This document shows, piece after piece, positions 1 through 64,000 of a DNA stretch of 64,000 nt (positions within the stretch are counted from its first letter, which is position 1; every line of letters begins with the position of its first letter). The position numbers and the translations under genes are program-made. Source of the DNA: Fluviicola sp. (GTDB lineage Bacteria > Bacteroidota > Bacteroidia > Flavobacteriales_D > Crocinitomicaceae); NCBI RefSeq assembly GCF_029266855.1, contig NZ_JAQSWB010000002.1:434001-498000 (forward strand), read 5' to 3'. Under the pieces are notes generated by a model. That model worked only from the letters and a program-made list of their open reading frames with translations. It was not told the origin of the DNA and ran no database searches.

Positions 1-3000
1 TAAACCAGTAAGGTGTCTTCTCCCAGTGCTTTTAAATAATACCCCGATGAACTGCCCACATTTGGGTTTGGATTAAAGGAAGACAAGGAAAGATCCGAGC
101 GGTTAAAAGCTTTAAATACAGAAGGACTTCCTGAATAGGTAAGAGCTAAGACATGAATAAGGTCACTGGTGATTGCTAAGGACAGGATTGATTGTCCGAT
201 ACCTGTTTTACTGGTAATAATAGCTCCTGTTTGAATATTGTAAAAGCGAACTACATTTGTAGCTACTGCCACTAGGGTATCACCCATCAAATCGAGCATT
301 TTTGCATTTTGAAGAGCATAGGAAGTAAGGATAGCTCCGGAAGTATGAGAAATCCTTACTGCGAACTGATTGATTTGTCCGCTGACGGTAAAACTTCCGC
401 AAACAACAGGGTCATTGTCATATAATTTAATATCCCACACTCTTCCGTCTAGGTTAGGATTCCAGTTAGTGATCTGAAGATTTTCATCCAGGTGTACAAG
501 GTAATTACGAATCGAATCGCCTACCCGTGTAAAATCGCCACCGATAAAAAATCCGTTTTGTCCGTCAGAAACAACCGTATTAATTGCTCCGTTGAATTTA
601 GGTCTTGGAACGTTATTGTTAAAATCACTGTGATTGTAAACAGCGGCAAATCGCTGGTTCGGACCGATGTAATTGAAACTTCCGGTAACAAACAAGCTGT
701 TAGGTGCCTGAGGTGTTTCAAATACTTTGGTCACCATTCCGTCAGTAACCCACGTAGAATCGCTATAATCTTCCGTATTGTTTGTGATCGTCAATGATAA
801 TCCATTGTAAGTATCTTGTCCGTTGAAAATGGTCGTTTTCCAATAGTCACCACTTTCATAAATCCGAACCATTGGTGTATACGGATTGGGCTGCCAATCG
901 TAAAACAAATCAGCAGTTACGGTATCGAGGAAAGTAACTTCATCAATTGTTGGAATAATATATAACGTAGAATCACATCCAAATACATTGGTGAAATGCT
1001 GCGTGATATTCTGATCTAATTTGGTGTAATTAATCCCATTAACAGTTACATAATATTGTCCGACAGGATAAATAGTGTCTGCTGAATTTTGTAAGCTTAG
1101 GTGTAAAATTGCTGTAGAATCACATCCGTTTTGACTGGTAAATTTTTGAATATGATCTCCTGCTACGTCGTACGTCACATTATTCCAGGTATAGCTGCAT
1201 GAAGTGCTTATTGAAAAATTGCTGGTATCGGCACATTGTATTTCCATAGCCTCAATGCGTTTTCCCGTAGAACAAATGAAATCTCCTACAACTTCCAATT
1301 TAGGATAAGGCTGGGGAGAAGCCATGCTTGGAGTAAAATGGTAGGACTCATAATTGGATGGATGCCTGGAAATTTCAATTCCGTCATCAAAATGCACAAA
1401 ATGATAGTCTTCCGTGCGGGTAATGTAGTAACCATCTTTAACCACAAGCCTGGAGTGGAAGACATTGGGAGCGTTATTATTCCCGAAATCAGTCAGGGAT
1501 TGCGTATTTAGATTGTACACCGCAATATACTCACGATTTAAACCATTCACCTGGTAGAAGGCGCCTTCGGCAGTCAATAAAGAATCAAATATGTTTACAC
1601 GCGTAATTGCGTCATTGAATTCGATGTTCAGGGGAGAAATTGTAAAGTTATCCAGGTTGAAAGCGGCAAAATTCATTCTTTCCGAACCCATAATGGAATC
1701 GAAATTTCCACCGATGTAAAGTAAATTGTCCTTCACAGCCATGTCTATGATTCCCTGGAAATAGAGGTTGTATGTATGCGGAGATTGATATTGTAACTGC
1801 TGCGTAGCTTTGCTGTAAACTGAAAATGCATAGATTGGATTTCCGGTTGTGGAATTTGTTCCGTTAATAATCAACTGATTTTCACTTTGAACCATCTTTT
1901 CAACAGAGATCAATCCCGGAATTTCAAAATCAAGTAATGCTCCTGTGTGAATGTTTAATGCAGCCACGCCATTACGTGGAACACCATTTATTTGGGTGAA
2001 AACTCCGGCAATAAATAAAGTATCTCCGGAGCCAAAAGCAGAATTAATCTCCAGGTTGTTGTTCGCGTAACCGTCAACAGCCTGGAAGTTAAGGCACCAG
2101 TTTTCAAGCTGAAGTGTTTCACCGTCAAAGACTGCCAGGTTGGTCAATCCTCTTATTTGTTCAATTTCACCGTCACATCCCGAAAGAACCACTTTTCCCT
2201 GCAATGGAAATGTAAATGAAGTCAAACGCAGGTAGGTTACACTCAAAGAATCTACGGAGTTGGTTAGCAGATCATAAATGAAACACGCACTGCTTGCATT
2301 ATTGTTGCCCCAATTCACAGGAGCACCTGAGATATAGAGTTTATCCTGCTCAATATTGAATGAAAGAACTTCGGTACGGAAATTAGGATCTGTTCCGTTC
2401 AACAATTCGGTGGTAGTTTCTGTAACAGTATTTAATCGTTGAATGGTTTGTGTAGCTCCCACATTCCGGGGAATAAACAGATCATTCCCATAAACTGCCA
2501 GATCTCGACAACCATCCGCATTGGCTAACTGGAAATTGCCTAGCTCGGCAGTGTTGGCATCCAATACGGCAAACTGGTCTCTTGAAAGGCCATTAACTGT
2601 TGAAAAACCTCCCGCGATGTAAATTTTCCCGTTTAATTCTTCAATTGCAAGAATTACTGCATTGGCGTTTAAATTAACCGTATAGGAACTTAAGGTAGTA
2701 CCATCGTTTTCAAGCATAAAAAGCTTGTCTTTGGTAATTCCGTTGACTTTTGAGAATGCTCCGACAACAAAAATGTGATCGTTTTCTCCTGTGATATCAT
2801 ACACTTCTCCATCGGTGTTGAAAATCTGGTTTGTAACAGTAAGATCTGCCAGGTTGATTACTGCGAAATTCTTTCGGGCTACCTGGTTTACATGAGAGAA
2901 GTCCCCGATCAGGTAAAGCAGGTTTCCACGACGAAACAACTTGCGAATGGTTCCTTCAGTGATTCCCAGGTAAGTTTCTTTTGTTACTGAAATGTTGAAA

Positions 3001-3368
3001 CCGGTGATTTGTCCCTGAGCGTTAACATGTGCAAGAGAAGATCGGGATACATTCAAAAAAGAGTCGAATTTTCCCCCAAGGTATTTTCCGCCGTTCCCAT
3101 CCGGAAATTGACAATACACGCTTCCGTTGATCGATTCGGTATTTTGAATTCCAATTCCGAAATGATCTGTGAATTGGGTTTCTGAAGCTTTGAGGGTCTT
3201 ACTCTTGAATTTTCCTACTGCAATGTATTTGTCTGTTTCAGCAGAATAACTAAAACTCTTTACGTCCAATAGCCCGGTAAAAGCATCCACTTTTTTTAAA
3301 ACCTGGGATTGAAGCGTAATGGGTAATAATAGAAGAAAAATCCAAGTTGATTTAAGGTAGTTTGACAT
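1..3368 (-). CDS. giant secreted beta-propeller-like repeat protein (3' end outside window)
   Basis: An open frame runs from an ATG at 3368 to the left edge without a stop (1122 codons plus two bases), so the C-terminus is missing. The first ~22 residues are a signal peptide (hydrophobic IFLLLLPITL, then QSQ). The body is built from repeats of ~45-55 residues carrying motifs such as IGGDFTRVGDS, IAGGFSTVNG and IAGVFTQINGVPRN, typical of DUF5122/delta-60-like beta-propeller proteins of Bacteroidota. In the middle is a Cys-containing module with the GCDSTAILHL-type motif, repeated once (GCDSTLYIIP). Such proteins usually end in a T9SS sorting domain; here that is inference because the end is not visible. 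Extracellular, function unknown. It is divergent from the S41 protease at 3516. Confidence 0.8.
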   Translation of the reverse strand, partial: MSNYLKSTWIFLLLLPITLQSQVLKKVDAFTGLLDVKSFSYSAETDKYIAVGKFKSKTLKASETQFTDHFGIGIQNTESINGSVYCQFPDGNGGKYLGGKFDSFLNVSRSSLAHVNAQGQITGFNISVTKETYLGITEGTIRKLFRRGNLLYLIGDFSHVNQVARKNFAVINLADLTVTNQIFNTDGEVYDITGENDHIFVVGAFSKVNGITKDKLFMLENDGTTLSSYTVNLNANAVILAIEELNGKIYIAGGFSTVNGLSRDQFAVLDANTAELGNFQLANADGCRDLAVYGNDLFIPRNVGATQTIQRLNTVTETTTELLNGTDPNFRTEVLSFNIEQDKLYISGAPVNWGNNNASSACFIYDLLTNSVDSLSVTYLRLTSFTFPLQGKVVLSGCDGEIEQIRGLTNLAVFDGETLQLENWCLNFQAVDGYANNNLEINSAFGSGDTLFIAGVFTQINGVPRNGVAALNIHTGALLDFEIPGLISVEKMVQSENQLIINGTNSTTGNPIYAFSVYSKATQQLQYQSPHTYNLYFQGIIDMAVKDNLLYIGGNFDSIMGSERMNFAAFNLDNFTISPLNIEFNDAITRVNIFDSLLTAEGAFYQVNGLNREYIAVYNLNTQSLTDFGNNNAPNVFHSRLVVKDGYYITRTEDYHFVHFDDGIEISRHPSNYESYHFTPSMASPQPYPKLEVVGDFICSTGKRIEAMEIQCADTSNFSISTSCSYTWNNVTYDVAGDHIQKFTSQNGCDSTAILHLSLQNSADTIYPVGQYYVTVNGINYTKLDQNITQHFTNVFGCDSTLYIIPTIDEVTFLDTVTADLFYDWQPNPYTPMVRIYESGDYWKTTIFNGQDTYNGLSLTITNNTEDYSDSTWVTDGMVTKVFETPQAPNSLFVTGSFNYIGPNQRFAAVYNHSDFNNNVPRPKFNGAINTVVSDGQNGFFIGGDFTRVGDSIRNYLVHLDENLQITNWNPNLDGRVWDIKLYDNDPVVCGSFTVSGQINQFAVRISHTSGAILTSYALQNAKMLDLMGDTLVAVATNVVRFYNIQTGAIITSKTGIGQSILSLAITSDLIHVLALTYSGSPSVFKAFNRSDLSLSSFNPNPNVGSSSGYYLKALGEDTLLV

Positions 3369-3488
3369 GAGTATAAAGTTTGAGCAAAAGTATTAAATGA
3401 AGAGGACATTTCCATGTTTTTAACAATGGTTTTCAATGAAATGTAAGATAAAGATTCCAGCAGACTTTCGCTGTATTAAAATTCATAC

Positions 3489-3496
3489 TACTTTTG
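3489..3496 (+). promoter_or_regulatory. Bacteroidota -7 box (TACTTTTG)
   Basis: TACTTTTG matches the Bacteroidota sigma consensus TAnnTTTG and lies 19 bases before the TTG start of the S41 protease, giving a short leader. No clear -33 TTG was assigned. Confidence 0.5.
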
Positions 3497-3515
3497 TCGT
3501 TGAAAAATACTTACT

Positions 3516-5606
3516 TTGCGTTTAAGATCTTTATTGACAACCACCTTATTAGTTACCATTATTTCTTTTAATTCATCAGCAGGAGAACCGGATTCTTTAT
3601 CTGTCAATGTCCGTTTATTGGTGAAAAAAATCCAGGGTAAGCATGTGAAACCAAGAACGGTTGATGCGGTATTCGGTAACCAGGTACATGAATATTTGTG
3701 TTCTTTTGTGGATCGGGAGAAAGAGATTCTACGAAAAGAAGACTTGACCTATTTAAAAGATTTGAGCTCAAAATTGAATGAAGATATTCAAAACGGCAGG
3801 CAATTCTATTTCTCGGAATTCAACCGCATCGCGCTGGAAAGATGTAAAGAGATCCAGGCTATTCAGAAAGCTTATTTAAGTAAACCGGTTCTGCTCAATA
3901 GCACCAAAAAACACGACCCGAAGGAACAGGATAATTTAACTGAGAAGAATTATAAAACCTACTGGGAGAATAACCTGTGTTTGGCTGTTATCTCTGAAAT
4001 CATTTCCCTGCATCCGGAAGATGCTAAAGTTCTGTTGAAAGATTCCCTGACCCGGTTTGAAAAGAAAGCCCGGTTAAAGATTGAAAAGGAATACGCAAAT
4101 TACTTTGAAGCGATTCAGACCAAAGGTTTCATGCAGGAAATGTATTTGAATGCCATCGCAATGAGTTTTGATCCGCATACCCTGTATTTCAGCCCGGAAC
4201 AAAAGGATGGCTTTATTGAAGAGCTTTCAACCCAAAAGGAAAAGTTTGGCATTACGTATGGTTTGGATGAACAGAACAGGGTGATTTTAACAGATATCCT
4301 GCCGGGAAGTTCAGCCTGGTTAAGTAATGAGCTTTTCTCAGGTGATCAGATCCTGAAGATCAAATTCGGTTGGAAAAGTGGAGCATGGCTTGAAATCGGT
4401 AACGGAATCAGCGGGTTGACGGAATTATCTGATGCTTTTGGGAAATACCAGGGAAAGGAAATTTCCATTTTGGTAAAGGATAAGGATGGCTACGAAGTTC
4501 AGGTCGATTTGGAAAAGACGTTAGTTTATAGTGATAACGATAATATCAAAAATGCTTTGATGGCAGGTCCGAAAAATATCGGTTATATCAGCCTTCCCGA
4601 TTTCTATACCGCTTATTCTGCTGATATGAACGAGCAGGGATGCGCAAACGATATGGCAAAATGCATCCTGAAATTAAAGAAAGACGGTATTGAGGGACTG
4701 ATCCTGGACTTACGCGGAAATGGCGGCGGATCACTCTATGAGGCAGTTGCACTTTCCGGTATTTTCATTGATTATGGACCGATCTTAGCCATGAGTGACA
4801 ATAAGGGAATGGTCCAGGTTTTAAAAGATATTAACCGTGGGTTTATTTATGACGGACCTTTGATGGTGCTGATCGATGCAGAAAGTGCTTCGGCTTCTGA
4901 AATTGTAGCTGCGGTTCTGCAGGATTATAAGAAAGCAATCATCGTGGGTGTTCCAAGTTTCGGGAAAGCAACCAGTCAGATCGTTTTCCCGCTGGATCCT
5001 TTGGTAGGTGATTTTTCGACCCTTCAGGAGAATCCCGATTATGGCTATGCGAATATTACGGAAGGATTTCTTTACCGCGTAAATGGAAAATCGAATCAGG
5101 CGATAGGTGTGCTGCCGGACATCGAATTGGGAATGAGCTCTTTTGATTCGATCGAGGAAAGAGAACGTAATTATGAGAATGAATTGATTCCGGATCCGAT
5201 TGATAAGAAGATCGTTTATACACCTGCACCAAATCCTTTACCTGTTGAGACACTTGCTGCATTTGCCGTAAAACAGCGCAGTTCGGGAATTTATGCGGCC
5301 TACTACAAAGTCTTGGACTCTCTTGCAGCAGGCTATGATGAGAATCAAACTATTTCCCTGGATCTGCTTGATCACTGGAACGAAAGACTTCAGAGCAAAG
5401 CTTCAAAAGAGCACTTTAAAGTAGTGAAGAACAATACGAACTGGGGTCATGGAATTCGTTCCAATTCGTTCGATAAAACGGTTTATGCCAAGAACCCGGT
5501 ACTTCAAAAATACTTCGAGGATTTTGCAAGCCGTTTGAAATCGGATATTGAACTTTTTGAAGCAGTCGGGATAATGAATGAATGGTTACAGACAATCAAT
5601 AAATAA
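3516..5606 (+). CDS. Prc/Tsp-type tail-specific protease (peptidase S41)
   Basis: Predicted periplasmic serine protease of the C-terminal processing (S41) family, which degrades or trims proteins from their C-termini. Residues 1-23 form a signal peptide; residues ~25-200 resemble the helical N-terminal domain of E. coli Prc; a PDZ segment follows (~240-330); the catalytic domain holds LDLRGNGGGS, then SASASE with probable nucleophile Ser459 and, 25 residues on, the general base Lys484 in SFGKATS. The 696-residue length matches Prc (~680). The start is a TTG (no in-frame ATG gives the signal peptide), preceded by a -7 box at 3489. The next gene, 60 bp downstream, encodes another secreted protein and may be cotranscribed. 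Confidence 0.88.
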   Translation: MRLRSLLTTTLLVTIISFNSSAGEPDSLSVNVRLLVKKIQGKHVKPRTVDAVFGNQVHEYLCSFVDREKEILRKEDLTYLKDLSSKLNEDIQNGRQFYFSEFNRIALERCKEIQAIQKAYLSKPVLLNSTKKHDPKEQDNLTEKNYKTYWENNLCLAVISEIISLHPEDAKVLLKDSLTRFEKKARLKIEKEYANYFEAIQTKGFMQEMYLNAIAMSFDPHTLYFSPEQKDGFIEELSTQKEKFGITYGLDEQNRVILTDILPGSSAWLSNELFSGDQILKIKFGWKSGAWLEIGNGISGLTELSDAFGKYQGKEISILVKDKDGYEVQVDLEKTLVYSDNDNIKNALMAGPKNIGYISLPDFYTAYSADMNEQGCANDMAKCILKLKKDGIEGLILDLRGNGGGSLYEAVALSGIFIDYGPILAMSDNKGMVQVLKDINRGFIYDGPLMVLIDAESASASEIVAAVLQDYKKAIIVGVPSFGKATSQIVFPLDPLVGDFSTLQENPDYGYANITEGFLYRVNGKSNQAIGVLPDIELGMSSFDSIEERERNYENELIPDPIDKKIVYTPAPNPLPVETLAAFAVKQRSSGIYAAYYKVLDSLAAGYDENQTISLDLLDHWNERLQSKASKEHFKVVKNNTNWGHGIRSNSFDKTVYAKNPVLQKYFEDFASRLKSDIELFEAVGIMNEWLQTINK

Positions 5607-5666
5607 AGGCTACACGAAAAAGGTCCGTTAACGGATCCGATAATAAATACAACAAAAACAGAAACA

Positions 5667-6701
5667 ATGAAAAATCGATTACTTAAATTAACCTTAATGA
5701 TTGCCTTCCTGGGGGCGGTAAATACTTATGCCCAAACAGCGGTAGAGTACATGAATGTATTTACAGCTGAATATGGCAAGATCCAGCAGGATATGTGGGA
5801 CTATACAAGTTCTGTTTCACATGGTAAAAGTGCCCGTAAAGTAGAGAAAAGAAGAGCTGAATTAATTCAGACTTCGACCGCAGCTTTGAACAAGGCAAAA
5901 TCTGCCAAAGCATATAATGGTTCAACTCAATTCCGTGATTCCGTTATCGAATTCCTTCGCATCAATAACATCGTATTGAAAGAGGATTATGCGAAAATTG
6001 TAGACATGGAAGCAGTATCTGAAGAGTCGTATGATGCAATGGAGGCATACATGTTGGCACGTGATCGCGCGAATGATAAATTGGTACAGGCATCTGAGAT
6101 GGTAGGAAGAGAACAAAAGGTATTTGCCGGGGCAAACAATATCAATTTGATCGTCTCCGAAGATGCATTGGATAAAAAGATGGCTGTTGCCGGTGATGTT
6201 TACCGCACGTACAATGAAATTTACCTGATCTTCTTCAAAAGCTACAAACAGGAGCTGTACCTGATGGATGCGATCAATCGGAAAGACATCAATGCAATTG
6301 AGCAAAACAGGAATGCACTTATTTCGGCTGCAAAAGAAGGTTTGAAAAAACTGGAAGGGGTAAAACCGTATAAGAATGATAAAAGCATGGTGGAAGCAAC
6401 CAAAAAATTGTTGGAATTTTATATTGATGAAGCAACAAATGAAACTCCGAAAATGGCTGATTATTTCATGGTTACAGAAAACTTTGATAAAGTGAAAAAG
6501 GCTTTTGATGAGATCCCGGAAAAAAAGCGTACCCAGTCTGATGTAAATGAATTCAATAAAGCAGTGAATGATATGAATGCAAGCGTAAATACCTACAACG
6601 CAACAAATCAGTCATTGAATAAGAAACGTTCGTCTTTAATTGACAACTGGAATAATACAGCAGGTAAATTTACGGATACCCACGTTCCGAAAGGAAAGTA
6701 A
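5667..6701 (+). CDS. secreted helical protein, LIC11966-like surface protein
   Basis: 344 residues with a signal peptide (to about residue 22, ending TYAQ) followed by an almost entirely helical, Lys/Glu/Asn-rich sequence with no cysteines. The overall make-up, the internal KLEGVKPYKND segment and the C-terminal THVPKGK resemble the LIC11966 family of surface proteins known from Leptospira and Bacteroidota, but this was recognised by eye only. No enzymatic motif is visible. It lies downstream of the Prc-like protease on the same strand and is followed by a strong intrinsic terminator, so the two probably form a transcription unit. Periplasmic or surface location is inferred from the signal peptide. 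Confidence 0.6.
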   Translation: MKNRLLKLTLMIAFLGAVNTYAQTAVEYMNVFTAEYGKIQQDMWDYTSSVSHGKSARKVEKRRAELIQTSTAALNKAKSAKAYNGSTQFRDSVIEFLRINNIVLKEDYAKIVDMEAVSEESYDAMEAYMLARDRANDKLVQASEMVGREQKVFAGANNINLIVSEDALDKKMAVAGDVYRTYNEIYLIFFKSYKQELYLMDAINRKDINAIEQNRNALISAAKEGLKKLEGVKPYKNDKSMVEATKKLLEFYIDEATNETPKMADYFMVTENFDKVKKAFDEIPEKKRTQSDVNEFNKAVNDMNASVNTYNATNQSLNKKRSSLIDNWNNTAGKFTDTHVPKGK

Positions 6702-6742
6702 AAGATCAGCAATTGCTGAGATTAACGACAAAAGAAACCCAA

Positions 6743-6771
6743 AACCGATTCAGAAATGAGTCGGTTTTTTT
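6743..6771 (+). terminator. intrinsic terminator
   Basis: Arms AACCGATTC (6743-6751) and GAGTCGGTT (6758-6766) with one G-T pair and a 6-nt loop, followed by a run of T. It ends the unit of the surface protein at 5667. Confidence 0.85.
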
Positions 6772-6777
6772 GTAGTA

Positions 6778-6842
6778 GGTACGCGATTTATCGCGTACCA
6801 CTATTCATCGCGTACCGCTATTTATCACGTACCACTATTTAT
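6778..6842. repeat. 17-bp tandem repeat with a 22-bp inverted repeat at its edge
   Basis: Three consecutive 17-bp units of the form ATTTATCGCGTACCACT (6786-6802, 6803-6819, 6820-6836) plus a partial fourth. The first overlaps an inverted repeat GGTACGCGAT-TT-ATCGCGTACC (6778-6799). Non-coding; function unknown. Confidence 0.8.
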
Positions 6843-6862
6843 GACAGGTCATAAGCATAAGA

Positions 6863-6878
6863 GTCCGCCGCGGCGGAC
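6863..6878. repeat. 16-bp GC-rich palindrome (core TCCGCCGCGGCGGA)
   Basis: GTCCGCCGCGGCGGAC is a perfect 16-bp palindrome in an otherwise AT-rich intergenic region. The 14-bp core recurs exactly at 25489-25502 and 25918-25931, both times inside tRNA-like sequences. The flanking 6880-7020 stretch contains further short inverted words (for example TCCGTC...GACGGA around 6990) but no gene. Confidence 0.85.
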
Positions 6879-7039
6879 GAAGACTGAGGCTCCGTCTCAC
6901 TTGATCCGAAGCGATCATTTGTTTGATCTGCTTTGGTCAAGACGGAAAAGCCGAGGGATAACGCACTAGCTGACGAAGACCGAGGTTCTGTCCGTCATTT
7001 GACGGACAGGAAACCAAGGGGTATAGCTACTATATTCCA

Positions 7040-7207
7040 TAGTTAAAGCATATTTACAGTATGGATGAAGCATAGATAAAGCATAGATAAAGCATAGATA
7101 TAGTTACGTTTGTATATGTTTTTAACACCTAACAGGTATATTTAACTATTCAAATTCGTAATTCGGCATTCGCAATTCTCTCTGTTGGCGCGAGGCTCCG
7201 GCTCGTG
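7040..7207 (+). repeat. dispersed ~168-bp intergenic repeat, copy A
   Basis: Nearly identical, in inverted orientation, to 23119-23287. It contains several tandem AGCATAGATAA words, the segment GTTACGTTTGTATAT, and an end reading GGCTCCGGCTCGTG. No start-to-stop frame is shared between the copies, so it looks like a non-coding mobile or regulatory repeat. Confidence 0.9.
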
Positions 7208-7242
7208 CTGCCATTGTCTTTAATTTTTCGTGCCACAGTTTC

Positions 7243-7276
7243 GTCTTAAGTCCTAATATCCTAATGTCCTAAAATC
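7243..7276 (+). repeat. 34-bp CCTAAT-type repeat upstream of a gene, copy 1
   Basis: Reads GTCTTAAGTCCTAATATCC and continues to 7276 with the word CCTAA at 9-10-bp spacing. A close copy lies at 13710-13744 just upstream of dusB. Both copies sit within ~60 bp of a start codon. Confidence 0.75.
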
Positions 7277-7328
7277 CCCCGTTAATCCAAATATTCCTTA
7301 TCTTACTCAAAACTTCTAAACCCTAATA

Positions 7329-8183
7329 ATGCGTTTCTTCCCTCTTTCCGCGTTCTCAGTAACGGTACTTCTTTTTATAACTGGCTGTGAGCTCAATCCT
7401 TCCAAAACAGTGAATGGAGTTTATGCAGATGAACAATTAACAGATACTTCCGGGACGAGTATTGCAACGCGTTTCCTGCCCCCCGACGGTTATGAACGAA
7501 AACCGCAGGACAGCAGCAGTTTCGGATTCTACTTGCGCAATCTCCCGCTTAAAAAACATGGTTCCGCTGTTCATTTATACGATGGAAGTTTAAAGGGAAA
7601 TCAAAGTGCACATGTTGCGGTGATTAATATGTCTGTCGGAAACAGGGATTTACAGCAGTGTGCGGATGCGGTAATGCGTTTGCGCGGAGAATACTTGTTT
7701 CGTAACAAGATGTTTTCGGACATTCATTTTCGCTTTGTAAGCGGATTCAATTGTGAGTATACTAAATGGCGTGAAGGAAACCGTGTAGCACTGAAGGGAA
7801 ATGCTGTTTTTTGGCAGAAATCGGCTGCGGCGGATAAAAGTTATGCTTCTTTCCTGAAATACATGGAAACGGTGTTCAATTACGCAAGCACACTTTCATT
7901 GAACAAAGAGTTGCGTTCCATTGAATTGAAGGATGTGGAGATCGGTGATGTGCTGATCCGTGGCGGGTCACCCGGACATGCAGTAATTGTGGTGGATCTG
8001 GCAGAAAACGCGGATGGTGAAAAACTGGTGCTCTTAGCTCAAAGTTACATGCCTGCCCAGGAAATACAGGTATTGATGAATCCGATGAACAGAACAATTT
8101 CGCCCTGGTACAATCTGAATGAAGGAATGAAGATCTATACTGCTGAGTACACCTTCGAGAAGTTTCAACTGAAACGGTTTTAG
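7329..8183 (+). CDS. DUF4846 family lipoprotein
   Basis: 284 residues. The N-terminus is a lipoprotein signal with lipobox FITGC (Cys20), so the product is probably anchored in a membrane by a lipid. The remainder resembles DUF4846, a Bacteroidota/Firmicutes family of unknown activity; recognisable segments are the NMSVGNRDLQQCADAVMRLR block and a C-terminal DVLIRGGSPGHAVIVVD stretch, whose GHAVIV is reminiscent of amidase or NlpC-like His motifs (speculative). It stands alone between a repeat-filled region and map. The ATG at 7329 gives a good signal peptide. Confidence 0.75.
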   Translation: MRFFPLSAFSVTVLLFITGCELNPSKTVNGVYADEQLTDTSGTSIATRFLPPDGYERKPQDSSSFGFYLRNLPLKKHGSAVHLYDGSLKGNQSAHVAVINMSVGNRDLQQCADAVMRLRGEYLFRNKMFSDIHFRFVSGFNCEYTKWREGNRVALKGNAVFWQKSAAADKSYASFLKYMETVFNYASTLSLNKELRSIELKDVEIGDVLIRGGSPGHAVIVVDLAENADGEKLVLLAQSYMPAQEIQVLMNPMNRTISPWYNLNEGMKIYTAEYTFEKFQLKRF

Positions 8184-8278
8184 ATAGAATCGTGAACTCC
8201 AAATTCCAAATACAAAATAACCTGGGTTCGCCAGAGTAAACCTTTTGCATTTTGCATTTTCAATTTTGAATTTAAAAG

Positions 8279-8286
8279 TATCTTTG
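8279..8286 (+). promoter_or_regulatory. -7 box TATCTTTG before map
   Basis: Perfect TAnnTTTG match. The expected transcription start is close to position 8292, which would place the ATG at 8292 at the very 5' end and makes the ATG at 8313 the more natural start for map. Confidence 0.6.
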
Positions 8287-8312
8287 CATCAATGAATTTC
8301 CTGAATAAGAGT

Positions 8313-9095
8313 ATGATTAAATATAAGACAGCCGAAGAAATTGAAATTATGCGCCAGGCAGCTCTGGTTGTTAGCAGAACATTAGGGAAGGTGGCGGAAA
8401 TGATTCGCCCGGGAATAACCCCGCTTGAGTTGGATCAAATGGCCGAAGCTTATATTCGCTCTCAGGACGCAATTCCGGGATTCTTGGGATTATACGGATG
8501 CCCGAGTACCTTGCTTATTTCGGTAAATGAACAGGTAGTTCACGGCTTGCCTACTGAACGACCAATCCAGGAAGGAGACATCGTTTCTGTGGATTGTGGA
8601 GCTGTTTACAAAGGATATTACGGAGATCACGCTTATACTTTTGCAATCGGTAAAGTTTCCGAAGCAAAGAGAAAATTGCTCGATGTTACTTTGGAGTGTT
8701 TGTATTTGGGAATTGACCAGGCCCAGGTAGGAAATAGAATGGATGATATCGGTTGGGCAATTCAAACGCATGCTGAAAAACATGGTTACGGAGTTGTTCG
8801 CGAACTGGTAGGTCATGGTTTGGGAAAAACACTGCATGAAGATCCGCAGGTTCCGAACTATGGAAAAAGAGGTCGTGGAAAAAAGATCATGAATGGTTTA
8901 ACCATTGCCATCGAACCAATGATCAATATGGGTACGGAAAAAGTTATTCAATTGGAGGATAACTGGACGATCGTCACTGCTGATGGTCAGCCGAGTGCTC
9001 ACTTTGAACACGATATTGCGGTAGTAGACGGTAAACCGGTAATTCTTTCAACATTCGATTACATCGAAGAAGCTTTGGCTAAGAAAAATGACTAG
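8313..9095 (+). CDS. map: methionine aminopeptidase, type I
   Basis: Removes the initiator methionine from nascent proteins in the cytoplasm. The family's start sequence MIKYKTAEEIEIMRQA is seen from 8313, giving 260 residues; an in-frame ATG at 8292 would add seven residues but lies at the predicted transcription start. All five metal ligands of the pita-bread fold can be placed: the two Asp in VDCGAVYKGYYGDHAYTF, the His in GHGLGKTLHEDP, the Glu in AIEPMINMG and the Glu in HFEHDIAV. The end overlaps the start of the next gene by 8 bp, implying translational coupling. Confidence 0.95.
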   Translation: MIKYKTAEEIEIMRQAALVVSRTLGKVAEMIRPGITPLELDQMAEAYIRSQDAIPGFLGLYGCPSTLLISVNEQVVHGLPTERPIQEGDIVSVDCGAVYKGYYGDHAYTFAIGKVSEAKRKLLDVTLECLYLGIDQAQVGNRMDDIGWAIQTHAEKHGYGVVRELVGHGLGKTLHEDPQVPNYGKRGRGKKIMNGLTIAIEPMINMGTEKVIQLEDNWTIVTADGQPSAHFEHDIAVVDGKPVILSTFDYIEEALAKKND

Positions 9096-9675
9096 TGAGC
9101 GCATTGTTCTTTTAAGTATTCTGACGGCTTGTATTTACGCAACAACCATTTTTGCGGAAAGCGGTATGTTTATCTTACCTTTTGGTGTTTTCAAACCGGC
9201 TCTTTTTGCATTGGCTGTTCTTTTGGTAATTGTCAATAAACGGTTCGGATGGCAGGAAATAAGTTTGTTGCTTGCCACTTTTTCACTGGCTCTGTCATCT
9301 AAGCTATTATTGCAATTGGTGATCTCGGATGAAACATTGAATACACACATACCGGAGGTAGAAACATTCGTTTCGTTTTCCTTAATAGCATTCACCTTGT
9401 TCTTTTTGTTGTGGCAGGTTTTGATCGCATGGGATGATAAAACCCAGTTCAGGTGGCTTCAAATCGTAAACGCATTGGTGATGCTGACATGTATTTGGAT
9501 GAACATGTATGCCTGGCTGATTGTGCCCACGTTGATGTGGCTGATGAGTGTTTTCCTAAGCCGCAATCAAAATCCGATGCATAAATCGTTTGCCGGATTG
9601 TTCGGATTCGTTGTATTCGGTACCTGGATTTCAGCCTTGGTATTTGGTGCCGATGTGGTTCTTGGAAGTTTGTAA
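9088..9675 (+). CDS. multi-pass membrane protein of unknown function
   Basis: 195 residues with about six predicted membrane segments (for example VLLSILTACIYATTIFA, PALFALAVLLVIV, ISLLLATFSLALS, FVSFSLIAFTLFFLLWQVLI and two near the C-terminus). No conserved catalytic motif was recognised. The ATG overlaps the stop of map by 8 bp, so it is translated from the map transcript. Function unknown; association with map may be only transcriptional. Confidence 0.75.
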   Translation: MTSERIVLLSILTACIYATTIFAESGMFILPFGVFKPALFALAVLLVIVNKRFGWQEISLLLATFSLALSSKLLLQLVISDETLNTHIPEVETFVSFSLIAFTLFFLLWQVLIAWDDKTQFRWLQIVNALVMLTCIWMNMYAWLIVPTLMWLMSVFLSRNQNPMHKSFAGLFGFVVFGTWISALVFGADVVLGSL

Positions 9676-9718
9676 CTTTTCAGGTTCCGGGGCATTATTT
9701 TGTAAGAATCGACTGTTT

Positions 9719-11314
9719 ATGCAACACCTTTTACTCCTTATTTGCTTATTCCCCTTGATCCTGAATGCTCAAACCATGCAGGAACAAATTGATTTCGTAT
9801 TGAAAACACCACCGCGAAGCAGTGAAAAGTATTCCAAACCGGCTAAAAAAGATCTGATATTCCTGGAAACAGCATTCAATAATGCCATTTTTTCTGATAA
9901 AACCGTGCTGAATGCGGTAAAGGATAAAGTGATTCAGAAAATCGAACTGGTTTATACAACTTACAGGAAATCTGAGAAATTCGACCAGCACGGATTGAAC
10001 AGGAAACGATTGGAGAGCTTATTTTTGGCTGCTCCCAACTGCTTGTCCCAATCGGGAATTGAATGGGTCTTAGTTGCCCAGACAGGATGTAAATCTGCAG
10101 AAGAAGGAACGAATTTCTTTCATGGCTTTGTAATTACTTACCGTGATCTTCCTGACGAAGTTTCTGTAAAGGTGGAATCGAATTTTCTTCGCGAAGTTGC
10201 ATCCGGGAAGATCAAATCATATGCTTACGACAACTATTTGAAAAGAGAAACCGAAAAACTGGAAAGAGATTCCCTGGAAGATGTGGAACCGGTGATCGTT
10301 CTTCCGAAATTTCCGCATAGCGAACAGGCACGCATCAACTATTTTTCGAAATACCTCAATTTCCCACCTGAGTCATCGAAACCTGCAAAAGTAGATGTTC
10401 AGTTCATTATCAGCAAAGAGGGAAAGATCACGAAGATTGTTTTCCCAAATTCTCCCGGTCCCTCGCCTTATAAAGATGAGGTAAGTGAATTCATTAAGAA
10501 TATGCCGGATTGGACTCCGGGAACCCTGAATGGTAAACCCACGGAATGCATGGTCCAGTTTTCTGTTGACTTTATGGAACGGGGAAGCGTAGTGCCTTCT
10601 CCATTGGAAGTTTTTGCAACCGAAGTTCCCCCAAAAATGAAACCGAAACTGCCTGCATATGACTACAGTGCGATTAAGCCGTCTCCTTCTTCCAACCAGG
10701 TAAGCAAAGCACTTACAAAAATGGATTGGTCCAAAGCTACTTTAGTCTGCGATGTAACCGGTAGTATGGCACCATTTAATGCACAGGTAATAGAATTTAT
10801 CAGTAATCAATTGAAAAATAAGCTTCAGGCTCCTAAGCAGTTTGTGTTTTTCAATGACGGTGATAATCGAAAAGACAAAACAAAGAAAATTGGTCAGACA
10901 GGCGGAATTTATACCTATACCTCAGCTAACCTGGATTCGATTTCCGAACAGATGATCTTTGCTATGTCAAAAGGCTCGGGTGGCGATTTGCAGGAGAATA
11001 ATGTGGAGGCTTTGATCCAGGCTCTGAAAAGTTATCCGAGAACAGAAAAGTTGATCCTGATTGCTGATAACTTCGCTTCTCCCCGGGATATGTCTTTAAG
11101 TGGTAATATTGGAATTCCCGTTCATGTGGTGGTTTGCGGCGGAACAGTTTTAAACGAAGATTATTTGGATTTGGCATATCGCACAAAAGGAGCGCTAAGT
11201 TTTAATGGGATTGATTATTTAGACTTTCACACTTTTGAAGATGGTTCTACGATGCATATCGGGAAGACAACTTATATTCTAAAAAAAGGTCATTTTGTTC
11301 AGAAGAGAGATTGA
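9719..11314 (+). CDS. secreted protein with TonB-C-like and VWA domains
   Basis: The likely start is ATG 9719, which gives a signal peptide (LLLLICLFPLILNAQ); the frame is open further upstream but that part overlaps the preceding gene. 531 residues. After a helical N-terminal half, residues ~220-290 resemble the TonB C-terminal/energy-transducer fold (DVQFIISKEGKITKIVFP ... MPDWTPGTLNGKP). From ~340 comes a von Willebrand A-like domain with a MIDAS-type motif DVTGSM (Asp345), a conserved GGDLQENNVEALI turn and a C-terminal Rossmann-like end. The fusion is unusual. Periplasmic or surface location is inferred from the signal; the partner is unknown. Confidence 0.75.
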   Translation: MQHLLLLICLFPLILNAQTMQEQIDFVLKTPPRSSEKYSKPAKKDLIFLETAFNNAIFSDKTVLNAVKDKVIQKIELVYTTYRKSEKFDQHGLNRKRLESLFLAAPNCLSQSGIEWVLVAQTGCKSAEEGTNFFHGFVITYRDLPDEVSVKVESNFLREVASGKIKSYAYDNYLKRETEKLERDSLEDVEPVIVLPKFPHSEQARINYFSKYLNFPPESSKPAKVDVQFIISKEGKITKIVFPNSPGPSPYKDEVSEFIKNMPDWTPGTLNGKPTECMVQFSVDFMERGSVVPSPLEVFATEVPPKMKPKLPAYDYSAIKPSPSSNQVSKALTKMDWSKATLVCDVTGSMAPFNAQVIEFISNQLKNKLQAPKQFVFFNDGDNRKDKTKKIGQTGGIYTYTSANLDSISEQMIFAMSKGSGGDLQENNVEALIQALKSYPRTEKLILIADNFASPRDMSLSGNIGIPVHVVVCGGTVLNEDYLDLAYRTKGALSFNGIDYLDFHTFEDGSTMHIGKTTYILKKGHFVQKRD

Positions 11315-11423
11315 AAAAAATAAGGGTTTGAAAATCTTTCACCTCTACTTTTTTTGATGTTTTAACAAGCGGTGATAAATCTTATTCCTACATTCACTTA
11401 GAAACCAATCGAAACTGAAAACT

Positions 11424-13667
11424 ATGGAGTCTGACAAGGACAAAATTATTCGCCTGGAAGAAGCCTATCGGAAACTGTGGGCTGAACACGAAGATCTGAA
11501 GATTCGAATCAAAGAAAACTACGCTGAATTCAAAGTTTTGCGTGATCAGATCGGAATTGAAAAACCAGTTGTTTCAACCCTTTCCGAAGCGATTCCTGTA
11601 TCATCTGAGGTAACACCGAAACCAGTTACGGCAACTATTCCGGGATCAGAACGGCCAACCCCCGCTCCCAAAAAAGAGAAAACTTCCTGGGAACAGTTTA
11701 TCGGTGAGCAATTGTTGAGTAAGATTGGAATTGCGATTGTACTGATCGGAGTTGGTATCGGCGCGAAATATGCCATCGACCATAACCTGATCGGAGAAAG
11801 CGGGCGGGTTTTTGCAGGCTTTGCTGTTGCATTGGTGTTGGGAATTTTCGCATTTGTTTTCCGTACAAAATACAAATCATTCAGTGCTGTGCTGGCAAGC
11901 GGAGCAATCGGTGTCGCTTACTTTATGACATACGCAGCTTACAGTTTTTACCAGTTAATTCCTTCGTCAGTGGCTTTCGGCGGCCTGTTGGTATTGGTTC
12001 TGATAGCTGTGTTTTTGGCAATGTATTACAACATGGCCATCATTGCCCATTTGGGATTGATCGGAGCTTATATTCTTCCGCCATTGGTATCAGACGGATC
12101 GAAGCATATTTCTTATTACTTGCTGTATATGCTTATTATCAATATCGGGATGCTGATCATTTCAATTGTACGCAAGTGGCCTACTATCCAGTATCCGGTA
12201 ATTATCTGGACAAGCGCTATCTTCTTGATTTGGTTTAATACCGATTTCAATTTTAAAGCAGATGCAAGTATAGCAGCATCGTATTTAGTAGCTTTCTTCG
12301 CTTTGTTCGTTTTCGGAATTGTTGGAAGGAATCATTGGAAGAAAGATGAACTGGTGGGACATCAGCTGGTTCAGCTTGTTTTGGTCGGGATCTGTTATTT
12401 CGGAGCAATAGGTTTTGTGCTGGACAAAGCACCTTTCTGGCAAACGATCGCCTGTAATCTGATCGGTGTTGGAGTATATTATCTGAATAAGATTCTTTTT
12501 GAGCGTGAAAACCGACTCGAATTCAAACGTATTTTCCTGGCATTATCCCTGTTCGGCCTATCTAATTTACTCACCTCGTTTTGCGGCGATTATTCTTACA
12601 TCTACGTGATGGTGACCGGAGTTTTGCTTCTGTTCTGGCTGTCCAAAGAGATTGCACGAAACCTGGAAGAAATCATCGGGATTATTTTATTGGGACTGGC
12701 AACACTTTGTGTTCTTATAGAAGTTTTCATCCAGTCTTTCCAAAAGACAGAACTTCCTTATTACCAGAATGAATTAGTGATTACTGTCGGACTGGCTGTA
12801 ATTGCAATGGGAATAACTTTTGCACTCTTATCCAGGTATCAACCGGAATCCCATAAAAACATCGCCTGGAAAACGGCAGGTATTTTTGCATTACTGTTCG
12901 TGCTGTTTGTTGGTTGCTATGCGCTTAGCGTACACATGGAGTACATTCGGGGAACCGAGCTCAAATTGAATGTCGCTGATGTGAAAAAGAGTATGGAGCA
13001 GTATCAAAGACTAAACCAGTTCGGAGATACGATGATCTTATGGCAGTATGCCTGGATTTCTCTTTCTGTTCTTGGGATCAGTATCTTCAGAAGATTGGTC
13101 TTACGCCGTCAGGAGAACTATTCGAATGGAGCAATGATATTAGGTACTGTGGTTCTTGGAATTTCCCTTTTAGGATTTACCGGAAGTATTTCAAATGTTT
13201 TATCTGTTTCTGAAGGAGAAACTTATTGGAATTCTTTCAATTTGGCACATTATGCCTTGTTTGCGGGTGTGATCGGGACCGTTTTATCTGTTCGTTCTTA
13301 TGGGAAACAGGAGGATTGGACAAAAGCACTTGCTTTGTTAATGATCTTATGGATACTTTCCCTGGAATTGGTGCAGTGGTCTTTGGTTTCCGGATTTGGA
13401 GCAGGTTACAAGATCCTTTTATCGGTATTGTGGGTATTCTTTGCTGTTGTCATGATTGTAATTGGGATCAAGCGAAAACAAGCCATTATGCGGATTACAG
13501 CTATGGTTATCTTGGGTCTTACCATGTTGAAGATGTTCTTTTATGATTTAAGTACTTTGAGTACGATCTATAAAACGGTTGTATTTATTGCAATCGGAGG
13601 ATTGTTGCTGGTCGGTGCTTATTTCTATCAGACTTTATCTAAACAGGAAGAAGTGCAGAATGAGTAA
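11424..13667 (+). CDS. DUF2339 polytopic membrane protein
   Basis: 747 residues. A soluble N-terminus contains a short coiled coil (residues ~1-40) and a Pro/Thr-rich linker, followed by EQFIGEQLLSKIGIAIVLIG, the hallmark of DUF2339, and then some twenty or more hydrophobic segments to the C-terminus. DUF2339 proteins are large inner-membrane proteins of unknown function that are common in Bacteroidota and Proteobacteria. The ATG at 11424 is the only sensible start. The gene stands alone, ~110 bp after the VWA gene and ~100 bp before dusB. Confidence 0.85.
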   Translation: MESDKDKIIRLEEAYRKLWAEHEDLKIRIKENYAEFKVLRDQIGIEKPVVSTLSEAIPVSSEVTPKPVTATIPGSERPTPAPKKEKTSWEQFIGEQLLSKIGIAIVLIGVGIGAKYAIDHNLIGESGRVFAGFAVALVLGIFAFVFRTKYKSFSAVLASGAIGVAYFMTYAAYSFYQLIPSSVAFGGLLVLVLIAVFLAMYYNMAIIAHLGLIGAYILPPLVSDGSKHISYYLLYMLIINIGMLIISIVRKWPTIQYPVIIWTSAIFLIWFNTDFNFKADASIAASYLVAFFALFVFGIVGRNHWKKDELVGHQLVQLVLVGICYFGAIGFVLDKAPFWQTIACNLIGVGVYYLNKILFERENRLEFKRIFLALSLFGLSNLLTSFCGDYSYIYVMVTGVLLLFWLSKEIARNLEEIIGIILLGLATLCVLIEVFIQSFQKTELPYYQNELVITVGLAVIAMGITFALLSRYQPESHKNIAWKTAGIFALLFVLFVGCYALSVHMEYIRGTELKLNVADVKKSMEQYQRLNQFGDTMILWQYAWISLSVLGISIFRRLVLRRQENYSNGAMILGTVVLGISLLGFTGSISNVLSVSEGETYWNSFNLAHYALFAGVIGTVLSVRSYGKQEDWTKALALLMILWILSLELVQWSLVSGFGAGYKILLSVLWVFFAVVMIVIGIKRKQAIMRITAMVILGLTMLKMFFYDLSTLSTIYKTVVFIAIGGLLLVGAYFYQTLSKQEEVQNE

Positions 13668-13709
13668 GTGATATTAGGGTACTAAGACTTCAAGACTAGA
13701 AGAGATTCG

Positions 13710-13744
13710 GTCTTAATGTCCTAATATCTTAACGTCCTAAAATC
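13710..13744 (+). repeat. CCTAAT-type repeat upstream of dusB, copy 2
   Basis: Reads GTCTTAATGTCCTAATATC and continues to 13744; matches 7243-7276 at nearly every position. Ten bases further on is the -7 box of dusB. Confidence 0.75.
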
Positions 13745-13753
13745 TAAATTCTC

Positions 13754-13761
13754 TATCTTTG
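13754..13761 (+). promoter_or_regulatory. -7 box TATCTTTG of dusB
   Basis: Perfect TAnnTTTG match only 4 bp before the dusB ATG (13766). The transcript would begin at or next to the start codon, so a leaderless mRNA is predicted. Confidence 0.6.
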
Positions 13762-13765
13762 CACC

Positions 13766-14767
13766 ATGGTAAAAATCCGTGATATCGAATTGGGTGAATT
13801 TCCACTTCTTTTGGCACCGATGGAAGACGTGAGTGATCCGCCTTTCAGGGCTCTTTGTAAGAAACATGGAGCTGATTTGATGTACACTGAATTTATTTCC
13901 TCGGAAGGATTGATCAGGGATGCGATTAAGAGTCGGCAGAAACTGGATATCTTTGATTATGAAAAGCCGATTGGAATTCAAATCTTTGGTGGTGATGAGG
14001 ATGCAATGGCTATGTCAGCAAAAATTGTAGATGCCACGAATCCGGATCTGTTGGACATCAATTTCGGTTGTCCGGTAAAGAAAGTGGTTTGCAAAGGGGC
14101 TGGGGCCGGAGTTTTAAAAGATGTGGATCTGATGGTTCGCCTGACAAAAGCCTGTATCAATTCCACCAAATTGCCTGTTACCGTTAAAACCCGCCTGGGT
14201 TGGGATCATTCGATGATCAACATTATGGAAGTTGCAGAAAGACTTCAGGATATTGGTGTGGAAGCTTTGTCTATTCATGGGCGAACACGTGCCCAGATGT
14301 ATAAAGGTGAAGCGGACTGGAGTTATATTGCAGAAGTAAAGAACAATCCGCGAATCAAGATACCGATTTTTGGAAACGGAGATATCGATACTCCCGAAAA
14401 AGCGCTGGAATATAAAAATCGTTACGGAGTTGATGGGATCATGGTTGGTCGTGCAAGCATCGGTTATCCATGGATTTTTAATGAGATAAAACACTTTATG
14501 GCGACTGGAGAACACTTAGCTGCTCCGGGAGTAAAAGACAGGGTAGAGGCAGCCAGGGATCATTTGATGATGAGTGTGAACTGGAAGGGAGAACGTTTGG
14601 GAGTTGTTGAAATGAAACGCCATTATACGAATTACTTCAAAGGAATTGCTCATTTCAAAGAATACAGAACCAAATTGGTAACTTCTTTTGATTTGCAGGA
14701 GATCCTGGACACGCTTTCCTACCTGGAAGAGAATTCGGAAGAGTTTATCTTTTCGAATCCGGTTTAG
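13766..14767 (+). CDS. dusB: tRNA-dihydrouridine synthase (DusB type)
   Basis: FMN-dependent reductase that converts specific uridines of tRNA D-loops to dihydrouridine. The 333-residue TIM-barrel protein shows LAPMEDVSDPPFR at the N-terminus, the catalytic loop NFGCPVKKVVCKGAGA with probable general acid Cys109, SIHGRTRAQMYKGEADW, and GNGDI plus GIMVGRASIGYPW for FMN phosphate binding. Length and motifs fit the DusB family. The start at 13766 gives the usual N-terminus, and the promoter lies immediately upstream. No obvious operon partner follows; the convergent gene at 14880 ends ~110 bp away. Confidence 0.93.
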   Translation: MVKIRDIELGEFPLLLAPMEDVSDPPFRALCKKHGADLMYTEFISSEGLIRDAIKSRQKLDIFDYEKPIGIQIFGGDEDAMAMSAKIVDATNPDLLDINFGCPVKKVVCKGAGAGVLKDVDLMVRLTKACINSTKLPVTVKTRLGWDHSMINIMEVAERLQDIGVEALSIHGRTRAQMYKGEADWSYIAEVKNNPRIKIPIFGNGDIDTPEKALEYKNRYGVDGIMVGRASIGYPWIFNEIKHFMATGEHLAAPGVKDRVEAARDHLMMSVNWKGERLGVVEMKRHYTNYFKGIAHFKEYRTKLVTSFDLQEILDTLSYLEENSEEFIFSNPV

Positions 14768-14879
14768 AAAACACTATTGTTTCTGGTTGAAATCATTGGT
14801 TTAGTTGCATGTTCGCGATATTGCGAACAGCCCTTTATTTAACTGTGTTTCCGGATGATAATTGGTCGCAGATTCGGAA

Positions 14880-15227
14880 TTAATTCACTGTTTTTTTATA
14901 GGTATACTTCACCCGCACATGTTCGAATGGTGCATAGCGCGTTCCGGCAGTAAATGTCAGTTTTTTAGCCGCATTTTCAGCTTTCATTCTGGAAGGGGTA
15001 GACTTGATAGTTGACTGCTCGCCGATGATTTTTGTTCCGGTTACAATTCCTTCGCGGTTAACGGCTAATTCTACGACAACTGTTCCATCAGCTATACTTG
15101 GAATAGTGAAGGTCTCTTCGGTTGTCAGTAATTTGCGGCCCGAGTCAACCAGTGTTCCTGTAAGTACTTGTGATTCAGCCTGGGAATAGCTCAAAAAAGC
15201 AATTGTAAGTAGAAATAATTTTTTCAT
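14880..15227 (-). CDS. small secreted TonB-C-domain (energy transducer-like) protein
   Basis: 115 residues. A signal peptide (MKKLFLLTIAFLSYSQAESQ) is followed by a single domain resembling the TonB C-terminal fold: PSIADGTVVVELAVNREG, then AENAAKKLTF and a basic C-terminal strand RVKYTYKK. It lacks the membrane anchor and Pro-rich spacer of true TonB. Such stand-alone periplasmic TonB-C proteins are common in Bacteroidota, with unknown partners. It lies 9 bp downstream of recG and may be cotranscribed with it. Confidence 0.75.
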   Translation of the reverse strand: MKKLFLLTIAFLSYSQAESQVLTGTLVDSGRKLLTTEETFTIPSIADGTVVVELAVNREGIVTGTKIIGEQSTIKSTPSRMKAENAAKKLTFTAGTRYAPFEHVRVKYTYKKTVN

Positions 15228-15236
15228 TGTTCAAGT

Positions 15237-17336
15237 TTACGAAATTTCTGCCCAATTTGGTTTGTCCTGAAGCCTTTTTATTGCCTCAATCCGCAAGAAC
15301 GTATGTTCCGGTTTCTCCAATCTTGGATCGTCTGTTAAAAGCTCTCTTGCTTTCTCCCTGGCTAATGCAACAAGCGGGCCATCTTTTGCCAGATCTGCAA
15401 TTTTCAAATCCAGGTTACCGCTTTGCTGGGTTCCCATGATGTCTCCCGGGCCTCTCAATTCCAAATCGACTTCCGAAATTTCAAATCCGTCGTTGGTGCG
15501 AACCATGGTGTGAATGCGTTTTTTGGTGTCAGCAGACAACTTATTGCCCGTCATCAGTAAACAGTAGGACTGCTCAGCTCCACGTCCCACACGGCCCCGT
15601 AACTGGTGCAATTGAGATAATCCGAAGCGCTCGGAACTTTCGATCACCATAACCGATGCGTTCGGAACATTTACTCCTACTTCAATGACCGTTGTTGCAA
15701 CCATTATCTGGGTTTTACCTTCAACAAACTGCTGCATTTCGTAGTCTTTCACATCGGGTTTCATTTTTCCGTGCACAATGCTTACACGGTAATCCGGAAG
15801 CGGGAATGAGCGGCTGATCGCTTCGTAGCCATCCATCAGGTTGTTGTAATCCAGGGTTTCGGATTCCTGTATTAAGGGATATACAATATAGATCTGTCGT
15901 CCTAAAGCAATTTCCTTACGGATAAAGCCAAAAACCAGGGAACGGTCTTTTTCAAAATGATGTTTTGTGGTAATTGGTTTTCTCCCCGGGGGAAGTTCAT
16001 CAATAACTGAAACATCGAGATCTCCGTAATAGGTCATTGCAAGTGTTCGCGGGATCGGAGTAGCAGTCATGACTAATATATGCGGTGGCGAAGTGTTTTT
16101 CTTCCACAAACGCGAACGCTGTTCCACACCAAAGCGATGTTGTTCGTCAATTACTACGAGCCCCAGGTTTTTAAACTGAACAATGTCTTCCAGGAGTGCA
16201 TGTGTTCCTACCAGGATGTCTATTTCTCCGCTAAGAAGTTGTTCGTGGATAATCTTCCGTGTTGCTTTTTTCGTGGATCCAGTAAGTATGGCGATTTTAA
16301 CAGGGGTACCTTCAAGTAATTCGCTTAAACCTGTGAAATGCTGATTCGCTAAAATTTCTGTCGGAGCCATAAGTGCTCCCTGTAATCCGGAACCTATTCC
16401 CATTAAAATGGTGAGTAAGGCTACGACTGTTTTTCCACTTCCAACATCTCCCTGCAGCAAGCGGTTCATTTGAAAACCAGAACCAATATCCCTTCGGATT
16501 TCTTTCAGTACTTTCTTTTGGGCATTGGTTAGTGGAAAGGGTAGATGGTGTTCGTAGAAATCGTGAAAGATTCTCCCTACTTCCGAAACAACCTGGCCGC
16601 TGCTTTTCTGCATGTTGATCGACTTTCTCAGAAGTAATTCGATCTGGAGATGTAATAGCTCTTCGAGCTTGAAACGTGTCCGTGCCCTTTGAGCCAACGT
16701 AACATCTGCCGGCATGTGAATTGCACGAATAGCAGCTCCAAATGCCGGAAGTTTTAATTCTTTGATAAATTTCGGAGGGATCGTTTCTTCAAAATATACT
16801 TTTGTCGCCAGATCCAGAAGACCTTCTACCAACTTCTGAATACCTTTCGAGTGTAAGCCAGAAGCATTCAGTTTTTCGGTAGAGGAATAAACAGGCTGCC
16901 ATCCCATGCTTGCTTCGTTTCCTGTTGCAGGTGTTAATTCGGGATGGGAAATGTTCCAGGTATTCAGATAAGGTTTTGCTTTGCCAAAAACAATGTAGGT
17001 GGTGTTTAATTTCAGGTTCGGTAAAATATACTTGTAACCCTGAAACCAGAGTAAGTCGATAATGCCCGTATTGTCCTGGAATTTTACATTCAAACGCTTT
17101 TGTCTTCCGGTTCCGGTCTCCGAAACAGAGATGATCTGACCTTTCAATTGCACGTAGCCATCCATTTCAGGAATGTCTCTGATCAAATGAAATTTGGAGC
17201 GGTCAATGTACCGAAAAGGGAAGTGGTAAAGCAGGTCGTAATAAGTCGCAATCCCTAATTCGTCCCGGAGTAATTTGGCTCTTTGCGGACCAACTCCTTT
17301 GAGGAATTCGATGTGAGTTTGCAACCATTGATTCAT
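15237..17336 (-). CDS. recG: ATP-dependent DNA helicase RecG
   Basis: Branch-migration helicase that regresses stalled replication forks and processes Holliday junctions. 699 residues, the usual RecG length. The N-terminal wedge (OB-fold) domain contains FLKGVGPQRAKLL and LYHFPFRYIDRS; motif I is GDVGSGKTVVALL, motif II VVIDEQHRFGVEQR (DEQH), motif III MTATPIPRTLA, and the C-terminal helicase half has TTVIEVGVNVPNA and LHQLRGRVGRG. Start at 17336 gives the family N-terminus. Upstream, 17337-17615 contains an imperfect hairpin but no gene. Cytoplasmic. Confidence 0.97.
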   Translation of the reverse strand: MNQWLQTHIEFLKGVGPQRAKLLRDELGIATYYDLLYHFPFRYIDRSKFHLIRDIPEMDGYVQLKGQIISVSETGTGRQKRLNVKFQDNTGIIDLLWFQGYKYILPNLKLNTTYIVFGKAKPYLNTWNISHPELTPATGNEASMGWQPVYSSTEKLNASGLHSKGIQKLVEGLLDLATKVYFEETIPPKFIKELKLPAFGAAIRAIHMPADVTLAQRARTRFKLEELLHLQIELLLRKSINMQKSSGQVVSEVGRIFHDFYEHHLPFPLTNAQKKVLKEIRRDIGSGFQMNRLLQGDVGSGKTVVALLTILMGIGSGLQGALMAPTEILANQHFTGLSELLEGTPVKIAILTGSTKKATRKIIHEQLLSGEIDILVGTHALLEDIVQFKNLGLVVIDEQHRFGVEQRSRLWKKNTSPPHILVMTATPIPRTLAMTYYGDLDVSVIDELPPGRKPITTKHHFEKDRSLVFGFIRKEIALGRQIYIVYPLIQESETLDYNNLMDGYEAISRSFPLPDYRVSIVHGKMKPDVKDYEMQQFVEGKTQIMVATTVIEVGVNVPNASVMVIESSERFGLSQLHQLRGRVGRGAEQSYCLLMTGNKLSADTKKRIHTMVRTNDGFEISEVDLELRGPGDIMGTQQSGNLDLKIADLAKDGPLVALAREKARELLTDDPRLEKPEHTFLRIEAIKRLQDKPNWAEIS

Positions 17337-17615
17337 GTTGCGAATTTAGCTAATTGGATATTAAGATGCTTGAAAAAGAAGGGAAGTCTTAAATATTTAA
17401 TCGATGGATTAAATTGAAGGTTTTCAGTCGTAGTGAAGCAGGAACCCTGTAAATGATAAATGGAGTCCAGACAGGCGTCCGAACTCCATTCACTAATCAA
17501 CCTAACCTAACCACCTAAATCAGTACAAAGTTACATGTATTTTGTGATTAAGGAAAATATTTTTAGTTAAAATTATTTTAATACAGGGTTTTTATAGATG
17601 AACGGTAACAATGGA

Positions 17616-19703
17616 TTATTTTTTGTAAGAATCAAGTCCGTTTTCCAACCATTTTTTAAACTCACTGGGATCTTTATGTGTATCGTAAGTTGCTGCTCCT
17701 ACGTTATGCATTGGCTTTCCATTCTCGTCATACATTATATAATAGGGCTGCGCAGAAACATTAAACTCTTTAATTTCCATGTAACCCCATTTATCACCAT
17801 AGGTTCGGAGCGTTTTGAATTTTCCTGGAACAAGCTCTACTTTAACTTGTTCATTTTTAGGTAATTTTTTCCGGTCGTCTGTATGTAAAGAAACTATTAC
17901 CACATCTTTTGTCAAATGTTCAATGACTCCAGGTTCGCCCCAAACACTTTCCTCCATTTTACGACAGTTTACACATGTATATCCAGTGAAATCCACGAAT
18001 AATGGTTTTCCTACTTTTTTAGAATGCGCCAATGCCAAGTCAAAGTCGTGAAAAACATTTAGTCCTTGAGGACCCAATTCCATGCCCTCGATAAAGGTCT
18101 GTTCTCCTTCAGGTTTAGTGGACTCCCCAAGTAATCCTCTTGGAGATTCACTGTAATATTGAGGAGGAGGGAATGCATTAATTAATTTCAAAGGAGCTCC
18201 CCATAAACCGGGTAACATGTAAAATACAAACGATAAGGTGAATATTCCGAAAATCCCACGTCCGACAGATACTTTTTCAATTGCATCATCGTGTGGGAAT
18301 CGGAAGAATCCGAATAGATAAAGGGATAGAACCAAAAAGATACCAATCCAAATTGCAATAAATACTTCACGTTCTAAAATATGTGCCTGCCAAGTGAAAT
18401 CAGCATTTGATAGGAATTTGAAAGCAAAAGCCAGTTCCAATAAGCCTAGAACAACTTTTACCGTGTTTAACCAGCCTCCTGATTGAGGAAGAGAGTTTAG
18501 CCAGCTTGGAAACAATGCAAACAAAGCAAATGGAAGAGCAATTGCACTCGAGAATCCTATCATCCCAATGATTGGTGCAATTCCTCCTTTTTCAACAGCA
18601 ACTACTAATAGGTTCCCAACAAAAGGTCCTGTACATGAAAACGAAACCAATGCCAAAACCAATGCCATGAAAAAGATTCCAACTACACCGCCTTTATCAG
18701 CTTTTGCATCCGCCGAATTCACCCATTTTGCAGGTAATCGAATTTCGAATGCTCCAAGAAATGAAATTGCAAAAACAACTAATAATGCGAAGAAGAATAG
18801 GTTCAAATAAGGGTTCGAAGAGATGTTGTTAATTGCCTGTGAATCTTTAGTTACCGCAGTAACGACAGTTCCTAAAACGACATAAATAAGTATGATTGAA
18901 AGACCGTATAAAAAGGCATTTTTAATCCCGGTTTTACGATCTTTACTTCGTTTTGTGAAAAAACTCACCGTCATAGGGATCATTGGAAACATGCAAGGAG
19001 TTATTAGTGCCAAGAGGCCGCTTCCGAAGGAAATCAGGAAAACTTCCAGCATACTCTTTTTTTCGAGTTCATTTTCGTTTGCCGGTTTCGATTCCTTTTG
19101 AATACTTGCGCCTTTTTTGTTCTTCGACTGGTCAATTTCATTATTGTTATCGGGCTGTTTGGAATTGTTTGCTGAAGCAGTGTTTTCTTCTCCAACTACT
19201 TCCAATCCCAATTTTCCGTCAGCAGTTTTACATCCCTTCACCGTAACTGAGGCTGTGGATTCAAACGGAGCAAGACAATAACTATTGACTTTACATGTCT
19301 GGTAACCGTATTTGATCTTTACTTTGAAGTCTTTATCAGACAGAACTTCAATTTTTTGTCTGAATTTGACAGTTCCGATGTGATATGCCAGATCTTCATC
19401 CGATTCTTCGTCGTGATGCAAAATAGGTTTCGGCTCGGTTTGTTTTCCAACCAATTTGAATTCTTTGGAAGGAAGCACGTCAAAGTTGGTAGCAATACCG
19501 AATGATCCTTTCGGCAGGAAAAGTGCATTAATTTCCCAGCCCGGAACAACAGTCACTTCTGCTACGATGGTTGACTGACATTTGTCACCTTGTTCAACTG
19601 AAAATTTCCATTTGACCATGTCTTCTGGAAATTCAACCTGAGAAATGGATTGGAAAGAACTAAAAGCTAGAATTAGCAGCGAAAAAAATTGGGTAATCCT
19701 CAT
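17616..19703 (-). CDS. dsbD: DsbD-like thiol:disulfide interchange protein
   Basis: Moves reducing power from cytoplasmic thioredoxin across the inner membrane to periplasmic proteins. 695 residues: signal peptide to ~21; an N-terminal DsbD-alpha-like domain with the Cys pair in QTCKVNSYCLAP; an acidic/Lys-rich linker (~175-225); a transmembrane core of about eight segments with the paired cysteines of ITPCMFPMIPM and SCTGPFVGN; and a C-terminal thioredoxin-like domain with CVNC at residues 577-580 (GYTCVNCRKME). All redox pairs needed for electron relay are present. It is 16 bp downstream of a second gene encoding an alpha-like domain alone. Confidence 0.92.
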   Translation of the reverse strand: MRITQFFSLLILAFSSFQSISQVEFPEDMVKWKFSVEQGDKCQSTIVAEVTVVPGWEINALFLPKGSFGIATNFDVLPSKEFKLVGKQTEPKPILHHDEESDEDLAYHIGTVKFRQKIEVLSDKDFKVKIKYGYQTCKVNSYCLAPFESTASVTVKGCKTADGKLGLEVVGEENTASANNSKQPDNNNEIDQSKNKKGASIQKESKPANENELEKKSMLEVFLISFGSGLLALITPCMFPMIPMTVSFFTKRSKDRKTGIKNAFLYGLSIILIYVVLGTVVTAVTKDSQAINNISSNPYLNLFFFALLVVFAISFLGAFEIRLPAKWVNSADAKADKGGVVGIFFMALVLALVSFSCTGPFVGNLLVVAVEKGGIAPIIGMIGFSSAIALPFALFALFPSWLNSLPQSGGWLNTVKVVLGLLELAFAFKFLSNADFTWQAHILEREVFIAIWIGIFLVLSLYLFGFFRFPHDDAIEKVSVGRGIFGIFTLSFVFYMLPGLWGAPLKLINAFPPPQYYSESPRGLLGESTKPEGEQTFIEGMELGPQGLNVFHDFDLALAHSKKVGKPLFVDFTGYTCVNCRKMEESVWGEPGVIEHLTKDVVIVSLHTDDRKKLPKNEQVKVELVPGKFKTLRTYGDKWGYMEIKEFNVSAQPYYIMYDENGKPMHNVGAATYDTHKDPSEFKKWLENGLDSYKK

Positions 19704-19719
19704 GTGTGATAATTGGATA

Positions 19720-20154
19720 TTATGGAATTGTTATGGAAAAATCGATGTCGACAGGAGGGAGGCACATAACTTCGTTACAAACCATGAAGGTCACATAACC
19801 CTTTATTACCTCTCCTGATTTTGCTTTGGCTACTTTGCGCGAAAATGTGACTTCCGTTTTGAAGAAATCCAATGCAGCTTCAAAGTTTTCATCGTATTCG
19901 TGAATGGCTTTGGGTTCAATGACTTCACCTTCAAATTTTACATTTGGATTTTCAGTAAATGTAAAGCTGGTTGGAACCGGTCCGATGGTGTTATTAATGT
20001 GCTGGCTATATAAATGCCAGCCTTCGGAAATGATTGCTTTCATTTGAATTTCCTTCGTGCCCGGATTGAATGAGAAATCCCATTTCACCCGGTCCTGGGC
20101 AAAAAGTGAGGTGCCAATCAATAAAAAAGAGCATAAAAAAAGCAGTCTACGCAT
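19720..20154 (-). CDS. stand-alone DsbD alpha-domain-like periplasmic protein
   Basis: 144 residues with a signal peptide (LLFLCSFLLIGTSLFAQ). The mature part resembles the N-terminal immunoglobulin-like alpha domain of DsbD: KWDFSFNPG, EGWHLYSQH, PKAIHEYDENF, and a C-terminal pair of cysteines in FMVCNEVMCLPP. The Cys spacing (four residues between) is one shorter than in the following DsbD-like protein, but a redox role is plausible. It is directly upstream of and probably cotranscribed with the dsbD-like gene, so it may be an additional electron acceptor of it. Confidence 0.8.
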   Translation of the reverse strand: MRRLLFLCSFLLIGTSLFAQDRVKWDFSFNPGTKEIQMKAIISEGWHLYSQHINNTIGPVPTSFTFTENPNVKFEGEVIEPKAIHEYDENFEAALDFFKTEVTFSRKVAKAKSGEVIKGYVTFMVCNEVMCLPPVDIDFSITIP

Positions 20155-20231
20155 GGGCTTTAGTTTGTTTATCCAAAGCTACAAAACGAAAACTGCCTGA
20201 CAATAGGAGTTTATATACTTTTCTTGAAAAG

Positions 20232-20501
20232 CTAAAACTTTAATTCCACGATATGATCAATGGGAATCCACATGCCGCCTTTCAGACAAATGTATTTTTG
20301 CCCGGTGGCCCAAATGGTTGTATTGACCCGTTTGAGACCTTCGTCATCGTGAAAAATAATGCCGATCTTGTGATGGTAACCATTACCTAATCGTGTAGCT
20401 TCTTCTAGTTTTGCGCGAATGTCTGATTGTTGTTCAAACTCAACAGGATGTTTGAAAGACAAATCTTTCACCACCTCTTTTTCGACTGTAACTGGTTCCA
20501 T
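20232..20501 (-). CDS. small conserved-looking protein of unknown function
   Basis: 89 residues, no signal peptide, no membrane segment. It begins with an acidic helical stretch and contains LEEATRLGNGYHHKIGIIFHDDEG, split here by eye into helix and strands, and ends in GGMWIPIDHIVELKF. The sequence is well behaved (balanced composition, a clear ATG) and the gene sits between tilS and the dsbD pair on the same strand, so it is probably real. No family was recognised; the C-terminal pattern of short strands could be an SH3-like or Sm-like fold, which is a guess. Confidence 0.6.
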   Translation of the reverse strand: MEPVTVEKEVVKDLSFKHPVEFEQQSDIRAKLEEATRLGNGYHHKIGIIFHDDEGLKRVNTTIWATGQKYICLKGGMWIPIDHIVELKF

Positions 20502-20592
20502 TGTGTAGGGTTTTATAGCATGTTCAATCCGAAATTTAATAAAAAAATAATTTCAAAATAACATTTCGTGAAAAAAAATATTCCCTCTTGCT

Positions 20593-21828
20593 TTATACCT
20601 TGTATAGTTTGATTATCAATGAAGTAGCTTGATGAGCTGTGTGGTTTTTTGAAATTGCAATCCCGGGAATCCAAATTATTTCCTCTCCGCTTTTGAAAAC
20701 GGGGTAGGTCTTTCTCCATTGTTCCGGAATCCCGGAATCCTTTAATAATTTGAAAACCGAACTTTTTCCTTTTACACCGATCCTCCAAATGATATCCGCT
20801 GGCCCGGCAATATCTTGTTTGATCGGACCCTTACATTTTCCAGGATCCAGGTACGCTTCCCAATGATTGAAATTTTCCGGTAAGAATTCAACTTCTTCAA
20901 TCTTGAATTCCCATTGCATTAAATCTGCGAAATTTGAATTCCATGAAAAGCCATCCTTTGTTTTAAATATTGGACTGTTATCGATTTTGGCACTCAACTT
21001 TGCGTCTTTCAATTCCCGGATGCGTTCGATAATCCAGAAAGGCCATTTAAACTGATAGCAGCAAACGATCTGCTCTTCAAGTGTGAGGCTTGTCCATTCC
21101 TCAAAGGAAATATAAGCTTGTTTCTTCCAGGTTTCCAGTTTCGGGCTTAAGGCAGTTTGAAGCTCCTCTTGTGTTTCGCGAAATGCTTTTTGGATCACTT
21201 TAACGGAATCCGTTAATTCGGGATTGGATTCCAGCATTTGAGGAATCAGGACGTTCCGGAGCTGGTTTCGTTTGTAATGGTTTTCCTGATTACTTGCGTC
21301 TTCTCTCCACTCTATGTTGCGGTCTATCGCAAAGCGTTTCAAATCGCTTTTCGTGATCTCTAAAAACGGGCGGATAATTCCATTTCGTTCGCGGTGCATT
21401 CCCCCCAATCCGAATAGACCTGAACCGCGAAGCAGCTGCAAAAAGAATGTTTCGATCTGGTCATCCTGATGATGTGCCAGGAGAACCCGGTTATTCGGAG
21501 ATCTTTGAATGAAAGATTGAAACAGTTCATGGCGAAACTTCCTGGCCGCTTCCTGTAAATTGATTCCTTTTCCTTTGGTTACTTCTACCGGGCAGCGAAC
21601 CACTTCGATCTCCAATTGGTGTTTTTCCGCCAATTCGTGGACAAATGTTTCATCTTTGTCGCTTTCTTCACCTCGTAGCTGGTAATTAACATGAAGAATC
21701 AGTGGTTTGTAGCCCAGGTGAACCAGCACTTCGAGTAAAACGGTTGAGTCTAGTCCGCCCGAACAGGCAACGCACAGGTTAAAAGATTCCAATTCTAACC
21801 CGGAAACCGCTTCTTTCACCATTGACAT
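20593..21828 (-). CDS. tilS: tRNA(Ile)-lysidine synthetase
   Basis: Modifies C34 of the CAU-anticodon tRNA-Ile to lysidine, changing its codon reading from AUG to AUA. 411 residues: an N-terminal PP-loop ATPase with SGGLDST at residues 23-29, HVNYQLRGEESDKDE, NLQEAARKFRHELF, LLAHHQDDQIETFFLQLLRGS and IIRPFLEITKSDL, then a C-terminal TilS domain ending in PGIAISKNHTAH. Length matches the family. Its start overlaps the end of pabB by 13 bp, so the two are translationally coupled. Cytoplasmic, essential in most bacteria. Confidence 0.95.
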   Translation of the reverse strand: MSMVKEAVSGLELESFNLCVACSGGLDSTVLLEVLVHLGYKPLILHVNYQLRGEESDKDETFVHELAEKHQLEIEVVRCPVEVTKGKGINLQEAARKFRHELFQSFIQRSPNNRVLLAHHQDDQIETFFLQLLRGSGLFGLGGMHRERNGIIRPFLEITKSDLKRFAIDRNIEWREDASNQENHYKRNQLRNVLIPQMLESNPELTDSVKVIQKAFRETQEELQTALSPKLETWKKQAYISFEEWTSLTLEEQIVCCYQFKWPFWIIERIRELKDAKLSAKIDNSPIFKTKDGFSWNSNFADLMQWEFKIEEVEFLPENFNHWEAYLDPGKCKGPIKQDIAGPADIIWRIGVKGKSSVFKLLKDSGIPEQWRKTYPVFKSGEEIIWIPGIAISKNHTAHQATSLIIKLYKV

Positions 21829-23000
21829 GTTCCGAAAAGGGATAAGATTTTGTTTACTTTCACCTTACACTCCTCGTATTCAGCCTCTGCATCCGAGAGA
21901 ATGGTAATTGCACCGCCAACTCCGCAGGTAAGTTTCTTTGTATCCTTATTATAGACTAAAGTACGGATCAATACGTTCAGATCGAAGTCAGAGTCGGGAT
22001 AAATTACACCGAAAGAGCCGGAGTAGAATTCACGCGAAAAGCCTTCGTGTTTTTCTGCCAGTTCGACGGCCGCTTTTTTAGGAGCACCGGTCATAGAGCC
22101 CATTGGAAAGCTTGCTTTCAGGATATCCGAAAAAGTCATTCCTTCTTTCAATTCACATGAAATAGTTGAGATCATTTGATGGACAGTCGGGAAGGAATAG
22201 ATTTCACAGAGTTCATCCACCTTCACACTCCCTTTTTCGGCAAGCTGTGACAAATCATTCCGAACCAGGTCCACGATCATGATATTTTCAGCCCGTTCTT
22301 TTTGACTGCTTCGCAGGTTGTTGCGATACTGCAGATCCTCCAGGTCTGTTTTTCCTCTTGGAGCAGTTCCTTTAATCGGCTGGGAACTTAAGCGTGTCCC
22401 TTTCTTTTGAATAAAACGCTCGGGACTTGCCGAAGCAAGCATCCAGCCCGGAGTTTCTGCCATGGCTGCAAAAGGAGTCGGGTTCTTCTCCCAAATGGTA
22501 TTAAAATAAGGCTGGATCGACTGAATTTCAATAGGAGAAGATTCAATTAGCTGACAGAAATTCAATTCGTAAACATCGCCCAGCTGAATGTGTTCTTTGA
22601 TCTTATTTACGCGTTCCAAATAACTTGCTTTGTCGATTTTAGCAGTCCATTCAACAGTTTGTGGGGCTTCATTTCTTTCGAATAGCTGTTCGGCTAATAA
22701 CTGATGGCTTTCATTGTATTCTCCTTCTAAGAGATAAGCTGTTGTACTCTCATATGAATAGGTGCTTTCAGGTACCCAGACACGAAGTAAAGGTAATTGG
22801 TTCGCTGTATGCGGAACATTTAAGATATCCAGTCCCAACTGGTAATTGATAACTGTAAACAAGGTTCTTCCTTCGCGCTCACGCATAAATGTATCGAGTG
22901 CATTCCAATTGAGGTCGGGACCCAGGATAAATTCAGATTCACACCCGATTCCAATAAGGAAGGAGTTTTCTGAGTTTCTGAAAAGGGCACGTTCGATCAT
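21816..23000 (-). CDS. pabB: aminodeoxychorismate synthase component I (PabB-like)
   Basis: Chorismate-binding enzyme of folate synthesis. 394 residues. The motif PIKGTAPRG, with Lys210 in PIKGT, points to PabB rather than anthranilate synthase (PIAGT). Further chorismate-binding motifs are NIMIVDLVRNDLSQLAEKGS, the FPTVHQM segment, FPMGSMTGAPK and YSGSFGVI. The N-terminal third is shorter than in E. coli PabB. No glutamine amidotransferase (PabA) gene is adjacent. The gene overlaps tilS (13 bp) and starts at 23000, with a long repeat-bearing intergenic region upstream. Confidence 0.88.
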   Translation of the reverse strand: MIERALFRNSENSFLIGIGCESEFILGPDLNWNALDTFMREREGRTLFTVINYQLGLDILNVPHTANQLPLLRVWVPESTYSYESTTAYLLEGEYNESHQLLAEQLFERNEAPQTVEWTAKIDKASYLERVNKIKEHIQLGDVYELNFCQLIESSPIEIQSIQPYFNTIWEKNPTPFAAMAETPGWMLASASPERFIQKKGTRLSSQPIKGTAPRGKTDLEDLQYRNNLRSSQKERAENIMIVDLVRNDLSQLAEKGSVKVDELCEIYSFPTVHQMISTISCELKEGMTFSDILKASFPMGSMTGAPKKAAVELAEKHEGFSREFYSGSFGVIYPDSDFDLNVLIRTLVYNKDTKKLTCGVGGAITILSDAEAEYEECKVKVNKILSLFGTCQW

Positions 23001-23118
23001 GATACAAATGTAATTGCGAATTGCAAATTACGAATTACGAATTACAATTTTTTGGGACATCAGGGTGGGAGGATTTAGACAAAAGGCTGTAAACGAAAAA
23101 CCATAAGACAATAGCTGA

Positions 23119-23287
23119 CACGAGCCGGAGCCTTGCGCCAACAGAGAGGAATACCGAATACCGAATTACGAATTTGAATAGTTAAATATATCTATTAGGT
23201 GTTAAAAAGATATACAAACGTAACTATATCTATGCTTTATCTATGCTTTATCTATGCTATATCCATACTGTAAATATGCTTTAACTA
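23119..23287 (-). repeat. dispersed ~168-bp intergenic repeat, copy B
   Basis: Inverted relative to copy A (7040-7207). The two share the tandem AGCATAGATAA words and both ends; differences are scattered single bases plus a few short changes near the GTAATTCGG segment. The surroundings differ, so the match is limited to the repeat. The rest of 23001-23118 is AT-rich (repeated AATTACGA words). Confidence 0.9.
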
Positions 23288-23611
23288 CACTTCATTTATG
23301 GATTTTCCTGATCCTAAAATGACTGTACGGTTTTAGTTTGGACTTTGAATCAAAGGAGGATTTATAAGTGAATGAGGGAATGGGTGAAATTCAGAAAAAT
23401 GTTTAAAAATTGATGACTGACTGATTTTGGGATTTTGCAAAAACCCAATGTCCCAATATTGGGACCGATTTGATATTCAGATGATTAAATTGAGTCTCAC
23501 TATTGAATTGAGTCGATTTTTCAATTCTAAAAGTTATCCGTTAAACTATTTGATTTATGTCCAAATCGCTTCATTTTATTGGAAACGATTAAATTCGTTC
23601 AAAACCCAAGC
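23288..23611. other. intergenic region, nothing recognised
   Basis: 324 bp between the repeat and the acyltransferase. It contains a small palindrome around CCCAATATTGGG (23452-23463) but no convincing gene, terminator or promoter. A short open frame from 23427 has atypical composition and overlaps the acyltransferase start. Confidence 0.5.
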
Positions 23612-24946
23612 ATGTTATACCGACTCTTAAAAGCGATTATTTCATTTGGAATCCGGCATTATTACCGTGAGATCAAAGTAGTGAATGAGCATATACTGGA
23701 TAGGGAAACCGGCCCATTGATCATCATAGCGAATCATCCGAATACTTTGATGGATGCCTGGATGGTTGGGTTCGTGAACAGAAGGCGGGTACATTTTATG
23801 GCCAAGGCCACTTTTTTCAATTCACCGTTTAAGCGCAGATTACTCGGAGCCCTGGGAATGATCCCGATCAACCGGAAGTCGGATGGTGCAGTTTCTGGGG
23901 TAAACAATAAGGATTCCTTTGAGGCATGTTACCAGTTATTGGAAAGAGGGGATATCCTTGTGATTTTCCCGGAAGGGACCAGTTTTTTGGAGCGGAAACT
24001 CCGGGAAATCAAGACCGGAACAGCCAGGGTAGCACTGGAAGTTGAACGAAGAAACCAAGGGAAACTGGGATTGAAAGTGATTCCGATCGGGTTGAATTAT
24101 ATCTCTGCGGATTCTTATCGTGGGAAAGTACTGGTTCACGTGGGAAAACCCATTGAACTCGATGATTTGTGGAAGGAATACGAGGTGAACCAGGCTAATG
24201 CTGCGAAATTGCTTACGGAAAGATTCCGTGTTGAGTTATCACGTGTATTTGTGAACATGGACGATTCTGCCCGTGAGGACTTGGTGGAGCAATTACGAAG
24301 TTTGTTTGTAACAAAGTATACGAGCCGCACACGTTTAGGCGGACAAGCAGATGTAGCCAATGAAATGAACTTTATGAAATCGGTACAGGCCCGGCTGGAG
24401 GAATACAGTTTGACATCGCCGTGGAAGCTGGATGAAATTCAAACGGAAACCAGCAATGTATTTGCCTCACTCCAGTTTTTAGGGATAAAGCCCGATTTCC
24501 TGGACCGACCTTACAGACCCGTATTGTTTTTAAGGCAATTTATCCAGAGCTGGTTATTTGTGATTGTTACCGTTCCGGTATTCCTGGTTGGTTTCGTTCA
24601 TCATGTTGTTCCCTATTGGCTGATCGGTTGGATCGTTCCGAAGATGAGCAAAGAAGTGGAATACCACGCACCCTTATCCATTTTACTGGGATTGCTTTTA
24701 TATCCATTGAATTACCTCGGGTTTGGTTTGACCGTACACTTTTGCCTGGATCTGAGCTGGCTGGAAACCTTGGTCTACTTAGCTTTACTTCCCTTATTCG
24801 GAACCTTTGCACATTTTTATATGCGTTACATGCATCATTTGAATTCAAAACAGCGATTCGGGCGATTTGCACGAAGACGCAGTGCGATTCTACAGAATTT
24901 GAGAGAACAGCGCGAGCAGTTGAAAGACTTGATTTTTAGAGATTAA
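23612..24946 (+). CDS. PlsC-type 1-acylglycerol-3-phosphate acyltransferase family protein
   Basis: Membrane-associated acyltransferase, probably in phospholipid synthesis. From ATG 23612 it has 444 residues; an in-frame TTG at 23579 would add 11 but breaks the usual N-terminus. Motif I is NHPNTLMD (His42, Asp48: H-x5-D, as in glycerol-phosphate acyltransferase relatives rather than the usual H-x4-D). Motif III FPEGTS is at 119-124, with a further KTGTARVALE. A long C-terminal region has about four membrane segments (for example LFVIVTVPVFLVGFVHHVV). It is unusually long for PlsC (~250), with the extra C-terminal membrane domain. Confidence 0.85.
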   Translation: MLYRLLKAIISFGIRHYYREIKVVNEHILDRETGPLIIIANHPNTLMDAWMVGFVNRRRVHFMAKATFFNSPFKRRLLGALGMIPINRKSDGAVSGVNNKDSFEACYQLLERGDILVIFPEGTSFLERKLREIKTGTARVALEVERRNQGKLGLKVIPIGLNYISADSYRGKVLVHVGKPIELDDLWKEYEVNQANAAKLLTERFRVELSRVFVNMDDSAREDLVEQLRSLFVTKYTSRTRLGGQADVANEMNFMKSVQARLEEYSLTSPWKLDEIQTETSNVFASLQFLGIKPDFLDRPYRPVLFLRQFIQSWLFVIVTVPVFLVGFVHHVVPYWLIGWIVPKMSKEVEYHAPLSILLGLLLYPLNYLGFGLTVHFCLDLSWLETLVYLALLPLFGTFAHFYMRYMHHLNSKQRFGRFARRRSAILQNLREQREQLKDLIFRD

Positions 24947-25033
24947 GCAAGTGTTAAGGTCTTGTGAACCGGGGTGAAATTATTTTTTTTACTTTTTTTT
25001 AAGTAAAATCCTTTGATAGAACGATGCATTTAT

Positions 25034-25041
25034 TAATTTTG
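25034..25041 (+). promoter_or_regulatory. -7 box TAATTTTG of tRNA-Ser
   Basis: Matches TAnnTTTG, with a TTG (25015-25017) at suitable spacing as -33 element. It lies 44 bp before the mature tRNA-Ser. Confidence 0.6.
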
Positions 25042-25085
25042 CGCCTGTCTTAGCTAGTCCTAAGACACGTTCTTTGTAAGAATTT

Positions 25086-25172
25086 TGGAGGGATGGGTGA
25101 GTGGCTGAAACCACCAGTTTGCTAAACTGACGTACTGGTAACGGTACCGCGAGTTCGAATCTCGCTCTCTCC
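25086..25172 (+). tRNA. tRNA-Ser(GCT)
   Basis: 87-nt cloverleaf with a long variable arm. Acceptor arms GGAGGGA and TCTCTCC, D-arm with GGCTGAAACC, anticodon loop TTGCTAA (anticodon GCT, codons AGC/AGU), T-arm GCGAG-TTCGAAT-CTCGC, discriminator G, CCA not encoded. The long variable arm and discriminator G are typical of serine tRNAs. Confidence 0.95.
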
Positions 25173-25236
25173 GCATAAAAAGTCAGGTGAAAGCCTGAAT
25201 TTTTCTCTGAGGGCTTGCAAAAGTGAAATAAGTGAG

Positions 25237-25244
25237 TATCTTTG
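25237..25244 (+). promoter_or_regulatory. -7 box TATCTTTG of tRNA-Pro
   Basis: TAnnTTTG with a TTG at 25215-25217, spaced 19 bp, as -33 element. Expected start ~25250, giving a ~60-nt leader before tRNA-Pro. Confidence 0.65.
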
Positions 25245-25309
25245 CACCCTCAAAACAGAGAAAAACTACTTCAAAAACGATTGGAGTAAATTGAAATAAA
25301 AGCCTAGTT

Positions 25310-25384
25310 CGGGGCGTAGCGTAGTCCGGTCATCGCGCCTGGTTTGGGACCAGGAGGTCGCAGGTTCGAATCCTGCCGCCCCGA
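25310..25384 (+). tRNA. tRNA-Pro(TGG)
   Basis: 75-nt cloverleaf with acceptor arms CGGGGCG and CGCCCCG, anticodon stem CCTGG/CCAGG around loop TTTGGGA (anticodon TGG, codons CCN), T-arm GCAGG-TTCGAAT-CCTGC, discriminator A. The C1-G72 pair is typical for bacterial tRNA-Pro. Confidence 0.95.
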
Positions 25385-25390
25385 CACAAG

Positions 25391-25420
25391 AAAAGGGGAT
25401 GAGCAATCATCCCCTTTTTT
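25391..25420 (+). terminator. intrinsic terminator after tRNA-Pro
   Basis: Perfect arms AAAAGGGGATGA and TCATCCCCTTTT around a GCAA tetraloop, followed by T residues. Confidence 0.9.
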
Positions 25421-25473
25421 AGTTTAATGTAGTGAGTCACTTTCCCGATACGCCGCATTTTCCAAATGAATTA

Positions 25474-25523
25474 GGCCCCGTAGCTCAGTCCGCCGCGGCG
25501 GAAGCAACTGCCTAGGTTGTGAG
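25474..25523 (+). pseudogene. truncated tRNA-Arg-like sequence with palindromic D-loop
   Basis: Begins with acceptor GGCCCCG and TAGCTCAG, then the 14-bp palindrome TCCGCCGCGGCGGA (25489-25502) in place of a D-loop, then AGCAACTGCCT. The sequence then jumps to AGGTTGTGAG; the anticodon, the T-arm and the 3' acceptor arm are lost. Its acceptor arm would pair perfectly with the 3' arm of the copy at 25903-25982, suggesting they derive from one original gene. Confidence 0.8.
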
Positions 25524-25538
25524 TTAAAAAAGAAATTA

Positions 25539-25612
25539 GGCCCAATAGCTCAGCTGGATAGAGCAACTGCCTTCTAAGCAGTAGGTCTCAGGTTCGAATC
25601 CTGATTGGGTCA
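25539..25612 (+). tRNA. tRNA-Arg(TCT)
   Basis: 74-nt cloverleaf: acceptor arms GGCCCAA/TTGGGTC (one G-T), D-loop with normal GG in AGCTGGATAGA, anticodon stem ACTGC/GCAGT with loop CTTCTAA (anticodon TCT, codons AGA/AGG), T-arm TCAGG-TTCGAAT-CCTGA, discriminator A. This is the structurally intact Arg copy of the cluster. Confidence 0.95.
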
Positions 25613-25619
25613 CGAAAAA

Positions 25620-25650
25620 GCCGTACCGGATTTCCGGCACGGTTTTTTTT
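25620..25650 (+). terminator. intrinsic terminator after tRNA-Arg
   Basis: Arms GCCGTACCGGA and TCCGGCACGG with one A-C mismatch, followed by eight or more T. Confidence 0.85.
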
Positions 25651-25666
25651 TGTTTATATTAGTTAC

Positions 25667-25912
25667 ATGCCATACTATTCATACGTACTTCGTTCATTAA
25701 AGAATGGGATCCTTTATAAAGGCTCAACTGAAAATCTTGAACAGCGCTTACAGTCGCATAATTCAGGGTTGGTGAATTTCACCTCAAAGCATGTGCCTTG
25801 GGAAATGGTGTTATTTGAAGAGTTTGAAACACGGTCAGAGGCAATGAAACGAGAGAAATGGTATAAGACTGGAGTCGGGCGAGATTGGATTAAGGAGCAA
25901 TTGGGCCCGTAG
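25667..25912 (+). CDS. small GIY-YIG nuclease family protein
   Basis: 81 residues forming one GIY-YIG domain: SYVLRS (GIY position), LYKGST (YIG position), the Arg of NLEQRLQSHN, then PWEMVLFEEF and the Glu-containing RSEAMKREKWYKTG. This is the UvrC/UPF0213-like single-domain type, frequent in Bacteroidota; the family cleaves DNA, but the substrate of small members is mostly unknown. The gene lies between an intact tRNA-Arg and a tRNA-Arg-like copy; its last codons and TAG stop lie inside the 5' acceptor/D-arm of that copy. The position suggests a mobile or tRNA-associated nuclease (inference). Confidence 0.88.
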   Translation: MPYYSYVLRSLKNGILYKGSTENLEQRLQSHNSGLVNFTSKHVPWEMVLFEEFETRSEAMKREKWYKTGVGRDWIKEQLGP

Positions 25913-25982
25913 CTCAGTCCGCCGCGGCGGAAGCAACTGCCTTCTAAGCAGTAGGTCTTTGGTTCGAATCCAAACGGGGTCA
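25903..25982 (+). tRNA. tRNA-Arg(TCT)-like gene with a palindrome replacing the D-loop
   Basis: Has anticodon stem/loop ACTGC-CTTCTAA-GCAGT (TCT), T-arm TTTGG-TTCGAAT-CCAAA and 3' acceptor CGGGGTC. Where the intact Arg copy has CTGGATAG, it has TCCGCCGCGGCGGA (25918-25931), so the D-loop GG needed for the elbow contact is missing and the RNA is 80 instead of 74 nt. The 5' arm GGGCCCG has one mismatch with the 3' arm. It may be non-functional, a processed variant or an intermediate of element insertion. A terminator follows directly. Confidence 0.7.
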
Positions 25983-25987
25983 CCAAG

Positions 25988-26017
25988 CGAGACATGCAAT
26001 TTACATGTCTCGTTTTT
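25988..26017 (+). terminator. intrinsic terminator after tRNA-Arg-like gene
   Basis: Perfect arms CGAGACATG and CATGTCTCG (25988-25996, 26004-26012) followed by TTTTT. Confidence 0.85.
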
Positions 26018-26080
26018 CTTTTATTCTGTACCAATTGATTTTATTAGTTTTTTGAATTAATTTTTGAACTAAACCTTTGT

Positions 26081-26123
26081 CATTACTACAAGTAATTATT
26101 CTTTTTTGGTTCGAATCTAGTTG
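26081..26123 (+). repeat. left boundary repeat of the TIR/HEPN island (tRNA T-arm-like)
   Basis: CATTAC, a short gap, then TATTCTTTT and GTTCGAATCTAGTTG. It matches 30658-30693 in the same orientation with a few substitutions and indels. The GTTCGAATC word is the T-loop sequence of the nearby tRNA-Arg. It could be an attachment-site remnant. The rest of 26018-26243 is AT-rich without a gene. Confidence 0.55.
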
Positions 26124-26243
26124 ACTGTTGGATTTTAATCTAAGAAAGACGAAAAGAAATGCCTATTTTGCATTATGTAATTCTAGTTCTTAAATAGAAC
26201 CATATTATTCGCTTTTATCGCAAAATAAATTTACTTCATACCA

Positions 26244-27203
26244 ATGTCTGACTATTATACTCCCGACCCAATTTGGTTGGATTTCAAAATAGAGAACCGG
26301 GAAGATTATGTAGATAAATATGTAATCAAAGGAAACTTCCATTCAAGTGTTCACGAAGACATAATCAAGAGTTTCAAAACCGTTGAATACTTAATGGCTC
26401 ACGCATATTACCATTGGGAACTTTACGATCAGGTTTTAGTAAAGCTGCTTTCCATCTTTGAAATGTCCGTCAAGTTGAGATCCAAAGAACTCAATAATCC
26501 ATTGCAATTTCAGACTAGAAATGGAAGAACACGGGACAAAAAGCTTGTCCAATTGATTGATGAATTAAAAAACTTCGGATATCCGGCCAATTTGATCCGA
26601 GATTTACAGTGGTTAAGAAAACTAAGAAATATAGAATCACATCCTGATGGTCATCATTTCGCTGGAGCAATGAAAAAGAGAGCTGTGATTCCAGGACTGA
26701 ATATGATTAACCGGCTTTTTATTGATCCCATTGTATTGACTTATCAAAACGAAAGCAACGAACAGTTATTGAAGAGTAAAAACACATTTACCGATGATGT
26801 GTTTATTCACTCGTTCAAAGGAAAAAATGTGTTGGTTCATGATCTCGAATTCTTGGCAAATATTGAACTGAAAGGTAATACATGTGAATATTGGAAAGCA
26901 AACCCAATATTGACCGATACATATGCTTCATTCAGCGAAATGAAATTCTCAAGTCCATTCATATTCTTCCTAACTGATGTCCAAATTGAAAACGGAAACT
27001 TAATAGCAACAGATTTCCAAACTAAAAAGCCTGTAATACTTCAAAGAACAAAAGTCGATGTAAACCTCCAGGCTTACCAGTTACACATAGACGCAATTGA
27101 AAAATTGGAACATACCCCAAAATTTGGCTTGGAATCTTCACATCGAAACTACCTGAACACTCATTTAGAAGAATTCACTTATATAAATTGTTGGACTAAT
27201 TGA
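26244..27203 (+). CDS. HEPN-like protein of the accessory island
   Basis: 319 residues, cytoplasmic, no known full-length family recognised. The N-terminal ~140 residues are helical and end in RNIESH (R128-x4-H133), the R-x4-6-H signature of HEPN ribonuclease domains, preceded by WLRKLRNIESHPD as in DUF4145-like HEPN proteins that assess non-infected versus infected cells in defence contexts (inference). The C-terminal half is beta-rich (IHSFKGKNVLVHDLEFL ... ILTDTYASF) and unassigned. It converges on the TIR operon with a single base between stop codons. The ATG at 26244 follows an AT-rich leader. Whether it belongs to the same system is inferred from the shared boundaries. Confidence 0.65.
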   Translation: MSDYYTPDPIWLDFKIENREDYVDKYVIKGNFHSSVHEDIIKSFKTVEYLMAHAYYHWELYDQVLVKLLSIFEMSVKLRSKELNNPLQFQTRNGRTRDKKLVQLIDELKNFGYPANLIRDLQWLRKLRNIESHPDGHHFAGAMKKRAVIPGLNMINRLFIDPIVLTYQNESNEQLLKSKNTFTDDVFIHSFKGKNVLVHDLEFLANIELKGNTCEYWKANPILTDTYASFSEMKFSSPFIFFLTDVQIENGNLIATDFQTKKPVILQRTKVDVNLQAYQLHIDAIEKLEHTPKFGLESSHRNYLNTHLEEFTYINCWTN

Positions 27204-27204
27204 T

Positions 27205-27738
27205 TTATGTGTTTCTTAACCAATTTTTTAGCCATATTACTGTCCCATCAGGATAAAATATAGCCCAATCGGTAACAGAATTGTCTTTACTATTAGCCTC
27301 CTTCACATAACCGTATATTCCAAAATATTCTTGCTCATTCCATGTCAGTGATGAATCTGTTAGGGGCAAAATAACTGTATTTTCATACCCATCAAATCCA
27401 TCTCCAAGCCCAAGTTCCCATGGAATCCATTTTGAATCCTTACTGTTTGGTGTAGCAAGAAGGATAAATTTGTCTGAAGACTTTATTTTTCTTCGAAGAA
27501 TACCTGCAGTTGAAGTACTTGGAGTATCTGGTAACTGATCGTCTAGATAATCAATATAAACTCTAACCCCTAAGGATTGGATAAGGTCAACAATTGGTTT
27601 TACCCACAATTTATCTTTTCTACGATATGAAAGAAATACTACTTTATCACTCGAAATGGAAAAACGCTTTGATTCATTAAGTACTTCAGATTTTTGAAAA
27701 GTTTGGCTACTTAATCTATTAAAAGTTAGATAACTCAT
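27205..27738 (-). CDS. TIR-domain protein (third TIR of the operon)
   Basis: 177 residues. After ~30 residues comes DKVVFLSYRRKDKLWVKPI, the first strand and BB-loop region of a TIR fold; then SSDKFILLATPNS and SKWIPWELGLGDG with Glu108 as the probable catalytic glutamate, as in NAD-cleaving bacterial TIRs. The C-terminal segment GTVIWLKNWL completes the domain, and there is no fused sensor. Last gene of the five-gene operon, 2 bp after the 140-residue TIR protein, and convergent with the HEPN-like gene. Predicted function: NAD-degrading effector or cyclic ADP-ribose-type signal synthase (inference from family). Confidence 0.85.
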   Translation of the reverse strand: MSYLTFNRLSSQTFQKSEVLNESKRFSISSDKVVFLSYRRKDKLWVKPIVDLIQSLGVRVYIDYLDDQLPDTPSTSTAGILRRKIKSSDKFILLATPNSKDSKWIPWELGLGDGFDGYENTVILPLTDSSLTWNEQEYFGIYGYVKEANSKDNSVTDWAIFYPDGTVIWLKNWLRNT

Positions 27739-27740
27739 AT

Positions 27741-28163
27741 CTATATTGAATATTTTCTTATTGCTTTAACTATTGAATTTGTATTCCAATTTACCATTTC
27801 AATTGCATTTTCCCTGACAATAGAAGAAACACGCTGCTGCCCCCAAGGAATTATTCCAATTATTGGTTTGTTATATTTAAGAGCTAGCTTAAGTTCTCGC
27901 TTAATCCATTCACTATGAGTTGCATAAATTCCAGACATTATTAGGATACAATTCACTGGACGAATTTGTTTTTCTAATTCATTTGTTAAATGTCCAATAC
28001 TTACTTCACTGTTTGGATCTACTTTAGGTCTATGTATTGGAACACTGTAATCCCTAAAGTAGAAATATGGAGCCTCTCTAAGTAAATTTTCCAATCGGTA
28101 GTAATGATCATTATACCTCCATGCGTGGCTTAAAAAAAGATCATATGTTTTTAACTTAGGCAT
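27741..28163 (-). CDS. short TIR-fold protein, DUF1863/ThsB-like
   Basis: 140 residues, essentially one domain. It begins KTYDLFLSHAWRYNDHY, continues with LREAPYFYFRDYSVP and CILIMSGIYATHSEWIKREL (Glu90 in the position of the TIR catalytic glutamate) and ends in KPIIGIIPWGQQR. This is the pattern of the TIR-like DUF1863 family to which the Thoeris signal synthase ThsB belongs. It is one base downstream of the NDT/TPR gene and 2 bp upstream of the next TIR, so the three are surely cotranscribed. Probable role: infection-triggered nucleotide signal synthase or effector. Confidence 0.85.
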   Translation of the reverse strand: MPKLKTYDLFLSHAWRYNDHYYRLENLLREAPYFYFRDYSVPIHRPKVDPNSEVSIGHLTNELEKQIRPVNCILIMSGIYATHSEWIKRELKLALKYNKPIIGIIPWGQQRVSSIVRENAIEMVNWNTNSIVKAIRKYSI

Positions 28164-28164
28164 A

Positions 28165-29394
28165 TTAGCTAGTTTTTGTTTTTATGATTAGGTCCTTTGT
28201 TTTATTGAATGTTTCTAATTCCCATTCTACTGAAGTTAATTCCGTAAATAACTTTTCATATTGTGAAGCAGTTTCTTCCTGATCCAACAGTAGACTACAA
28301 TTGGAGTAACTTGCATAAATCCATTTCAAATCGTTTCGCCATTCATAATCACCCTCGTTAAATACATCATTCAAATGGTCAATAATTTCTGAGCATGTCC
28401 TTTTGGCTTCTACCTTATAATAAATTTTATCTTCAAGATTTTCATCTATACCAGATAACAATAACAGGCATAAAGCATAGTTCTCACCAGTATAGTAATC
28501 TGTATTTACTGTGAATCCTTTTTTATAATACTTGAGTGCGCTTAAAAGAGATTCTTTATCCTGGGTGCTTTCCCATAATCTTTTATAAATTGCGCCAGTA
28601 ATTCCCAATGTTTCAGGATCGTTAGTTTCATCTGGATTATTGCTTTGAATGATTGTTAAAGCTTCAGTCAAAGCAGAAATTTTTGACGGGGATTCGCTTT
28701 TGTAAACTGACAAAGCAAACTGTTGAGTGAAGTATGTTTCGTTAGGAACCATTTTTTGAGCTCGTTCCCATAATTTTCGTGCTTCAATAAAATTACTTTT
28801 GTTCATTTCCGCACGTGCATGTTCAACAAGAGTATAGATACTATCTCCTTTTTCTGTAAGTTCTTTAATAATTTCAATGTATTCCTCCTCATTTAAATTG
28901 TGAGGAGATAGAGTTTGAATGAATTCAAATAAAGGACTGTCTGTTTCTTTTGCTTTGGAAACTGTTTCAATTAATTGTTTTAAATCTCTAACACAACGAT
29001 CAGCTTCACTTTTTCCAATATCATCTCCTAAATGTTTATAATGGAAAATTTTGCTATGACTTAAATCAAATGGTAACTTGCCCTCATCTTCTTTAATAAT
29101 TATAGTTGAATAAGGTTTTGCAGCATGTCTGATTCCTAATTCATAGATCGCATTTGGATTATATGTTGATATATCTGCAATGACTAGATCGGCATAAACA
29201 AGCATAGTGTACATACTTTTATCAATCAATCCACTTTCAATAATTTCATCACCTCTTACACATTGATAACCTGCTGCCGAGGCAGCAGGTTTAATGACAT
29301 TTAAATAAGTCTTATCAAGATCAAATGTCTTTCCTGTTTCCAGATCGGATTTCTTTCCGTATCCCATTATAACAAAACAAATTGGTTTTTTCAT
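28165..29394 (-). CDS. nucleoside-deoxyribosyltransferase-like/TPR protein (DUF4071 type)
   Basis: 409 residues. The N-terminal ~110 residues read ICFVIMGYGKKSDL, GKTFDLDKTYLNVIKPA, ADLVIADISTYNPNAIYELG (Glu85), a fold related to nucleoside 2-deoxyribosyltransferases and to TIR-like glycosidases. The C-terminal ~250 residues are helical TPR-like repeats (EARKLWERAQKMVPN, ALKYYKKGFTVN), resembling the TRAFs-binding DUF4071 family. A plausible role is sensing through the repeats and base-glycoside chemistry in the N-domain (inference). It is in the middle of the TIR operon, 18 bp after the first TIR gene and one base before the second. Confidence 0.8.
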   Translation of the reverse strand: MKKPICFVIMGYGKKSDLETGKTFDLDKTYLNVIKPAASAAGYQCVRGDEIIESGLIDKSMYTMLVYADLVIADISTYNPNAIYELGIRHAAKPYSTIIIKEDEGKLPFDLSHSKIFHYKHLGDDIGKSEADRCVRDLKQLIETVSKAKETDSPLFEFIQTLSPHNLNEEEYIEIIKELTEKGDSIYTLVEHARAEMNKSNFIEARKLWERAQKMVPNETYFTQQFALSVYKSESPSKISALTEALTIIQSNNPDETNDPETLGITGAIYKRLWESTQDKESLLSALKYYKKGFTVNTDYYTGENYALCLLLLSGIDENLEDKIYYKVEAKRTCSEIIDHLNDVFNEGDYEWRNDLKWIYASYSNCSLLLDQEETASQYEKLFTELTSVEWELETFNKTKDLIIKTKTS

Positions 29395-29412
29395 CGTCGA
29401 ATATTTTTAGAG

Positions 29413-29997
29413 TTATTTTGGATACACGGTTACTTTTTGTCTAACGTCCGCAAATCGTTTTTCAAAAGCTAAGTCAATATATTTGTTTGGGTCTTCAATA
29501 AAATCTTCCCATTTTACTAAAACGCAATATCTTTCATCTTCCGACCAATGACATTTCCCAATTTCTGGAATATAATAGTTACGACTAAACTCTTTAACAA
29601 CTGTTTGATCATTAATAAATACAGAACCACAAGTAATTCCACAAGAGCAAGTGTAGGTTCCTTTATATATTGCATTATAGGATTCCGGCAAAACGACTCC
29701 AAGAATACCATTTCTGGTATTATCTGCCCCATGATATAATGATGCTTGCAATTCACGTTTGATATATCTTTGTTCATATCCCACGTTTTCTGAACTACGA
29801 CTACCAATTAGGTGAATAGTAACGGTGGAATCTGAAAGGTGGTTTTTGCGAATTTTTCGCATTATATAATCCTCATCTTCTGAATCAATTGCATCATTCA
29901 GTGATTTGTCAATTATATCAATTTCAGGATGATTCTGAATAGATTCTTTGTACTTATAATCTTCAGTTTTGAATGAAATAAAACACTTATGCCCCAT
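29413..29997 (-). CDS. ThsB-like TIR-domain protein (DUF1863)
   Basis: 194 residues. N-terminus HKCFISFKTEDYKYKESI, then IIDKSLNDAIDSEDEDYIMR, LSDSTVTIHLIGSRSSEN and YIKRELQASLYHG with Glu82 as likely catalytic residue; a Cys-containing loop (CSCGITCG) follows, and the C-terminus is VLVKWEDFIEDPNKYIDLAF. This is close to the common ThsB-like TIR proteins that make an NAD-derived signal in Thoeris or act as stand-alone effectors. It is the second gene of the operon, 3 bp after the DUF2188 gene. Three TIR-fold proteins in one operon is exceptional. Confidence 0.88.
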   Translation of the reverse strand: MGHKCFISFKTEDYKYKESIQNHPEIDIIDKSLNDAIDSEDEDYIMRKIRKNHLSDSTVTIHLIGSRSSENVGYEQRYIKRELQASLYHGADNTRNGILGVVLPESYNAIYKGTYTCSCGITCGSVFINDQTVVKEFSRNYYIPEIGKCHWSEDERYCVLVKWEDFIEDPNKYIDLAFEKRFADVRQKVTVYPK

Positions 29998-30000
29998 GAT

Positions 30001-30228
30001 CTATCCTTTAATATTTTTAGGGTCATTTCCATACGAATTTTTCTCGCGAATTTTTCCATCTTTCCCGTGGATTAAAACTTCAGATTTTTGATTTGTTGCT
30101 ATCTTTTTAGCAATAGTATCCGCTTCTTTTTGTGTTTTAGTTATCACAGTAGCTTTGCTGTTTCCAGCACCTTTCACCTGCCATCCGTCCGGATGAGGTG
30201 TTACATGTTGATTTTTCCCTTTCGACAT
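30001..30228 (-). CDS. DUF2188 small protein, first gene of the TIR operon
   Basis: From ATG 30228 the product has 75 residues: MSKGKNQHVTPHPDGWQVKG, TKTQKEADTIAKKIATN and SEVLIHGKDGKIREKNSYG. This is the DUF2188 pattern (short basic protein with two similar beta-hairpin halves). An ATG 51 bp upstream in the same frame (30279) would add 17 residues that do not fit the family, so 30228 is chosen. The protein often appears beside TIR and mobile-element genes, with no known activity; here it could be an accessory or DNA-binding partner (inference). The stop lies 3 bp before the next start. Confidence 0.8.
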   Translation of the reverse strand: MSKGKNQHVTPHPDGWQVKGAGNSKATVITKTQKEADTIAKKIATNQKSEVLIHGKDGKIREKNSYGNDPKNIKG

Positions 30229-30414
30229 TTGTTCGAATTTTGAGATTTGTAATACATGCCAACTCTCGTAATGACACACGAACCTGAAGGGAGAAATTGA
30301 TTAATTACATTTTGATAGTAGTAGTAGTTCTAAAAAACTATGTACTTTCGTACCTGTCAAAACTGATTGTTAGTGAATCTTTGGTCGGTGACACTTCCAG
30401 TCAGGCAAAAAATC

Positions 30415-30441
30415 AACAGCTCTCTTCAGGGCTGTTTTTTT
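30415..30441 (+). terminator. intrinsic terminator without an obvious gene
   Basis: Arms AACAGCTCT and AGGGCTGTT (one T-G pair) around CTTC, followed by seven T. It is on the plus strand, divergent from the TIR operon, with a TACTTTCG box ~70 bp upstream (30343-30350). This could end a short RNA of ~90 nt (30355-30441). Confidence 0.6.
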
Positions 30442-30622
30442 GTGTTTTGAATTTAGTCAACTTGTATGCCAAGGCACCCAAACTGCCAAAAAGACATAAA
30501 TTTTAACATAATAGATTGCTTCTATGACAGTATTATGACATTTTTGTCACTTTTTATGATAATAAATGTCATAACGGGACGCTAAATAAATTGATTTTTT
30601 CCTTAGTGATTATTACAGCTTC

Positions 30623-30681
30623 AACACAAAAGAATAAAATCTAATAGCTCTTTTCGACATTACATTTTATTCTTTTGTGTT
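30623..30681. repeat. 18-bp perfect inverted repeat
   Basis: Arms AACACAAAAGAATAAAAT (30623-30640) and its exact complement (30664-30681) separated by 23 nt. The right arm leads directly into the T-arm-like word GTTCGACTCTAGTTG. It overlaps the right boundary repeat and has no T-run, so it is not a typical terminator. Confidence 0.85.
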
Positions 30682-30693
30682 CGACTCTAGTTG
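30658..30693 (+). repeat. right boundary repeat of the TIR/HEPN island (tRNA T-arm-like)
   Basis: CATTACATTTTATTCTTTTG followed by TGTTCGACTCTAGTTG; partner of 26081-26123. It is followed by GCGGTAGGGTCAC, whose GGGTCAC end equals the 3' end of the intact tRNA-Arg(TCT). Confidence 0.55.
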
Positions 30694-30704
30694 CGGTAGG
30701 GTCA

Positions 30705-30748
30705 CAAAAAGAAAAAAGCATCGCGAGAGTGATGCTTTTTTCTTTTTG
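30705..30748. terminator. strong bidirectional hairpin terminator
   Basis: Arms CAAAAAGAAAAAAGCATC and its exact complement (30731-30748) around GCGAGAGT. The A-run and T-run flank the GC core on both sides, so it can stop transcription in either direction. Confidence 0.8.
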
Positions 30749-30790
30749 TCCCTCTTTGCTCACACTCCACACTCACACTGATTAGATGCT

Positions 30791-30984
30791 TTTTTCTTTT
30801 CAGTATTGAGTGTGAGGACTGAGTGTGGGATTCGTGTTCGAAGCTTGAATTCTATTTCCCCCTTCGGAGGGGGACCGAGGGGGAGGACAGGCCTAATCTC
30901 CCGCAAACCATTGATTTTATTGTGCTTCCTTATCGGATCAAAGTCGTTCGAATCTAATTGGGTTTTCAGGTGAAATTTCTATTC
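30791..30984 (+). repeat. long diverged direct repeat, copy 1
   Basis: Shares with 32441-32662 the words ATTGAGTGTGAGGA, GTGTTCGAAG, CCGCAA, TTGATTTTA and a final TTCGAA followed by ATTGG. The central part differs (here CCCCCTTCGGAGGGGGACC, a small hairpin). Together with 30749-30790 (inverted CACACTC words) it fills the gap to the terminator at 31043; no gene is seen. Confidence 0.7.
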
Positions 30985-31042
30985 GATGAAAAGTTTTAAA
31001 TCTTGTATCAAATGGGTCGAAATATATCTATACGGGATCACT

Positions 31043-31081
31043 AAAAAAAAGGGAAGCGTCAATTAACCGCTTCCCTTTTTT
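31043..31081. terminator. bidirectional terminator
   Basis: AAAAAAAAGGGAAGCG (31043-31058, from 31047 fully paired) and CGCTTCCCTTTTTT around TCAATTAAC. On the minus strand it lies downstream of the DUF1328 gene. Confidence 0.85.
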
Positions 31082-31158
31082 ATTTCCTTTTCTTCCCTCT
31101 TAAATACGAGGATTTTTTTAACCATAAAATTGAATCTGAAAGTTATATCCGGTTCTTC

Positions 31159-31329
31159 TTATTTCTTGTTGATCGCGGTAAACCCGATGATTCCAGTGAT
31201 TACTACGAGAGCAATAAAAATAAAGAATATAACTTTTGCTATGGAAGCCGCTGCTTCTGCGACCCCTCCAAATCCGAATATCGCAGCTACAAGTGCGATA
31301 ACAAGAAATACTGCTGTCCATTTTAACAT
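31159..31329 (-). CDS. DUF1328 (YtjA-like) small membrane protein
   Basis: A 56-residue product from ATG 31329: [20 protein letters not shown], then [16 protein letters not shown], and the end [10 protein letters not shown]. Two hydrophobic helices with the central GFGG-AEAA turn match DUF1328, a family of tiny inner-membrane proteins found across bacteria with no known function. The gene is short, but composition and match are convincing. A terminator lies 78 bp downstream. Confidence 0.85.
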
Positions 31330-31713
31330 GACTATCTGATTTTAGTGAATAATTTTTATCTATATCTTCTAAACAAGAAACAACATTCATAATCATTAAC
31401 CTAATATTTTAGTGTTGTTTAACAGACTTGAAATCCTGACAATTTAATAAAGCTCTGGCGCGGGTAATTGTTAAACATCCCCTATTATTACAGAGAAGTA
31501 TAACTAAATAGATTAAAAAGTCTTCAACAGAATTTATTTGATGCTACTATTTATGTCGTAATACAAAATGAAACAATTACGCCTGCGTTAGGTAAACGCA
31601 TTTACTGCAAAGCGTGTTTCCAACACCTGTCTTTCGATGTGTTATTCACGTTTTTCCACGTTAAGAACCAGTAAACCATCGATTTTATCCACGGTCGAAA
31701 TCTATTAACTTTC
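31330..31713. other. intergenic region between DUF1328 and DUF2461 genes
   Basis: 384 bp. Upstream sequences of the DUF1328 gene are probably here, but no clear -7 box was found. No gene, hairpin or repeat was recognised. Confidence 0.5.
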
Positions 31714-32391
31714 TTACAAGATCAATTCCCCATTCGAATCCGTAGTTAACACTTCACTCATGTAATCGAAAAATGGGCGAAGTTCCCGGAATGTTCGATC
31801 TAGTCTTTCAGCGAAGTCTGACTGCAGTACTTCTTTGTCCGTAAAATCATGTCTCAAAATAAATTGCTTTTTCCGCAATAGCTCAATAGCAGGATGATCC
31901 TTATCAAAACCTTTTGGGGCTGTTTTTACCCCATCACCCTTTAATTCCCCGAATACCTCTATAAATTTAGGTTGACTTACCAGCTCCTTCCATTCTTCGT
32001 AATTGAAACTGATATCCTCCCGAATACGTTTTAAATCATCCTGATTCGGAGAAAAGAATCCGCCGGCCATAAAACTGTTTCCAGGTTCCATGTGAAAATA
32101 ATATCCGCCTCGCAAATATGCTGTTGCTCTGCTTAATCGGATTCCGAAATGTGTTTTGTAGGGAGTTTTATCTTTTGAAAAACGCGTATCGGCATAAATA
32201 CGAAACAAACTTGCTTTCCCTGATGGTGTTTCAATGGAGTCATGAATCTTCATTTTTTCGAGCAGAGAATCCGCAAAAGCAATGGCGTTTTGATGTGCCT
32301 TCTCATAAACCGATTTGTTTGTTTGGAACCAATCACGGTTATTATTTGCTTTTAGATCGGACAGGAAATCCAGCGTATATTGTTGTATCAT
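31714..32391 (-). CDS. DUF2461 family protein
   Basis: 225 residues, cytoplasmic. Family features: FLSDLKANNNRDWF at the N-terminus, FRIYADTRFSKDKTPYKTHF in the middle, YYFHMEPGNSFMAGGFFSP, and a helical C-terminus. DUF2461 (TIGR02453) proteins are widespread in bacteria and some fungi; their function is not established. Length and motifs are normal. The gene lies between the two copies of the diverged direct repeat and has no operon partner. Confidence 0.9.
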   Translation of the reverse strand: MIQQYTLDFLSDLKANNNRDWFQTNKSVYEKAHQNAIAFADSLLEKMKIHDSIETPSGKASLFRIYADTRFSKDKTPYKTHFGIRLSRATAYLRGGYYFHMEPGNSFMAGGFFSPNQDDLKRIREDISFNYEEWKELVSQPKFIEVFGELKGDGVKTAPKGFDKDHPAIELLRKKQFILRHDFTDKEVLQSDFAERLDRTFRELRPFFDYMSEVLTTDSNGELIL

Positions 32392-32440
32392 AGTATAAAG
32401 GTATGAAGAAGTAAGTCCTATGCTGATACTTAATTTAGAC

Positions 32441-32662
32441 TTTTTCTTTTTTCAGCATTGAGTGTGAGGAATGAGAGCGGGATCGGTGTTCGAAGATTCA
32501 ATTCGGTTTCCCTGACGTCCCGATAGTTATTGGGACTGACGCTTATCAGACTCTGTCAGAGGGAGGATAAGCCAAATCTTCCGCAAGCCTTTGATTTTAG
32601 TGTGTTTTTCTGTCAAATCAAAGCGGTTCGAACCCTATTGGCTTTTGGGTAAAATTTTCTTC
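32441..32662 (+). repeat. long diverged direct repeat, copy 2
   Basis: Partner of 30791-30984 (see there). Its centre has GTCCCGATAGTTATTGGGAC, an inverted repeat, instead of the CCCCCTTCGGAGGGGG hairpin. It ends with GGTTCGAACCC, again a tRNA T-arm-like word. Confidence 0.7.
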
Positions 32663-32663
32663 T

Positions 32664-32705
32664 AAAAAAAAGCCGTTTCCCTATCCGAAGATAAAGAAAC
32701 GGCTT
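32664..32705 (-). terminator. terminator of the T9SS gene at 32724
   Basis: Read on the minus strand: AAGCCGTTTC, a loop, GAAACGGCTT and a run of eight T. It lies directly behind the stop codon. Confidence 0.88.
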
Positions 32706-32723
32706 GTATTACTTAGTATTTGC

Positions 32724-34925
32724 TTAGCGTTTTGAAATAGTCACTTTGCGAACAGTATGTTCCGTACCATTATCTATTTCCACCAGAATTACTTCCGCTG
32801 CAACAGAAGAAGGGATTGCTAGTTGGAAATGCTGAGCACCAGCTTCGGTAATCCGCGTTTCGCGAGTGATTTCCTTGCCGTCTATCGTTCTCAGTGTCAC
32901 TGTAGCTTCACCAGATACCGAGGTCGTGAAATCAACATTCAGTTCGTCGGTTGCAGGATTCGGATAGAGGTTCACCGAACTATTCTCTCGTGACGACTGC
33001 ACTCCTTTTCCGGATGATGATTTCGGGCAGTTAGCCATTATATCCTTGCAGATCTGCTTCTCACATTTTTGTCCGTTCGGTTTAACTGTCGAAATTGTCA
33101 GACAAACCACATACGCACCGCTTCCTGGAAGTGGAACGCTGAGATTAGGACCTGTTCCTGCGTAAGATCCGTTGATCGTCCAGGTATAGGTTGTCTTGAT
33201 CATACATGCCGGGATGAGCCCCTGAGCGGTAAGGTTCAGGTTACAATTTACGACGTTATAGAGGAAGTTTCCGTTCACCTGTGCACAATTACAACCCGTG
33301 CAGTTCTCCACTCTTACATCTTTGCAAACCTCCTTCTCACAGATCGTTCCATCAGGAAGAATACTCGAAACTTTTACACACACCACGTACACTCCGTTAC
33401 CAGGGAATACGAATGGCATTGTCGGACCATTACCTACAACCACTCCGTTCACAGACCATTCGTAGTGGAAGTTTTGCATGCAGGAATTGCCCTGTGCAAC
33501 AGCGTTGAAATTACCCTGGCACAGATCTACGATAACGTTCATATCGGCTGTTAAACCTTCGCAGTTACAAGGATTGCATTGTACTTCGACATCTTTGCAG
33601 ATTTCCTTTTCACATACCTGTCCGTCGGCTGTAACAGTAGTTACTTTGAGACAAACGGTGTGCATACCATTCGTGGTGAACGGATAGTCGAATGTTTGAC
33701 CTGTTCCTGCCGGAGATCCGTTTACTGACCATTCGTAATTGGTATTACCATAACAACTGGAATTTGTATTGCCTGTGAAATGACCGTTGCAATCAGCATC
33801 CAATGTGTAATTGAAGTCTGCAAGCAGGGATTGACAGTTGCATGGCGGTGGCGGATTATTACCGCATAGCGTAGAAATGTAACCGGAAAGAAGGAATCCT
33901 CCAATCTGATCAATGAACTGCACTTTTGCACGCACTTTCCAGGTTCCCGGTACAGGGCTCACAACTGTATAGTTTACAGATGGTCCTATCCAGTACTGGT
34001 TTGGAGAGCCCATTGTAAACGTCAGTGGAATACTCGGACCGGATGGAGGAACAAGTTCCAGGGAAGTTAGCACATCATCCCAGGCAACTCCGAAATTAGT
34101 TGTGAATGAAGCAATTCCTGCCGGAACATTGAAATCGCGGTCGAATGTTTGTATACCACTCGGATCATTGTAAGTACCTGTCGAATTTATCCAGCAGGCA
34201 TTTGTCAATGCAACCGGAGTTGGCTGCCAATAACCCGGAAAGCTGGCAACACGACGCGTAACCGGTCCGCCGGTACCTGCAGAAATGATCCAGTTCGGAT
34301 CTGTAGCACCCAAGGCAATTGCAGCTCCTGAGTTATCGATTCCCGTGCTGATGTTATATTTCGGACAATGCTTTACTTCTCCTGAAAGAAGGAATCCACC
34401 GACGCTATCAATGAAACGGATAACTACACGGATTTTCCACGTTCCCGGTACGGGGTTCGCAACGGTATAGTTTACTGATGGTCCTACCCAGTATTGGTTT
34501 GGAGATCCAACCGGTACAGTCAGCGGAATACTAGGACCGCTTGGAGGAACCAGTTCGGCAGACAGGAGTACATCATCCCAGGCCATTCCGAAATCAGCAA
34601 GAATGCTGCCGTCTAACGGGCTGACTGTGAATGAACGTTCGAAAGTGTAATCTCCGGGCGTACTTCCGAAAATAGAGCCTGTTTCATCAATCCAGCAGGC
34701 ATTGGTGGTAGGCATCGGAGTAGTTTGCCAGTACGGGGAATAGGTTGCTTCACGGCGAGCAAGCGTGGCACCGTTAGGGCCGGCAGTAATCTGCCACCAG
34801 GAATCAGGACTACCTACAGATACAGGTGCAAAAAAAGCATCCAGTCCTGTGCTGACATTTTGAGCGAATATGTTGTTTACAAATAACAGCAACAACAAAA
34901 GTGAATAGTGAATTTTTGTTTTCAT
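32724..34925 (-). CDS. T9SS-secreted modular protein
   Basis: 733 residues. Signal peptide 1-21 (LLLLFVNNIFAQ). Two similar N-terminal modules (~22-185 and ~187-355) share GSPNQYWVGPSVNYTV, WDDVLLSAELVPPSGPS and FIDSVGGFLLSG. Three Cys-rich PKD-like repeats follow (~365-640) with CNCxxL...YEWSVNG...GMHTVCLKV and C-DV-C ends. The C-terminal ~80 residues (NLYPNPATDELNV ... VRKVTISKR) are a type A T9SS sorting domain. Surface or extracellular; the modules suggest adhesion or matrix functions, which is inference. It has its own terminator. Confidence 0.85.
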   Translation of the reverse strand: MKTKIHYSLLLLLLFVNNIFAQNVSTGLDAFFAPVSVGSPDSWWQITAGPNGATLARREATYSPYWQTTPMPTTNACWIDETGSIFGSTPGDYTFERSFTVSPLDGSILADFGMAWDDVLLSAELVPPSGPSIPLTVPVGSPNQYWVGPSVNYTVANPVPGTWKIRVVIRFIDSVGGFLLSGEVKHCPKYNISTGIDNSGAAIALGATDPNWIISAGTGGPVTRRVASFPGYWQPTPVALTNACWINSTGTYNDPSGIQTFDRDFNVPAGIASFTTNFGVAWDDVLTSLELVPPSGPSIPLTFTMGSPNQYWIGPSVNYTVVSPVPGTWKVRAKVQFIDQIGGFLLSGYISTLCGNNPPPPCNCQSLLADFNYTLDADCNGHFTGNTNSSCYGNTNYEWSVNGSPAGTGQTFDYPFTTNGMHTVCLKVTTVTADGQVCEKEICKDVEVQCNPCNCEGLTADMNVIVDLCQGNFNAVAQGNSCMQNFHYEWSVNGVVVGNGPTMPFVFPGNGVYVVCVKVSSILPDGTICEKEVCKDVRVENCTGCNCAQVNGNFLYNVVNCNLNLTAQGLIPACMIKTTYTWTINGSYAGTGPNLSVPLPGSGAYVVCLTISTVKPNGQKCEKQICKDIMANCPKSSSGKGVQSSRENSSVNLYPNPATDELNVDFTTSVSGEATVTLRTIDGKEITRETRITEAGAQHFQLAIPSSVAAEVILVEIDNGTEHTVRKVTISKR

Positions 34926-35313
34926 GTTATGAAAAATGAATAGGGTTAATAACTTGGTGGTTTTCAGGGAGGAAGACGGCGGATGCGTTCGGGTTACGAA
35001 CTATTGAATAGTGTTTCCATAATAAGATGTGAAAGTGTTCCAGCCAAATTATTGCAATTTGAGATTGAAATAAATAGGCATATCAATAATTGTTGAAAAA
35101 AAATAAAGAGAATGTCCCTATTCATTGAGAAATCAGAAATGAATTTGTTTTGATTTAAACATAAAAGCTTGTTAATGTGTTTTTTAACAGTATTATTTTC
35201 ATTCAATATTCAGCGATTTATCGTTTTTGTTCTCTTCGAAATAGCTAAGATTAGTATATAAGTGAAATGTTTTTTACTTTTGGGTACTTTATCCTGAATC
35301 AGGATCAAGCAAT
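34926..35313. other. AT-rich intergenic region
   Basis: Upstream region of the T9SS gene on the left and of tRNA-Ala on the right. A short frame at 34994-35206 has no support. No convincing promoter was fixed. Around 35293-35305 is a CCTGAATCAGG palindrome. Confidence 0.5.
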
Positions 35314-35387
35314 GGGAAATTAGCTCATCTGGCTAGAGCGCAACGCTGGCAGTGTTGAGGTGATCGGTTCGAGTCCGATATTTTCCA
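35314..35387 (+). tRNA. tRNA-Ala(GGC)
   Basis: 74-nt cloverleaf: acceptor arms GGGAAAT and ATTTTCC (one G-T), anticodon stem CAACG/TGTTG around loop CTGGCAG (anticodon GGC, codon GCC), T-arm ATCGG-TTCGAGT-CCGAT, discriminator A. The usual G3-U70 identity pair of tRNA-Ala is present as G3-T70 in the DNA. Confidence 0.93.
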
Positions 35388-35392
35388 CCTTC

Positions 35393-35433
35393 GCCCTACG
35401 TAGCTCTGCAAGAGCGAAGTAGGGCTTTTTTTA
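35393..35433 (+). terminator. terminator after tRNA-Ala
   Basis: GCCCTAC (35393-35399) pairs with GTAGGGC (35419-35425), with an inner GCTC/GAGC stem, followed by seven T. Part of the structure is the repeat unit described at 35400. Confidence 0.75.
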
Positions 35434-35574
35434 TCTAAACTCGTCTCGAAACGATTCCACAATGGGCTTCGGTGGACTCGGTCCACCATTCTTCTACAGA
35501 AGTGTAGCTCTGCAAGAGTGAAGTAGGGCTTTTTTTATCTAAACTCGTCTCGAAACGATTCCACAATGGGCTTC
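35400..35574 (+). repeat. two direct copies of a 71-bp unit (period 104 bp)
   Basis: GTAGCTCTGCAAGAG...ATGGGCTTC at 35400-35470 and 35504-35574, with a C/T difference in the 16th base. The spacer contains GTGGACTCGGTCCAC, which recurs after the second unit (35608-35622). Non-coding; the first copy holds the terminator of tRNA-Ala. Confidence 0.85.
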
Positions 35575-35699
35575 CGTGCTTACGCTGAAGCTTCAGCACA
35601 AGCGTAGTGGACTCGGTCCACAAAACCTTTCCTTCAACCGTTTTTTGACCCCATATTTTTCACTATCTTAAGTAGAGAACAACAAAATAATTATCACTA

Positions 35700-35936
35700 A
35701 TGCAATACGTTTACCTACTCAAATGCTCTGATGGAACAACTTATACAGGTTGCACTCAAAATATCGAAGAACGATTAAAAAGACATAATAAAGGCGAGAT
35801 CCATTATACTTCAACCCGGCTTCCACTAGAACTAATCACTTATATCGCATTCACTGATAAATACAAAGCATTTCATTTTGAGAAATATTTAAAATCTGGT
35901 TCTGGAAAGGCATTTTTGAATAAGCGTTTTTTATGA
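35700..35936 (+). CDS. small GIY-YIG nuclease family protein
   Basis: 78 residues, single domain: QYVYLLKCSDGTTYTG (GIY-YIG region VYLL/YTG), the Arg/His helix ERLKRHNKGE, PLELITYIAF, and FHFEKYLKSGSGKAFLNK with the expected Glu. It is about as similar to the GIY-YIG protein at 25667 as such domains usually are, not a recent copy. The gene again stands next to a tRNA (tRNA-Ala, 312 bp upstream), here separated by the 71-bp repeats. DNA cleavage is inferred from the family; substrate unknown. Confidence 0.85.
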   Translation: MQYVYLLKCSDGTTYTGCTQNIEERLKRHNKGEIHYTSTRLPLELITYIAFTDKYKAFHFEKYLKSGSGKAFLNKRFL

Positions 35937-36320
35937 TTCTTGATTTCATTAAGTTGCTTAACCTTCAAACTGATTCGATCCCTTTGCACGAGAGGTGTTG
36001 TATTTAGATTTTTTGATAGTACCGAATCTTAATTATTACTAGCCAACATCATCGTTCGGGCTTTCTTTTTGATCAAACTGACGATGTCCTGATAGTCGGG
36101 ATTCGACTAAGTTGATTGCAAATATTTCAGCTAAGTGTCAAGTTTTCAAAGTGTGAAAGAAGCATAAAACATTCCTGAAAGATTTGTTAGGACATAATTA
36201 AGACCTACCTTATAACTAACCAAAGGGATTAAAATAGTTTATAGCGAGCTATTTTCTTGGGGTCCTGAAACCAAAACAACTAAATAGACAGAATTAGTTT
36301 TAATTTAAAAGTTTAGTGTT
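35937..36320. other. intergenic region, nothing recognised
   Basis: 384 bp before the AraC-type regulator. Contains TTCGATCCC at ~35975, a T-arm-like word like those at 30680, 30937 and 32626, but no gene. A promoter for 36321 is probably in the AT-rich last 80 bp; no box fits well. Confidence 0.45.
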
Positions 36321-36878
36321 TTGAAATTATTTATAAAGTATATGGTCAGTCTTCGTTGTAAGATGGTCGTGAAGGAAGAATTAGAAAGTTTGGGTTTACA
36401 ACTCGCAAGAGTTGATTTAGGAGTCGTTGAACTCCGGGATAAAATTCCCGAGGAAGTAATTGAAAAATTACGCAAAAATCTAACAAGGTGCGGATTGGAA
36501 TTACTTGATGACCGGACAAGTATCCTGATTGAACAAATCAAAGGTGTTATTATTGAAATGATCCATTACTCTGATGAATCTCCTAAAATGAATTATTCGG
36601 ATTATATCAGCGAAAAATTGAAGTACGATTATACGTATCTATCGAATTTGTTTTCCAAAGTAAAGGGGATGACGATTCAGCAGTTCATTATTATGAACAA
36701 GGTTGAGCGTGTAAAAGAACTCCTGATGTACGACGAATTGAATTTGACGGAAATTTCCTATAAACTCAATTACAGCAGTGTAGCGCATATGTCCAATCAA
36801 TTCAAAAAAGTCACGGGACTCTCGCCTTCAAGTTATAAGCAGTCGAATGTAAAGAGAACCAGCCTGGAAAATTTTTGA
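36321..36878 (+). CDS. AraC-family regulator with a short RCKMVV-type N-domain
   Basis: 185 residues. Residues 1-~60 (MKLFIKYMVSLRCKMVVKEE ...) resemble a ferredoxin-fold/HMA-like N-domain with a single Cys in RCKMVV; homologues known to me often have C-x2-C there. The C-terminal ~100 residues are an AraC DNA-binding domain: LKYDYTYLSNLFSKVKGMTI and LTEISYKLNYSSVAHMSNQFKKVTGLSPSSYK. It lacks the usual large sensor domain. Such proteins are common in Bacteroidota and are thought to respond to small molecules or metals; the effector is unknown. Confidence 0.8.
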   Translation: MKLFIKYMVSLRCKMVVKEELESLGLQLARVDLGVVELRDKIPEEVIEKLRKNLTRCGLELLDDRTSILIEQIKGVIIEMIHYSDESPKMNYSDYISEKLKYDYTYLSNLFSKVKGMTIQQFIIMNKVERVKELLMYDELNLTEISYKLNYSSVAHMSNQFKKVTGLSPSSYKQSNVKRTSLENF

Positions 36879-37029
36879 TAGTATATATTCACTATTCATA
36901 CAATCAAAGTTGATTGTAATGTAGGAAATGTGTAAATCGTTTATGGAGAATTGTATATTTTTCAATTCTCCATTCCATATCTTAGGATTTATTGAAAGTT
37001 GAATAACAAACAAGTTAATTCATGCTGGA

Positions 37030-37455
37030 ATGAAAGCTTCATCGGGTCTCTTAAAAATTTTCGATATGGAAAATTATAAAAAGGATTTTATCCATTTCGA
37101 GCAAGTAATTAATCCTACCGTTAAAACCGAACTTTTACTTGGAAGATCTTACCAATTCGATTTGGGTTACAGAAGAGTAAATGAGAGGGGGAAAGATTTC
37201 ATGATGAAATTCAGAATCTTAGTCCCAAAAAGCAGGGATGAAGCTGTAGTAATAATTCATGGTTACAAATTTTCAGTTCACAATACATTCGTCATAAATC
37301 AGAACCTTGAAAAAGTGGCTGATTTTTTCACCTTTCTTGTCCTTAAATCTTTGAAACAAGTTAATAAATCACTTCCCGAAGGGAAAATTGAACTCCCACC
37401 ACATAAATCACTTTTAAAGGCTATTCTTTTAATGCTCATTTCCAGGTCTAATTGA
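37030..37455 (+). CDS. hypothetical protein
   Basis: Up to 141 residues from ATG 37030, or 129 from the in-frame ATG at 37066 (MENYKKDFIHFEQ), which may be the real start. Basic protein, no signal peptide; QFDLGYRRVNERGKDFMMKF and VVIIHGYKFSVHNTFVINQN suggest two beta-strand pairs. No family recognised. Composition is normal for a gene and it stands alone between the AraC regulator and a T9SS protein. Confidence 0.5.
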   Translation: MKASSGLLKIFDMENYKKDFIHFEQVINPTVKTELLLGRSYQFDLGYRRVNERGKDFMMKFRILVPKSRDEAVVIIHGYKFSVHNTFVINQNLEKVADFFTFLVLKSLKQVNKSLPEGKIELPPHKSLLKAILLMLISRSN

Positions 37456-37569
37456 TCCTGGTAATTCTTCGTCCGACAGAAAAACTTTAACTAGTCTGTA
37501 TAGGACAGGCAACCTTTGACCATCTTGAATTGTATATATGTCACAAGACATTAAAACAAAACAAATACA

Positions 37570-38877
37570 ATGAAAACTATTCGAATTAATATACTCCTGT
37601 TGTTACTGATCCTGGCAGGGAACTCTTTTGGTCAGCTGACTTATTTGGGAACACCTGCTCAAAAATTAACTTATACTACCAACGCACTTATAAAATTAAA
37701 GCAAGACACCCTCTATGTGCCGACCGAAAACGGCTTGTTCAAAAAATCGGTCATGTCTACCGATACACTCTGGATTCCCGCGGGATTTCAAGGAATGAAA
37801 ATAAATGATTTTGTATTGATCGGACCGGACTCGATTATTTGCGTTGTTGATAGTACGGAAGGAAATACGGTATTTAAATCAATCAATAACGGGATGTCCT
37901 TTTCGAATGTCACAAATGGTTTTGGCGGTACGGGAATTGATTTTCTGCAAGGAACCAGAATTGATGTGAATCCGGAGAACCATCATGAAATTATCGCAAT
38001 GACCGGATCATGCGTTGCCCGTTCTACTGATTTTTGTGCGAGCTGGACACCGATTTATCTGGATTGGGGATATTCGCTCTACCAGCCTTGTGTGCTCCGC
38101 TATCACCCCTTGAACAGCGCCCGGATGTATTCCGGAGGTGAGCTTTCACTTTTTGACTCTTATTTGGCATACTCCTTTGATTCGGGAACAAACTGGACAA
38201 TGTCGGCTGTGGAATCCAATAATGCTGTAAATGGTATTGCCTTCCATCCGACAAGCGCTGATACTATTTTTATAGGAAAAGAGGGCAAGATAACCCGCTC
38301 TGCTGACGGAGGTGTTACCTGGTCGGATGTGTTTCCAACTCCCAACTATGAATACATTTATGCGATTGTTTACGATGAAAACAATTCTAACATCCTGTAT
38401 GCGGCAGGTGCGGTAAACGGAGTTAATGATATCGTCCGGATTTTCAGAAGTCTTGATGGCGGCACAAGCTGGGCGGAATGGGTAACACAATCCTTCCCCA
38501 ACAGTGATAAACAGGTAATAAGCATGGTGATGTACAACACTGTTTTATGTCTGCTTACCCGTGATCATAATGCGAATTTAACGGGTGTATATAAACTGGA
38601 TCCTTCTACCGCATCTGTTCCTGAAATAGCAAATAATAAAATCAGCATTTTCCCCAATCCATTTTCTTCGGAGACAACTTTGCATACCGACAAACCCTTA
38701 AAGAATGCAACTCTCACAATAGAGAATTCTTTCGGTCAGACAGTGAAACGATTAAAACATATTTCCGGAGAATCAGTTACTCTTTCCCGCGTCAATCTCC
38801 CGAACGGCATGTATGTTATCCGCCTGAGAGAAGGAAACGAAGTCTATACGGGAAAATTAATAATCACCGACAACTGA
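37570..38877 (+). CDS. T9SS-secreted beta-propeller (BNR/sortilin-like) protein
   Basis: 435 residues with a signal peptide (LLLLLILAGNSFGQ). Repeated SxDGGxxW Asp-box motifs (SADGGVTWSDVFP, SLDGGTSWAEW, SFDSGTNWTMS, SINNGMSFSNV) mark a BNR/sialidase- or sortilin-like beta-propeller. The last ~80 residues (ISIFPNPFSSETTLHT ... GMYVIRLREG) are a T9SS type A sorting domain. Secreted or surface attached; substrate unknown. A good terminator follows at 38937. Confidence 0.85.
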   Translation: MKTIRINILLLLLILAGNSFGQLTYLGTPAQKLTYTTNALIKLKQDTLYVPTENGLFKKSVMSTDTLWIPAGFQGMKINDFVLIGPDSIICVVDSTEGNTVFKSINNGMSFSNVTNGFGGTGIDFLQGTRIDVNPENHHEIIAMTGSCVARSTDFCASWTPIYLDWGYSLYQPCVLRYHPLNSARMYSGGELSLFDSYLAYSFDSGTNWTMSAVESNNAVNGIAFHPTSADTIFIGKEGKITRSADGGVTWSDVFPTPNYEYIYAIVYDENNSNILYAAGAVNGVNDIVRIFRSLDGGTSWAEWVTQSFPNSDKQVISMVMYNTVLCLLTRDHNANLTGVYKLDPSTASVPEIANNKISIFPNPFSSETTLHTDKPLKNATLTIENSFGQTVKRLKHISGESVTLSRVNLPNGMYVIRLREGNEVYTGKLIITDN

Positions 38878-38936
38878 TTTCGATATAGTCATTTTTAAAC
38901 TTGGCTTTTAGATTAACAAAGCAATCCTAAAAAGGG

Positions 38937-38972
38937 AAGACCGTTTTACGAAAGTTTAACGGTCTTTTTTTT
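38937..38972 (+). terminator. intrinsic terminator
   Basis: Perfect arms AAGACCGTT (38937-38945) and AACGGTCTT (38958-38966) followed by T residues. Confidence 0.88.
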
Positions 38973-39084
38973 GATTAACCTGTGATTTTCATAAGCTATT
39001 TCTGAAATTGTATAACAATTATTGCAAGGAAGGTGACTAATTTTTATTCCTAAAGAATTGTCAACTGCTTAAAAATAATTGGAT

Positions 39085-40365
39085 ATGAAACAGATTATTT
39101 TCTTTTTGGGCTTACTCATATTCCCAATATCAGCCCTTACACAAACAAAAAAACAAGTACAGGAAGATACTTTGCCTGCTCCGTTTGCTACTAAATCCAC
39201 AAGGAATTTATGTAAAGTGATCGGCTGGGGAGATCAAAAGCCTGTTGCGCCAAGTGGTTTTGTGGTTGAGAAATTCGCCGAGGGATTTGATAATCCGCGC
39301 TGGATGTATGTGACGCCTAACGGTGATGTTCTGGTTGCCGAATCAAATACCAACCTTTCTGTTGTGGAACAAGTGGGAGGGGCCATAATCGGTGCGGGCC
39401 AATCAAATACCTTACGCCGGAGCGCAGACCGGATCACTTTGTTGCGTGATACGAATAAGGACGGAATTCCCGACCTGAAAGATACTTTGCTCACAGGATT
39501 GAACCAGCCTTTCGGTATGCTGGTTATCGGGAACTGGCTATATGTTGCAAACACCGATGCCCTGGTTCGTTTTCCTTACAAAGCCGGACAAACTGAAATC
39601 ACAGCCAAGGCTGAAAAAATTGCGGACATTCCTGCCAATGACAAGAATCAGCACTGGACCCGGAATATTATTGCGAATGAAGACAATACCAGAATTTATA
39701 TTGCTGTAGGTTCGGGAAGTAACATTGCCGAAGGCGGGATTGATAAAGAATTATTGCGTGCTAATATCCTGGAAGTGAATTTAGACGGTTCGGACCTGAA
39801 AGTTTATGCTTCCGGACTGAGAAATCCGGTTGGAATGGGTTGGGCTCCGGGTACCAAAACACTTTGGACGGTGGTCAATGAGCGCGATGAACTGGGAGAT
39901 GAACTCGTTCCTGATTACCTCACAAGTGTTCAAAGAGGCGGATTTTACGGGTGGCCTTATTGCTATTTTGGTCAGCATATGGATCCGCGTGTGAAAGAAA
40001 CACAGCCCGAATTGGTAAAGAAAACAATTGTGCCCGATGTGAACTTAGGTGCTCATACGGCATCCTTAGGCTTGGCTTTTTATACCGGAACTGCATTTCC
40101 TAAAAAATACCAGGGTGGTGTGTTTATTTCTCAGCATGGTTCATGGAACCGTTCGGTGTTATCCGGGTATAAAGTTGTTTTTGTTCCTTTTGCAAAAGGG
40201 AAGCCTTCAGGTAAACCGGAAGATTTTTTAACCGGGTACATTGCCGACCTCGAAAAGGATGAAGTGCGCGGAAGACCTGTGGGGCTGACGTTATTGCCCG
40301 ATGGTTCACTTTTGGTCGCGGACGATGTGACAAACACCATTTGGAGAGTTCGTGCCGGTAAGTAA
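39085..40365 (+). CDS. PQQ-type glucose/sorbosone dehydrogenase family protein
   Basis: Periplasmic six-bladed propeller dehydrogenase of the sorbosone/soluble-glucose-dehydrogenase family, which uses PQQ to oxidise sugars or aldoses. From ATG 39085 (426 residues) it has a signal peptide (FFLGLLIFPISALTQ). Typical segments: FAEGFDNPRWMYVTPNGDVLVAESNT, split by eye into strand pairs, NQHWTRNIIANEDNTRIYIAVGSGSN, ASGLRNPVGMGWAPG and YGWPYCYFGQHMDPR. A TTG two codons upstream is less likely as start. The TonB-dependent receptor gene begins 10 bp downstream, so the two form an operon. Substrate unknown. Confidence 0.85.
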   Translation: MKQIIFFLGLLIFPISALTQTKKQVQEDTLPAPFATKSTRNLCKVIGWGDQKPVAPSGFVVEKFAEGFDNPRWMYVTPNGDVLVAESNTNLSVVEQVGGAIIGAGQSNTLRRSADRITLLRDTNKDGIPDLKDTLLTGLNQPFGMLVIGNWLYVANTDALVRFPYKAGQTEITAKAEKIADIPANDKNQHWTRNIIANEDNTRIYIAVGSGSNIAEGGIDKELLRANILEVNLDGSDLKVYASGLRNPVGMGWAPGTKTLWTVVNERDELGDELVPDYLTSVQRGGFYGWPYCYFGQHMDPRVKETQPELVKKTIVPDVNLGAHTASLGLAFYTGTAFPKKYQGGVFISQHGSWNRSVLSGYKVVFVPFAKGKPSGKPEDFLTGYIADLEKDEVRGRPVGLTLLPDGSLLVADDVTNTIWRVRAGK

Positions 40366-40374
40366 TAACAACGT

Positions 40375-42429
40375 ATGAAAAAGGCAGGCGTCTTAGTTTT
40401 TATTGCAATGAGTTGTGCTTGCATGGGGCATGCACAGAATGACTCTATCCGAACCCTGGGAGAAGTGACTGTAAATGCTTATCCTTCCAAACCCCTTCTT
40501 TTGCATTCTGCATCCAGCGTGTCAATTATCGGGCAAGAGCAGATTCGTGATTATACCAATCAATCACTGGTACCGGTGATGAACTCAGTTCCCGGCGTCC
40601 GTATGGAAGAACGTTCTCCGGGCAGTTACCGTCTATCCATCCGGGGTAGTTTATTGCGGTCGCCGTTCGGGATTAGGAACGTTAAGATCTATTTGGATGA
40701 ATTTCCTTTGACAGATGCGGGAGGTAATACCTATTTAAACCTAATCAACGCAGGCAGTATCCATGCTATTCAAATCATCAAAGGACCTGATGGCAGCATG
40801 TTCGGAGCAAATACAGGCGGCGTGATTCTTCTCGATCCGGAAAATAGATCAGATTCAGCGATAGCAGGTGTTTCCATCAAAACGGGCTCATACGGTTTGT
40901 TTGACGAGCAGCTAAGTTTTGATAAAAAGTGGAAACGTTATTCTTTAAGTATCGATCAGTCGTATCAGCGCTCAGATGGTTACCGGGAAAACAGTGCCTT
41001 ACAACGAAATTACCTTCATGCTATACAAAAATGGAACTATAAAAAAGGGAGCGTGAAGTTATTGCTTTTAGGGTCACATCTTCATTATGAAACACCGGGC
41101 GGACTTACCTTATTACAAGCAGAAGCAAATCCCCGGCAAGCGAGATTGGCAACTGCAACTTTACCGGGAGCATCAGAACAAAAGGCCGGTATTTACAACA
41201 CCACGGCTTATGCCGGAATTTCCAATGAATTTCATTTTTCACCCATTTTTAAACACGTACTTACCTTGTTTGGCAGCTATACCGATTTCAAAAATCCCTT
41301 CATTACCAATTATGAAACACGGAAAGAACAATCTTCGGGTGTTCGTACTTATTTTGAATTGGGAAAAAAATGGACTATCCTGGATTGGAAATGGGATTTG
41401 GGAGTTGAATGGCAGCAAACCAAAAGCCGGATTGCCAATTATGACAATAATTCGGGGAGTAAAGGAGAACTGCAGGCATCCGATAATCTGAAAGTGACCC
41501 AAAATTTCATATTTACTCAGTTTTCCCTATTAATTAATAAGCGGCTGGGGTTGGAAGCTGCACTTAGTTTGAATCAATATTTCTACCATTTTAAGAATAC
41601 CTTTCCTGATCCACAGGAGGCGTTTACAAGAAGAGAATTAACTCCACAGTTCATGCCGCGTGCCGGGATCTCCTATCGCATTATCCGTCAGCTAGTTTGG
41701 CGGGCATCGGTCAGTAAAGGATATTCTCCGCCAACTTTAGCAGAAATCCGTCCATCAAACAACACGATCTACAGCGACCTGCAATCCGAATCAGGTTGGA
41801 ATTATGAAACGGGTTTTCGTTTTAAGTCATTGAATCATCGCTGGTATGGGGATGTGGCGGTGTTTAGATTTGATTTGCAGCAGGCAATTGTGAGAAGGGT
41901 AGATGACAATGGAGTTGAATATTTTGTGAATGCAGGTGGTACAAATCAAACCGGACTGGAACTTCAATTGTCCGGAGAACTTGTCCGTCACCAGACACAA
42001 GGTTTCATACGTGGGTTGGATGTTCAAAACAGTTTTACGTATTCTGATTTTACATTTACCAATTATTCCATTGATGCCATCTCGTACTCAGGAAACAAAC
42101 TAACCGGCGTTCCGAAGTTTGTAAATGTCACCAGCCTGAAACTCTTTTTTCCTTTAGGCTTCAGTTTATTCTTTTCGGATAACTACACCGACAAAATACC
42201 GCTGAATGATGGTAATTCTGCTTATGCTTCGTCATATCACTTATTCTGCTCAAAACTGAATTGGGAGTACAGACTTAAAAACAACATTCGTTTTCAGGTA
42301 TTCGCCGGGGTGGAAAACATCCTGGATGTGTTTTACAGTTTAGGAAATGATTTGAATGCAGCAGGAGGAAGGTACTACAATCCGGCGCCGGGAAGGACTT
42401 ATTATTTTGGGATCCAGTTAAGGATTTGA
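40375..42429 (+). CDS. TonB-dependent outer-membrane receptor
   Basis: 684 residues. Signal peptide (residues ~1-20, ending GHAQ), TonB box/plug region with GEVTVNAY, SASSVSIIGQEQIRDYTN, MNSVPGVRMEERSPGSYRLS and NVKIYLDEFPLTDAGG, then a ~22-strand barrel ending in aromatic-rich GRTYYFGIQLRI. Imports a ligand across the outer membrane with TonB energy. Directly follows the PQQ-type dehydrogenase gene; PQQ itself or the sugar product are candidate ligands (E. coli PqqU is a TonB-dependent PQQ importer), but this is inference. There is no SusD partner, so it is not a typical SusCD system. Confidence 0.9.
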   Translation: MKKAGVLVFIAMSCACMGHAQNDSIRTLGEVTVNAYPSKPLLLHSASSVSIIGQEQIRDYTNQSLVPVMNSVPGVRMEERSPGSYRLSIRGSLLRSPFGIRNVKIYLDEFPLTDAGGNTYLNLINAGSIHAIQIIKGPDGSMFGANTGGVILLDPENRSDSAIAGVSIKTGSYGLFDEQLSFDKKWKRYSLSIDQSYQRSDGYRENSALQRNYLHAIQKWNYKKGSVKLLLLGSHLHYETPGGLTLLQAEANPRQARLATATLPGASEQKAGIYNTTAYAGISNEFHFSPIFKHVLTLFGSYTDFKNPFITNYETRKEQSSGVRTYFELGKKWTILDWKWDLGVEWQQTKSRIANYDNNSGSKGELQASDNLKVTQNFIFTQFSLLINKRLGLEAALSLNQYFYHFKNTFPDPQEAFTRRELTPQFMPRAGISYRIIRQLVWRASVSKGYSPPTLAEIRPSNNTIYSDLQSESGWNYETGFRFKSLNHRWYGDVAVFRFDLQQAIVRRVDDNGVEYFVNAGGTNQTGLELQLSGELVRHQTQGFIRGLDVQNSFTYSDFTFTNYSIDAISYSGNKLTGVPKFVNVTSLKLFFPLGFSLFFSDNYTDKIPLNDGNSAYASSYHLFCSKLNWEYRLKNNIRFQVFAGVENILDVFYSLGNDLNAAGGRYYNPAPGRTYYFGIQLRI

Positions 42430-42487
42430 GTTTTCGTTTTTTCGAATTATTACGTACTATTGAACTGTCAAAACAAGTCTTCATTTT

Positions 42488-42913
42488 ATGGACGTACAAG
42501 AACAGATCAAAGAGTATATTGCCAGCCAACCTGAAGCAAAGCGTGCTGATATGGAAGAACTGCATCGAATTATTCTGGGAATAATGCCGGGATGTAAAAC
42601 CTGGTTCCTGGATGGGAAGAACAGTGAAAATAAAACGGTTTCCAATCCAAATATCGGATATGGAGTGCAAACCATGAAATACGCCGATGGAAAAACCAGG
42701 GAGTTTTATCAAATCGGTATGAGCGCGAACACAACGGGGATTTCTGCCTATATTCTTGGTATTGAGGATAAGAAATACTTGGCTGAAACCTATGGAAAAG
42801 ATCTCGGTAAAGCGAGTGTAAGTGGATATTGCATTAAGTTCAAAGCGCTGAAAGATATAAATATTGAGGTACTTGAGGCTGCCATACGATATGGGATTAC
42901 TCAATCACGGTAG
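42488..42913 (+). CDS. DUF1801 family protein
   Basis: 141 residues, cytoplasmic. The pattern IKEYIASQPEAKRADMEELH, PGCKTWFLDGKNSEN and VQTMKYADGKTREFYQIG fits DUF1801 (YdhG-like), a small alpha/beta family of unknown function. The gene starts with ATG 42488, 58 bp after the TonB receptor, but belongs to no clear operon. Confidence 0.8.
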   Translation: MDVQEQIKEYIASQPEAKRADMEELHRIILGIMPGCKTWFLDGKNSENKTVSNPNIGYGVQTMKYADGKTREFYQIGMSANTTGISAYILGIEDKKYLAETYGKDLGKASVSGYCIKFKALKDINIEVLEAAIRYGITQSR

Positions 42914-42977
42914 CCTGGAAGAAAAAAGCTGGATCAGAACAGTAACCGTAAGCTAACATAGGCATTATCATAAAGCG

Positions 42978-43781
42978 ATGACTAAATTCTTTCTATTTCC
43001 ATTTTTGCTGCTCCCTCTGTTTTCGGTTGCGCAGGGTATCAGTCAAATTGAACAAGCACTTCATGGAACGTGGCACTTACAACACACAACAGAAGGCTCT
43101 ATTCCCGATAGTTTGTATTCGCAACTTAAATCCGAGGGCGTCCAGTTTATGGTTTTTGATGAAGAGGAAGAAGCATTTATCAAGTTTTCATTCCTGAGAG
43201 AAACGGAAGATTATAGTGATACATACAAAGGTAACTACCGGGTATACCGCGATCAGAAAAGTCATGCTATCCGGATTAAACTGAAAGGACCATTCGCAGG
43301 TTGTGAGCAGCGATACATCGAGATTGTTTCAATAAGCGACACCACGCTCACCATTCGATCTTGTATCAATCCCATAGATCTGGTGTTTGTGAAAAGTCCA
43401 TTGCCCAAGGATCAAATTGTACAAACCAAAGCAACACTTCAGGGTAAATGGAACCATGTTAAAACAGAGCATAGTTGCACTATTGAAGATTCGGTAAAAA
43501 GAATTTCCAATCGCTATGATCACGTAGAATCTCTTCAATTTTACCAGGATTCAGTACGGATTTTATTCAGCAAAAATCAGCAAGTGATCAGTTCTGAATA
43601 TTATATTCATCATGACCTTCGATTTGACTTATTAAGTTTGGAGATTCCAATTTTGTCGAGTCATAAATGTGATGCACCATCTTTTGTTGAGTTAACGAAC
43701 GATCGAATGGTTCTGTTTTTGTGTGATTGTGATTTTTCCAGGGTGATCTACGAGAAACAATTCGAAGTGAAGGAAGAATAG
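42978..43781 (+). CDS. secreted hypothetical protein with two lipocalin-like halves
   Basis: 267 residues with a signal peptide (FPFLLLPLFSVAQG). Two internally similar halves: LHGTWHLQHTTEG (~28-40) and LQGKWNHVKTEHS (~157-169), each followed by strands, reminiscent of lipocalin-like domains of Bacteroidota. Acidic and Cys-poor; cysteines occur in GCEQRYIE, RSCINP and HKCDAP. No binding partner can be named. It stands alone; no terminator was found. Confidence 0.6.
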   Translation: MTKFFLFPFLLLPLFSVAQGISQIEQALHGTWHLQHTTEGSIPDSLYSQLKSEGVQFMVFDEEEEAFIKFSFLRETEDYSDTYKGNYRVYRDQKSHAIRIKLKGPFAGCEQRYIEIVSISDTTLTIRSCINPIDLVFVKSPLPKDQIVQTKATLQGKWNHVKTEHSCTIEDSVKRISNRYDHVESLQFYQDSVRILFSKNQQVISSEYYIHHDLRFDLLSLEIPILSSHKCDAPSFVELTNDRMVLFLCDCDFSRVIYEKQFEVKEE

Positions 43782-43913
43782 TTGTTAAGCAATCGTTTGT
43801 AAATCAGGTTTTATGGCGCAAATTATTTACTGATTTCCTGTGTAATAAAGAACTGCAGAATCAATTGGTTTGGTTTATCCTGAGTTGTTTTTGGTTTCTG
43901 AAAAAAGGCGCTT

Positions 43914-43921
43914 CCCCCCCC
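43914..43921. repeat. C8 homopolymer upstream of a T9SS gene
   Basis: Eight consecutive C in an AT-rich region, ~43 bp before a near-consensus -7 box TATCTTTAG (43964-43972) and 68 bp before the ATG of the beta-helix protein. Such tracts can vary in length by slippage. Confidence 0.6.
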
Positions 43922-43988
43922 AAATCCAAGCGGGCTGCTTCTTGGTAGAACAAAAAAATCTGTTATCTTTAGACAAACCGGATATACT

Positions 43989-45509
43989 ATGAAATTAAAA
44001 TGCACCATGACCCTTGCAGCTATTCTGCTGATAACAAACTATTGTTCCGCTACCGAATGGTATGTAGGAGCTACAAGAACATATACTTTGCCCAGCCAGG
44101 TGAGAAACCTTGTAGCTGATAATGATACCGTTTATCTTGACGGCGGGATCTATTTAAATGATGCTACAAAATGGACCAAAAAGAATCTGAAGTTTATTGG
44201 GCTGGGAACCGGCAGCAACAGAAGTATTCTTCAATTTTCAGGTGATATCGCTAACGGAAAAGGCATCTTTGTTTTTGAATCACCCGGAACAACGGATAAT
44301 CCATACCTTGAAAACATTGTTTTTGACGGAGCCCGGGTTTCGGATGCCAACGGCGGAAACGGTGCAGGAATCCGATTCCAGGCAAACAATATCACCATCA
44401 AGAATTGCCGTTTTGTAAATTGCCAGAACGGAATCCTGGAAGGAAACGGAAGCGTTACTACCAGCAATGTGATTATTCTCGATTCTGAATTTGAAAACAA
44501 TGGTTACCAATTACCGAATGATCCCACTCATTCGGGATATGAACACCATATTTACATCGGTGCCAGTACAGATACACTATTGGTACAAAATTGTTATTTC
44601 CACCATCCCCGCGGACAGGCGAATTCAATAAAGACGCGGGCTCAAAGAAGCTATATTCTGTATAATTTAATTGATGAGGAAGCAACGGGTTACGGAAGCT
44701 GGGAGCTGAATATAGCCCAGGGAGGAATGAATGTGATTATTGGAAATGTGTTCATTCAGGGTACTTCCGGTGCCAATCACGGAATTATTGGATACGACGC
44801 GGCTACTAATCCGCTGGAAGATTTTTATTTCGTGAACAATACGGTGATTAATCAATATCCGGGCAACATCAAGTATTTCAATACCGTTCCATCTTCAGGA
44901 ATAAATACGTTCAAAATCTATAACAACATTTTTGCCTCGGTTCCGGGTGCCAGTAATACCTTATTCAGCACCAATACACCGGCTGCCCTGGATTCTGCTG
45001 GGAATGTGTTGTCGTTGAACTATTCAACTTTCGGCTTTGCTGACATCAGCTCAAATGATTATTCACTTACTGCAGTTGCATCAGCTGCAATTGATCAGGG
45101 TGTAAATGCGGGTGCTACTTCATTGGCTTATTCATTACTTCCGGCTTATATGTATCAGTCAAACACATCAGCTTTAATGTCCAGAATCACTTCAGGAAGT
45201 GCAATTGATATCGGCGCATATGAATATGCAGGCTTCGCATCAATTGATCCGGAATTTCTATTGGAAGACTTGATCGTATATCCCAATCCTTCTTCGGGCT
45301 TGGTGTATATAAATCTTCAAATGCCTGAGGATAAGCAAACAGGAACAATTGAGGTGTACAACACTCTTGGAGCACTCGTGTTTTCAGATTTAAACACGCA
45401 GTGGACGGAAACTTACCTGCTGGATTTATCGTCATCGCCTGAAGGTGTTTACCTGCTTAAGATCAATAGCGGGGAGACAGTTACTGAGAAAAAGATTGTG
45501 ATCCGGTAA
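43989..45509 (+). CDS. T9SS-secreted right-handed beta-helix protein
   Basis: 506 residues. Signal peptide (ILLITNYCSA), then a parallel beta-helix: repeated NITIKNCRFVNCQNGI, NVIILDSEFENNGY, LLVQNCYFHHPRGQ and NVIIGNVFIQG rungs as in pectate lyase/polysaccharide lyase-like proteins. The C-terminal ~80 residues (LIVYPNPSSGLVYINL ... KKIVIR) are a T9SS sorting domain. It may bind or degrade polysaccharide; catalytic residues were not identified. A C8 tract lies upstream. Confidence 0.85.
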   Translation: MKLKCTMTLAAILLITNYCSATEWYVGATRTYTLPSQVRNLVADNDTVYLDGGIYLNDATKWTKKNLKFIGLGTGSNRSILQFSGDIANGKGIFVFESPGTTDNPYLENIVFDGARVSDANGGNGAGIRFQANNITIKNCRFVNCQNGILEGNGSVTTSNVIILDSEFENNGYQLPNDPTHSGYEHHIYIGASTDTLLVQNCYFHHPRGQANSIKTRAQRSYILYNLIDEEATGYGSWELNIAQGGMNVIIGNVFIQGTSGANHGIIGYDAATNPLEDFYFVNNTVINQYPGNIKYFNTVPSSGINTFKIYNNIFASVPGASNTLFSTNTPAALDSAGNVLSLNYSTFGFADISSNDYSLTAVASAAIDQGVNAGATSLAYSLLPAYMYQSNTSALMSRITSGSAIDIGAYEYAGFASIDPEFLLEDLIVYPNPSSGLVYINLQMPEDKQTGTIEVYNTLGALVFSDLNTQWTETYLLDLSSSPEGVYLLKINSGETVTEKKIVIR

Positions 45510-45556
45510 ACTTCTTTTTGATTCGCTGAAATTGAGTCATTGTAAGGACTAAACTT

Positions 45557-45564
45557 TAACTTTG
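45557..45564 (+). promoter_or_regulatory. -7 box TAACTTTG of the AraC gene
   Basis: TAnnTTTG match 19 bp before the ATG at 45584. Confidence 0.6.
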
Positions 45565-45583
45565 AATTCAAGTCTAACAGATA

Positions 45584-46432
45584 ATGGAAATTCCGGTAAG
45601 ACAGATTTCAGATACGGATCGGATTGAACTGTTCAATATTAGAACAATTGAAGCTTTATTGGATGGGAAATCCATAAATCATGATCTGCACAGACATACT
45701 TATTTTTTCATACTTGCTATCCGGAACGGTTCGGGAAAACACGAAATTGATTTTATAGATTATCCGGTTGGTGATCATATGATTTTCATACTTCGCCCCG
45801 GGCAGGTTCATCAGTTAAACCTGGATAAAAACTCCCGGGGATTTTTAATGGAATTCAATTCGGAATTTTACTTCCAAACCGATACTGCAAGCAAACAACG
45901 TTTCGGGAAAGCGACTTCCAAAAGTTTTTGCTCCTTGGCGCAACTCCGATTTGACCGGCTTTATGATATCCTGGCTGCTATTCATACCGAATATATCCAT
46001 AAACAAGCAGGGTATTCTGATGTGATCAGGGCAAACATGGACATTTTTTTTATTGAATACCTGCGGGAAAGTAAGTCGCCTGATCAAAGACGGATTACCT
46101 CATTCTCATATGAACAGGAACGTTTTGAGGCGTTTCAGGAATTGCTGGAAACCAATGTTGTAAGCCATATACCGGTGATCCGGTATGCTGAGATGCTGGG
46201 CCTTTCGGTATATCAACTCAACCGGATTGCGAAAAACGTAGCAGGAAAAACGGTTTCCGAATTGATTAACGACCAACTCATTTTGGAATCTAAAAGATCT
46301 CTTTTAGCAACCTTGAGTCAGGTAAAGGATATCGCTTACTCTTTGGGTTTTGAGGATGTCTCTTACTTTATCCGGTTCTTCAAAAAACATACGGGGTCTT
46401 CTCCCGAAGCGTTTAGAAATCATTTTAAATAA
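45584..46432 (+). CDS. AraC-family transcriptional regulator with cupin-like sensor
   Basis: 282 residues. The N-terminal ~120 residues form a cupin-like effector domain: HDLHRHTYFFILAIRNGSGK and GDHMIFILRPGQVHQLNL. The C-terminal ~100 residues are the two-helix-turn-helix AraC DNA-binding domain: YAEMLGLSVYQLNRIAKNVA and VKDIAYSLGFEDVSYFIRFFKKHTGSSPEAFR. It precedes a small membrane protein and an SDR oxidoreductase on the same strand, a common local arrangement for regulators of such genes (inference). The effector is unknown. Confidence 0.9.
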   Translation: MEIPVRQISDTDRIELFNIRTIEALLDGKSINHDLHRHTYFFILAIRNGSGKHEIDFIDYPVGDHMIFILRPGQVHQLNLDKNSRGFLMEFNSEFYFQTDTASKQRFGKATSKSFCSLAQLRFDRLYDILAAIHTEYIHKQAGYSDVIRANMDIFFIEYLRESKSPDQRRITSFSYEQERFEAFQELLETNVVSHIPVIRYAEMLGLSVYQLNRIAKNVAGKTVSELINDQLILESKRSLLATLSQVKDIAYSLGFEDVSYFIRFFKKHTGSSPEAFRNHFK

Positions 46433-46481
46433 ATCCTGTTAAAGTCAATAATTGTCCTGTACCCAGGACTTTTATCGCATG

Positions 46482-46489
46482 TACTTTTG
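46482..46489 (+). promoter_or_regulatory. -7 box TACTTTTG
   Basis: TAnnTTTG match 18 bp before the ATG at 46508, supporting that ATG rather than an upstream TTG (46487), which would start inside the box. Confidence 0.55.
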
Positions 46490-46507
46490 TCGGAAACTAA
46501 TTCATTC

Positions 46508-46759
46508 ATGAGTATGAAGACAAAAGCCCGATTAATGATGGCATTGAAAATTTGGATTGTCATTTATCCTTCCATTACATTTTTTCTGTTCCTTTTCTCA
46601 AAATCCTTATCCGGATTAGCGCTTTATGAGCGTACATTCTTATTGACAATTACCCTCGTTCCATGGACCGTATTTGTAGGTGTCCCATTAGTGGATATTC
46701 TTTTAAACTATGTTTTAAATAAGAGAAAAAAGCAAAGTGAAGATTCTGATCCCGAATAG
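46508..46759 (+). CDS. small two-helix membrane protein
   Basis: 83 residues with two predicted membrane helices (IWIVIYPSITFFLFLFS, and LTITLVPWTVFVGVPLVDIL) and a charged C-terminus (KRKKQSEDSDPE). It resembles the many small DUF2798-like Bacteroidota membrane proteins, without certainty. ATG 46508 is chosen because of the -7 box. The SDR gene follows after 41 bp, probably in the same operon. Confidence 0.7.
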   Translation: MSMKTKARLMMALKIWIVIYPSITFFLFLFSKSLSGLALYERTFLLTITLVPWTVFVGVPLVDILLNYVLNKRKKQSEDSDPE

Positions 46760-46800
46760 TTAAATTCTCACGCAAATATTAAACTTTAAATTAAATCAAT

Positions 46801-47397
46801 ATGAAAATCATTCTGGTAGGTGCCTCAGGTACTATGGGAAAACACTTGGTTAAAGCCTTTGAAAATGAGCATGAAATCATCAAAGCAGGTTCCAAAAGCG
46901 GAGATATCCTGGTGGATATTACATCAACCGAATCAATTGAAAATATGTTCAGGGAGGCAGGAGAATTCGATGCACTAATTTCTACTGCGGGTCCAACGCA
47001 TGTGGGATCCTGGAAAACACTTAATGATCAAACTTTCAGAAAAGGTGTTGAAGGAAAAATGATGGGACAAATCAATCTTGTCCTGATCGGTCAGCATTAC
47101 ATTAATTCAAAGGGATCGTTTACTTTAATTAGCGGAGCTCTTTCCCACGATCCCCAATTGAATTTTGCTAATGCTTCGGCTGCAAACGGCGCTATAGAAG
47201 GCTTTGTAAGGGCAGCAGCAATAGAGCTTGAAAATGGTATACGGATTAATGCGGTCAGTCCGACAGTTATTGAAAATTCCCGACAATATTTTCCTTATTT
47301 TCCGGGAGATATTCCGGTAACAATGAAACAATTGGAATACGGATTTCGGAAAAGTGTTTTCGGAGCAAATACAGGACAGATTATCAAACCGTATTAA
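46801..47397 (+). CDS. atypical short-chain dehydrogenase/reductase (SDR)
   Basis: 198 residues, short for an SDR. The N-terminal GASGTMGKHLVKAF is the Rossmann NAD(P) loop; DALISTAGPTHVG, GSFTLISGALS (catalytic Ser position) and RAAAIELENGIRINAVSPTV are family features. The Tyr-x3-Lys pair is missing: the corresponding stretch reads NFANASAANGAIEGF. It belongs to the subgroup in which the active site is altered, so catalysis should not be assumed. Cytoplasmic. It follows the AraC regulator and the small membrane protein and probably is their target gene. Confidence 0.75.
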   Translation: MKIILVGASGTMGKHLVKAFENEHEIIKAGSKSGDILVDITSTESIENMFREAGEFDALISTAGPTHVGSWKTLNDQTFRKGVEGKMMGQINLVLIGQHYINSKGSFTLISGALSHDPQLNFANASAANGAIEGFVRAAAIELENGIRINAVSPTVIENSRQYFPYFPGDIPVTMKQLEYGFRKSVFGANTGQIIKPY

Positions 47398-47404
47398 TCC
47401 TGAA

Positions 47405-50400
47405 TTATTTGGCAGGCAAAACCATTAATTTACGGGTAAACAGTTCCGAGGATGTTTGCAGAATAACGGAATACATCCCCGCTGTCAGTTTATTCTCCAG
47501 GTCCAATAAATATTCATCCTTATTTCCGGGATAAATGGTTTTTGAATAGATCGTTTTACCCGACAAATCCGTAATGAATAAGACGCTTTCGTTTTTCGGT
47601 AAATCCCTGAGATGAAAATGTAACTGATTATCACTAACAGATAATGGATTCGGATAAATTGAAAAAGCGTAACCATCGGGAAGATCCATGTTTACGGCCT
47701 CCATACCGAGGTAAACAAATTTACCATCAGTATCGGTTTGTTTGAGTCTGTAATAAGAAACTCCGTTCCAGGGATCGAAATCGTGAAGCGTATAATTTTG
47801 CACCGATTGATTGTTTTCACCTGCCTGAACAATGCCCACTTCCTCGAAAGAAGTACCGTCATTGCTTTTTTCAACTGTGAAATAATCGTTGTCGTTTTCT
47901 GTTTGAGTTACCCAATTAACATCTACTTTCCTTCCATTGATCAGAACGTTAAAGCTGAGTAATTCTACGGGCAAAGAATTTGCTGCCTGGGTTGAAGCCA
48001 ATGTAAAAGGACTGAAACTGCTTACGGCTGCACCGCTAATAATGGTCCCGGCAGCAGCAGACCCGGTTGTTCCTCCGTTTCCTTCGTCAGTCCAGGAACT
48101 TCCATTCCACCTGGAAACACGCAATGATGAAACATCGGTAATATAGGATGCCCCGCAATCAGGTGTGTTCCAGCTCAAAGTTACACTTACATTCGATGTT
48201 CCGTTGGTACGGTCAAGAATCCAGTATTCACAAGAACTCAAAGTGGCGAATGAAGGATCATACGTTGTGTAATCACCATACGACTGGCCTGCTTTGAAAT
48301 ACTGTGCAGTAAAATGGTCCGTTGCATTTCCGGGAGCGGAAATTGAAATACCCCTGTATATCCCGCTATTTCCAACAGGAAAGGTAAAGGCGCTATTCCC
48401 TGTTTTTCTTACCGGACCGTTTACGTGACTCGCATTGCCAAAACCTGAAGCAGTACTTCCTGATATGAAATTCAGATAATTGCTTGCTGTAGAATTGATG
48501 ATCCCACTTGTGAATGTTGCTGTCAAGCCGATATTCAAAGGCGCATTCAGTGTAAGTGTACCTGCAGATTTATTCATTACAAAACGCTGGATCAATGGAG
48601 TTGAGCTGGCGGATGTTAGCGATTGATTGCTTCCCCCGGTAAATTCAACAATTCCCGCTCCACTTCCGAATGTGATGCTTGTAGCACTATTTATAACGAT
48701 GTCACTTGAAAAATAACTGGTCGAATTGTATGCAGGAGACATCGCACCGGAAGAGGATTGAACAAATGTAATCGCCGCATTATAGGTGTCACCTGTTGTA
48801 TTTCCCAGTCGCCATTCTGCAGTACTGCTGTTTGTGAGGTTGGTTGTTCCATTGAATATATTCGATCCGTTTGAAAGCGTTGCGGTATTTCCATTTTTGA
48901 CCATGTCTGCGGTTCCGTTATAGGTGCAACCATTCAAATAAATTTGCGGGGCAGTAAAATTCACATTTCCATTAAAGACACAGGAAGGTCCGATCCGCAG
49001 GATTCCTGTTCCGGTAAACGTCAGGTTTTGGGCAGTTCCACCAACGGTTGTTCCCTGTGTGAATCTTCTGATTTCAAGTGCTCCGCCTGAAAACCCGGTG
49101 CCACCGACACTGATTGTTTTTCCTTCGGCCATGCTGGAAGCTCCCGGTGCATTCCATCCGATGGTAACTCCCACTCCTGCGGTTGAGTTCACAATAATAT
49201 TCCCGTTAAACCGTGTTCCTGCTGAAATATCAGATAATCCGACCGAAGATGATCCGGTATTAATAAGGGTGAGGTCTGTATTAAAAGTGTCGGCAACCGT
49301 CGCTGCCGTTACAAAATATCCGGTCCCGGAATTGACAAGCGTTGTTGCCCCATTGAATATGTTTCCACCGGTTCCGGAATTATTGGTTGCACCTTTCTTT
49401 TCCAGGTAAGCTGTCCGGTTGTAGGTACAGTCATTCAAATAAATTTGAGGAGTACGGAAATCCACATCGCCATTGAAAGTTGAAAGGGGGCCCAGATACA
49501 GGATTCCGGTACCGGTAAAAATCAAACTTTGCGGGGTAGTTCCAAGTTGGGTGAAGCACTTCAACAGAAGCCTTCCTGCTGAAAACCCGGTGCTACCTAC
49601 CGTAATTGTTTTCCCACTGGCTAATGTGGATGATATGGCGGTTCCGGGTCCGTTCCCAAAGGTAATTCCGGCACTAGCGGTACCATTGGTGGAGTTGATA
49701 ATGATGTTTCCGTTATATTGGTTTCCAATTGAATGATCGGACATGGCGATCCAGGCTGAACCGGTATTTGTCAGGGTTAAATCGGTATGAAAGATATCGG
49801 GTGTAATAAAAGCCGTTGCAAAAAAACCGCTTCCTGAGTTTGATAAGGTAGTAAGACCGTGAAATACGTTTCCTCCGTTACCCAGATTATTGGTTCCACC
49901 TGTCTTAGCCAATGAAGTTGTGCCATAAAAGGTACTGCCGTTTAAATAAATTTGCCCGGCAGAACAAGTTAAAACAGGGGCAAAGGAAGTGCTTGCTCCA
50001 AAGGTCGTTCCGCTGAAAGTAACGATCCCCGTAGTGCTTATAGCACAGCTTGCTGCAGTTCCCAGACTATTTGTAATGGTTCCGGAAGAAAAGGTCATGT
50101 TGGCAGTACTTGATACAGTCAGGTTGTTTCCATTCAGGTCGATAGTACCGCTATATCCGCTGCTTGTCATTCCGCCGATGGTTGGTGCAATATTAAGAAT
50201 ACAGTTACCGTTACTTCCGCCTGCACCATCGTAAATTGCAAAATCACCCGAGCCCGGAACAGAAGCTCCACCGGTTCCACCCGAAGTGGCTGACCAATTG
50301 GCAATATCATCCCAGTTTGCTGTTACTGTAGCTATCCAATAGCGATTGGCAGCTAATGTTCCCTTTGCGAAAAGGAAGAACAATCCGAATAGAAGAATGA

Positions 50401-50422
50401 GTTTTGTATTATTGATCCGCAT
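47405..50422 (-). CDS. very large T9SS-secreted repeat protein
   Basis: 1005 residues. Signal peptide to ~24, then ANRYWIATVTANWDDIANWS, the N-terminal module typical of adhesin-like Bacteroidota proteins. Most of the body consists of beta-helix-like repeats with motifs such as TFTGTGILYLGP, FNGDVDFRTPQIYLN, NSGTGYFVTA and GNIIVNSTAG; some ~250-bp DNA segments are so alike that the gene has clear internal repeats. Residues ~815-900 are a fibronectin-like LPVELLSFNVLINGRKVDVN module, and the last ~85 (FSIYPNPLSVSDNQLHF ... KLMVLP) a T9SS sorting domain. Surface adhesin is the best guess. Confidence 0.85.
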   Translation of the reverse strand: MRINNTKLILLFGLFFLFAKGTLAANRYWIATVTANWDDIANWSATSGGTGGASVPGSGDFAIYDGAGGSNGNCILNIAPTIGGMTSSGYSGTIDLNGNNLTVSSTANMTFSSGTITNSLGTAASCAISTTGIVTFSGTTFGASTSFAPVLTCSAGQIYLNGSTFYGTTSLAKTGGTNNLGNGGNVFHGLTTLSNSGSGFFATAFITPDIFHTDLTLTNTGSAWIAMSDHSIGNQYNGNIIINSTNGTASAGITFGNGPGTAISSTLASGKTITVGSTGFSAGRLLLKCFTQLGTTPQSLIFTGTGILYLGPLSTFNGDVDFRTPQIYLNDCTYNRTAYLEKKGATNNSGTGGNIFNGATTLVNSGTGYFVTAATVADTFNTDLTLINTGSSSVGLSDISAGTRFNGNIIVNSTAGVGVTIGWNAPGASSMAEGKTISVGGTGFSGGALEIRRFTQGTTVGGTAQNLTFTGTGILRIGPSCVFNGNVNFTAPQIYLNGCTYNGTADMVKNGNTATLSNGSNIFNGTTNLTNSSTAEWRLGNTTGDTYNAAITFVQSSSGAMSPAYNSTSYFSSDIVINSATSITFGSGAGIVEFTGGSNQSLTSASSTPLIQRFVMNKSAGTLTLNAPLNIGLTATFTSGIINSTASNYLNFISGSTASGFGNASHVNGPVRKTGNSAFTFPVGNSGIYRGISISAPGNATDHFTAQYFKAGQSYGDYTTYDPSFATLSSCEYWILDRTNGTSNVSVTLSWNTPDCGASYITDVSSLRVSRWNGSSWTDEGNGGTTGSAAAGTIISGAAVSSFSPFTLASTQAANSLPVELLSFNVLINGRKVDVNWVTQTENDNDYFTVEKSNDGTSFEEVGIVQAGENNQSVQNYTLHDFDPWNGVSYYRLKQTDTDGKFVYLGMEAVNMDLPDGYAFSIYPNPLSVSDNQLHFHLRDLPKNESVLFITDLSGKTIYSKTIYPGNKDEYLLDLENKLTAGMYSVILQTSSELFTRKLMVLPAK

Positions 50423-50703
50423 AGTGATTATAATTAACAGGACGTTATTAACTTAACAAAAATACAGCTAAAAAACTACTCATTTCTATTATTTGGGGTT
50501 ATTTACCATTTGGATCGAAGGTCTAACTGATTATTTTCAACCTTCACGTCCTTTTATCCGATTCAATGCAGAATCCTAGTGAGCTTTTTAGTATTTGATA
50601 TGCTCTGAAACAGACCGTTTGCCGGATCCGTCACTTTTTCAACACCTGCTTTTTTTGTCAATGGCAACAGAACATACGATATTTGGCTTAACTAACATTT
50701 TAA

Positions 50704-52398
50704 ATGAGACAATATATGTCAATAAAACCTTTTCATTTAATGCTGCTAAGCAACTTGATTCTCATAGCCCTGAGCACAGAATCATTTGGACAAAACTTAC
50801 AGTGGACAAAACAAATAGGTAGTGCCGGATGGGATGAAGGAACTTCCATAAAAACAGACCAGAATAACCAAGTTTATACAGTGGGACTTTTTATCGGGAC
50901 TGTGGATTTTGATCCGGGTACTGGGGTTTTTAACCTGACCTCTGTGGGAGAAAAGGATGCCTTTGTATGTAAATTTGATGCTGCCGGTAATTTTATCTGG
51001 GCGAAACAATACGGAGATAGTGCAGCTATTGATGAAAAAAGTTCGCTCGACATAGATGCTTCAGGTAATCTGTATATCACGAATTCTTTTTTGGGAACCG
51101 TAGATTTTGATCCGGGTGCCGGAAGCTTTAATTTAACCTCTCAAGGGGTGGACAGGGATGTTTTTGTCCAGAAATTGGATCCAGATGGTAATTTTATCTG
51201 GGCCAAACAGATTGGGGGACCATTTGTTCCTTCATTTCCAACTCCTGCTCACAGCAATGCGATCTCAGTTGATCCATCCGGAAATTTGTACCTGACCGGC
51301 TATTTTGACGGAACAATAGATTTTGATCCGGATGCAACGTTGACCTTCAATATGACTTCTCAATTCAATGCCAGTGATGTTTTTATATGTAAATTAAATT
51401 CGGACGGAGATTTTGTTTGGGCCAAACAATTCACCGGCACCCTATCTAATGGTGGAGTTGGTTATGCTATTGACGTAGACGATAGTGGTAATGTATATTC
51501 TACCGGAACAATCGGAGGCGGAGTTGATTTTGATCCGGGTCCGGGTACTTTTTATCTTAATCAGTCGGTGTCTCTTCAAACTGAAATTTATCTTAGCAAA
51601 TTAGATGCATCAGGCAATTTCGTTTGGGCGAAAGCAATGGGGCCGGGTGATGGTTCTGCCATTTTGGTGGACGGAAATAGTAATGTATATTCCAGTGGTT
51701 GGACTCCTTCCGGGTACATAGCTGCTATCAACAAGCATGATTCGGCCGGTAATCTTCTATGGGCGAAAGAACTTGGCGGACTAAGCGGGGAATCTATAGC
51801 ATTGGATAACAACGGCAATGTATACACAGCAGGTCTTTGTTTTGGTACAAACGATTTTGATCCGGGACCGGGAGTTTTTAATCTTACGGGAGGAAGCAGC
51901 GACTCTTATATCAGTAAGTTGGATTCTTCGGGTAATTTCATTTGGGCCGGTTTGTTAACGGGAACCGATCAGGTTTGGGTAAATTCCATAGATACGGATA
52001 CGAATAACAATGTTTATACTATAGGTTATTTTGACGGAACAGCTGATTTTGATCCTTCCGCAACTGTTTTTAACCTGACTGCTCCGGCTATGGCTTATGA
52101 CATTTTTATCCATAAACTAAGCACAAATGTGGTTGCAGGAATTACCCAAAATAGTTTTGAAGAAGAAATCACAATATACCCGAACCCAACCGAGGGTGAG
52201 CTTGTGATTGAATTTGCAAAAGAAAAAGATGACCTGGATTTGGTTCTCAGGAATAGTTTCGGACAAGTAATTAATACAAAATTTATAAGTACTGAAAAAG
52301 GGATAGAACTACAAATTAACGGAGAGAGTGGTATTTATTTGTTGGAAGTATCCGATGATAATAATCACAAGGCGGTGCTTAAAATTATCAAGAAATAA
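50704..52398 (+). CDS. T9SS-secreted protein with DFDPG repeats
   Basis: 564 residues. Signal peptide (LLSNLILIALSTESFGQ). Six repeats with the core VDFDPGTGVFNLTS, each accompanied by KxDAxGNFxWAKQxG and by NVYTVGxFxGT, a Bacteroidota beta-propeller related to SBBP repeats. The Asp-rich DFDPG loops might bind calcium (inference). The C-terminal ~75 residues (ITIYPNPTEGELVIEF ... VLKIIKK) are a T9SS sorting domain. A start at 50716 (second Met) is also possible. A bidirectional terminator lies behind. Confidence 0.85.
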   Translation: MRQYMSIKPFHLMLLSNLILIALSTESFGQNLQWTKQIGSAGWDEGTSIKTDQNNQVYTVGLFIGTVDFDPGTGVFNLTSVGEKDAFVCKFDAAGNFIWAKQYGDSAAIDEKSSLDIDASGNLYITNSFLGTVDFDPGAGSFNLTSQGVDRDVFVQKLDPDGNFIWAKQIGGPFVPSFPTPAHSNAISVDPSGNLYLTGYFDGTIDFDPDATLTFNMTSQFNASDVFICKLNSDGDFVWAKQFTGTLSNGGVGYAIDVDDSGNVYSTGTIGGGVDFDPGPGTFYLNQSVSLQTEIYLSKLDASGNFVWAKAMGPGDGSAILVDGNSNVYSSGWTPSGYIAAINKHDSAGNLLWAKELGGLSGESIALDNNGNVYTAGLCFGTNDFDPGPGVFNLTGGSSDSYISKLDSSGNFIWAGLLTGTDQVWVNSIDTDTNNNVYTIGYFDGTADFDPSATVFNLTAPAMAYDIFIHKLSTNVVAGITQNSFEEEITIYPNPTEGELVIEFAKEKDDLDLVLRNSFGQVINTKFISTEKGIELQINGESGIYLLEVSDDNNHKAVLKIIKK

Positions 52399-52414
52399 AC
52401 TACTTGTAAGAAAG

Positions 52415-52452
52415 AAAAAGAGCATTTGACAGAAGTTAAATGCTCTTTTTTT
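52415..52452. terminator. bidirectional terminator between convergent T9SS genes
   Basis: AAAAAGAGCATTT (52415-52427) and AAATGCTCTTTTTTT (52438-52452) around GACAGAAGTT. Confidence 0.9.
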
Positions 52453-52474
52453 GTATGGTTTACCTAAATTATAT

Positions 52475-54952
52475 TTATTGGAGAACGATCACTTTTTGAG
52501 TGCCTGTTTTTCCGTCTTTATCGGTAGTTGTAAGTGTATAACTTCCCGGTTTTAATTGTTGTATATTGATCTTTAGTTGAGCGGCATTTGCAGTTCCTTC
52601 AAGTATTGTTTGTCCCAATTGATTTGTAATTGCCCAGTTGCTGATATTGTTTTTGGAAACGATTGTAAACTCGTTCTCGGCTGGGTTGGGATAAACACGA
52701 ACCCGAAGTTCTGTTTTTTCGGAAACACCGTTTGTACTTCCGCCACCGTCAATTCCCATTCTCATTCCGTTACCAAAAGTCGTGGTCCAGATAGTATTGT
52801 TGTTTTGCGGATCAAAGAAAACACGTGTGGGATGCTGAAAGGGATATTCTTCCAGGTTGGAGAAAATTGGAGCTGGTGAATTCAGGTTGCTGCTGTACCA
52901 CAGGCCGTCTGCCTCGGTTGTTACGTAGATTTCGTTCACGTTCTGCGGATGGACTGTAGCAGATTCCACACGGTGAGAATCAAAAATACGCGCCCAGTTT
53001 GTTCCGCGGTCTGTTGTTCTGTATAATCCTCCCAAATCGTTCGAAGGACCTCCCCAGCCACTATACACGGCCACGTACCAGGTGTTTTGAGCAGCATCGT
53101 GTGGATCAATGATAACATCCTTTGTCCAGTAGTACATACCCGGCGAACTTACATCCTGCCAGCTTGTACCACCGTTTGTCGAGATAAAGATTCCCGAACT
53201 TTGTGTGAATGCGCTGTTAAACCGGCGTCCGGACCAGCTTGAAACCAGCGTTCCGTCGTTAAGAATACGAATGTTGTAAGGATGACCTTCCGTACGCGGC
53301 GGAGTTCCGGTAATAGCCCAAGTAGAAGAAGCATTACTTCCCAGGTTGGTGGTTTTATAGATTCCACCGTTCTGACTATGAATAACACTCGCATATAGTT
53401 CATTGGCATTATTCGGGTTGATTGCCATCCAGATTACAGGCATATCGAAATCATGCAGCATGTTCCAATCCTGACCGTCGTTGGTGGAGTAAAGGATGGC
53501 TCCTGAACCATTATCAATTGCGTTATCCTGCAGGTAGGTACTCTGATACATATCGTGAACACTGGAAACTGCTGCATACAATGTTCCGTTCGGGGCTTCT
53601 ATAACCTGGTAGACCGTATTGTAATCGATTCCCGTATAATTTTTGGCCCATTTTTGTCCCCCGTCCGTACTTCGGATTGCGGTAATATCCGTATATGCTG
53701 CGAAAACAGTATTGTTATCGGACCAGTGCATGTACCAGGACGCGGTGTTTTCCAGGCCATTTCCCGCATAAGATTGTCCGGTTGGAGTGGCACTTCCTGC
53801 CGGATTTGCATCGGCTGCCTGAACGTAGGCCTGTGACCAGTTTGCACCTCCATCAGAACTGATGTGTGCAAATCCGAAATCGGTAATGATTACCGTATTT
53901 GCATCATTTGGTGCTGTTTCAAGCCCGAAGACGATCTCGCCAAACCACCAGTTCTCATCTCCCTGGTATCCGCTCCATCCCGTAGTGATATTCTGATTGT
54001 TTACACCCATGAACGTTTCTGACCAGCTTGTACCGGCATTCGTTGTTTTGTAAACTACCGGGAAACTGTTGTTGGTATTCGTCCCTCCGACATAAAAGGT
54101 ATTGATATCGTTCGCAGCAGAGGAGATCAGGAAAATCTCATGATCGGTATCGATACTGTTATATGCGTTTGTCCAGCTGGCTGATCCAACGTCCAGTTTA
54201 ATGATCCCGGTGCAAATTCCGATGTCGAGCGCTTTGATCCCCGGGTAAAGGTCACCCTGATCAGCCGTCGTTCCCATTAGCCGTGTTGTGCCTCCGGACT
54301 TCGCCCCCGTAAACGAAATGAAACCGTTTCCTGCCGGAATCCCCGGAGTACTGCTCAGTGAGAAAGAGGTGCCTCCGTTGGTTGAAACTAGTAATCCCTG
54401 TCTTGTTCCGATGTATATATTATTTCCATCCCAAAAGACTCCTGCAATATGGAAATCACTCATGGAGAATACGCTTTGGAAGCTTGTACCGCCGTTGCCT
54501 GAAAAGAACAATTCATCATAAGAAGCTACCAGGAGCCGATTGCTTGATTGCGGATCGGCAGACAAGTACCATGTTTCTGAACCGGTAGGATCTTGGGCAG
54601 TAGGTGACCAGTGGATTCCGCCATCGGTACTTTTGGCGGGAAATCGCTCTTCCGTAAGATAATCCATATTCACAGCGTATAGAATATTGGCGTTAGAAGT
54701 AAACTCAACCGTATTGATTCCACCGGTTGAGATCATTTCCCGGAAATGAACGATATCCCATGAGGCACCTTTATTGGTAGTATGAAACACTTCCGACATA
54801 TCGCATTGCAGATACATGTTGTTGGCGTCAACCGGACTGATACTCGGACAAAATAACGCACCTCCACCGCCAATTCCACGACTCTGCCAGGAGGCCGGTT
54901 GGGCTATGGCAAGTACTGGAATCAGCATCATTAAGCTTAACGTTTTCTTCAT
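52475..54952 (-). CDS. T9SS-secreted sortilin/BNR-like beta-propeller protein
   Basis: 825 residues, signal peptide (MMLIPVLAIAQ). Multiple Asp-box motifs: STDGGIHWSP, STNGGTSFSLS, SSDGGANWSQ, STDGGQKWAK, STNDGQDWN, STNGGTSWQD and TTDRGTNWAR, giving a two-domain VPS10/sortilin-like or xyloglucanase-like (GH74-type) propeller. The overall arrangement (WQSRGIGGGGALFCPSISP) resembles GH74-related proteins, but the catalytic Asp pair was not assigned. The last ~75 residues (VRVYPNPAENEFTIVS ... TQKVIVLQ) are a T9SS sorting domain. Extracellular. Confidence 0.85.
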   Translation of the reverse strand: MKKTLSLMMLIPVLAIAQPASWQSRGIGGGGALFCPSISPVDANNMYLQCDMSEVFHTTNKGASWDIVHFREMISTGGINTVEFTSNANILYAVNMDYLTEERFPAKSTDGGIHWSPTAQDPTGSETWYLSADPQSSNRLLVASYDELFFSGNGGTSFQSVFSMSDFHIAGVFWDGNNIYIGTRQGLLVSTNGGTSFSLSSTPGIPAGNGFISFTGAKSGGTTRLMGTTADQGDLYPGIKALDIGICTGIIKLDVGSASWTNAYNSIDTDHEIFLISSAANDINTFYVGGTNTNNSFPVVYKTTNAGTSWSETFMGVNNQNITTGWSGYQGDENWWFGEIVFGLETAPNDANTVIITDFGFAHISSDGGANWSQAYVQAADANPAGSATPTGQSYAGNGLENTASWYMHWSDNNTVFAAYTDITAIRSTDGGQKWAKNYTGIDYNTVYQVIEAPNGTLYAAVSSVHDMYQSTYLQDNAIDNGSGAILYSTNDGQDWNMLHDFDMPVIWMAINPNNANELYASVIHSQNGGIYKTTNLGSNASSTWAITGTPPRTEGHPYNIRILNDGTLVSSWSGRRFNSAFTQSSGIFISTNGGTSWQDVSSPGMYYWTKDVIIDPHDAAQNTWYVAVYSGWGGPSNDLGGLYRTTDRGTNWARIFDSHRVESATVHPQNVNEIYVTTEADGLWYSSNLNSPAPIFSNLEEYPFQHPTRVFFDPQNNNTIWTTTFGNGMRMGIDGGGSTNGVSEKTELRVRVYPNPAENEFTIVSKNNISNWAITNQLGQTILEGTANAAQLKINIQQLKPGSYTLTTTDKDGKTGTQKVIVLQ

Positions 54953-55108
54953 ATTTTGTTTTTTGATGATTCAAATTACAATTTTTATCCGAAGCAATTG
55001 TAATCCGTTTTGGGTTCTTATTGTAAATAAATAACGATTCCTATAAGGTAGAATAAAACCAGTTTTAAGTTCTTTTAAGATACCTGCACGACTTTTTGTT
55101 ATACATTC

Positions 55109-56482
55109 ATGAGAAATCCTTCAGTTATGTCTCTTTTCTCTAACTTTAAAAATGCCTACCGTTTATTTAAACAAGTGGATCTGGAACAACTTTCCCAATT
55201 GTCGCAAAAAGTGGACCTGGCCGAGGTGATAAAGAATGTCGGGAAAATGGATGACAAACAATTATCCGGCCTGGTAAAACTAATCGGGGGCAGTAGGAGT
55301 AAAAAAGAACTTCCTTCAATTGACGGCGATTTTTATAATATCAGTCATACATTAACTCCGCAAGAAAGAGCATTGCAGCTAAAAGTCAGGGCTTTCATGG
55401 AAAATGAGATCAAACCCATTGTAAATGATTATTGGATAAGAGGGGAATTTCCTCATCACCTGATTCCAAAAGTGGCGGAACTGGACATTTGCGGGATTAC
55501 TTATGAGGGCTTCAGCAGTCCTCTCAGGTCTTGTTTGCTGGAAGGTGTTCTGGCGATGGAAATGGCACGGGTGGATGCTTCTTTTGCAACCTTTTTTGGT
55601 GTGCAAAGCGGATTGGTCATGGGTTCCATTTATTTGCTTGGATCCGAAGAGCAAAAACAGGAATGGCTTCCGGAATTGAAAAGCTTCCGGAAAATAGGAG
55701 CCTTTGGCTTAACGGAACCGGAAGTAGGCTCAGCAGTTGCGGGTGGCTTAACGATGAAAGCAAAGCGCAGCGGGAACAGCTGGACTCTGAATGGACAAAA
55801 AAAATGGATTGGCAATGCCACTTTTGCAGATGTGATTATTATCTGGGCAGAAGATGAAGAGGACAAGCAGGTGAAAGGATTTTTGGTCCGGAAAGATACT
55901 CTCGGACTGGAGGTGGAAAAAATGGAAGATAAAATGGCATTGCGGATCGTTCAGAATGGTATTGTGACCTTAACAAACTGTGTCGTAGAGGAAAAAGACC
56001 GTTTGCAAAATGCCAATACGTTTAAAGATACAGCAAATGTTCTGCGCATGACCCGTGCCGGCGTAGCTTGGCTTGCGGTTGGATGCGCCCGCGGAGCTTA
56101 TGAAGCGGCCTTAAAATATACCCGTGAGCGGAAGCAGTTCGGGAAACCGATTGCCTCTTTCCAGATGATACAAAATCACTTGGTAGAAATGCTCACTAAC
56201 TTAACCGCAATGCAAACCATGGTGGCGCGTTTGTCGGAATTACAGGACCAAAAAGAACTGACAGACGAGCATGCCTCGCTGGCAAAGGTGTTCTGTAGTC
56301 TGCGTACCCGCGATATTGTGAGCAAAGCACGTGAGGTAATGGGTGGAAACGGAATTCTTTTGGAATACGATGTCGCGCGATTTGTTGCGGATGCGGAAGC
56401 GATCTATTCTTATGAAGGCACTAGGGAGATCAATACCCTGATCGTCGGACGGGCAATTACGGGATACAGTGCCTTTGTGTAA
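55109..56482 (+). CDS. acyl-CoA dehydrogenase family protein (glutaryl-CoA dehydrogenase-like)
   Basis: FAD flavoenzyme that oxidises an acyl-CoA to its enoyl form. 457 residues. A ~65-residue N-terminal helical extension (LEQLSQLSQKVDLAEVIKNV) precedes the normal fold. Family motifs: FGLTEPEVGSAVAGG and WTLNGQKKWIGNATFAD (FAD/substrate), YTRERKQFGKPIASFQM, VMGGNGILLEYDVARF and the catalytic-Glu region YEGTREINTLIVGRAITG as in glutaryl-CoA dehydrogenases. The extension is unusual. ATG 55109 or 55127 (MSLFSNF) are both possible starts. No beta-oxidation partner is adjacent. Confidence 0.88.
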   Translation: MRNPSVMSLFSNFKNAYRLFKQVDLEQLSQLSQKVDLAEVIKNVGKMDDKQLSGLVKLIGGSRSKKELPSIDGDFYNISHTLTPQERALQLKVRAFMENEIKPIVNDYWIRGEFPHHLIPKVAELDICGITYEGFSSPLRSCLLEGVLAMEMARVDASFATFFGVQSGLVMGSIYLLGSEEQKQEWLPELKSFRKIGAFGLTEPEVGSAVAGGLTMKAKRSGNSWTLNGQKKWIGNATFADVIIIWAEDEEDKQVKGFLVRKDTLGLEVEKMEDKMALRIVQNGIVTLTNCVVEEKDRLQNANTFKDTANVLRMTRAGVAWLAVGCARGAYEAALKYTRERKQFGKPIASFQMIQNHLVEMLTNLTAMQTMVARLSELQDQKELTDEHASLAKVFCSLRTRDIVSKAREVMGGNGILLEYDVARFVADAEAIYSYEGTREINTLIVGRAITGYSAFV

Positions 56483-56534
56483 ATACCCAACAGTTCTTCA
56501 CTAAATCTTTATATTTTCTTTACACCTGCGAAAG

Positions 56535-56542
56535 TACTTTTG
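56535..56542 (+). promoter_or_regulatory. -7 box TACTTTTG of kup
   Basis: TAnnTTTG match, 49 bp before the ATG of kup. It would drive the potassium module. Confidence 0.55.
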
Positions 56543-56591
56543 ACTGTTCATTCCCACAAGAGGGATAGTATAAACATTCATTCGTATCAAC

Positions 56592-58538
56592 ATGTCAAAG
56601 AACCATCATCACGCCTTATCGTTTGCGGGATTGATTATCACAGTAGGAATTATCTTCGGGGATATTGGAACATCACCACTTTATGTATTAAAAGCAATCG
56701 CAGGAGACAGGAAACTGACCGAACAACTGATCCTGGGAGGCTTGTCCTGTATTTTTTGGACGCTCACTTTACAAACTACGATCAAGTATGTTATCATTAC
56801 ACTGCGTGCTGATAATAAGGGTGAGGGCGGTGTTTTTTCATTGTATACTTTGGTCAGAAGGCGAAAAAACTGGCTTGTAATACCTGCCATGATCGGAGGT
56901 GCTGCTTTACTGGCAGATGGAATTATAACACCTCCCATATCGGTTTCTTCGGCAATCGAGGGCTTAACATCTGTTTATCCGGGAATTGAAACCCTCCCGA
57001 TCATTATCGGAATTATTGTTGCACTTTTTGTAATCCAGCAATTCGGAACTTCTTTTGTTGGCAAAGCATTTGGCCCGGTGATGATGATCTGGTTTCTTAT
57101 GCTGGGAACACTCGGGATTTCTCAACTCCTCACAGACGTGAGTGTTTTAAAGGCATTGAATCCCTATTATGCTTATGATTTACTGGTAAATTATCCTGGC
57201 GGATTCTGGCTGTTGGGTGCTGTCTTCCTATGTACAACCGGTGCAGAAGCTTTATATTCCGATTTGGGTCACTGTGGAAAACAAAATATCCGGGTGAGCT
57301 GGATTTTTGTAAAAGTAATGCTTGTAGTTAACTACTTTGGGCAGGGAACCTATTTATTGCATCATCTTGGAAAGCCGATCAATGATGAAAATCCGTTTTT
57401 CCTGATCGTCCCTGACTGGTTTCGCCTCACATCCATTATTATAGCTACAGCTGCTGCTATTGTCGCCTCGCAGGCCCTGATCTCCGGATCGTTTACATTG
57501 ATCAATGAAGCAATCCGCTTGAATTTATGGCCAAGAGTCCGTGTTCGTTTTCCGTCGGATATCAAAGGACAAATTTATATTCCGTCTGTAAACTGGTTTA
57601 TGATGCTTGGATGTATTGCAATGGTATTATACTTCCGAAAGTCGGAGAATATGGAAGCTGCCTACGGATTGTCGATTGTTTTGGCAATGGTCAGTACCAC
57701 CATCCTGTTGTATTTTTACATGGTGCGCAGGCATTGGAATCCGGTACTGCGGACTTTACTCACATTCGTCTTTCTGCTGGTGGAGAGCGGCTTTTTAATT
57801 GCCCAGGTCGAAAAATTCCCGCACGGAGGTTATATTACTTTGATGCTTGCTGTTGCTTTGATAAGTTTGATGTTTATCATCTTCCGAAGCAAGAAGATCC
57901 GTACTAGCTACCTGGAATATGTCAAGATCAAACATTATTTGCCGATTCTTCAGAAATTATCTGCAGATGATCAAATTCCTGTTTATTCTACACATTTGGT
58001 TTATCTGACAAGTGCTGAAAGGGTTGATGAGGTTGAATCGAAAGTGTTTTATTCCATACTGGAGCAGCAACCCAAGCGTGCGGAGCGTTACTGGTTTGTG
58101 CATGTAAAAACAGACGATGAGCCCTATACGCTTGAATACAAAGCAACCAAGGTTACCACGCAGGGAACTAATGATATTATTCGCATCGACTTCAAACTGG
58201 GGTTCAGGGTGCAGCCTAAATTGGATACCATGTTCCAGCAGGTGGTTTCGGAAATGGTGGCAAATAAAGAGATTGAAATCCATAGCAGATATGCCAGCGA
58301 GTATCATCGTTCAGACAACATTGGTGACTTTCGTTTTGTAATCATTCGTAAATTTCTTTCCAATGACAATGAACTGCCCTGGTTCCAGAAGATTGTCATG
58401 AATGCGTATTTCGTTTTAAAAGGTTGGGCGCTTACGGAAAGAAATGAGTTTGGACTCGATCCGAGCAGCTTGGTGGAAGAACAATTTCCGTATGTTTTAT
58501 CCAAATCAACTCCTCAGAATGTTAAACGTGTAGATTAG
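56592..58538 (+). CDS. kup: potassium uptake protein Kup (TrkD)
   Basis: Proton-coupled K+ importer of the KUP/HAK/KT family in the inner membrane. 648 residues with twelve membrane helices followed by a cytoplasmic C-domain (~from 430). Signature GDIGTSPLYVLKAI at residues 24-37, GGLSCIFWTLTLQTTIKY, RADNKGEGGVFSLYTLVRR, LGTLGISQLL, and GAEALYSDLGHCGKQNI. Length and helix pattern match E. coli Kup (622). It is the first gene of a cluster with a KdpD-like kinase, a KdpE-like regulator and an outer-membrane barrel. Confidence 0.95.
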   Translation: MSKNHHHALSFAGLIITVGIIFGDIGTSPLYVLKAIAGDRKLTEQLILGGLSCIFWTLTLQTTIKYVIITLRADNKGEGGVFSLYTLVRRRKNWLVIPAMIGGAALLADGIITPPISVSSAIEGLTSVYPGIETLPIIIGIIVALFVIQQFGTSFVGKAFGPVMMIWFLMLGTLGISQLLTDVSVLKALNPYYAYDLLVNYPGGFWLLGAVFLCTTGAEALYSDLGHCGKQNIRVSWIFVKVMLVVNYFGQGTYLLHHLGKPINDENPFFLIVPDWFRLTSIIIATAAAIVASQALISGSFTLINEAIRLNLWPRVRVRFPSDIKGQIYIPSVNWFMMLGCIAMVLYFRKSENMEAAYGLSIVLAMVSTTILLYFYMVRRHWNPVLRTLLTFVFLLVESGFLIAQVEKFPHGGYITLMLAVALISLMFIIFRSKKIRTSYLEYVKIKHYLPILQKLSADDQIPVYSTHLVYLTSAERVDEVESKVFYSILEQQPKRAERYWFVHVKTDDEPYTLEYKATKVTTQGTNDIIRIDFKLGFRVQPKLDTMFQQVVSEMVANKEIEIHSRYASEYHRSDNIGDFRFVIIRKFLSNDNELPWFQKIVMNAYFVLKGWALTERNEFGLDPSSLVEEQFPYVLSKSTPQNVKRVD

Positions 58539-58565
58539 GCATGACATGCTTATATTTGAATTATC

Positions 58566-59651
58566 ATGACAGGACTAAGTGAGATCCGTTTAAAACCTTT
58601 GTTGTGGCAGATCATCGTTTGTATCCTGCTCATAGGGATCCCTGCGGGAATCTGTTTCATATTTGCAGATTTGATCGGTTACCAGGTAGTTGCCTTTATT
58701 TTATTATTGATCGTTTCGCTTATTGCTGCCATTTTTGACCGGTGGCCGGTATTGATCTCGGCTACATTAAGTGCGTTTATCTGGGATTTTTTCTTCATCC
58801 CACCCAGGTTCACCATCACCGTTTCGTCAAGAGAGGATTTTTTCCTGCTCTTAATGTACTTCGTAATAGCCTTGTTAAATGTGGTGATTACACGTAAGAT
58901 CAAAGAAACGGATCAGAAAAAGCGAGAGCAGCATGAGCAGGAGCGAACAATTGCGCTTTACAATACCTTACTGCAAACACTTTCCCACGAACTTAGAACG
59001 CCGATAGCAACAATAATCGGTTCAGTAGATACACTCAACGAACAGAAAGACCGCCTGACTCCTGCGCAGGAAGCTGCTTTAAAAGATGCCATTCACGATT
59101 CGGCATTGCGATTAAATGACCAGGTCGAAAAACTGCTCCGGATGTCGCGGATTGAGGCAGGTGAATTTCCCTTGCTTAAAGATTGGTGCAGTATTCCGGA
59201 ATGGGTTCATTCCTCTTTGCAGCGCAATGAAAATCTGCTGAGCGGCCACACGATTAAAGTGGAGGTAATGGAAAATTTACCTTTGTTTAGCCTGGATACG
59301 GGCCTGATGGAGGTTGCTTTGTTCAATTTGCTGCAGAACGCACATTTGTATACTCCCATGGGAACAACAATTACCATCCGTTGTGCAATCGAAGATACTC
59401 ATTTCAGGCTGGACGTTATGGATGAAGGCCCTGGTTTTCCGGAAGAAAGTAAAACGGAAGTATTTGAGAAATTCTTTCGACTGCCTCAATCAAAAGTGGG
59501 AGGAACCGGCCTGGGACTTTCCATCGTGAAAGGAATTGTTGAGGCACACGGAGGTACGGTCATTCTGGAAAACATCCCGGAGTCGGGTGCTAAATTTATC
59601 ATTCGGATTCCTACGGAAATGTCTTACTTTAATACATTCGGACATGAGTAA
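58566..59651 (+). CDS. KdpD-like sensor histidine kinase (short form)
   Basis: 361 residues. Four membrane helices within residues ~12-110 form a DUF4118 domain as in KdpD (IAAIFDRWPVLISATLSAFI, FFFIPPRFTITVSS). The kinase core follows: H-box TLSHELRTPIAT (His141), N-box FNLLQNAHLYTP, G-boxes DEGPGFPEES and GGTGLGLSIVKGI. The large N-terminal KdpD/Usp domain of ordinary KdpD (~900 residues) is absent, so K+ or c-di-AMP sensing through that part is missing. It is 28 bp after kup and overlaps the regulator gene by 8 bp. Confidence 0.9.
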   Translation: MTGLSEIRLKPLLWQIIVCILLIGIPAGICFIFADLIGYQVVAFILLLIVSLIAAIFDRWPVLISATLSAFIWDFFFIPPRFTITVSSREDFFLLLMYFVIALLNVVITRKIKETDQKKREQHEQERTIALYNTLLQTLSHELRTPIATIIGSVDTLNEQKDRLTPAQEAALKDAIHDSALRLNDQVEKLLRMSRIEAGEFPLLKDWCSIPEWVHSSLQRNENLLSGHTIKVEVMENLPLFSLDTGLMEVALFNLLQNAHLYTPMGTTITIRCAIEDTHFRLDVMDEGPGFPEESKTEVFEKFFRLPQSKVGGTGLGLSIVKGIVEAHGGTVILENIPESGAKFIIRIPTEMSYFNTFGHE

Positions 59652-60321
59652 AGCAGAAATTCTTGTTATCGATGACGAACCCCAGATTCGTAAATTGCTT
59701 GAAATTAACCTGGAAAGCAATGATTACAAAGTATATATGGCAGAAACGGGGAAAGAAGGTTTGCTGATGGCTGCAAATCATCCGCCCAACCTGATCATAC
59801 TCGATCTCGGACTTCCTGATAAAAGCGGACATGCGGTTCTGAAGGAACTCCGCGAATGGTACAATAAACCCATTATTATACTTTCTGTACAGGACGATGA
59901 AGAAAGTATCGTTAAAGCTTTGGATAACGGTGCGAATGATTACCTCACAAAACCCTTTCGTTCCCAGGAATTACTTGCCCGGATCCGTTCAGGATTAAGG
60001 CATTCGGATCATCAGACTATCCAGAATGTACTTTCATTCGAAGAATTGGAACTGGATTTAATTGCCCGTGTTGTGCGCAGAAACGGTCAGGAGATCAAAC
60101 TGACATCAACTGAATATTCGCTTTTGATCCTGCTTGCAAAATATGCGGGAAAAGTATTGACCCATCAATTCATTCTGAAAGAAGTTTGGGGTCCCGGTTA
60201 CCAGATGGAGACGCAATATCTCCGGGTATTTGTAGCACAACTGCGAAAGAAAATCGAAGAAAATCCGAACCAGCCAAGACATCTGCTGACAGAAAGCCGT
60301 GTGGGGTACAGGTTCGTCTGA
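59644..60321 (+). CDS. KdpE-like response regulator (OmpR family)
   Basis: 225 residues from ATG 59644, overlapping the kinase stop by 8 bp (coupled translation); longer in-frame starts inside the kinase gene are not credible. Receiver domain with VIDDEPQIRKLLEINLES, phospho-acceptor Asp54 in LIILDLGLPDKSG, and Lys103 in NDYLTKPF; C-terminal winged helix LTSTEYSLLILLAKYAGKVL ... RVFVAQLRKKIEENP, ending LTESRVGYRFV. Closest in style to KdpE. Probably controls the kup cluster. Confidence 0.92.
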   Translation: MSKAEILVIDDEPQIRKLLEINLESNDYKVYMAETGKEGLLMAANHPPNLIILDLGLPDKSGHAVLKELREWYNKPIIILSVQDDEESIVKALDNGANDYLTKPFRSQELLARIRSGLRHSDHQTIQNVLSFEELELDLIARVVRRNGQEIKLTSTEYSLLILLAKYAGKVLTHQFILKEVWGPGYQMETQYLRVFVAQLRKKIEENPNQPRHLLTESRVGYRFV

Positions 60322-60413
60322 ATGGATCTTTATAAATTCTTTATGGCAAAGGGCTGTTCTTTTATTCGGACCTTATAGCTGAAACTCTTCCTTTGTGCCA
60401 ACAAACACAAACG

Positions 60414-61760
60414 ATGAAACAATTTCTCTTTCTCTTTTTTCATGCCCTTCCGGCATACTTTCTTTCTCAAACGAGCCCAACCGATAAAAAACCATTTGCT
60501 GATATTGATATGACCTGGCAAAATGGCTCTGACCGCAGGGATTCGCTTATTTGGGATGGAAAATATTTCACCCCTTCTTTCATGATCGATGTAAATTATA
60601 ATTACGCTTTCAATAACCCGGTTGATAACACAGTCATCGGGTCAACAGCTTTAGCCCGTTCCAATGAAATTCAGCTGTCTTCTGTAAATCTTGGCGGTGA
60701 CTTTGTCTATAAAAATGCCCATGCAAGAATAATGACACAATTCGGTACCCGTTCCGTAGTGGTTCCGCGAAATGATTACAGTGTTTACAAGGGACAATAC
60801 GAACTTGCAAATGTATACAGGTATCTCAGTGAAGCTTATGCGGGTTATCACTTCGATAAATGGTACGGGATAAATATTGACGCGGGCCTTTTCATGTCTT
60901 ATATCGGTTTGAATTCTTACTACCAATCGGAAAACTGGGAGTATCAGGCGTCATTTACATCCGATAATACTCCCTGGTTTTTCAATGGACTGCGCGTTCA
61001 GATTTATCCTACAAAACACCTGAAGATCGAACCGTGGATCATTAATGGCTGGCAGAGCTATGGAAAATTCAATGCAATGCCCGGTTTTGGGGGGAATATT
61101 ACCTGGATGCCAAACAGTAATTTAAAACTGCTGACCAATAATTACTATGGAACCGATGCTGCCGGAATTCCGGACAGGAAACGTTTTCATTCGGATAATA
61201 GTCTGTTGGTAAGGTATTACAATAAACCGAAGGCTAAAATTTCACGAATGGCTTTCTCACTGACAGGTGATATTGGTTTTGAGAAGGGCGGAGGAGTGAA
61301 TGGTTTTAAAGCAGATTCGTCAGCTCCCAAACAATATTTTTTGAGCGCCATGTTTTATAACCGGATTTGGTTTGCAAAAAACAAAATGGCCTGGACAATC
61401 GGTGGTGGTGTAATGAGCAACCCGGGGCGTTATCTTGTTCTGTATCCGACAGGTCAGGCAAGTCCGCTTCCGGACCCGCAAAACCCAACCCAAACCGAAG
61501 GTGCATTTCCCTTTAGTGCCAACCCGGGAGATTTATTCAATGGCTGGGATTGCTCAACAAATTTTGACTGGATGCCGAATCAAAGTATTACGGTCCGGGT
61601 AGAATATGTTTACCGGCATGCAAGTATTCCTTATTTTGCAGGCAAGGGAGGGGTGACTTCTCCTTCCGGGTATACCACAACAACACTTCCCGCAGATTGG
61701 CGCCCGGATCTGGTACGTTCGGAAAGTCGTGTTATACTTGCTCTCTTGTTTCGAATTTAA
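60414..61760 (+). CDS. outer-membrane beta-barrel porin-like protein (BBP2 type)
   Basis: 448 residues from ATG 60414 (signal peptide FLFLFFHALPAYFLSQ); an upstream TTG at 60393 in frame is less likely. The mature part alternates short strands and turns (NYNYAFNNPV, NAHARIMTQFGTRS, WYGINIDAGLFMSYIG, WEYQASFTSDNTPWFFNGLR) and ends in strands with a terminal hydrophobic VILALLFRI, as in outer-membrane barrels. Proteins of this type occur beside Kdp genes in Bacteroidota, so it may serve as a porin for the K+ module (inference). Confidence 0.75.
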   Translation: MKQFLFLFFHALPAYFLSQTSPTDKKPFADIDMTWQNGSDRRDSLIWDGKYFTPSFMIDVNYNYAFNNPVDNTVIGSTALARSNEIQLSSVNLGGDFVYKNAHARIMTQFGTRSVVVPRNDYSVYKGQYELANVYRYLSEAYAGYHFDKWYGINIDAGLFMSYIGLNSYYQSENWEYQASFTSDNTPWFFNGLRVQIYPTKHLKIEPWIINGWQSYGKFNAMPGFGGNITWMPNSNLKLLTNNYYGTDAAGIPDRKRFHSDNSLLVRYYNKPKAKISRMAFSLTGDIGFEKGGGVNGFKADSSAPKQYFLSAMFYNRIWFAKNKMAWTIGGGVMSNPGRYLVLYPTGQASPLPDPQNPTQTEGAFPFSANPGDLFNGWDCSTNFDWMPNQSITVRVEYVYRHASIPYFAGKGGVTSPSGYTTTTLPADWRPDLVRSESRVILALLFRI

Positions 61761-61844
61761 AACTTTAAGTAATTGATTTTTAGATATTAATGGGTGGTTT
61801 TGTGTTTTTATTTGTATGTTTGGTTAAACCATTATACACATATT

Positions 61845-62315
61845 ATGAGAACAATCACTATTCATTTTCGGGCGCTGCTCTTGTTCGCGTTTCTATTGTC
61901 GTCGTCAGCTCTCTTTAGTCAGTCGGGCTTTACTTACTTTTACAGCAAGAACATCAAACTTCATGTTAGTTCCAGGCCCATTGCTGAGACATGTACTCAG
62001 GTGCGCTTGTTGGTCCATTACAGCGGTTCAAGTTCGGGAACGGTAACAAGCTCTGCCCATTATTTTAGTTTGGGCCAAACGAAAACAATAACAGTTCAGG
62101 TTCCGGGAGGAACTACGGTAACAGGTTATTCGTGGAAATTTATCATGGCGAACGGAACTGTTGTTTTCAATTCATCATCCGGGTTTGGGGAGTTTAATGA
62201 GAGTCCTGTGGGCGGAGGCGATTGGTGCAGTGACAGCCTCAGTGACCTTTTGTTTATTAATCATCAGTCTGCATTGACAATATTTTATTTAGGTTCTTTC
62301 TTAGATGGTGGTTAG
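61845..62315 (+). CDS. small secreted protein of unknown function
   Basis: 156 residues from ATG 61845 (an upstream in-frame ATG at 61794 adds 17 residues without improving the signal peptide). Signal peptide RALLLFAFLLSSSALFSQ. The mature protein is rich in Ser, Thr, Tyr and Phe, with two cysteines (ETCTQV, DWCSD). TVQVPGGTTVTGYSWKF suggests a beta-sandwich. No family recognised, no T9SS domain. A terminator lies 19 bp behind the stop. Confidence 0.6.
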   Translation: MRTITIHFRALLLFAFLLSSSALFSQSGFTYFYSKNIKLHVSSRPIAETCTQVRLLVHYSGSSSGTVTSSAHYFSLGQTKTITVQVPGGTTVTGYSWKFIMANGTVVFNSSSGFGEFNESPVGGGDWCSDSLSDLLFINHQSALTIFYLGSFLDGG

Positions 62316-62333
62316 AAATCTAAACAGATTCAT

Positions 62334-62369
62334 AAAGAGCATTCGCATTAGCCGGATGCTCTTTTTTTT
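62334..62369 (+). terminator. intrinsic terminator
   Basis: AAAGAGCAT (62334-62342) and ATGCTCTTT (62356-62364), then T residues to 62369. Confidence 0.88.
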
Positions 62370-62419
62370 GTTGTTACAGGTAATTTTTTTACTCAAAATG
62401 AACTAGTATATATCTATTA

Positions 62420-62451
62420 ATCGTAATATTGCAATATAGTTATATTACGAT
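62420..62451. promoter_or_regulatory. palindromic operator of the arsenic operon
   Basis: Perfect inverted repeat ATCGTAATAT (62420-62429) and ATATTACGAT (62442-62451) with 12 bp between, 4 bp before the ATG of arsR. This is the size and position of ArsR/SmtB-family operators and fits autorepression. The promoter core must overlap it. Confidence 0.75.
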
Positions 62452-62455
62452 AGAT

Positions 62456-62788
62456 ATGGGGGCAACTAAAACAGACCATTTTTCAGAAGAACAAAACAAA
62501 CTTGCTAATATGATGAAGGCTTTGGGACATCCTGCCCGGATCGCTATCATGGAATACCTGATCAAAGTTGATACCTGTATTTGTGGAGATATCGTAAATG
62601 AATTGCCATTAGCGCAACCTACGGTTTCACAACACCTGAAAGAATTGAAAAATGCCGGACTTATAAAAGGAAGCATCGAGGGAACGGCAATTTGCTACTG
62701 TGTAGACAAAGAAGCTATTGCAATGTTACAGCGCTACCTTGCCAATACGACACTCCAATTGGAAACTAAAGAAAAATCTTGTTGCTAA
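62456..62788 (+). CDS. arsR: ArsR-family repressor, arsenic-type
   Basis: Represses the operon and releases DNA when As(III) binds. 110 residues from ATG 62456; the frame extends 27 bp further into the operator, so this start is preferred. Winged helix with ALGHPARIAIMEYL, the metal-site motif TCICGD (Cys41, Cys43, as ELCVCD in E. coli ArsR), recognition helix LPLAQPTVSQHLKELKNAGL, and a C-terminal pair of cysteines (EKSCC). First gene of an operon with DUF6428 and an ArsC-like phosphatase. Confidence 0.9.
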   Translation: MGATKTDHFSEEQNKLANMMKALGHPARIAIMEYLIKVDTCICGDIVNELPLAQPTVSQHLKELKNAGLIKGSIEGTAICYCVDKEAIAMLQRYLANTTLQLETKEKSCC

Positions 62789-62802
62789 ATTAAAACTCAA
62801 CC

Positions 62803-63276
62803 ATGAAACTTTCAGAGATAAAAGCCATTTTACCAACGCTTGAGAATGTAGCATTTCAAACTCCCGACGGGACATTCGTCCCCGAACATTTCCACGTTAC
62901 CGAGGTAGGCAGCATTCAAAAGCATTTCATTGATTGCGGAGGGACCATTCGCAAAGAACAAGTTGTGAATTTCCAGTTATGGAATGCCAACGATTTTGAA
63001 CACCGCCTGAAACCAACGAAACTGTTGAATATTATCAAGCTTTCAGAAGAAAAACTAGGCATTGAAGACAATGAAATCGAAGTGGAATACCAAAGTGATA
63101 CCATTGGGAAATACGACCTTGGCTTTAACGGTTCACATTTCCTCCTGATCCCTAAAACTACTGCGTGTCTTGCATCTGATGCCTGCGGAATTCCGGCCGA
63201 AAAACCAAAAATAAAGCTGTCGGAGCTTAGAAGTGCTGATGAAAATAGTTGTACTCCGGGCGGAGGTTGTTGCTAG
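62803..63276 (+). CDS. DUF6428 protein of the arsenic operon
   Basis: 157 residues, cytoplasmic. The start MKLSEIKAILPTLENVAFQT and the segment FVPEHFHVTEVGSIQKHFID fit DUF6428, a small family seen in Bacteroidota arsenic operons. Cysteines in the middle (DCGGTIRKEQV, TACLASDACGI) and a C-terminal CTPGGGCC could bind As(III), but this is inference. It lies 14 bp after arsR and 74 bp before the phosphatase gene. Activity unknown. Confidence 0.8.
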   Translation: MKLSEIKAILPTLENVAFQTPDGTFVPEHFHVTEVGSIQKHFIDCGGTIRKEQVVNFQLWNANDFEHRLKPTKLLNIIKLSEEKLGIEDNEIEVEYQSDTIGKYDLGFNGSHFLLIPKTTACLASDACGIPAEKPKIKLSELRSADENSCTPGGGCC

Positions 63277-63350
63277 GGACTTTTAGAAGGATTTAAGATT
63301 CGAAACTACACTTTGACTAACTGGTTCGAAAGAACAAAAAGAAAACATTC

Positions 63351-63962
63351 ATGCATAATAAGATAAGCCATTATTTAGATGACTTAAGGGATCAATTTGA
63401 TTCCATTTCTACAGAACGAAAGGAAATTCTGGCACAAATTGCCACCTATATCCGTTCGAAAAAAGCAGCGGGAAAACCTGCTGATCTGGTGTATATCTGC
63501 ACACATAATTCACGGAGAAGTCACTTCGGACAGGTGTGGGCAAAAACGGCTGCAGATTATTACGGGATTGACGAGGTCAATACCTTTTCGGGTGGAACAG
63601 AGGCAACAGCCTTTAACCGGAATGCAATAAATGCTTTGATAAGAGCGGGCTTCGAAGTGAAGCAAATGACTGATTCTGAAAACCCGGTTTACCATGTTTT
63701 ACATTCCGAAGGAGAGCCAAGCGTCTGCTTTTCGAAAGTATATGATCATGCCTCAAATCCGGCTTCGGAATTTGCAGCAATTATGACCTGCAGCGATGCC
63801 GAAGAAAATTGTCCGTTTATTCCGGGAGTTGAGCTCCGGGTGGGAACAACTTACGATGATCCGAAAGAGTTTGACAATACTCCGCTTCAGGACGAAAAAT
63901 ACGACGAGCGTTGTAAGCAGATTGCTTTGGAAACACTGTATGCATTTTCAATCATAAGGTGA
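63351..63962 (+). CDS. ArsC-like low-molecular-weight phosphatase (arsenate reductase family)
   Basis: 203 residues. The P-loop CTHNSRRS (Cys50, Arg56; C-x5-R) sits in LVYICTHNSRRSHFGQVW, as in low-molecular-weight tyrosine phosphatases and thioredoxin-coupled arsenate reductases. The segment FSGGTEATAFNRNAINALI is a family hallmark, and IMTCSDAEENCPFIPG contains two more Cys that could take part in the reductase cycle. Predicted to reduce arsenate to arsenite for export. Third gene of the arsenic operon. Confidence 0.85.
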   Translation: MHNKISHYLDDLRDQFDSISTERKEILAQIATYIRSKKAAGKPADLVYICTHNSRRSHFGQVWAKTAADYYGIDEVNTFSGGTEATAFNRNAINALIRAGFEVKQMTDSENPVYHVLHSEGEPSVCFSKVYDHASNPASEFAAIMTCSDAEENCPFIPGVELRVGTTYDDPKEFDNTPLQDEKYDERCKQIALETLYAFSIIR

Positions 63963-63987
63963 TTATCGACTTCCAAAACACAAATTC

Positions 63988-64000
63988 ATGAAAAAATATC
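63988..64000 (+). CDS. 5' end of a further operon gene (cut by window edge)
   Basis: ATG at 63988 followed by AAA AAA TAT (Met-Lys-Lys-Tyr) and one base. Position behind the ArsC-like gene suggests an arsenite transporter or another arsenic-resistance protein, but nothing in the visible bases shows this. Confidence 0.35.

Follow-up and report, generated by a model that had tools for sequence, protein, structure and literature searches.

Systems built around TPR-S (DUF4071) are reportedly described by Burroughs and Aravind (J. Bacteriol., 2020), who are said to predict that TPR-S senses NAD+-derived signals and to link it to ASK signalosomes; the TPR-S theme was reportedly already present in the comparative-genomics literature of that year. 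A literature search of partial coverage, based on titles and the beginnings of abstracts, returned no experimental study of a system combining TPR-S/TRAFs-binding and TIR proteins. Multi-TIR Thoeris operons in which a sensor ThsB1 is combined with a catalytic ThsB2 (F6/E81) are established (PMC12578639), and two-gene modules of TIR and SLATT proteins from Firmicutes phages are described in PMC9503650.

Here we analyse a locus in a 64,000-nucleotide stretch of Fluviicola sp. DNA (the window), where three TIR genes lie inside 2.8 kb together with a gene for a TPR-containing protein, TPR409 (Table 1). Our best reading, to which we assign a probability of about 0.58, is a Thoeris-like anti-phage system in which TPR409 would serve as the one receptor-effector for several TIR inputs. 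The ORF list agrees with the original prediction in the positions, order and spacing of six genes: counted from the DUF2188 gene down, the minus-strand genes are separated by 3, 18, 1 and 2 bp, and the HEPN-like gene is indeed convergent, with stops 1 bp apart. Across the whole 4.3 Mb genome the TIR_2 profile marks two places, one of them below the cut-off, and the ThsB_TIR profile marks one; these scans under-count, as the TIR194 gene is missing from the ThsB_TIR list. With so few places genome-wide, the clustering of three TIR genes is not due to chance. Predicted promoters and terminators were near the counts in shuffled sequence (25 versus 22.1 and 3 versus 2.7, respectively).

Table 1. 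Genes of the locus and the island that carries them (positions in the window).
Feature	Position	Strand	Basis and assignment
HEPN319, HEPN-like (319 aa), convergent to the operon	26244..27203	+	ORF list
TIR177 (177 aa)	27205..27738	-	ORF list; TIR_2 family
TIR140 (140 aa)	27741..28163	-	ORF list; ThsB_TIR
TPR409 (409 aa)	28165..29394	-	ORF list; NDT/DNPH1-like head + TPR-S
TIR194 (194 aa)	29413..29997	-	ORF list; ThsB_TIR
DUF2188 protein (75 aa with the ATG start), opens the operon	30001..30228	-	ORF list
Low-GC island	25986..30786		blastn against same-genus genome G404; GC; tRNA cluster

The island has a GC content of 0.325-0.33, compared with about 0.41 in its surroundings, and is flanked by a tRNA cluster. 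It is absent from the corresponding tRNA-flanked site of the same-genus genome G404: in blastn, synteny runs to where the last tRNA-like copy ends and picks up again at 30786. Nothing convincing was found in a search for att-type repeats at the island ends. Taken together, the tRNA-site island and the plasmid occurrences described below establish that the gene cluster is mobile.

The expected TIR-fold proteins were recovered by Pfam, and PADLOC ThsB models match all three. TIR177 belongs to TIR_2 (PF13676, 2.5e-11), matches the PADLOC ThsB model PDLC00436 at 4.9e-48 and PDB entry 8btn_B, a ‘TIR domain-containing protein’, at 5e-43. TIR140 and TIR194, whose profiles match each other, are both ThsB_TIR proteins (PF08937, 4e-14 and 1e-9). 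Solved structures matched by TIR140 include the TIR 8fz9 (6e-8) and ThsB1 9b7d (8e-5), with 6lhy also on the list; the best solved relative of TIR194, which retains 60-65% identity across its own alignment, is a ‘putative cyclic ADP-D-ribose synthase TIR1’ (PDB 9vyl, 9e-10). These relatives argue for the Thoeris-like reading, and TIR194 is predicted from its sequence to be a messenger-making enzyme. The glutamates singled out in the original prediction proved invariant in every alignment row: E82 of TIR194 (8/8), E90 of TIR140 (14/14), E108 of TIR177 (7/7) and E85 of TPR409 (18/18). Phe6 of TIR194 is replaced by Tyr in two of eight rows, a point against the Thoeris-like reading.

ThsB-model matches for all three TIRs would also suit a standard Thoeris of type I or II with its ThsA elsewhere in the genome. 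This is very improbable, given that TPR409 fills the partner slot in many unrelated genomes; the 4.3 Mb genome has no match to STALD (SIR2-TIR-associated SLOG) either, a weak argument as control genomes were silent too. As predicted, Pfam, NCBIfam and PADLOC detect no ThsA-type domain (SIR2-SLOG or TM-macro) among the six proteins, and with no ThsA found, gene content rules out plain Thoeris. For type III Thoeris, the sole component match is that of ThcB4 (NCBIfam) to TIR177, which scores 17.8 bits and so stays below the cut-off of 220.

TPR409, the predicted hub of the operon, is on sequence grounds a candidate messenger receptor and effector in one. Its two-part nature, an NDT-like domain joined to TPRs, had been foreseen and is upheld. 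The C-terminal half (about residues 165-409) matches Pfam TPR-S (PF20308) at 1.4e-23 and 83.9 bits (cut-off 27.6), and the protein also matches MAP3K_TRAF_bd (2e-10). A PADLOC model, ‘Effector, TIR’ (PDLC00733), matches at 3e-9, with the head domain (about residues 1-125) matched in all 18 members of the full-length alignment. A profile of the head reaches DNPH1/Rcl, its best solved relatives, at 1e-4 with the Glu of its YELG motif aligned. This is Glu85, invariant also in the 24 rows of the head alignment, as is Phe7. Nuc_deoxyrib_tr matches 5 of the 24 head members and TIR_2 weakly matches two (best 0.0042), while the window's own head gives no Pfam match when searched by itself. When the head profile was compared with those of the two ThsB-type TIR families, TIR140 and TIR194, the probability was just 0.2-0.3%, and we therefore call the head NDT/DNPH1-like; its sequence suggests a relationship to TIR at the level of the fold at most.

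What the head might cleave is a separate matter. The position aligned with an Rcl residue that varies between D, A and N among chains, which we take to be the catalytic acid Asp of DNPH1/NDT enzymes, is occupied by Met, Val or Ile in all 24 rows. Since nicotinamide leaves NAD+ without any need for protonation, a hydrophobic residue here suits NAD+ as the substrate; together with the DNPH1/Rcl match and the invariant Glu85, it supports the Thoeris-like reading. The head is nevertheless close to deoxynucleotide hydrolases, and its substrate may be something other than NAD+. Within the same architecture, it could act as a nucleotide N-glycosidase of the DNPH1 type and deplete the pool of (deoxy)nucleotides instead, as its best solved relatives and the five Nuc_deoxyrib_tr matches would have it; the hydrophobic acid position speaks against this variant, which we judge improbable.

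The neighbourhood of the core genes is conserved. The order TIR194-TPR-TIR140 recurs in 6/6 distinct loci of the genome collection, each with type I restriction genes nearby, and the gene core occurs in at least three bacterial phyla. For a wider count we took TPR409-family ORFs longer than 350 aa with a profile E below 1e-100, plus the window and L154, giving 28 distinct loci. Excluded were L006 (identical to L005 in coordinates and scores), the window copies L010 and L081, the short copies L011-L016 and L080, which represent the places of L109-L114, and L097-L100 and L108 (gene order as in L043, L044, L044, L045 and L041, respectively). Examples of loci below the E threshold, and so uncounted, are L017-L039, L106, which lacks a TIR inside 3 kb, L107, which has TIRs inside that distance, and L048, a fragment of 165 aa. 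In 23 of the 28, the TPR gene has a TIR gene no more than 3 kb away. TIR140, assigned by best profile, is the commonest such neighbour (16/28); it was undetected in several loci that carry TIRs of other kinds (L041, L046, L102), which weighs against the Thoeris-like reading. Each locus has a single full-length TPR gene, usually with one to three TIR genes within 3 kb (four in L110), and the minimal form is a TPR+TIR140 pair (L040, L109, L154). The core is TPR plus TIR, the TIRs varying in number, and TIR177 is an optional addition. Five of the 28 loci have no TIR within 3 kb, among them L101, with IS26 directly downstream, and L112, where coverage on one side is limited to 1.4 kb. This too counts against the reading, and TPR409 proteins of greater divergence may thus act differently. 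For 18 TPR neighbourhoods examined from 73 plasmid records, profile or annotation places a TIR within 3 kb in 15, the exceptions being L101, L105 and L106. Annotated phage records yielded 39 matches to TPR409, none over more than 80% of its length and, among the matches listed, covering residues 1-216 at most.

One TPR gene with variable TIRs and the minimal TPR+TIR140 pairs are what the Thoeris-like reading leads us to expect, and restriction genes, plasmids and the tRNA-site island add a defence and mobile context. The cluster could alternatively consist of separate one- or two-gene systems gathered in a common hotspot, given that HEPN319 and the DUF2188 protein fall outside the core and that TIR194 is found without the TPR+TIR140 pair, and the pair without TIR194; the fixed gene order in the six genome-collection loci and the proximity of TIRs in 15/18 plasmid neighbourhoods make this quite unlikely.

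TIR194 also has a second type of partner. In seven of the eight viral-contig matches to TIR194 (56-66% identity), the gene alongside is a SLATT 2TM gene and not TPR409; Pfam served to check four of these SLATT genes, and the other three were judged from sequence. Three genomes (L118-L120) carry a SLATT gene within 0.6 kb of TIR194, and L110 combines TIR194 with both partners. When two SLATT proteins were run against PADLOC effector models, that of L073 matched PDLC00725 (4TM, 1e-5) and that of L110 matched nothing. The TIR194 tree is poorly resolved, which counts against the Thoeris-like reading: the best tree has four partner changes, and a single change is compatible with the well-supported branches, although none of 200 bootstrap trees showed it for either label. 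No SLATT/DUF4231 protein was detected among the six proteins or in the genome, control genomes being silent too. That TIR194 occurs beside either TPR409 or SLATT, with both partner types matching PADLOC ‘Effector’ models, again favours the Thoeris-like reading.

TPR repeats often bind proteins, and signalling could run in the opposite direction: TPR409 would sense the phage, with its TPRs as a protein-binding scaffold and its head as a nucleotide sensor, and the TIRs would be NAD+-destroying effectors. The Glu kept in all three TIRs is consistent with this, as is the range of roles (effectors, signal makers, sensors) that PMC9503650 gives to TIR domains of conflict systems. We nonetheless regard it as unlikely, since TIR194 also pairs with effector-like SLATT membrane proteins, the TPR gene is single while TIR number varies, and the catalytic-type Glu of the head is invariant.

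The two remaining genes show no conservation with the TIR-TPR core in the loci compared, and we rejected them as core parts. The DUF2188 protein is clearly assigned (PF09954, 1.8e-22) and matches PADLOC PDC-S16 at 1e-34, with residues 18-92 of a longer GTG form aligned to model positions 1-75 of 75, hence the ATG start adopted here. In single-sequence phmmer its only match was in a window-derived locus, with none in the other loci compared; it is a local accessory. Of the HEPN claim, the R128-x4-H133 motif stands, R128, H133 and P134 being invariant in 7/7 rows; family support is weak. HEPN319 itself has no match in Pfam, NCBIfam or PADLOC, and its homologues give HEPN_Apea at 0.0032 in one of seven rows and DUF4145 at 0.023 at best in four. 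A single-sequence model (pLDDT 36) was useless. Homologues occur in 7/296 genomes, its own included, and on one Hymenobacter plasmid, with no TIR nearby within short flanks (mostly 1.5 kb each side); viral contigs gave no relative. HEPN319 is probably separate island cargo. Of the predicted multi-TIR system, a multi-TIR group without ThsA, in a conserved neighbourhood and a restriction context, is supported; the grouping of all six genes into one system is not.

Under the Thoeris-like reading, infection would activate one or more TIR proteins, which would convert NAD+ into an ADP-ribose-type messenger; extra TIRs could broaden the range of triggers or form sensor/catalyst pairs. The messenger would bind the TPR-S half of TPR409 and thereby release or assemble the DNPH1/NDT-like head, whose Glu85 would attack the N-glycosidic bond of NAD+ (which we favour) or of a nucleotide. 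Destruction of either would leave a cell that no longer supports the phage. Such a system would bring a further kind of receptor-effector into TIR immunity, and would suggest that different effectors, a SLATT pore or a TPR-S enzyme, can be driven by a single TIR family. It lends itself to direct testing through its small plasmid and two-gene forms (L040, L154), and would offer a bacterial setting in which to ask for the original ligand of the ASK1 regulatory half.

The link to ASK1 comes from the TPR half, which is homologous to that in the N-terminal half of human ASK1 (MAP3K5). ASK1 is the top Foldseek match of the AF2 model of TPR409 (pLDDT 82.7; E 2.7e-7 over 444 columns), a profile match of the TPR half and ASK1 has an E of 9e-9, and Lys271, Gly303 and Asn305 are kept in the printed alignment; unlike the TPR409 operon, ASK1 is a kinase without TIRs. 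A bolder and tentative proposal, towards which we lean sceptical, is a distinct TIR-signalling class whose receptor-effector, an NADase head on TPR-S, would also be the source of the entire regulatory N-terminal half of ASK kinases in animals. Their thioredoxin-binding domain would then be a DNPH1/TIR-like enzyme inactivated by a change of Glu to His, and their TPR region the former messenger pocket. The collinear N-terminal stretch of ASK1 does have His at the position of the catalytic-type Glu, at a score of only 2.1-2.4 bits; our estimate is lowered by the lack of ASK1 among matches of the head-only profile at E up to 10. If true, ASK1 would derive from a bacterial receptor of TIR signals by domestication, and a nucleotide might still be among its ligands.

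The combination was originally called unrecognised; by gene content it is indeed not Thoeris, but the TPR-S theme reported in 2020 tempers the claim. So do the TIR+SLATT modules of PMC9503650: a TIR194-family TIR stands beside SLATT in our viral contigs, plausibly the same modules, and in our operon TPR409 takes the slot of the SLATT 2TM membrane protein. The CBASS-type effector model, as we take PDLC00733 to be, matches the TPR409 head, with TPR-S as the sensor here; Pfam, NCBIfam and PADLOC find no CD-NTase among the six proteins. DNPH1 and nucleoside 2-deoxyribosyltransferases share the YELG-type nucleophile Glu with the head (24/24), but not their presumed catalytic acid Asp. As TPR-S systems are reportedly defined, the operon fits, combining TPR-S above its cut-off, an effector-type head and adjacent TIRs as NAD-signal-type enzymes. 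Thoeris is likewise close, with ThsB-family TIRs, several TIRs to an operon, one partner and a catalytic-type Glu, and the multi-TIR operons described in PMC12578639 support the comparison; the difference lies in the partner, where a DNPH1/NDT-like head on TPR-S would be another receptor-effector in place of ThsA.

An ORF survey of the window confirmed all six genes of the predicted compact island at their positions and in their order. Read from its promoter end, the minus-strand operon encodes DUF2188 (75 aa), TIR194, TPR409, TIR140 and TIR177 (numbers give lengths in aa), with intergenic gaps of 3, 18, 1 and 2 bp, and the gene for the HEPN-like protein HEPN319 converges on it with 1 bp separating the stops. 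The three TIR proteins are ThsB_TIR/TIR_2 by Pfam and ThsB by PADLOC; family profiles assign TPR409 to TPR-S plus MAP3K_TRAF_bd. The four glutamates named in the original prediction proved invariant in the alignments (E82 in 8/8, E85 in 18/18, E90 in 14/14 and E108 in 7/7 rows). Also invariant (8/8 rows) are TIR194 Cys117, Cys119 and Cys149, which could possibly form a metal site outside the TIR core.

The cluster has a GC content of ~0.33 versus ~0.41 around it, and the low-GC stretch starts just past a tRNA cluster. Synteny with the same-genus genome G404 (blastn) is interrupted across the cluster and restarts only ~134 bp further on in G404, which carries a different neighbouring insert with a DUF4132/DUF7737 protein. 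None of the six cluster proteins found a match in the three same-genus regions examined (tblastn). The tRNA-Arg(tct) duplicates are probably copies that have decayed at a hotspot for insertion.

Features of the insertion site and of TIR194 (window positions)
Feature	Position	Remark
Partial tRNA-Arg(tct) duplicate	25474-25513	
tRNA-Arg(tct)	25539-25613	
Small GIY-YIG-type ORF	25667-25912	near tRNA gene; Pfam-confirmed
Near-full tRNA-Arg(tct) duplicate	25903-25985	tRNA-Ser(act) per ARAGORN; corresponding G404 site 'tRNA-???'
End of G404 synteny	25986	end of last tRNA-like copy
TIR194	29413-29997	minus strand
Restart of G404 synteny	30786	
Segment also matching G404	30786-30966	next to G404's own insert
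Repeated element, two copies	30790-30846; 32442-32498	84% alike
Second small GIY-YIG-type ORF	35700-35936	near tRNA gene; judged from sequence

Within the family, 14/200 genomes match the TPR409 profile, full-length only in the window genome and in G489, which has TPR409 and TIR140 alone in a different genomic setting. A genome-collection scan found seven TPR409 loci (Prevotellaceae, Prevotella, Alistipes, two Bacteroidales, Phocaeicola and 'bacterium P3'), six of them distinct, with L005 and L006 counted as one for their identical coordinates and scores. The expected neighbourhood conservation was borne out: TIR194-TPR409-TIR140 occurs in this fixed order in 6/6 distinct loci, with TIR177 additionally upstream in 3/6 and type I restriction genes nearby in 6/6 (HsdS at L003, L004 and L007; HsdR at L003, L005, L008 and L009). 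Of 395 genomes sampled across the phylum, 61 have TPR409 matches, many covering the head only, and 17 have TIR194 matches, five of them strong. TPR409 relatives are also found in 73 plasmid records (tblastn; 42 covering at least 80% of the query); among 18 neighbourhoods examined, a TIR lies no more than 3 kb away in 15 (in Pseudomonas, Vibrio, Acinetobacter, Klebsiella, E. coli, Rhizobiaceae, Pediococcus and Lacticaseibacillus), and the region includes a SLATT/DUF4231 gene in seven.

With copies removed, a TIR lies within 3 kb of TPR409 in 23/28 loci, 21 by TIR profiles and two by record annotation (L043, also by Pfam, and L104). Since the other five (L101, with IS26 directly downstream; L105; L111; L112, covering 1.4 kb on one side; L113) have none, the more distant TPR409 proteins need not act with TIRs. 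In L111 (genome G076) and L112 (G194, close to a contig end), the TPR409-like gene, possibly a domesticated version, is flanked on one side by the same two genes. A patatin phospholipase gene adjoins the TPR409-like gene in L104 and L113, which suggests another effector or partner. In six genomes of one family (L018-L023), a ~445-470-aa gene with a weak match to the TPR409 profile precedes the TPR409-like gene. Beside the TPR/TIR genes of L043, L097 and L107 runs a set encoding 7-cyano-7-deazaguanine-synthase-like, DNA glycosylase/lyase-like, TIR (with a short queuine tRNA-ribosyltransferase match by Pfam in L043) and PfkB/carbohydrate kinase proteins, which may together form a conflict system linked to deazaguanine and TIR; L049 has a similar run, its ORFs judged by eye.

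TIR194 (60-65% identity across its alignment) also occurs with another partner. Eight viral-contig loci carry it, one with TPR409 (L046) and seven with an adjacent two-TM SLATT gene (four tested by Pfam, one as a shortened 103-aa ORF). SLATT lies at most 0.6 kb from TIR194 in three further genomes (L118-L120), and L110 holds a single run of TIR177-TPR409-TIR140-TIR194-SLATT-TIR177-like. Resolution is poor in a tree built from 19 TIR194 sequences, whose best version has four partner changes; the well-supported branches are compatible with one, although 0/200 bootstrap trees show a single change under either label. PMC9503650 already reports TIR with SLATT in Firmicutes phages and describes SLATT as a predicted membrane effector regulated by an ADPr derivative.

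The AlphaFold2 model of TPR409 (10 sequences; pLDDT 82.7) combines a lower-confidence alpha/beta head (block means 47-90) with a long TPR solenoid (81-97 from residue 191). In profile searches of solved structures the TPR half matches human ASK1 (E 3e-6; 9e-9 with a broader alignment). ASK1 is likewise the top Foldseek match (8qgy; E 2.7e-7, 444 columns, TM 0.40, though with an rmsd of 21 A across those columns), its central region (5ulm) aligning at 4.1 A across 223 columns. A head-only profile (24 sequences) matches DNPH1/Rcl (1e-4), the YELG Glu being aligned in the matches displayed, and a nucleoside deoxyribosyltransferase (0.066). Phe7 and Glu85 are invariant (24/24), and Met, Val or Ile (24/24) aligns with the DNPH1 Asp that we take to be the catalytic acid, an assignment supported by D/A/N variation among Rcl chains. 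That the ASK regulatory half descended from a TPR409-like bacterial two-part protein appears unlikely, and we lowered our estimate slightly because ASK1 was absent from the 14 matches of the head-only profile (solved structures, E up to 10). In the stretch collinear with the head, ASK1 reads YHLGVR against the bacterial consensus YELGVR (2.1-2.4 bits, which by itself is not significant). PMC10972558 likens the ASK1 thioredoxin-binding domain to a thioredoxin fold.

We favour a model in which the TIR proteins, as sensors/cyclases, would produce an ADPR-type messenger, the TPR-S half would be its receptor and the TPR409 head the effector. It is favoured because TIR number varies around one full-length TPR gene per locus, because members of one TIR family also sit next to SLATT, because PADLOC 'Effector' models match TPR409 in 18/18 and SLATT in 1/2 proteins tested, and because of the solved TIR relatives: a protein named as a putative cyclic ADP-D-ribose synthase is closest to TIR194, and ThsB1 is among those of TIR140. 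For TIR177 the closest is an unnamed TIR protein. For S. aureus Thoeris, PMC12578639 reports that ThsB1 binds the capsid protein and then recruits ThsB2, which is catalytic. TIR194 F6/E82 resembles the F6/E81 pair of ThsB2 by position; F6 is Tyr in 2/8 TIR194 rows. PMC11204291 describes a Tyr that forms a hydrogen bond with the catalytic Glu in E. coli ThsB2, NDTs and DNPH1, NADase TIRs usually having Phe or Ala instead.

By gene content the cluster is not a member of Thoeris, TIR-SLATT or CBASS, and we recognised no experimental study of a TPR-S/TRAFs-binding plus TIR system in our partial coverage of the literature. It fits the TPR-S theme reportedly set out by Burroughs and Aravind in 2020. 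We therefore file it as a putative TIR-messenger defence with an uncharacterised receptor-effector, a variant on a known theme.
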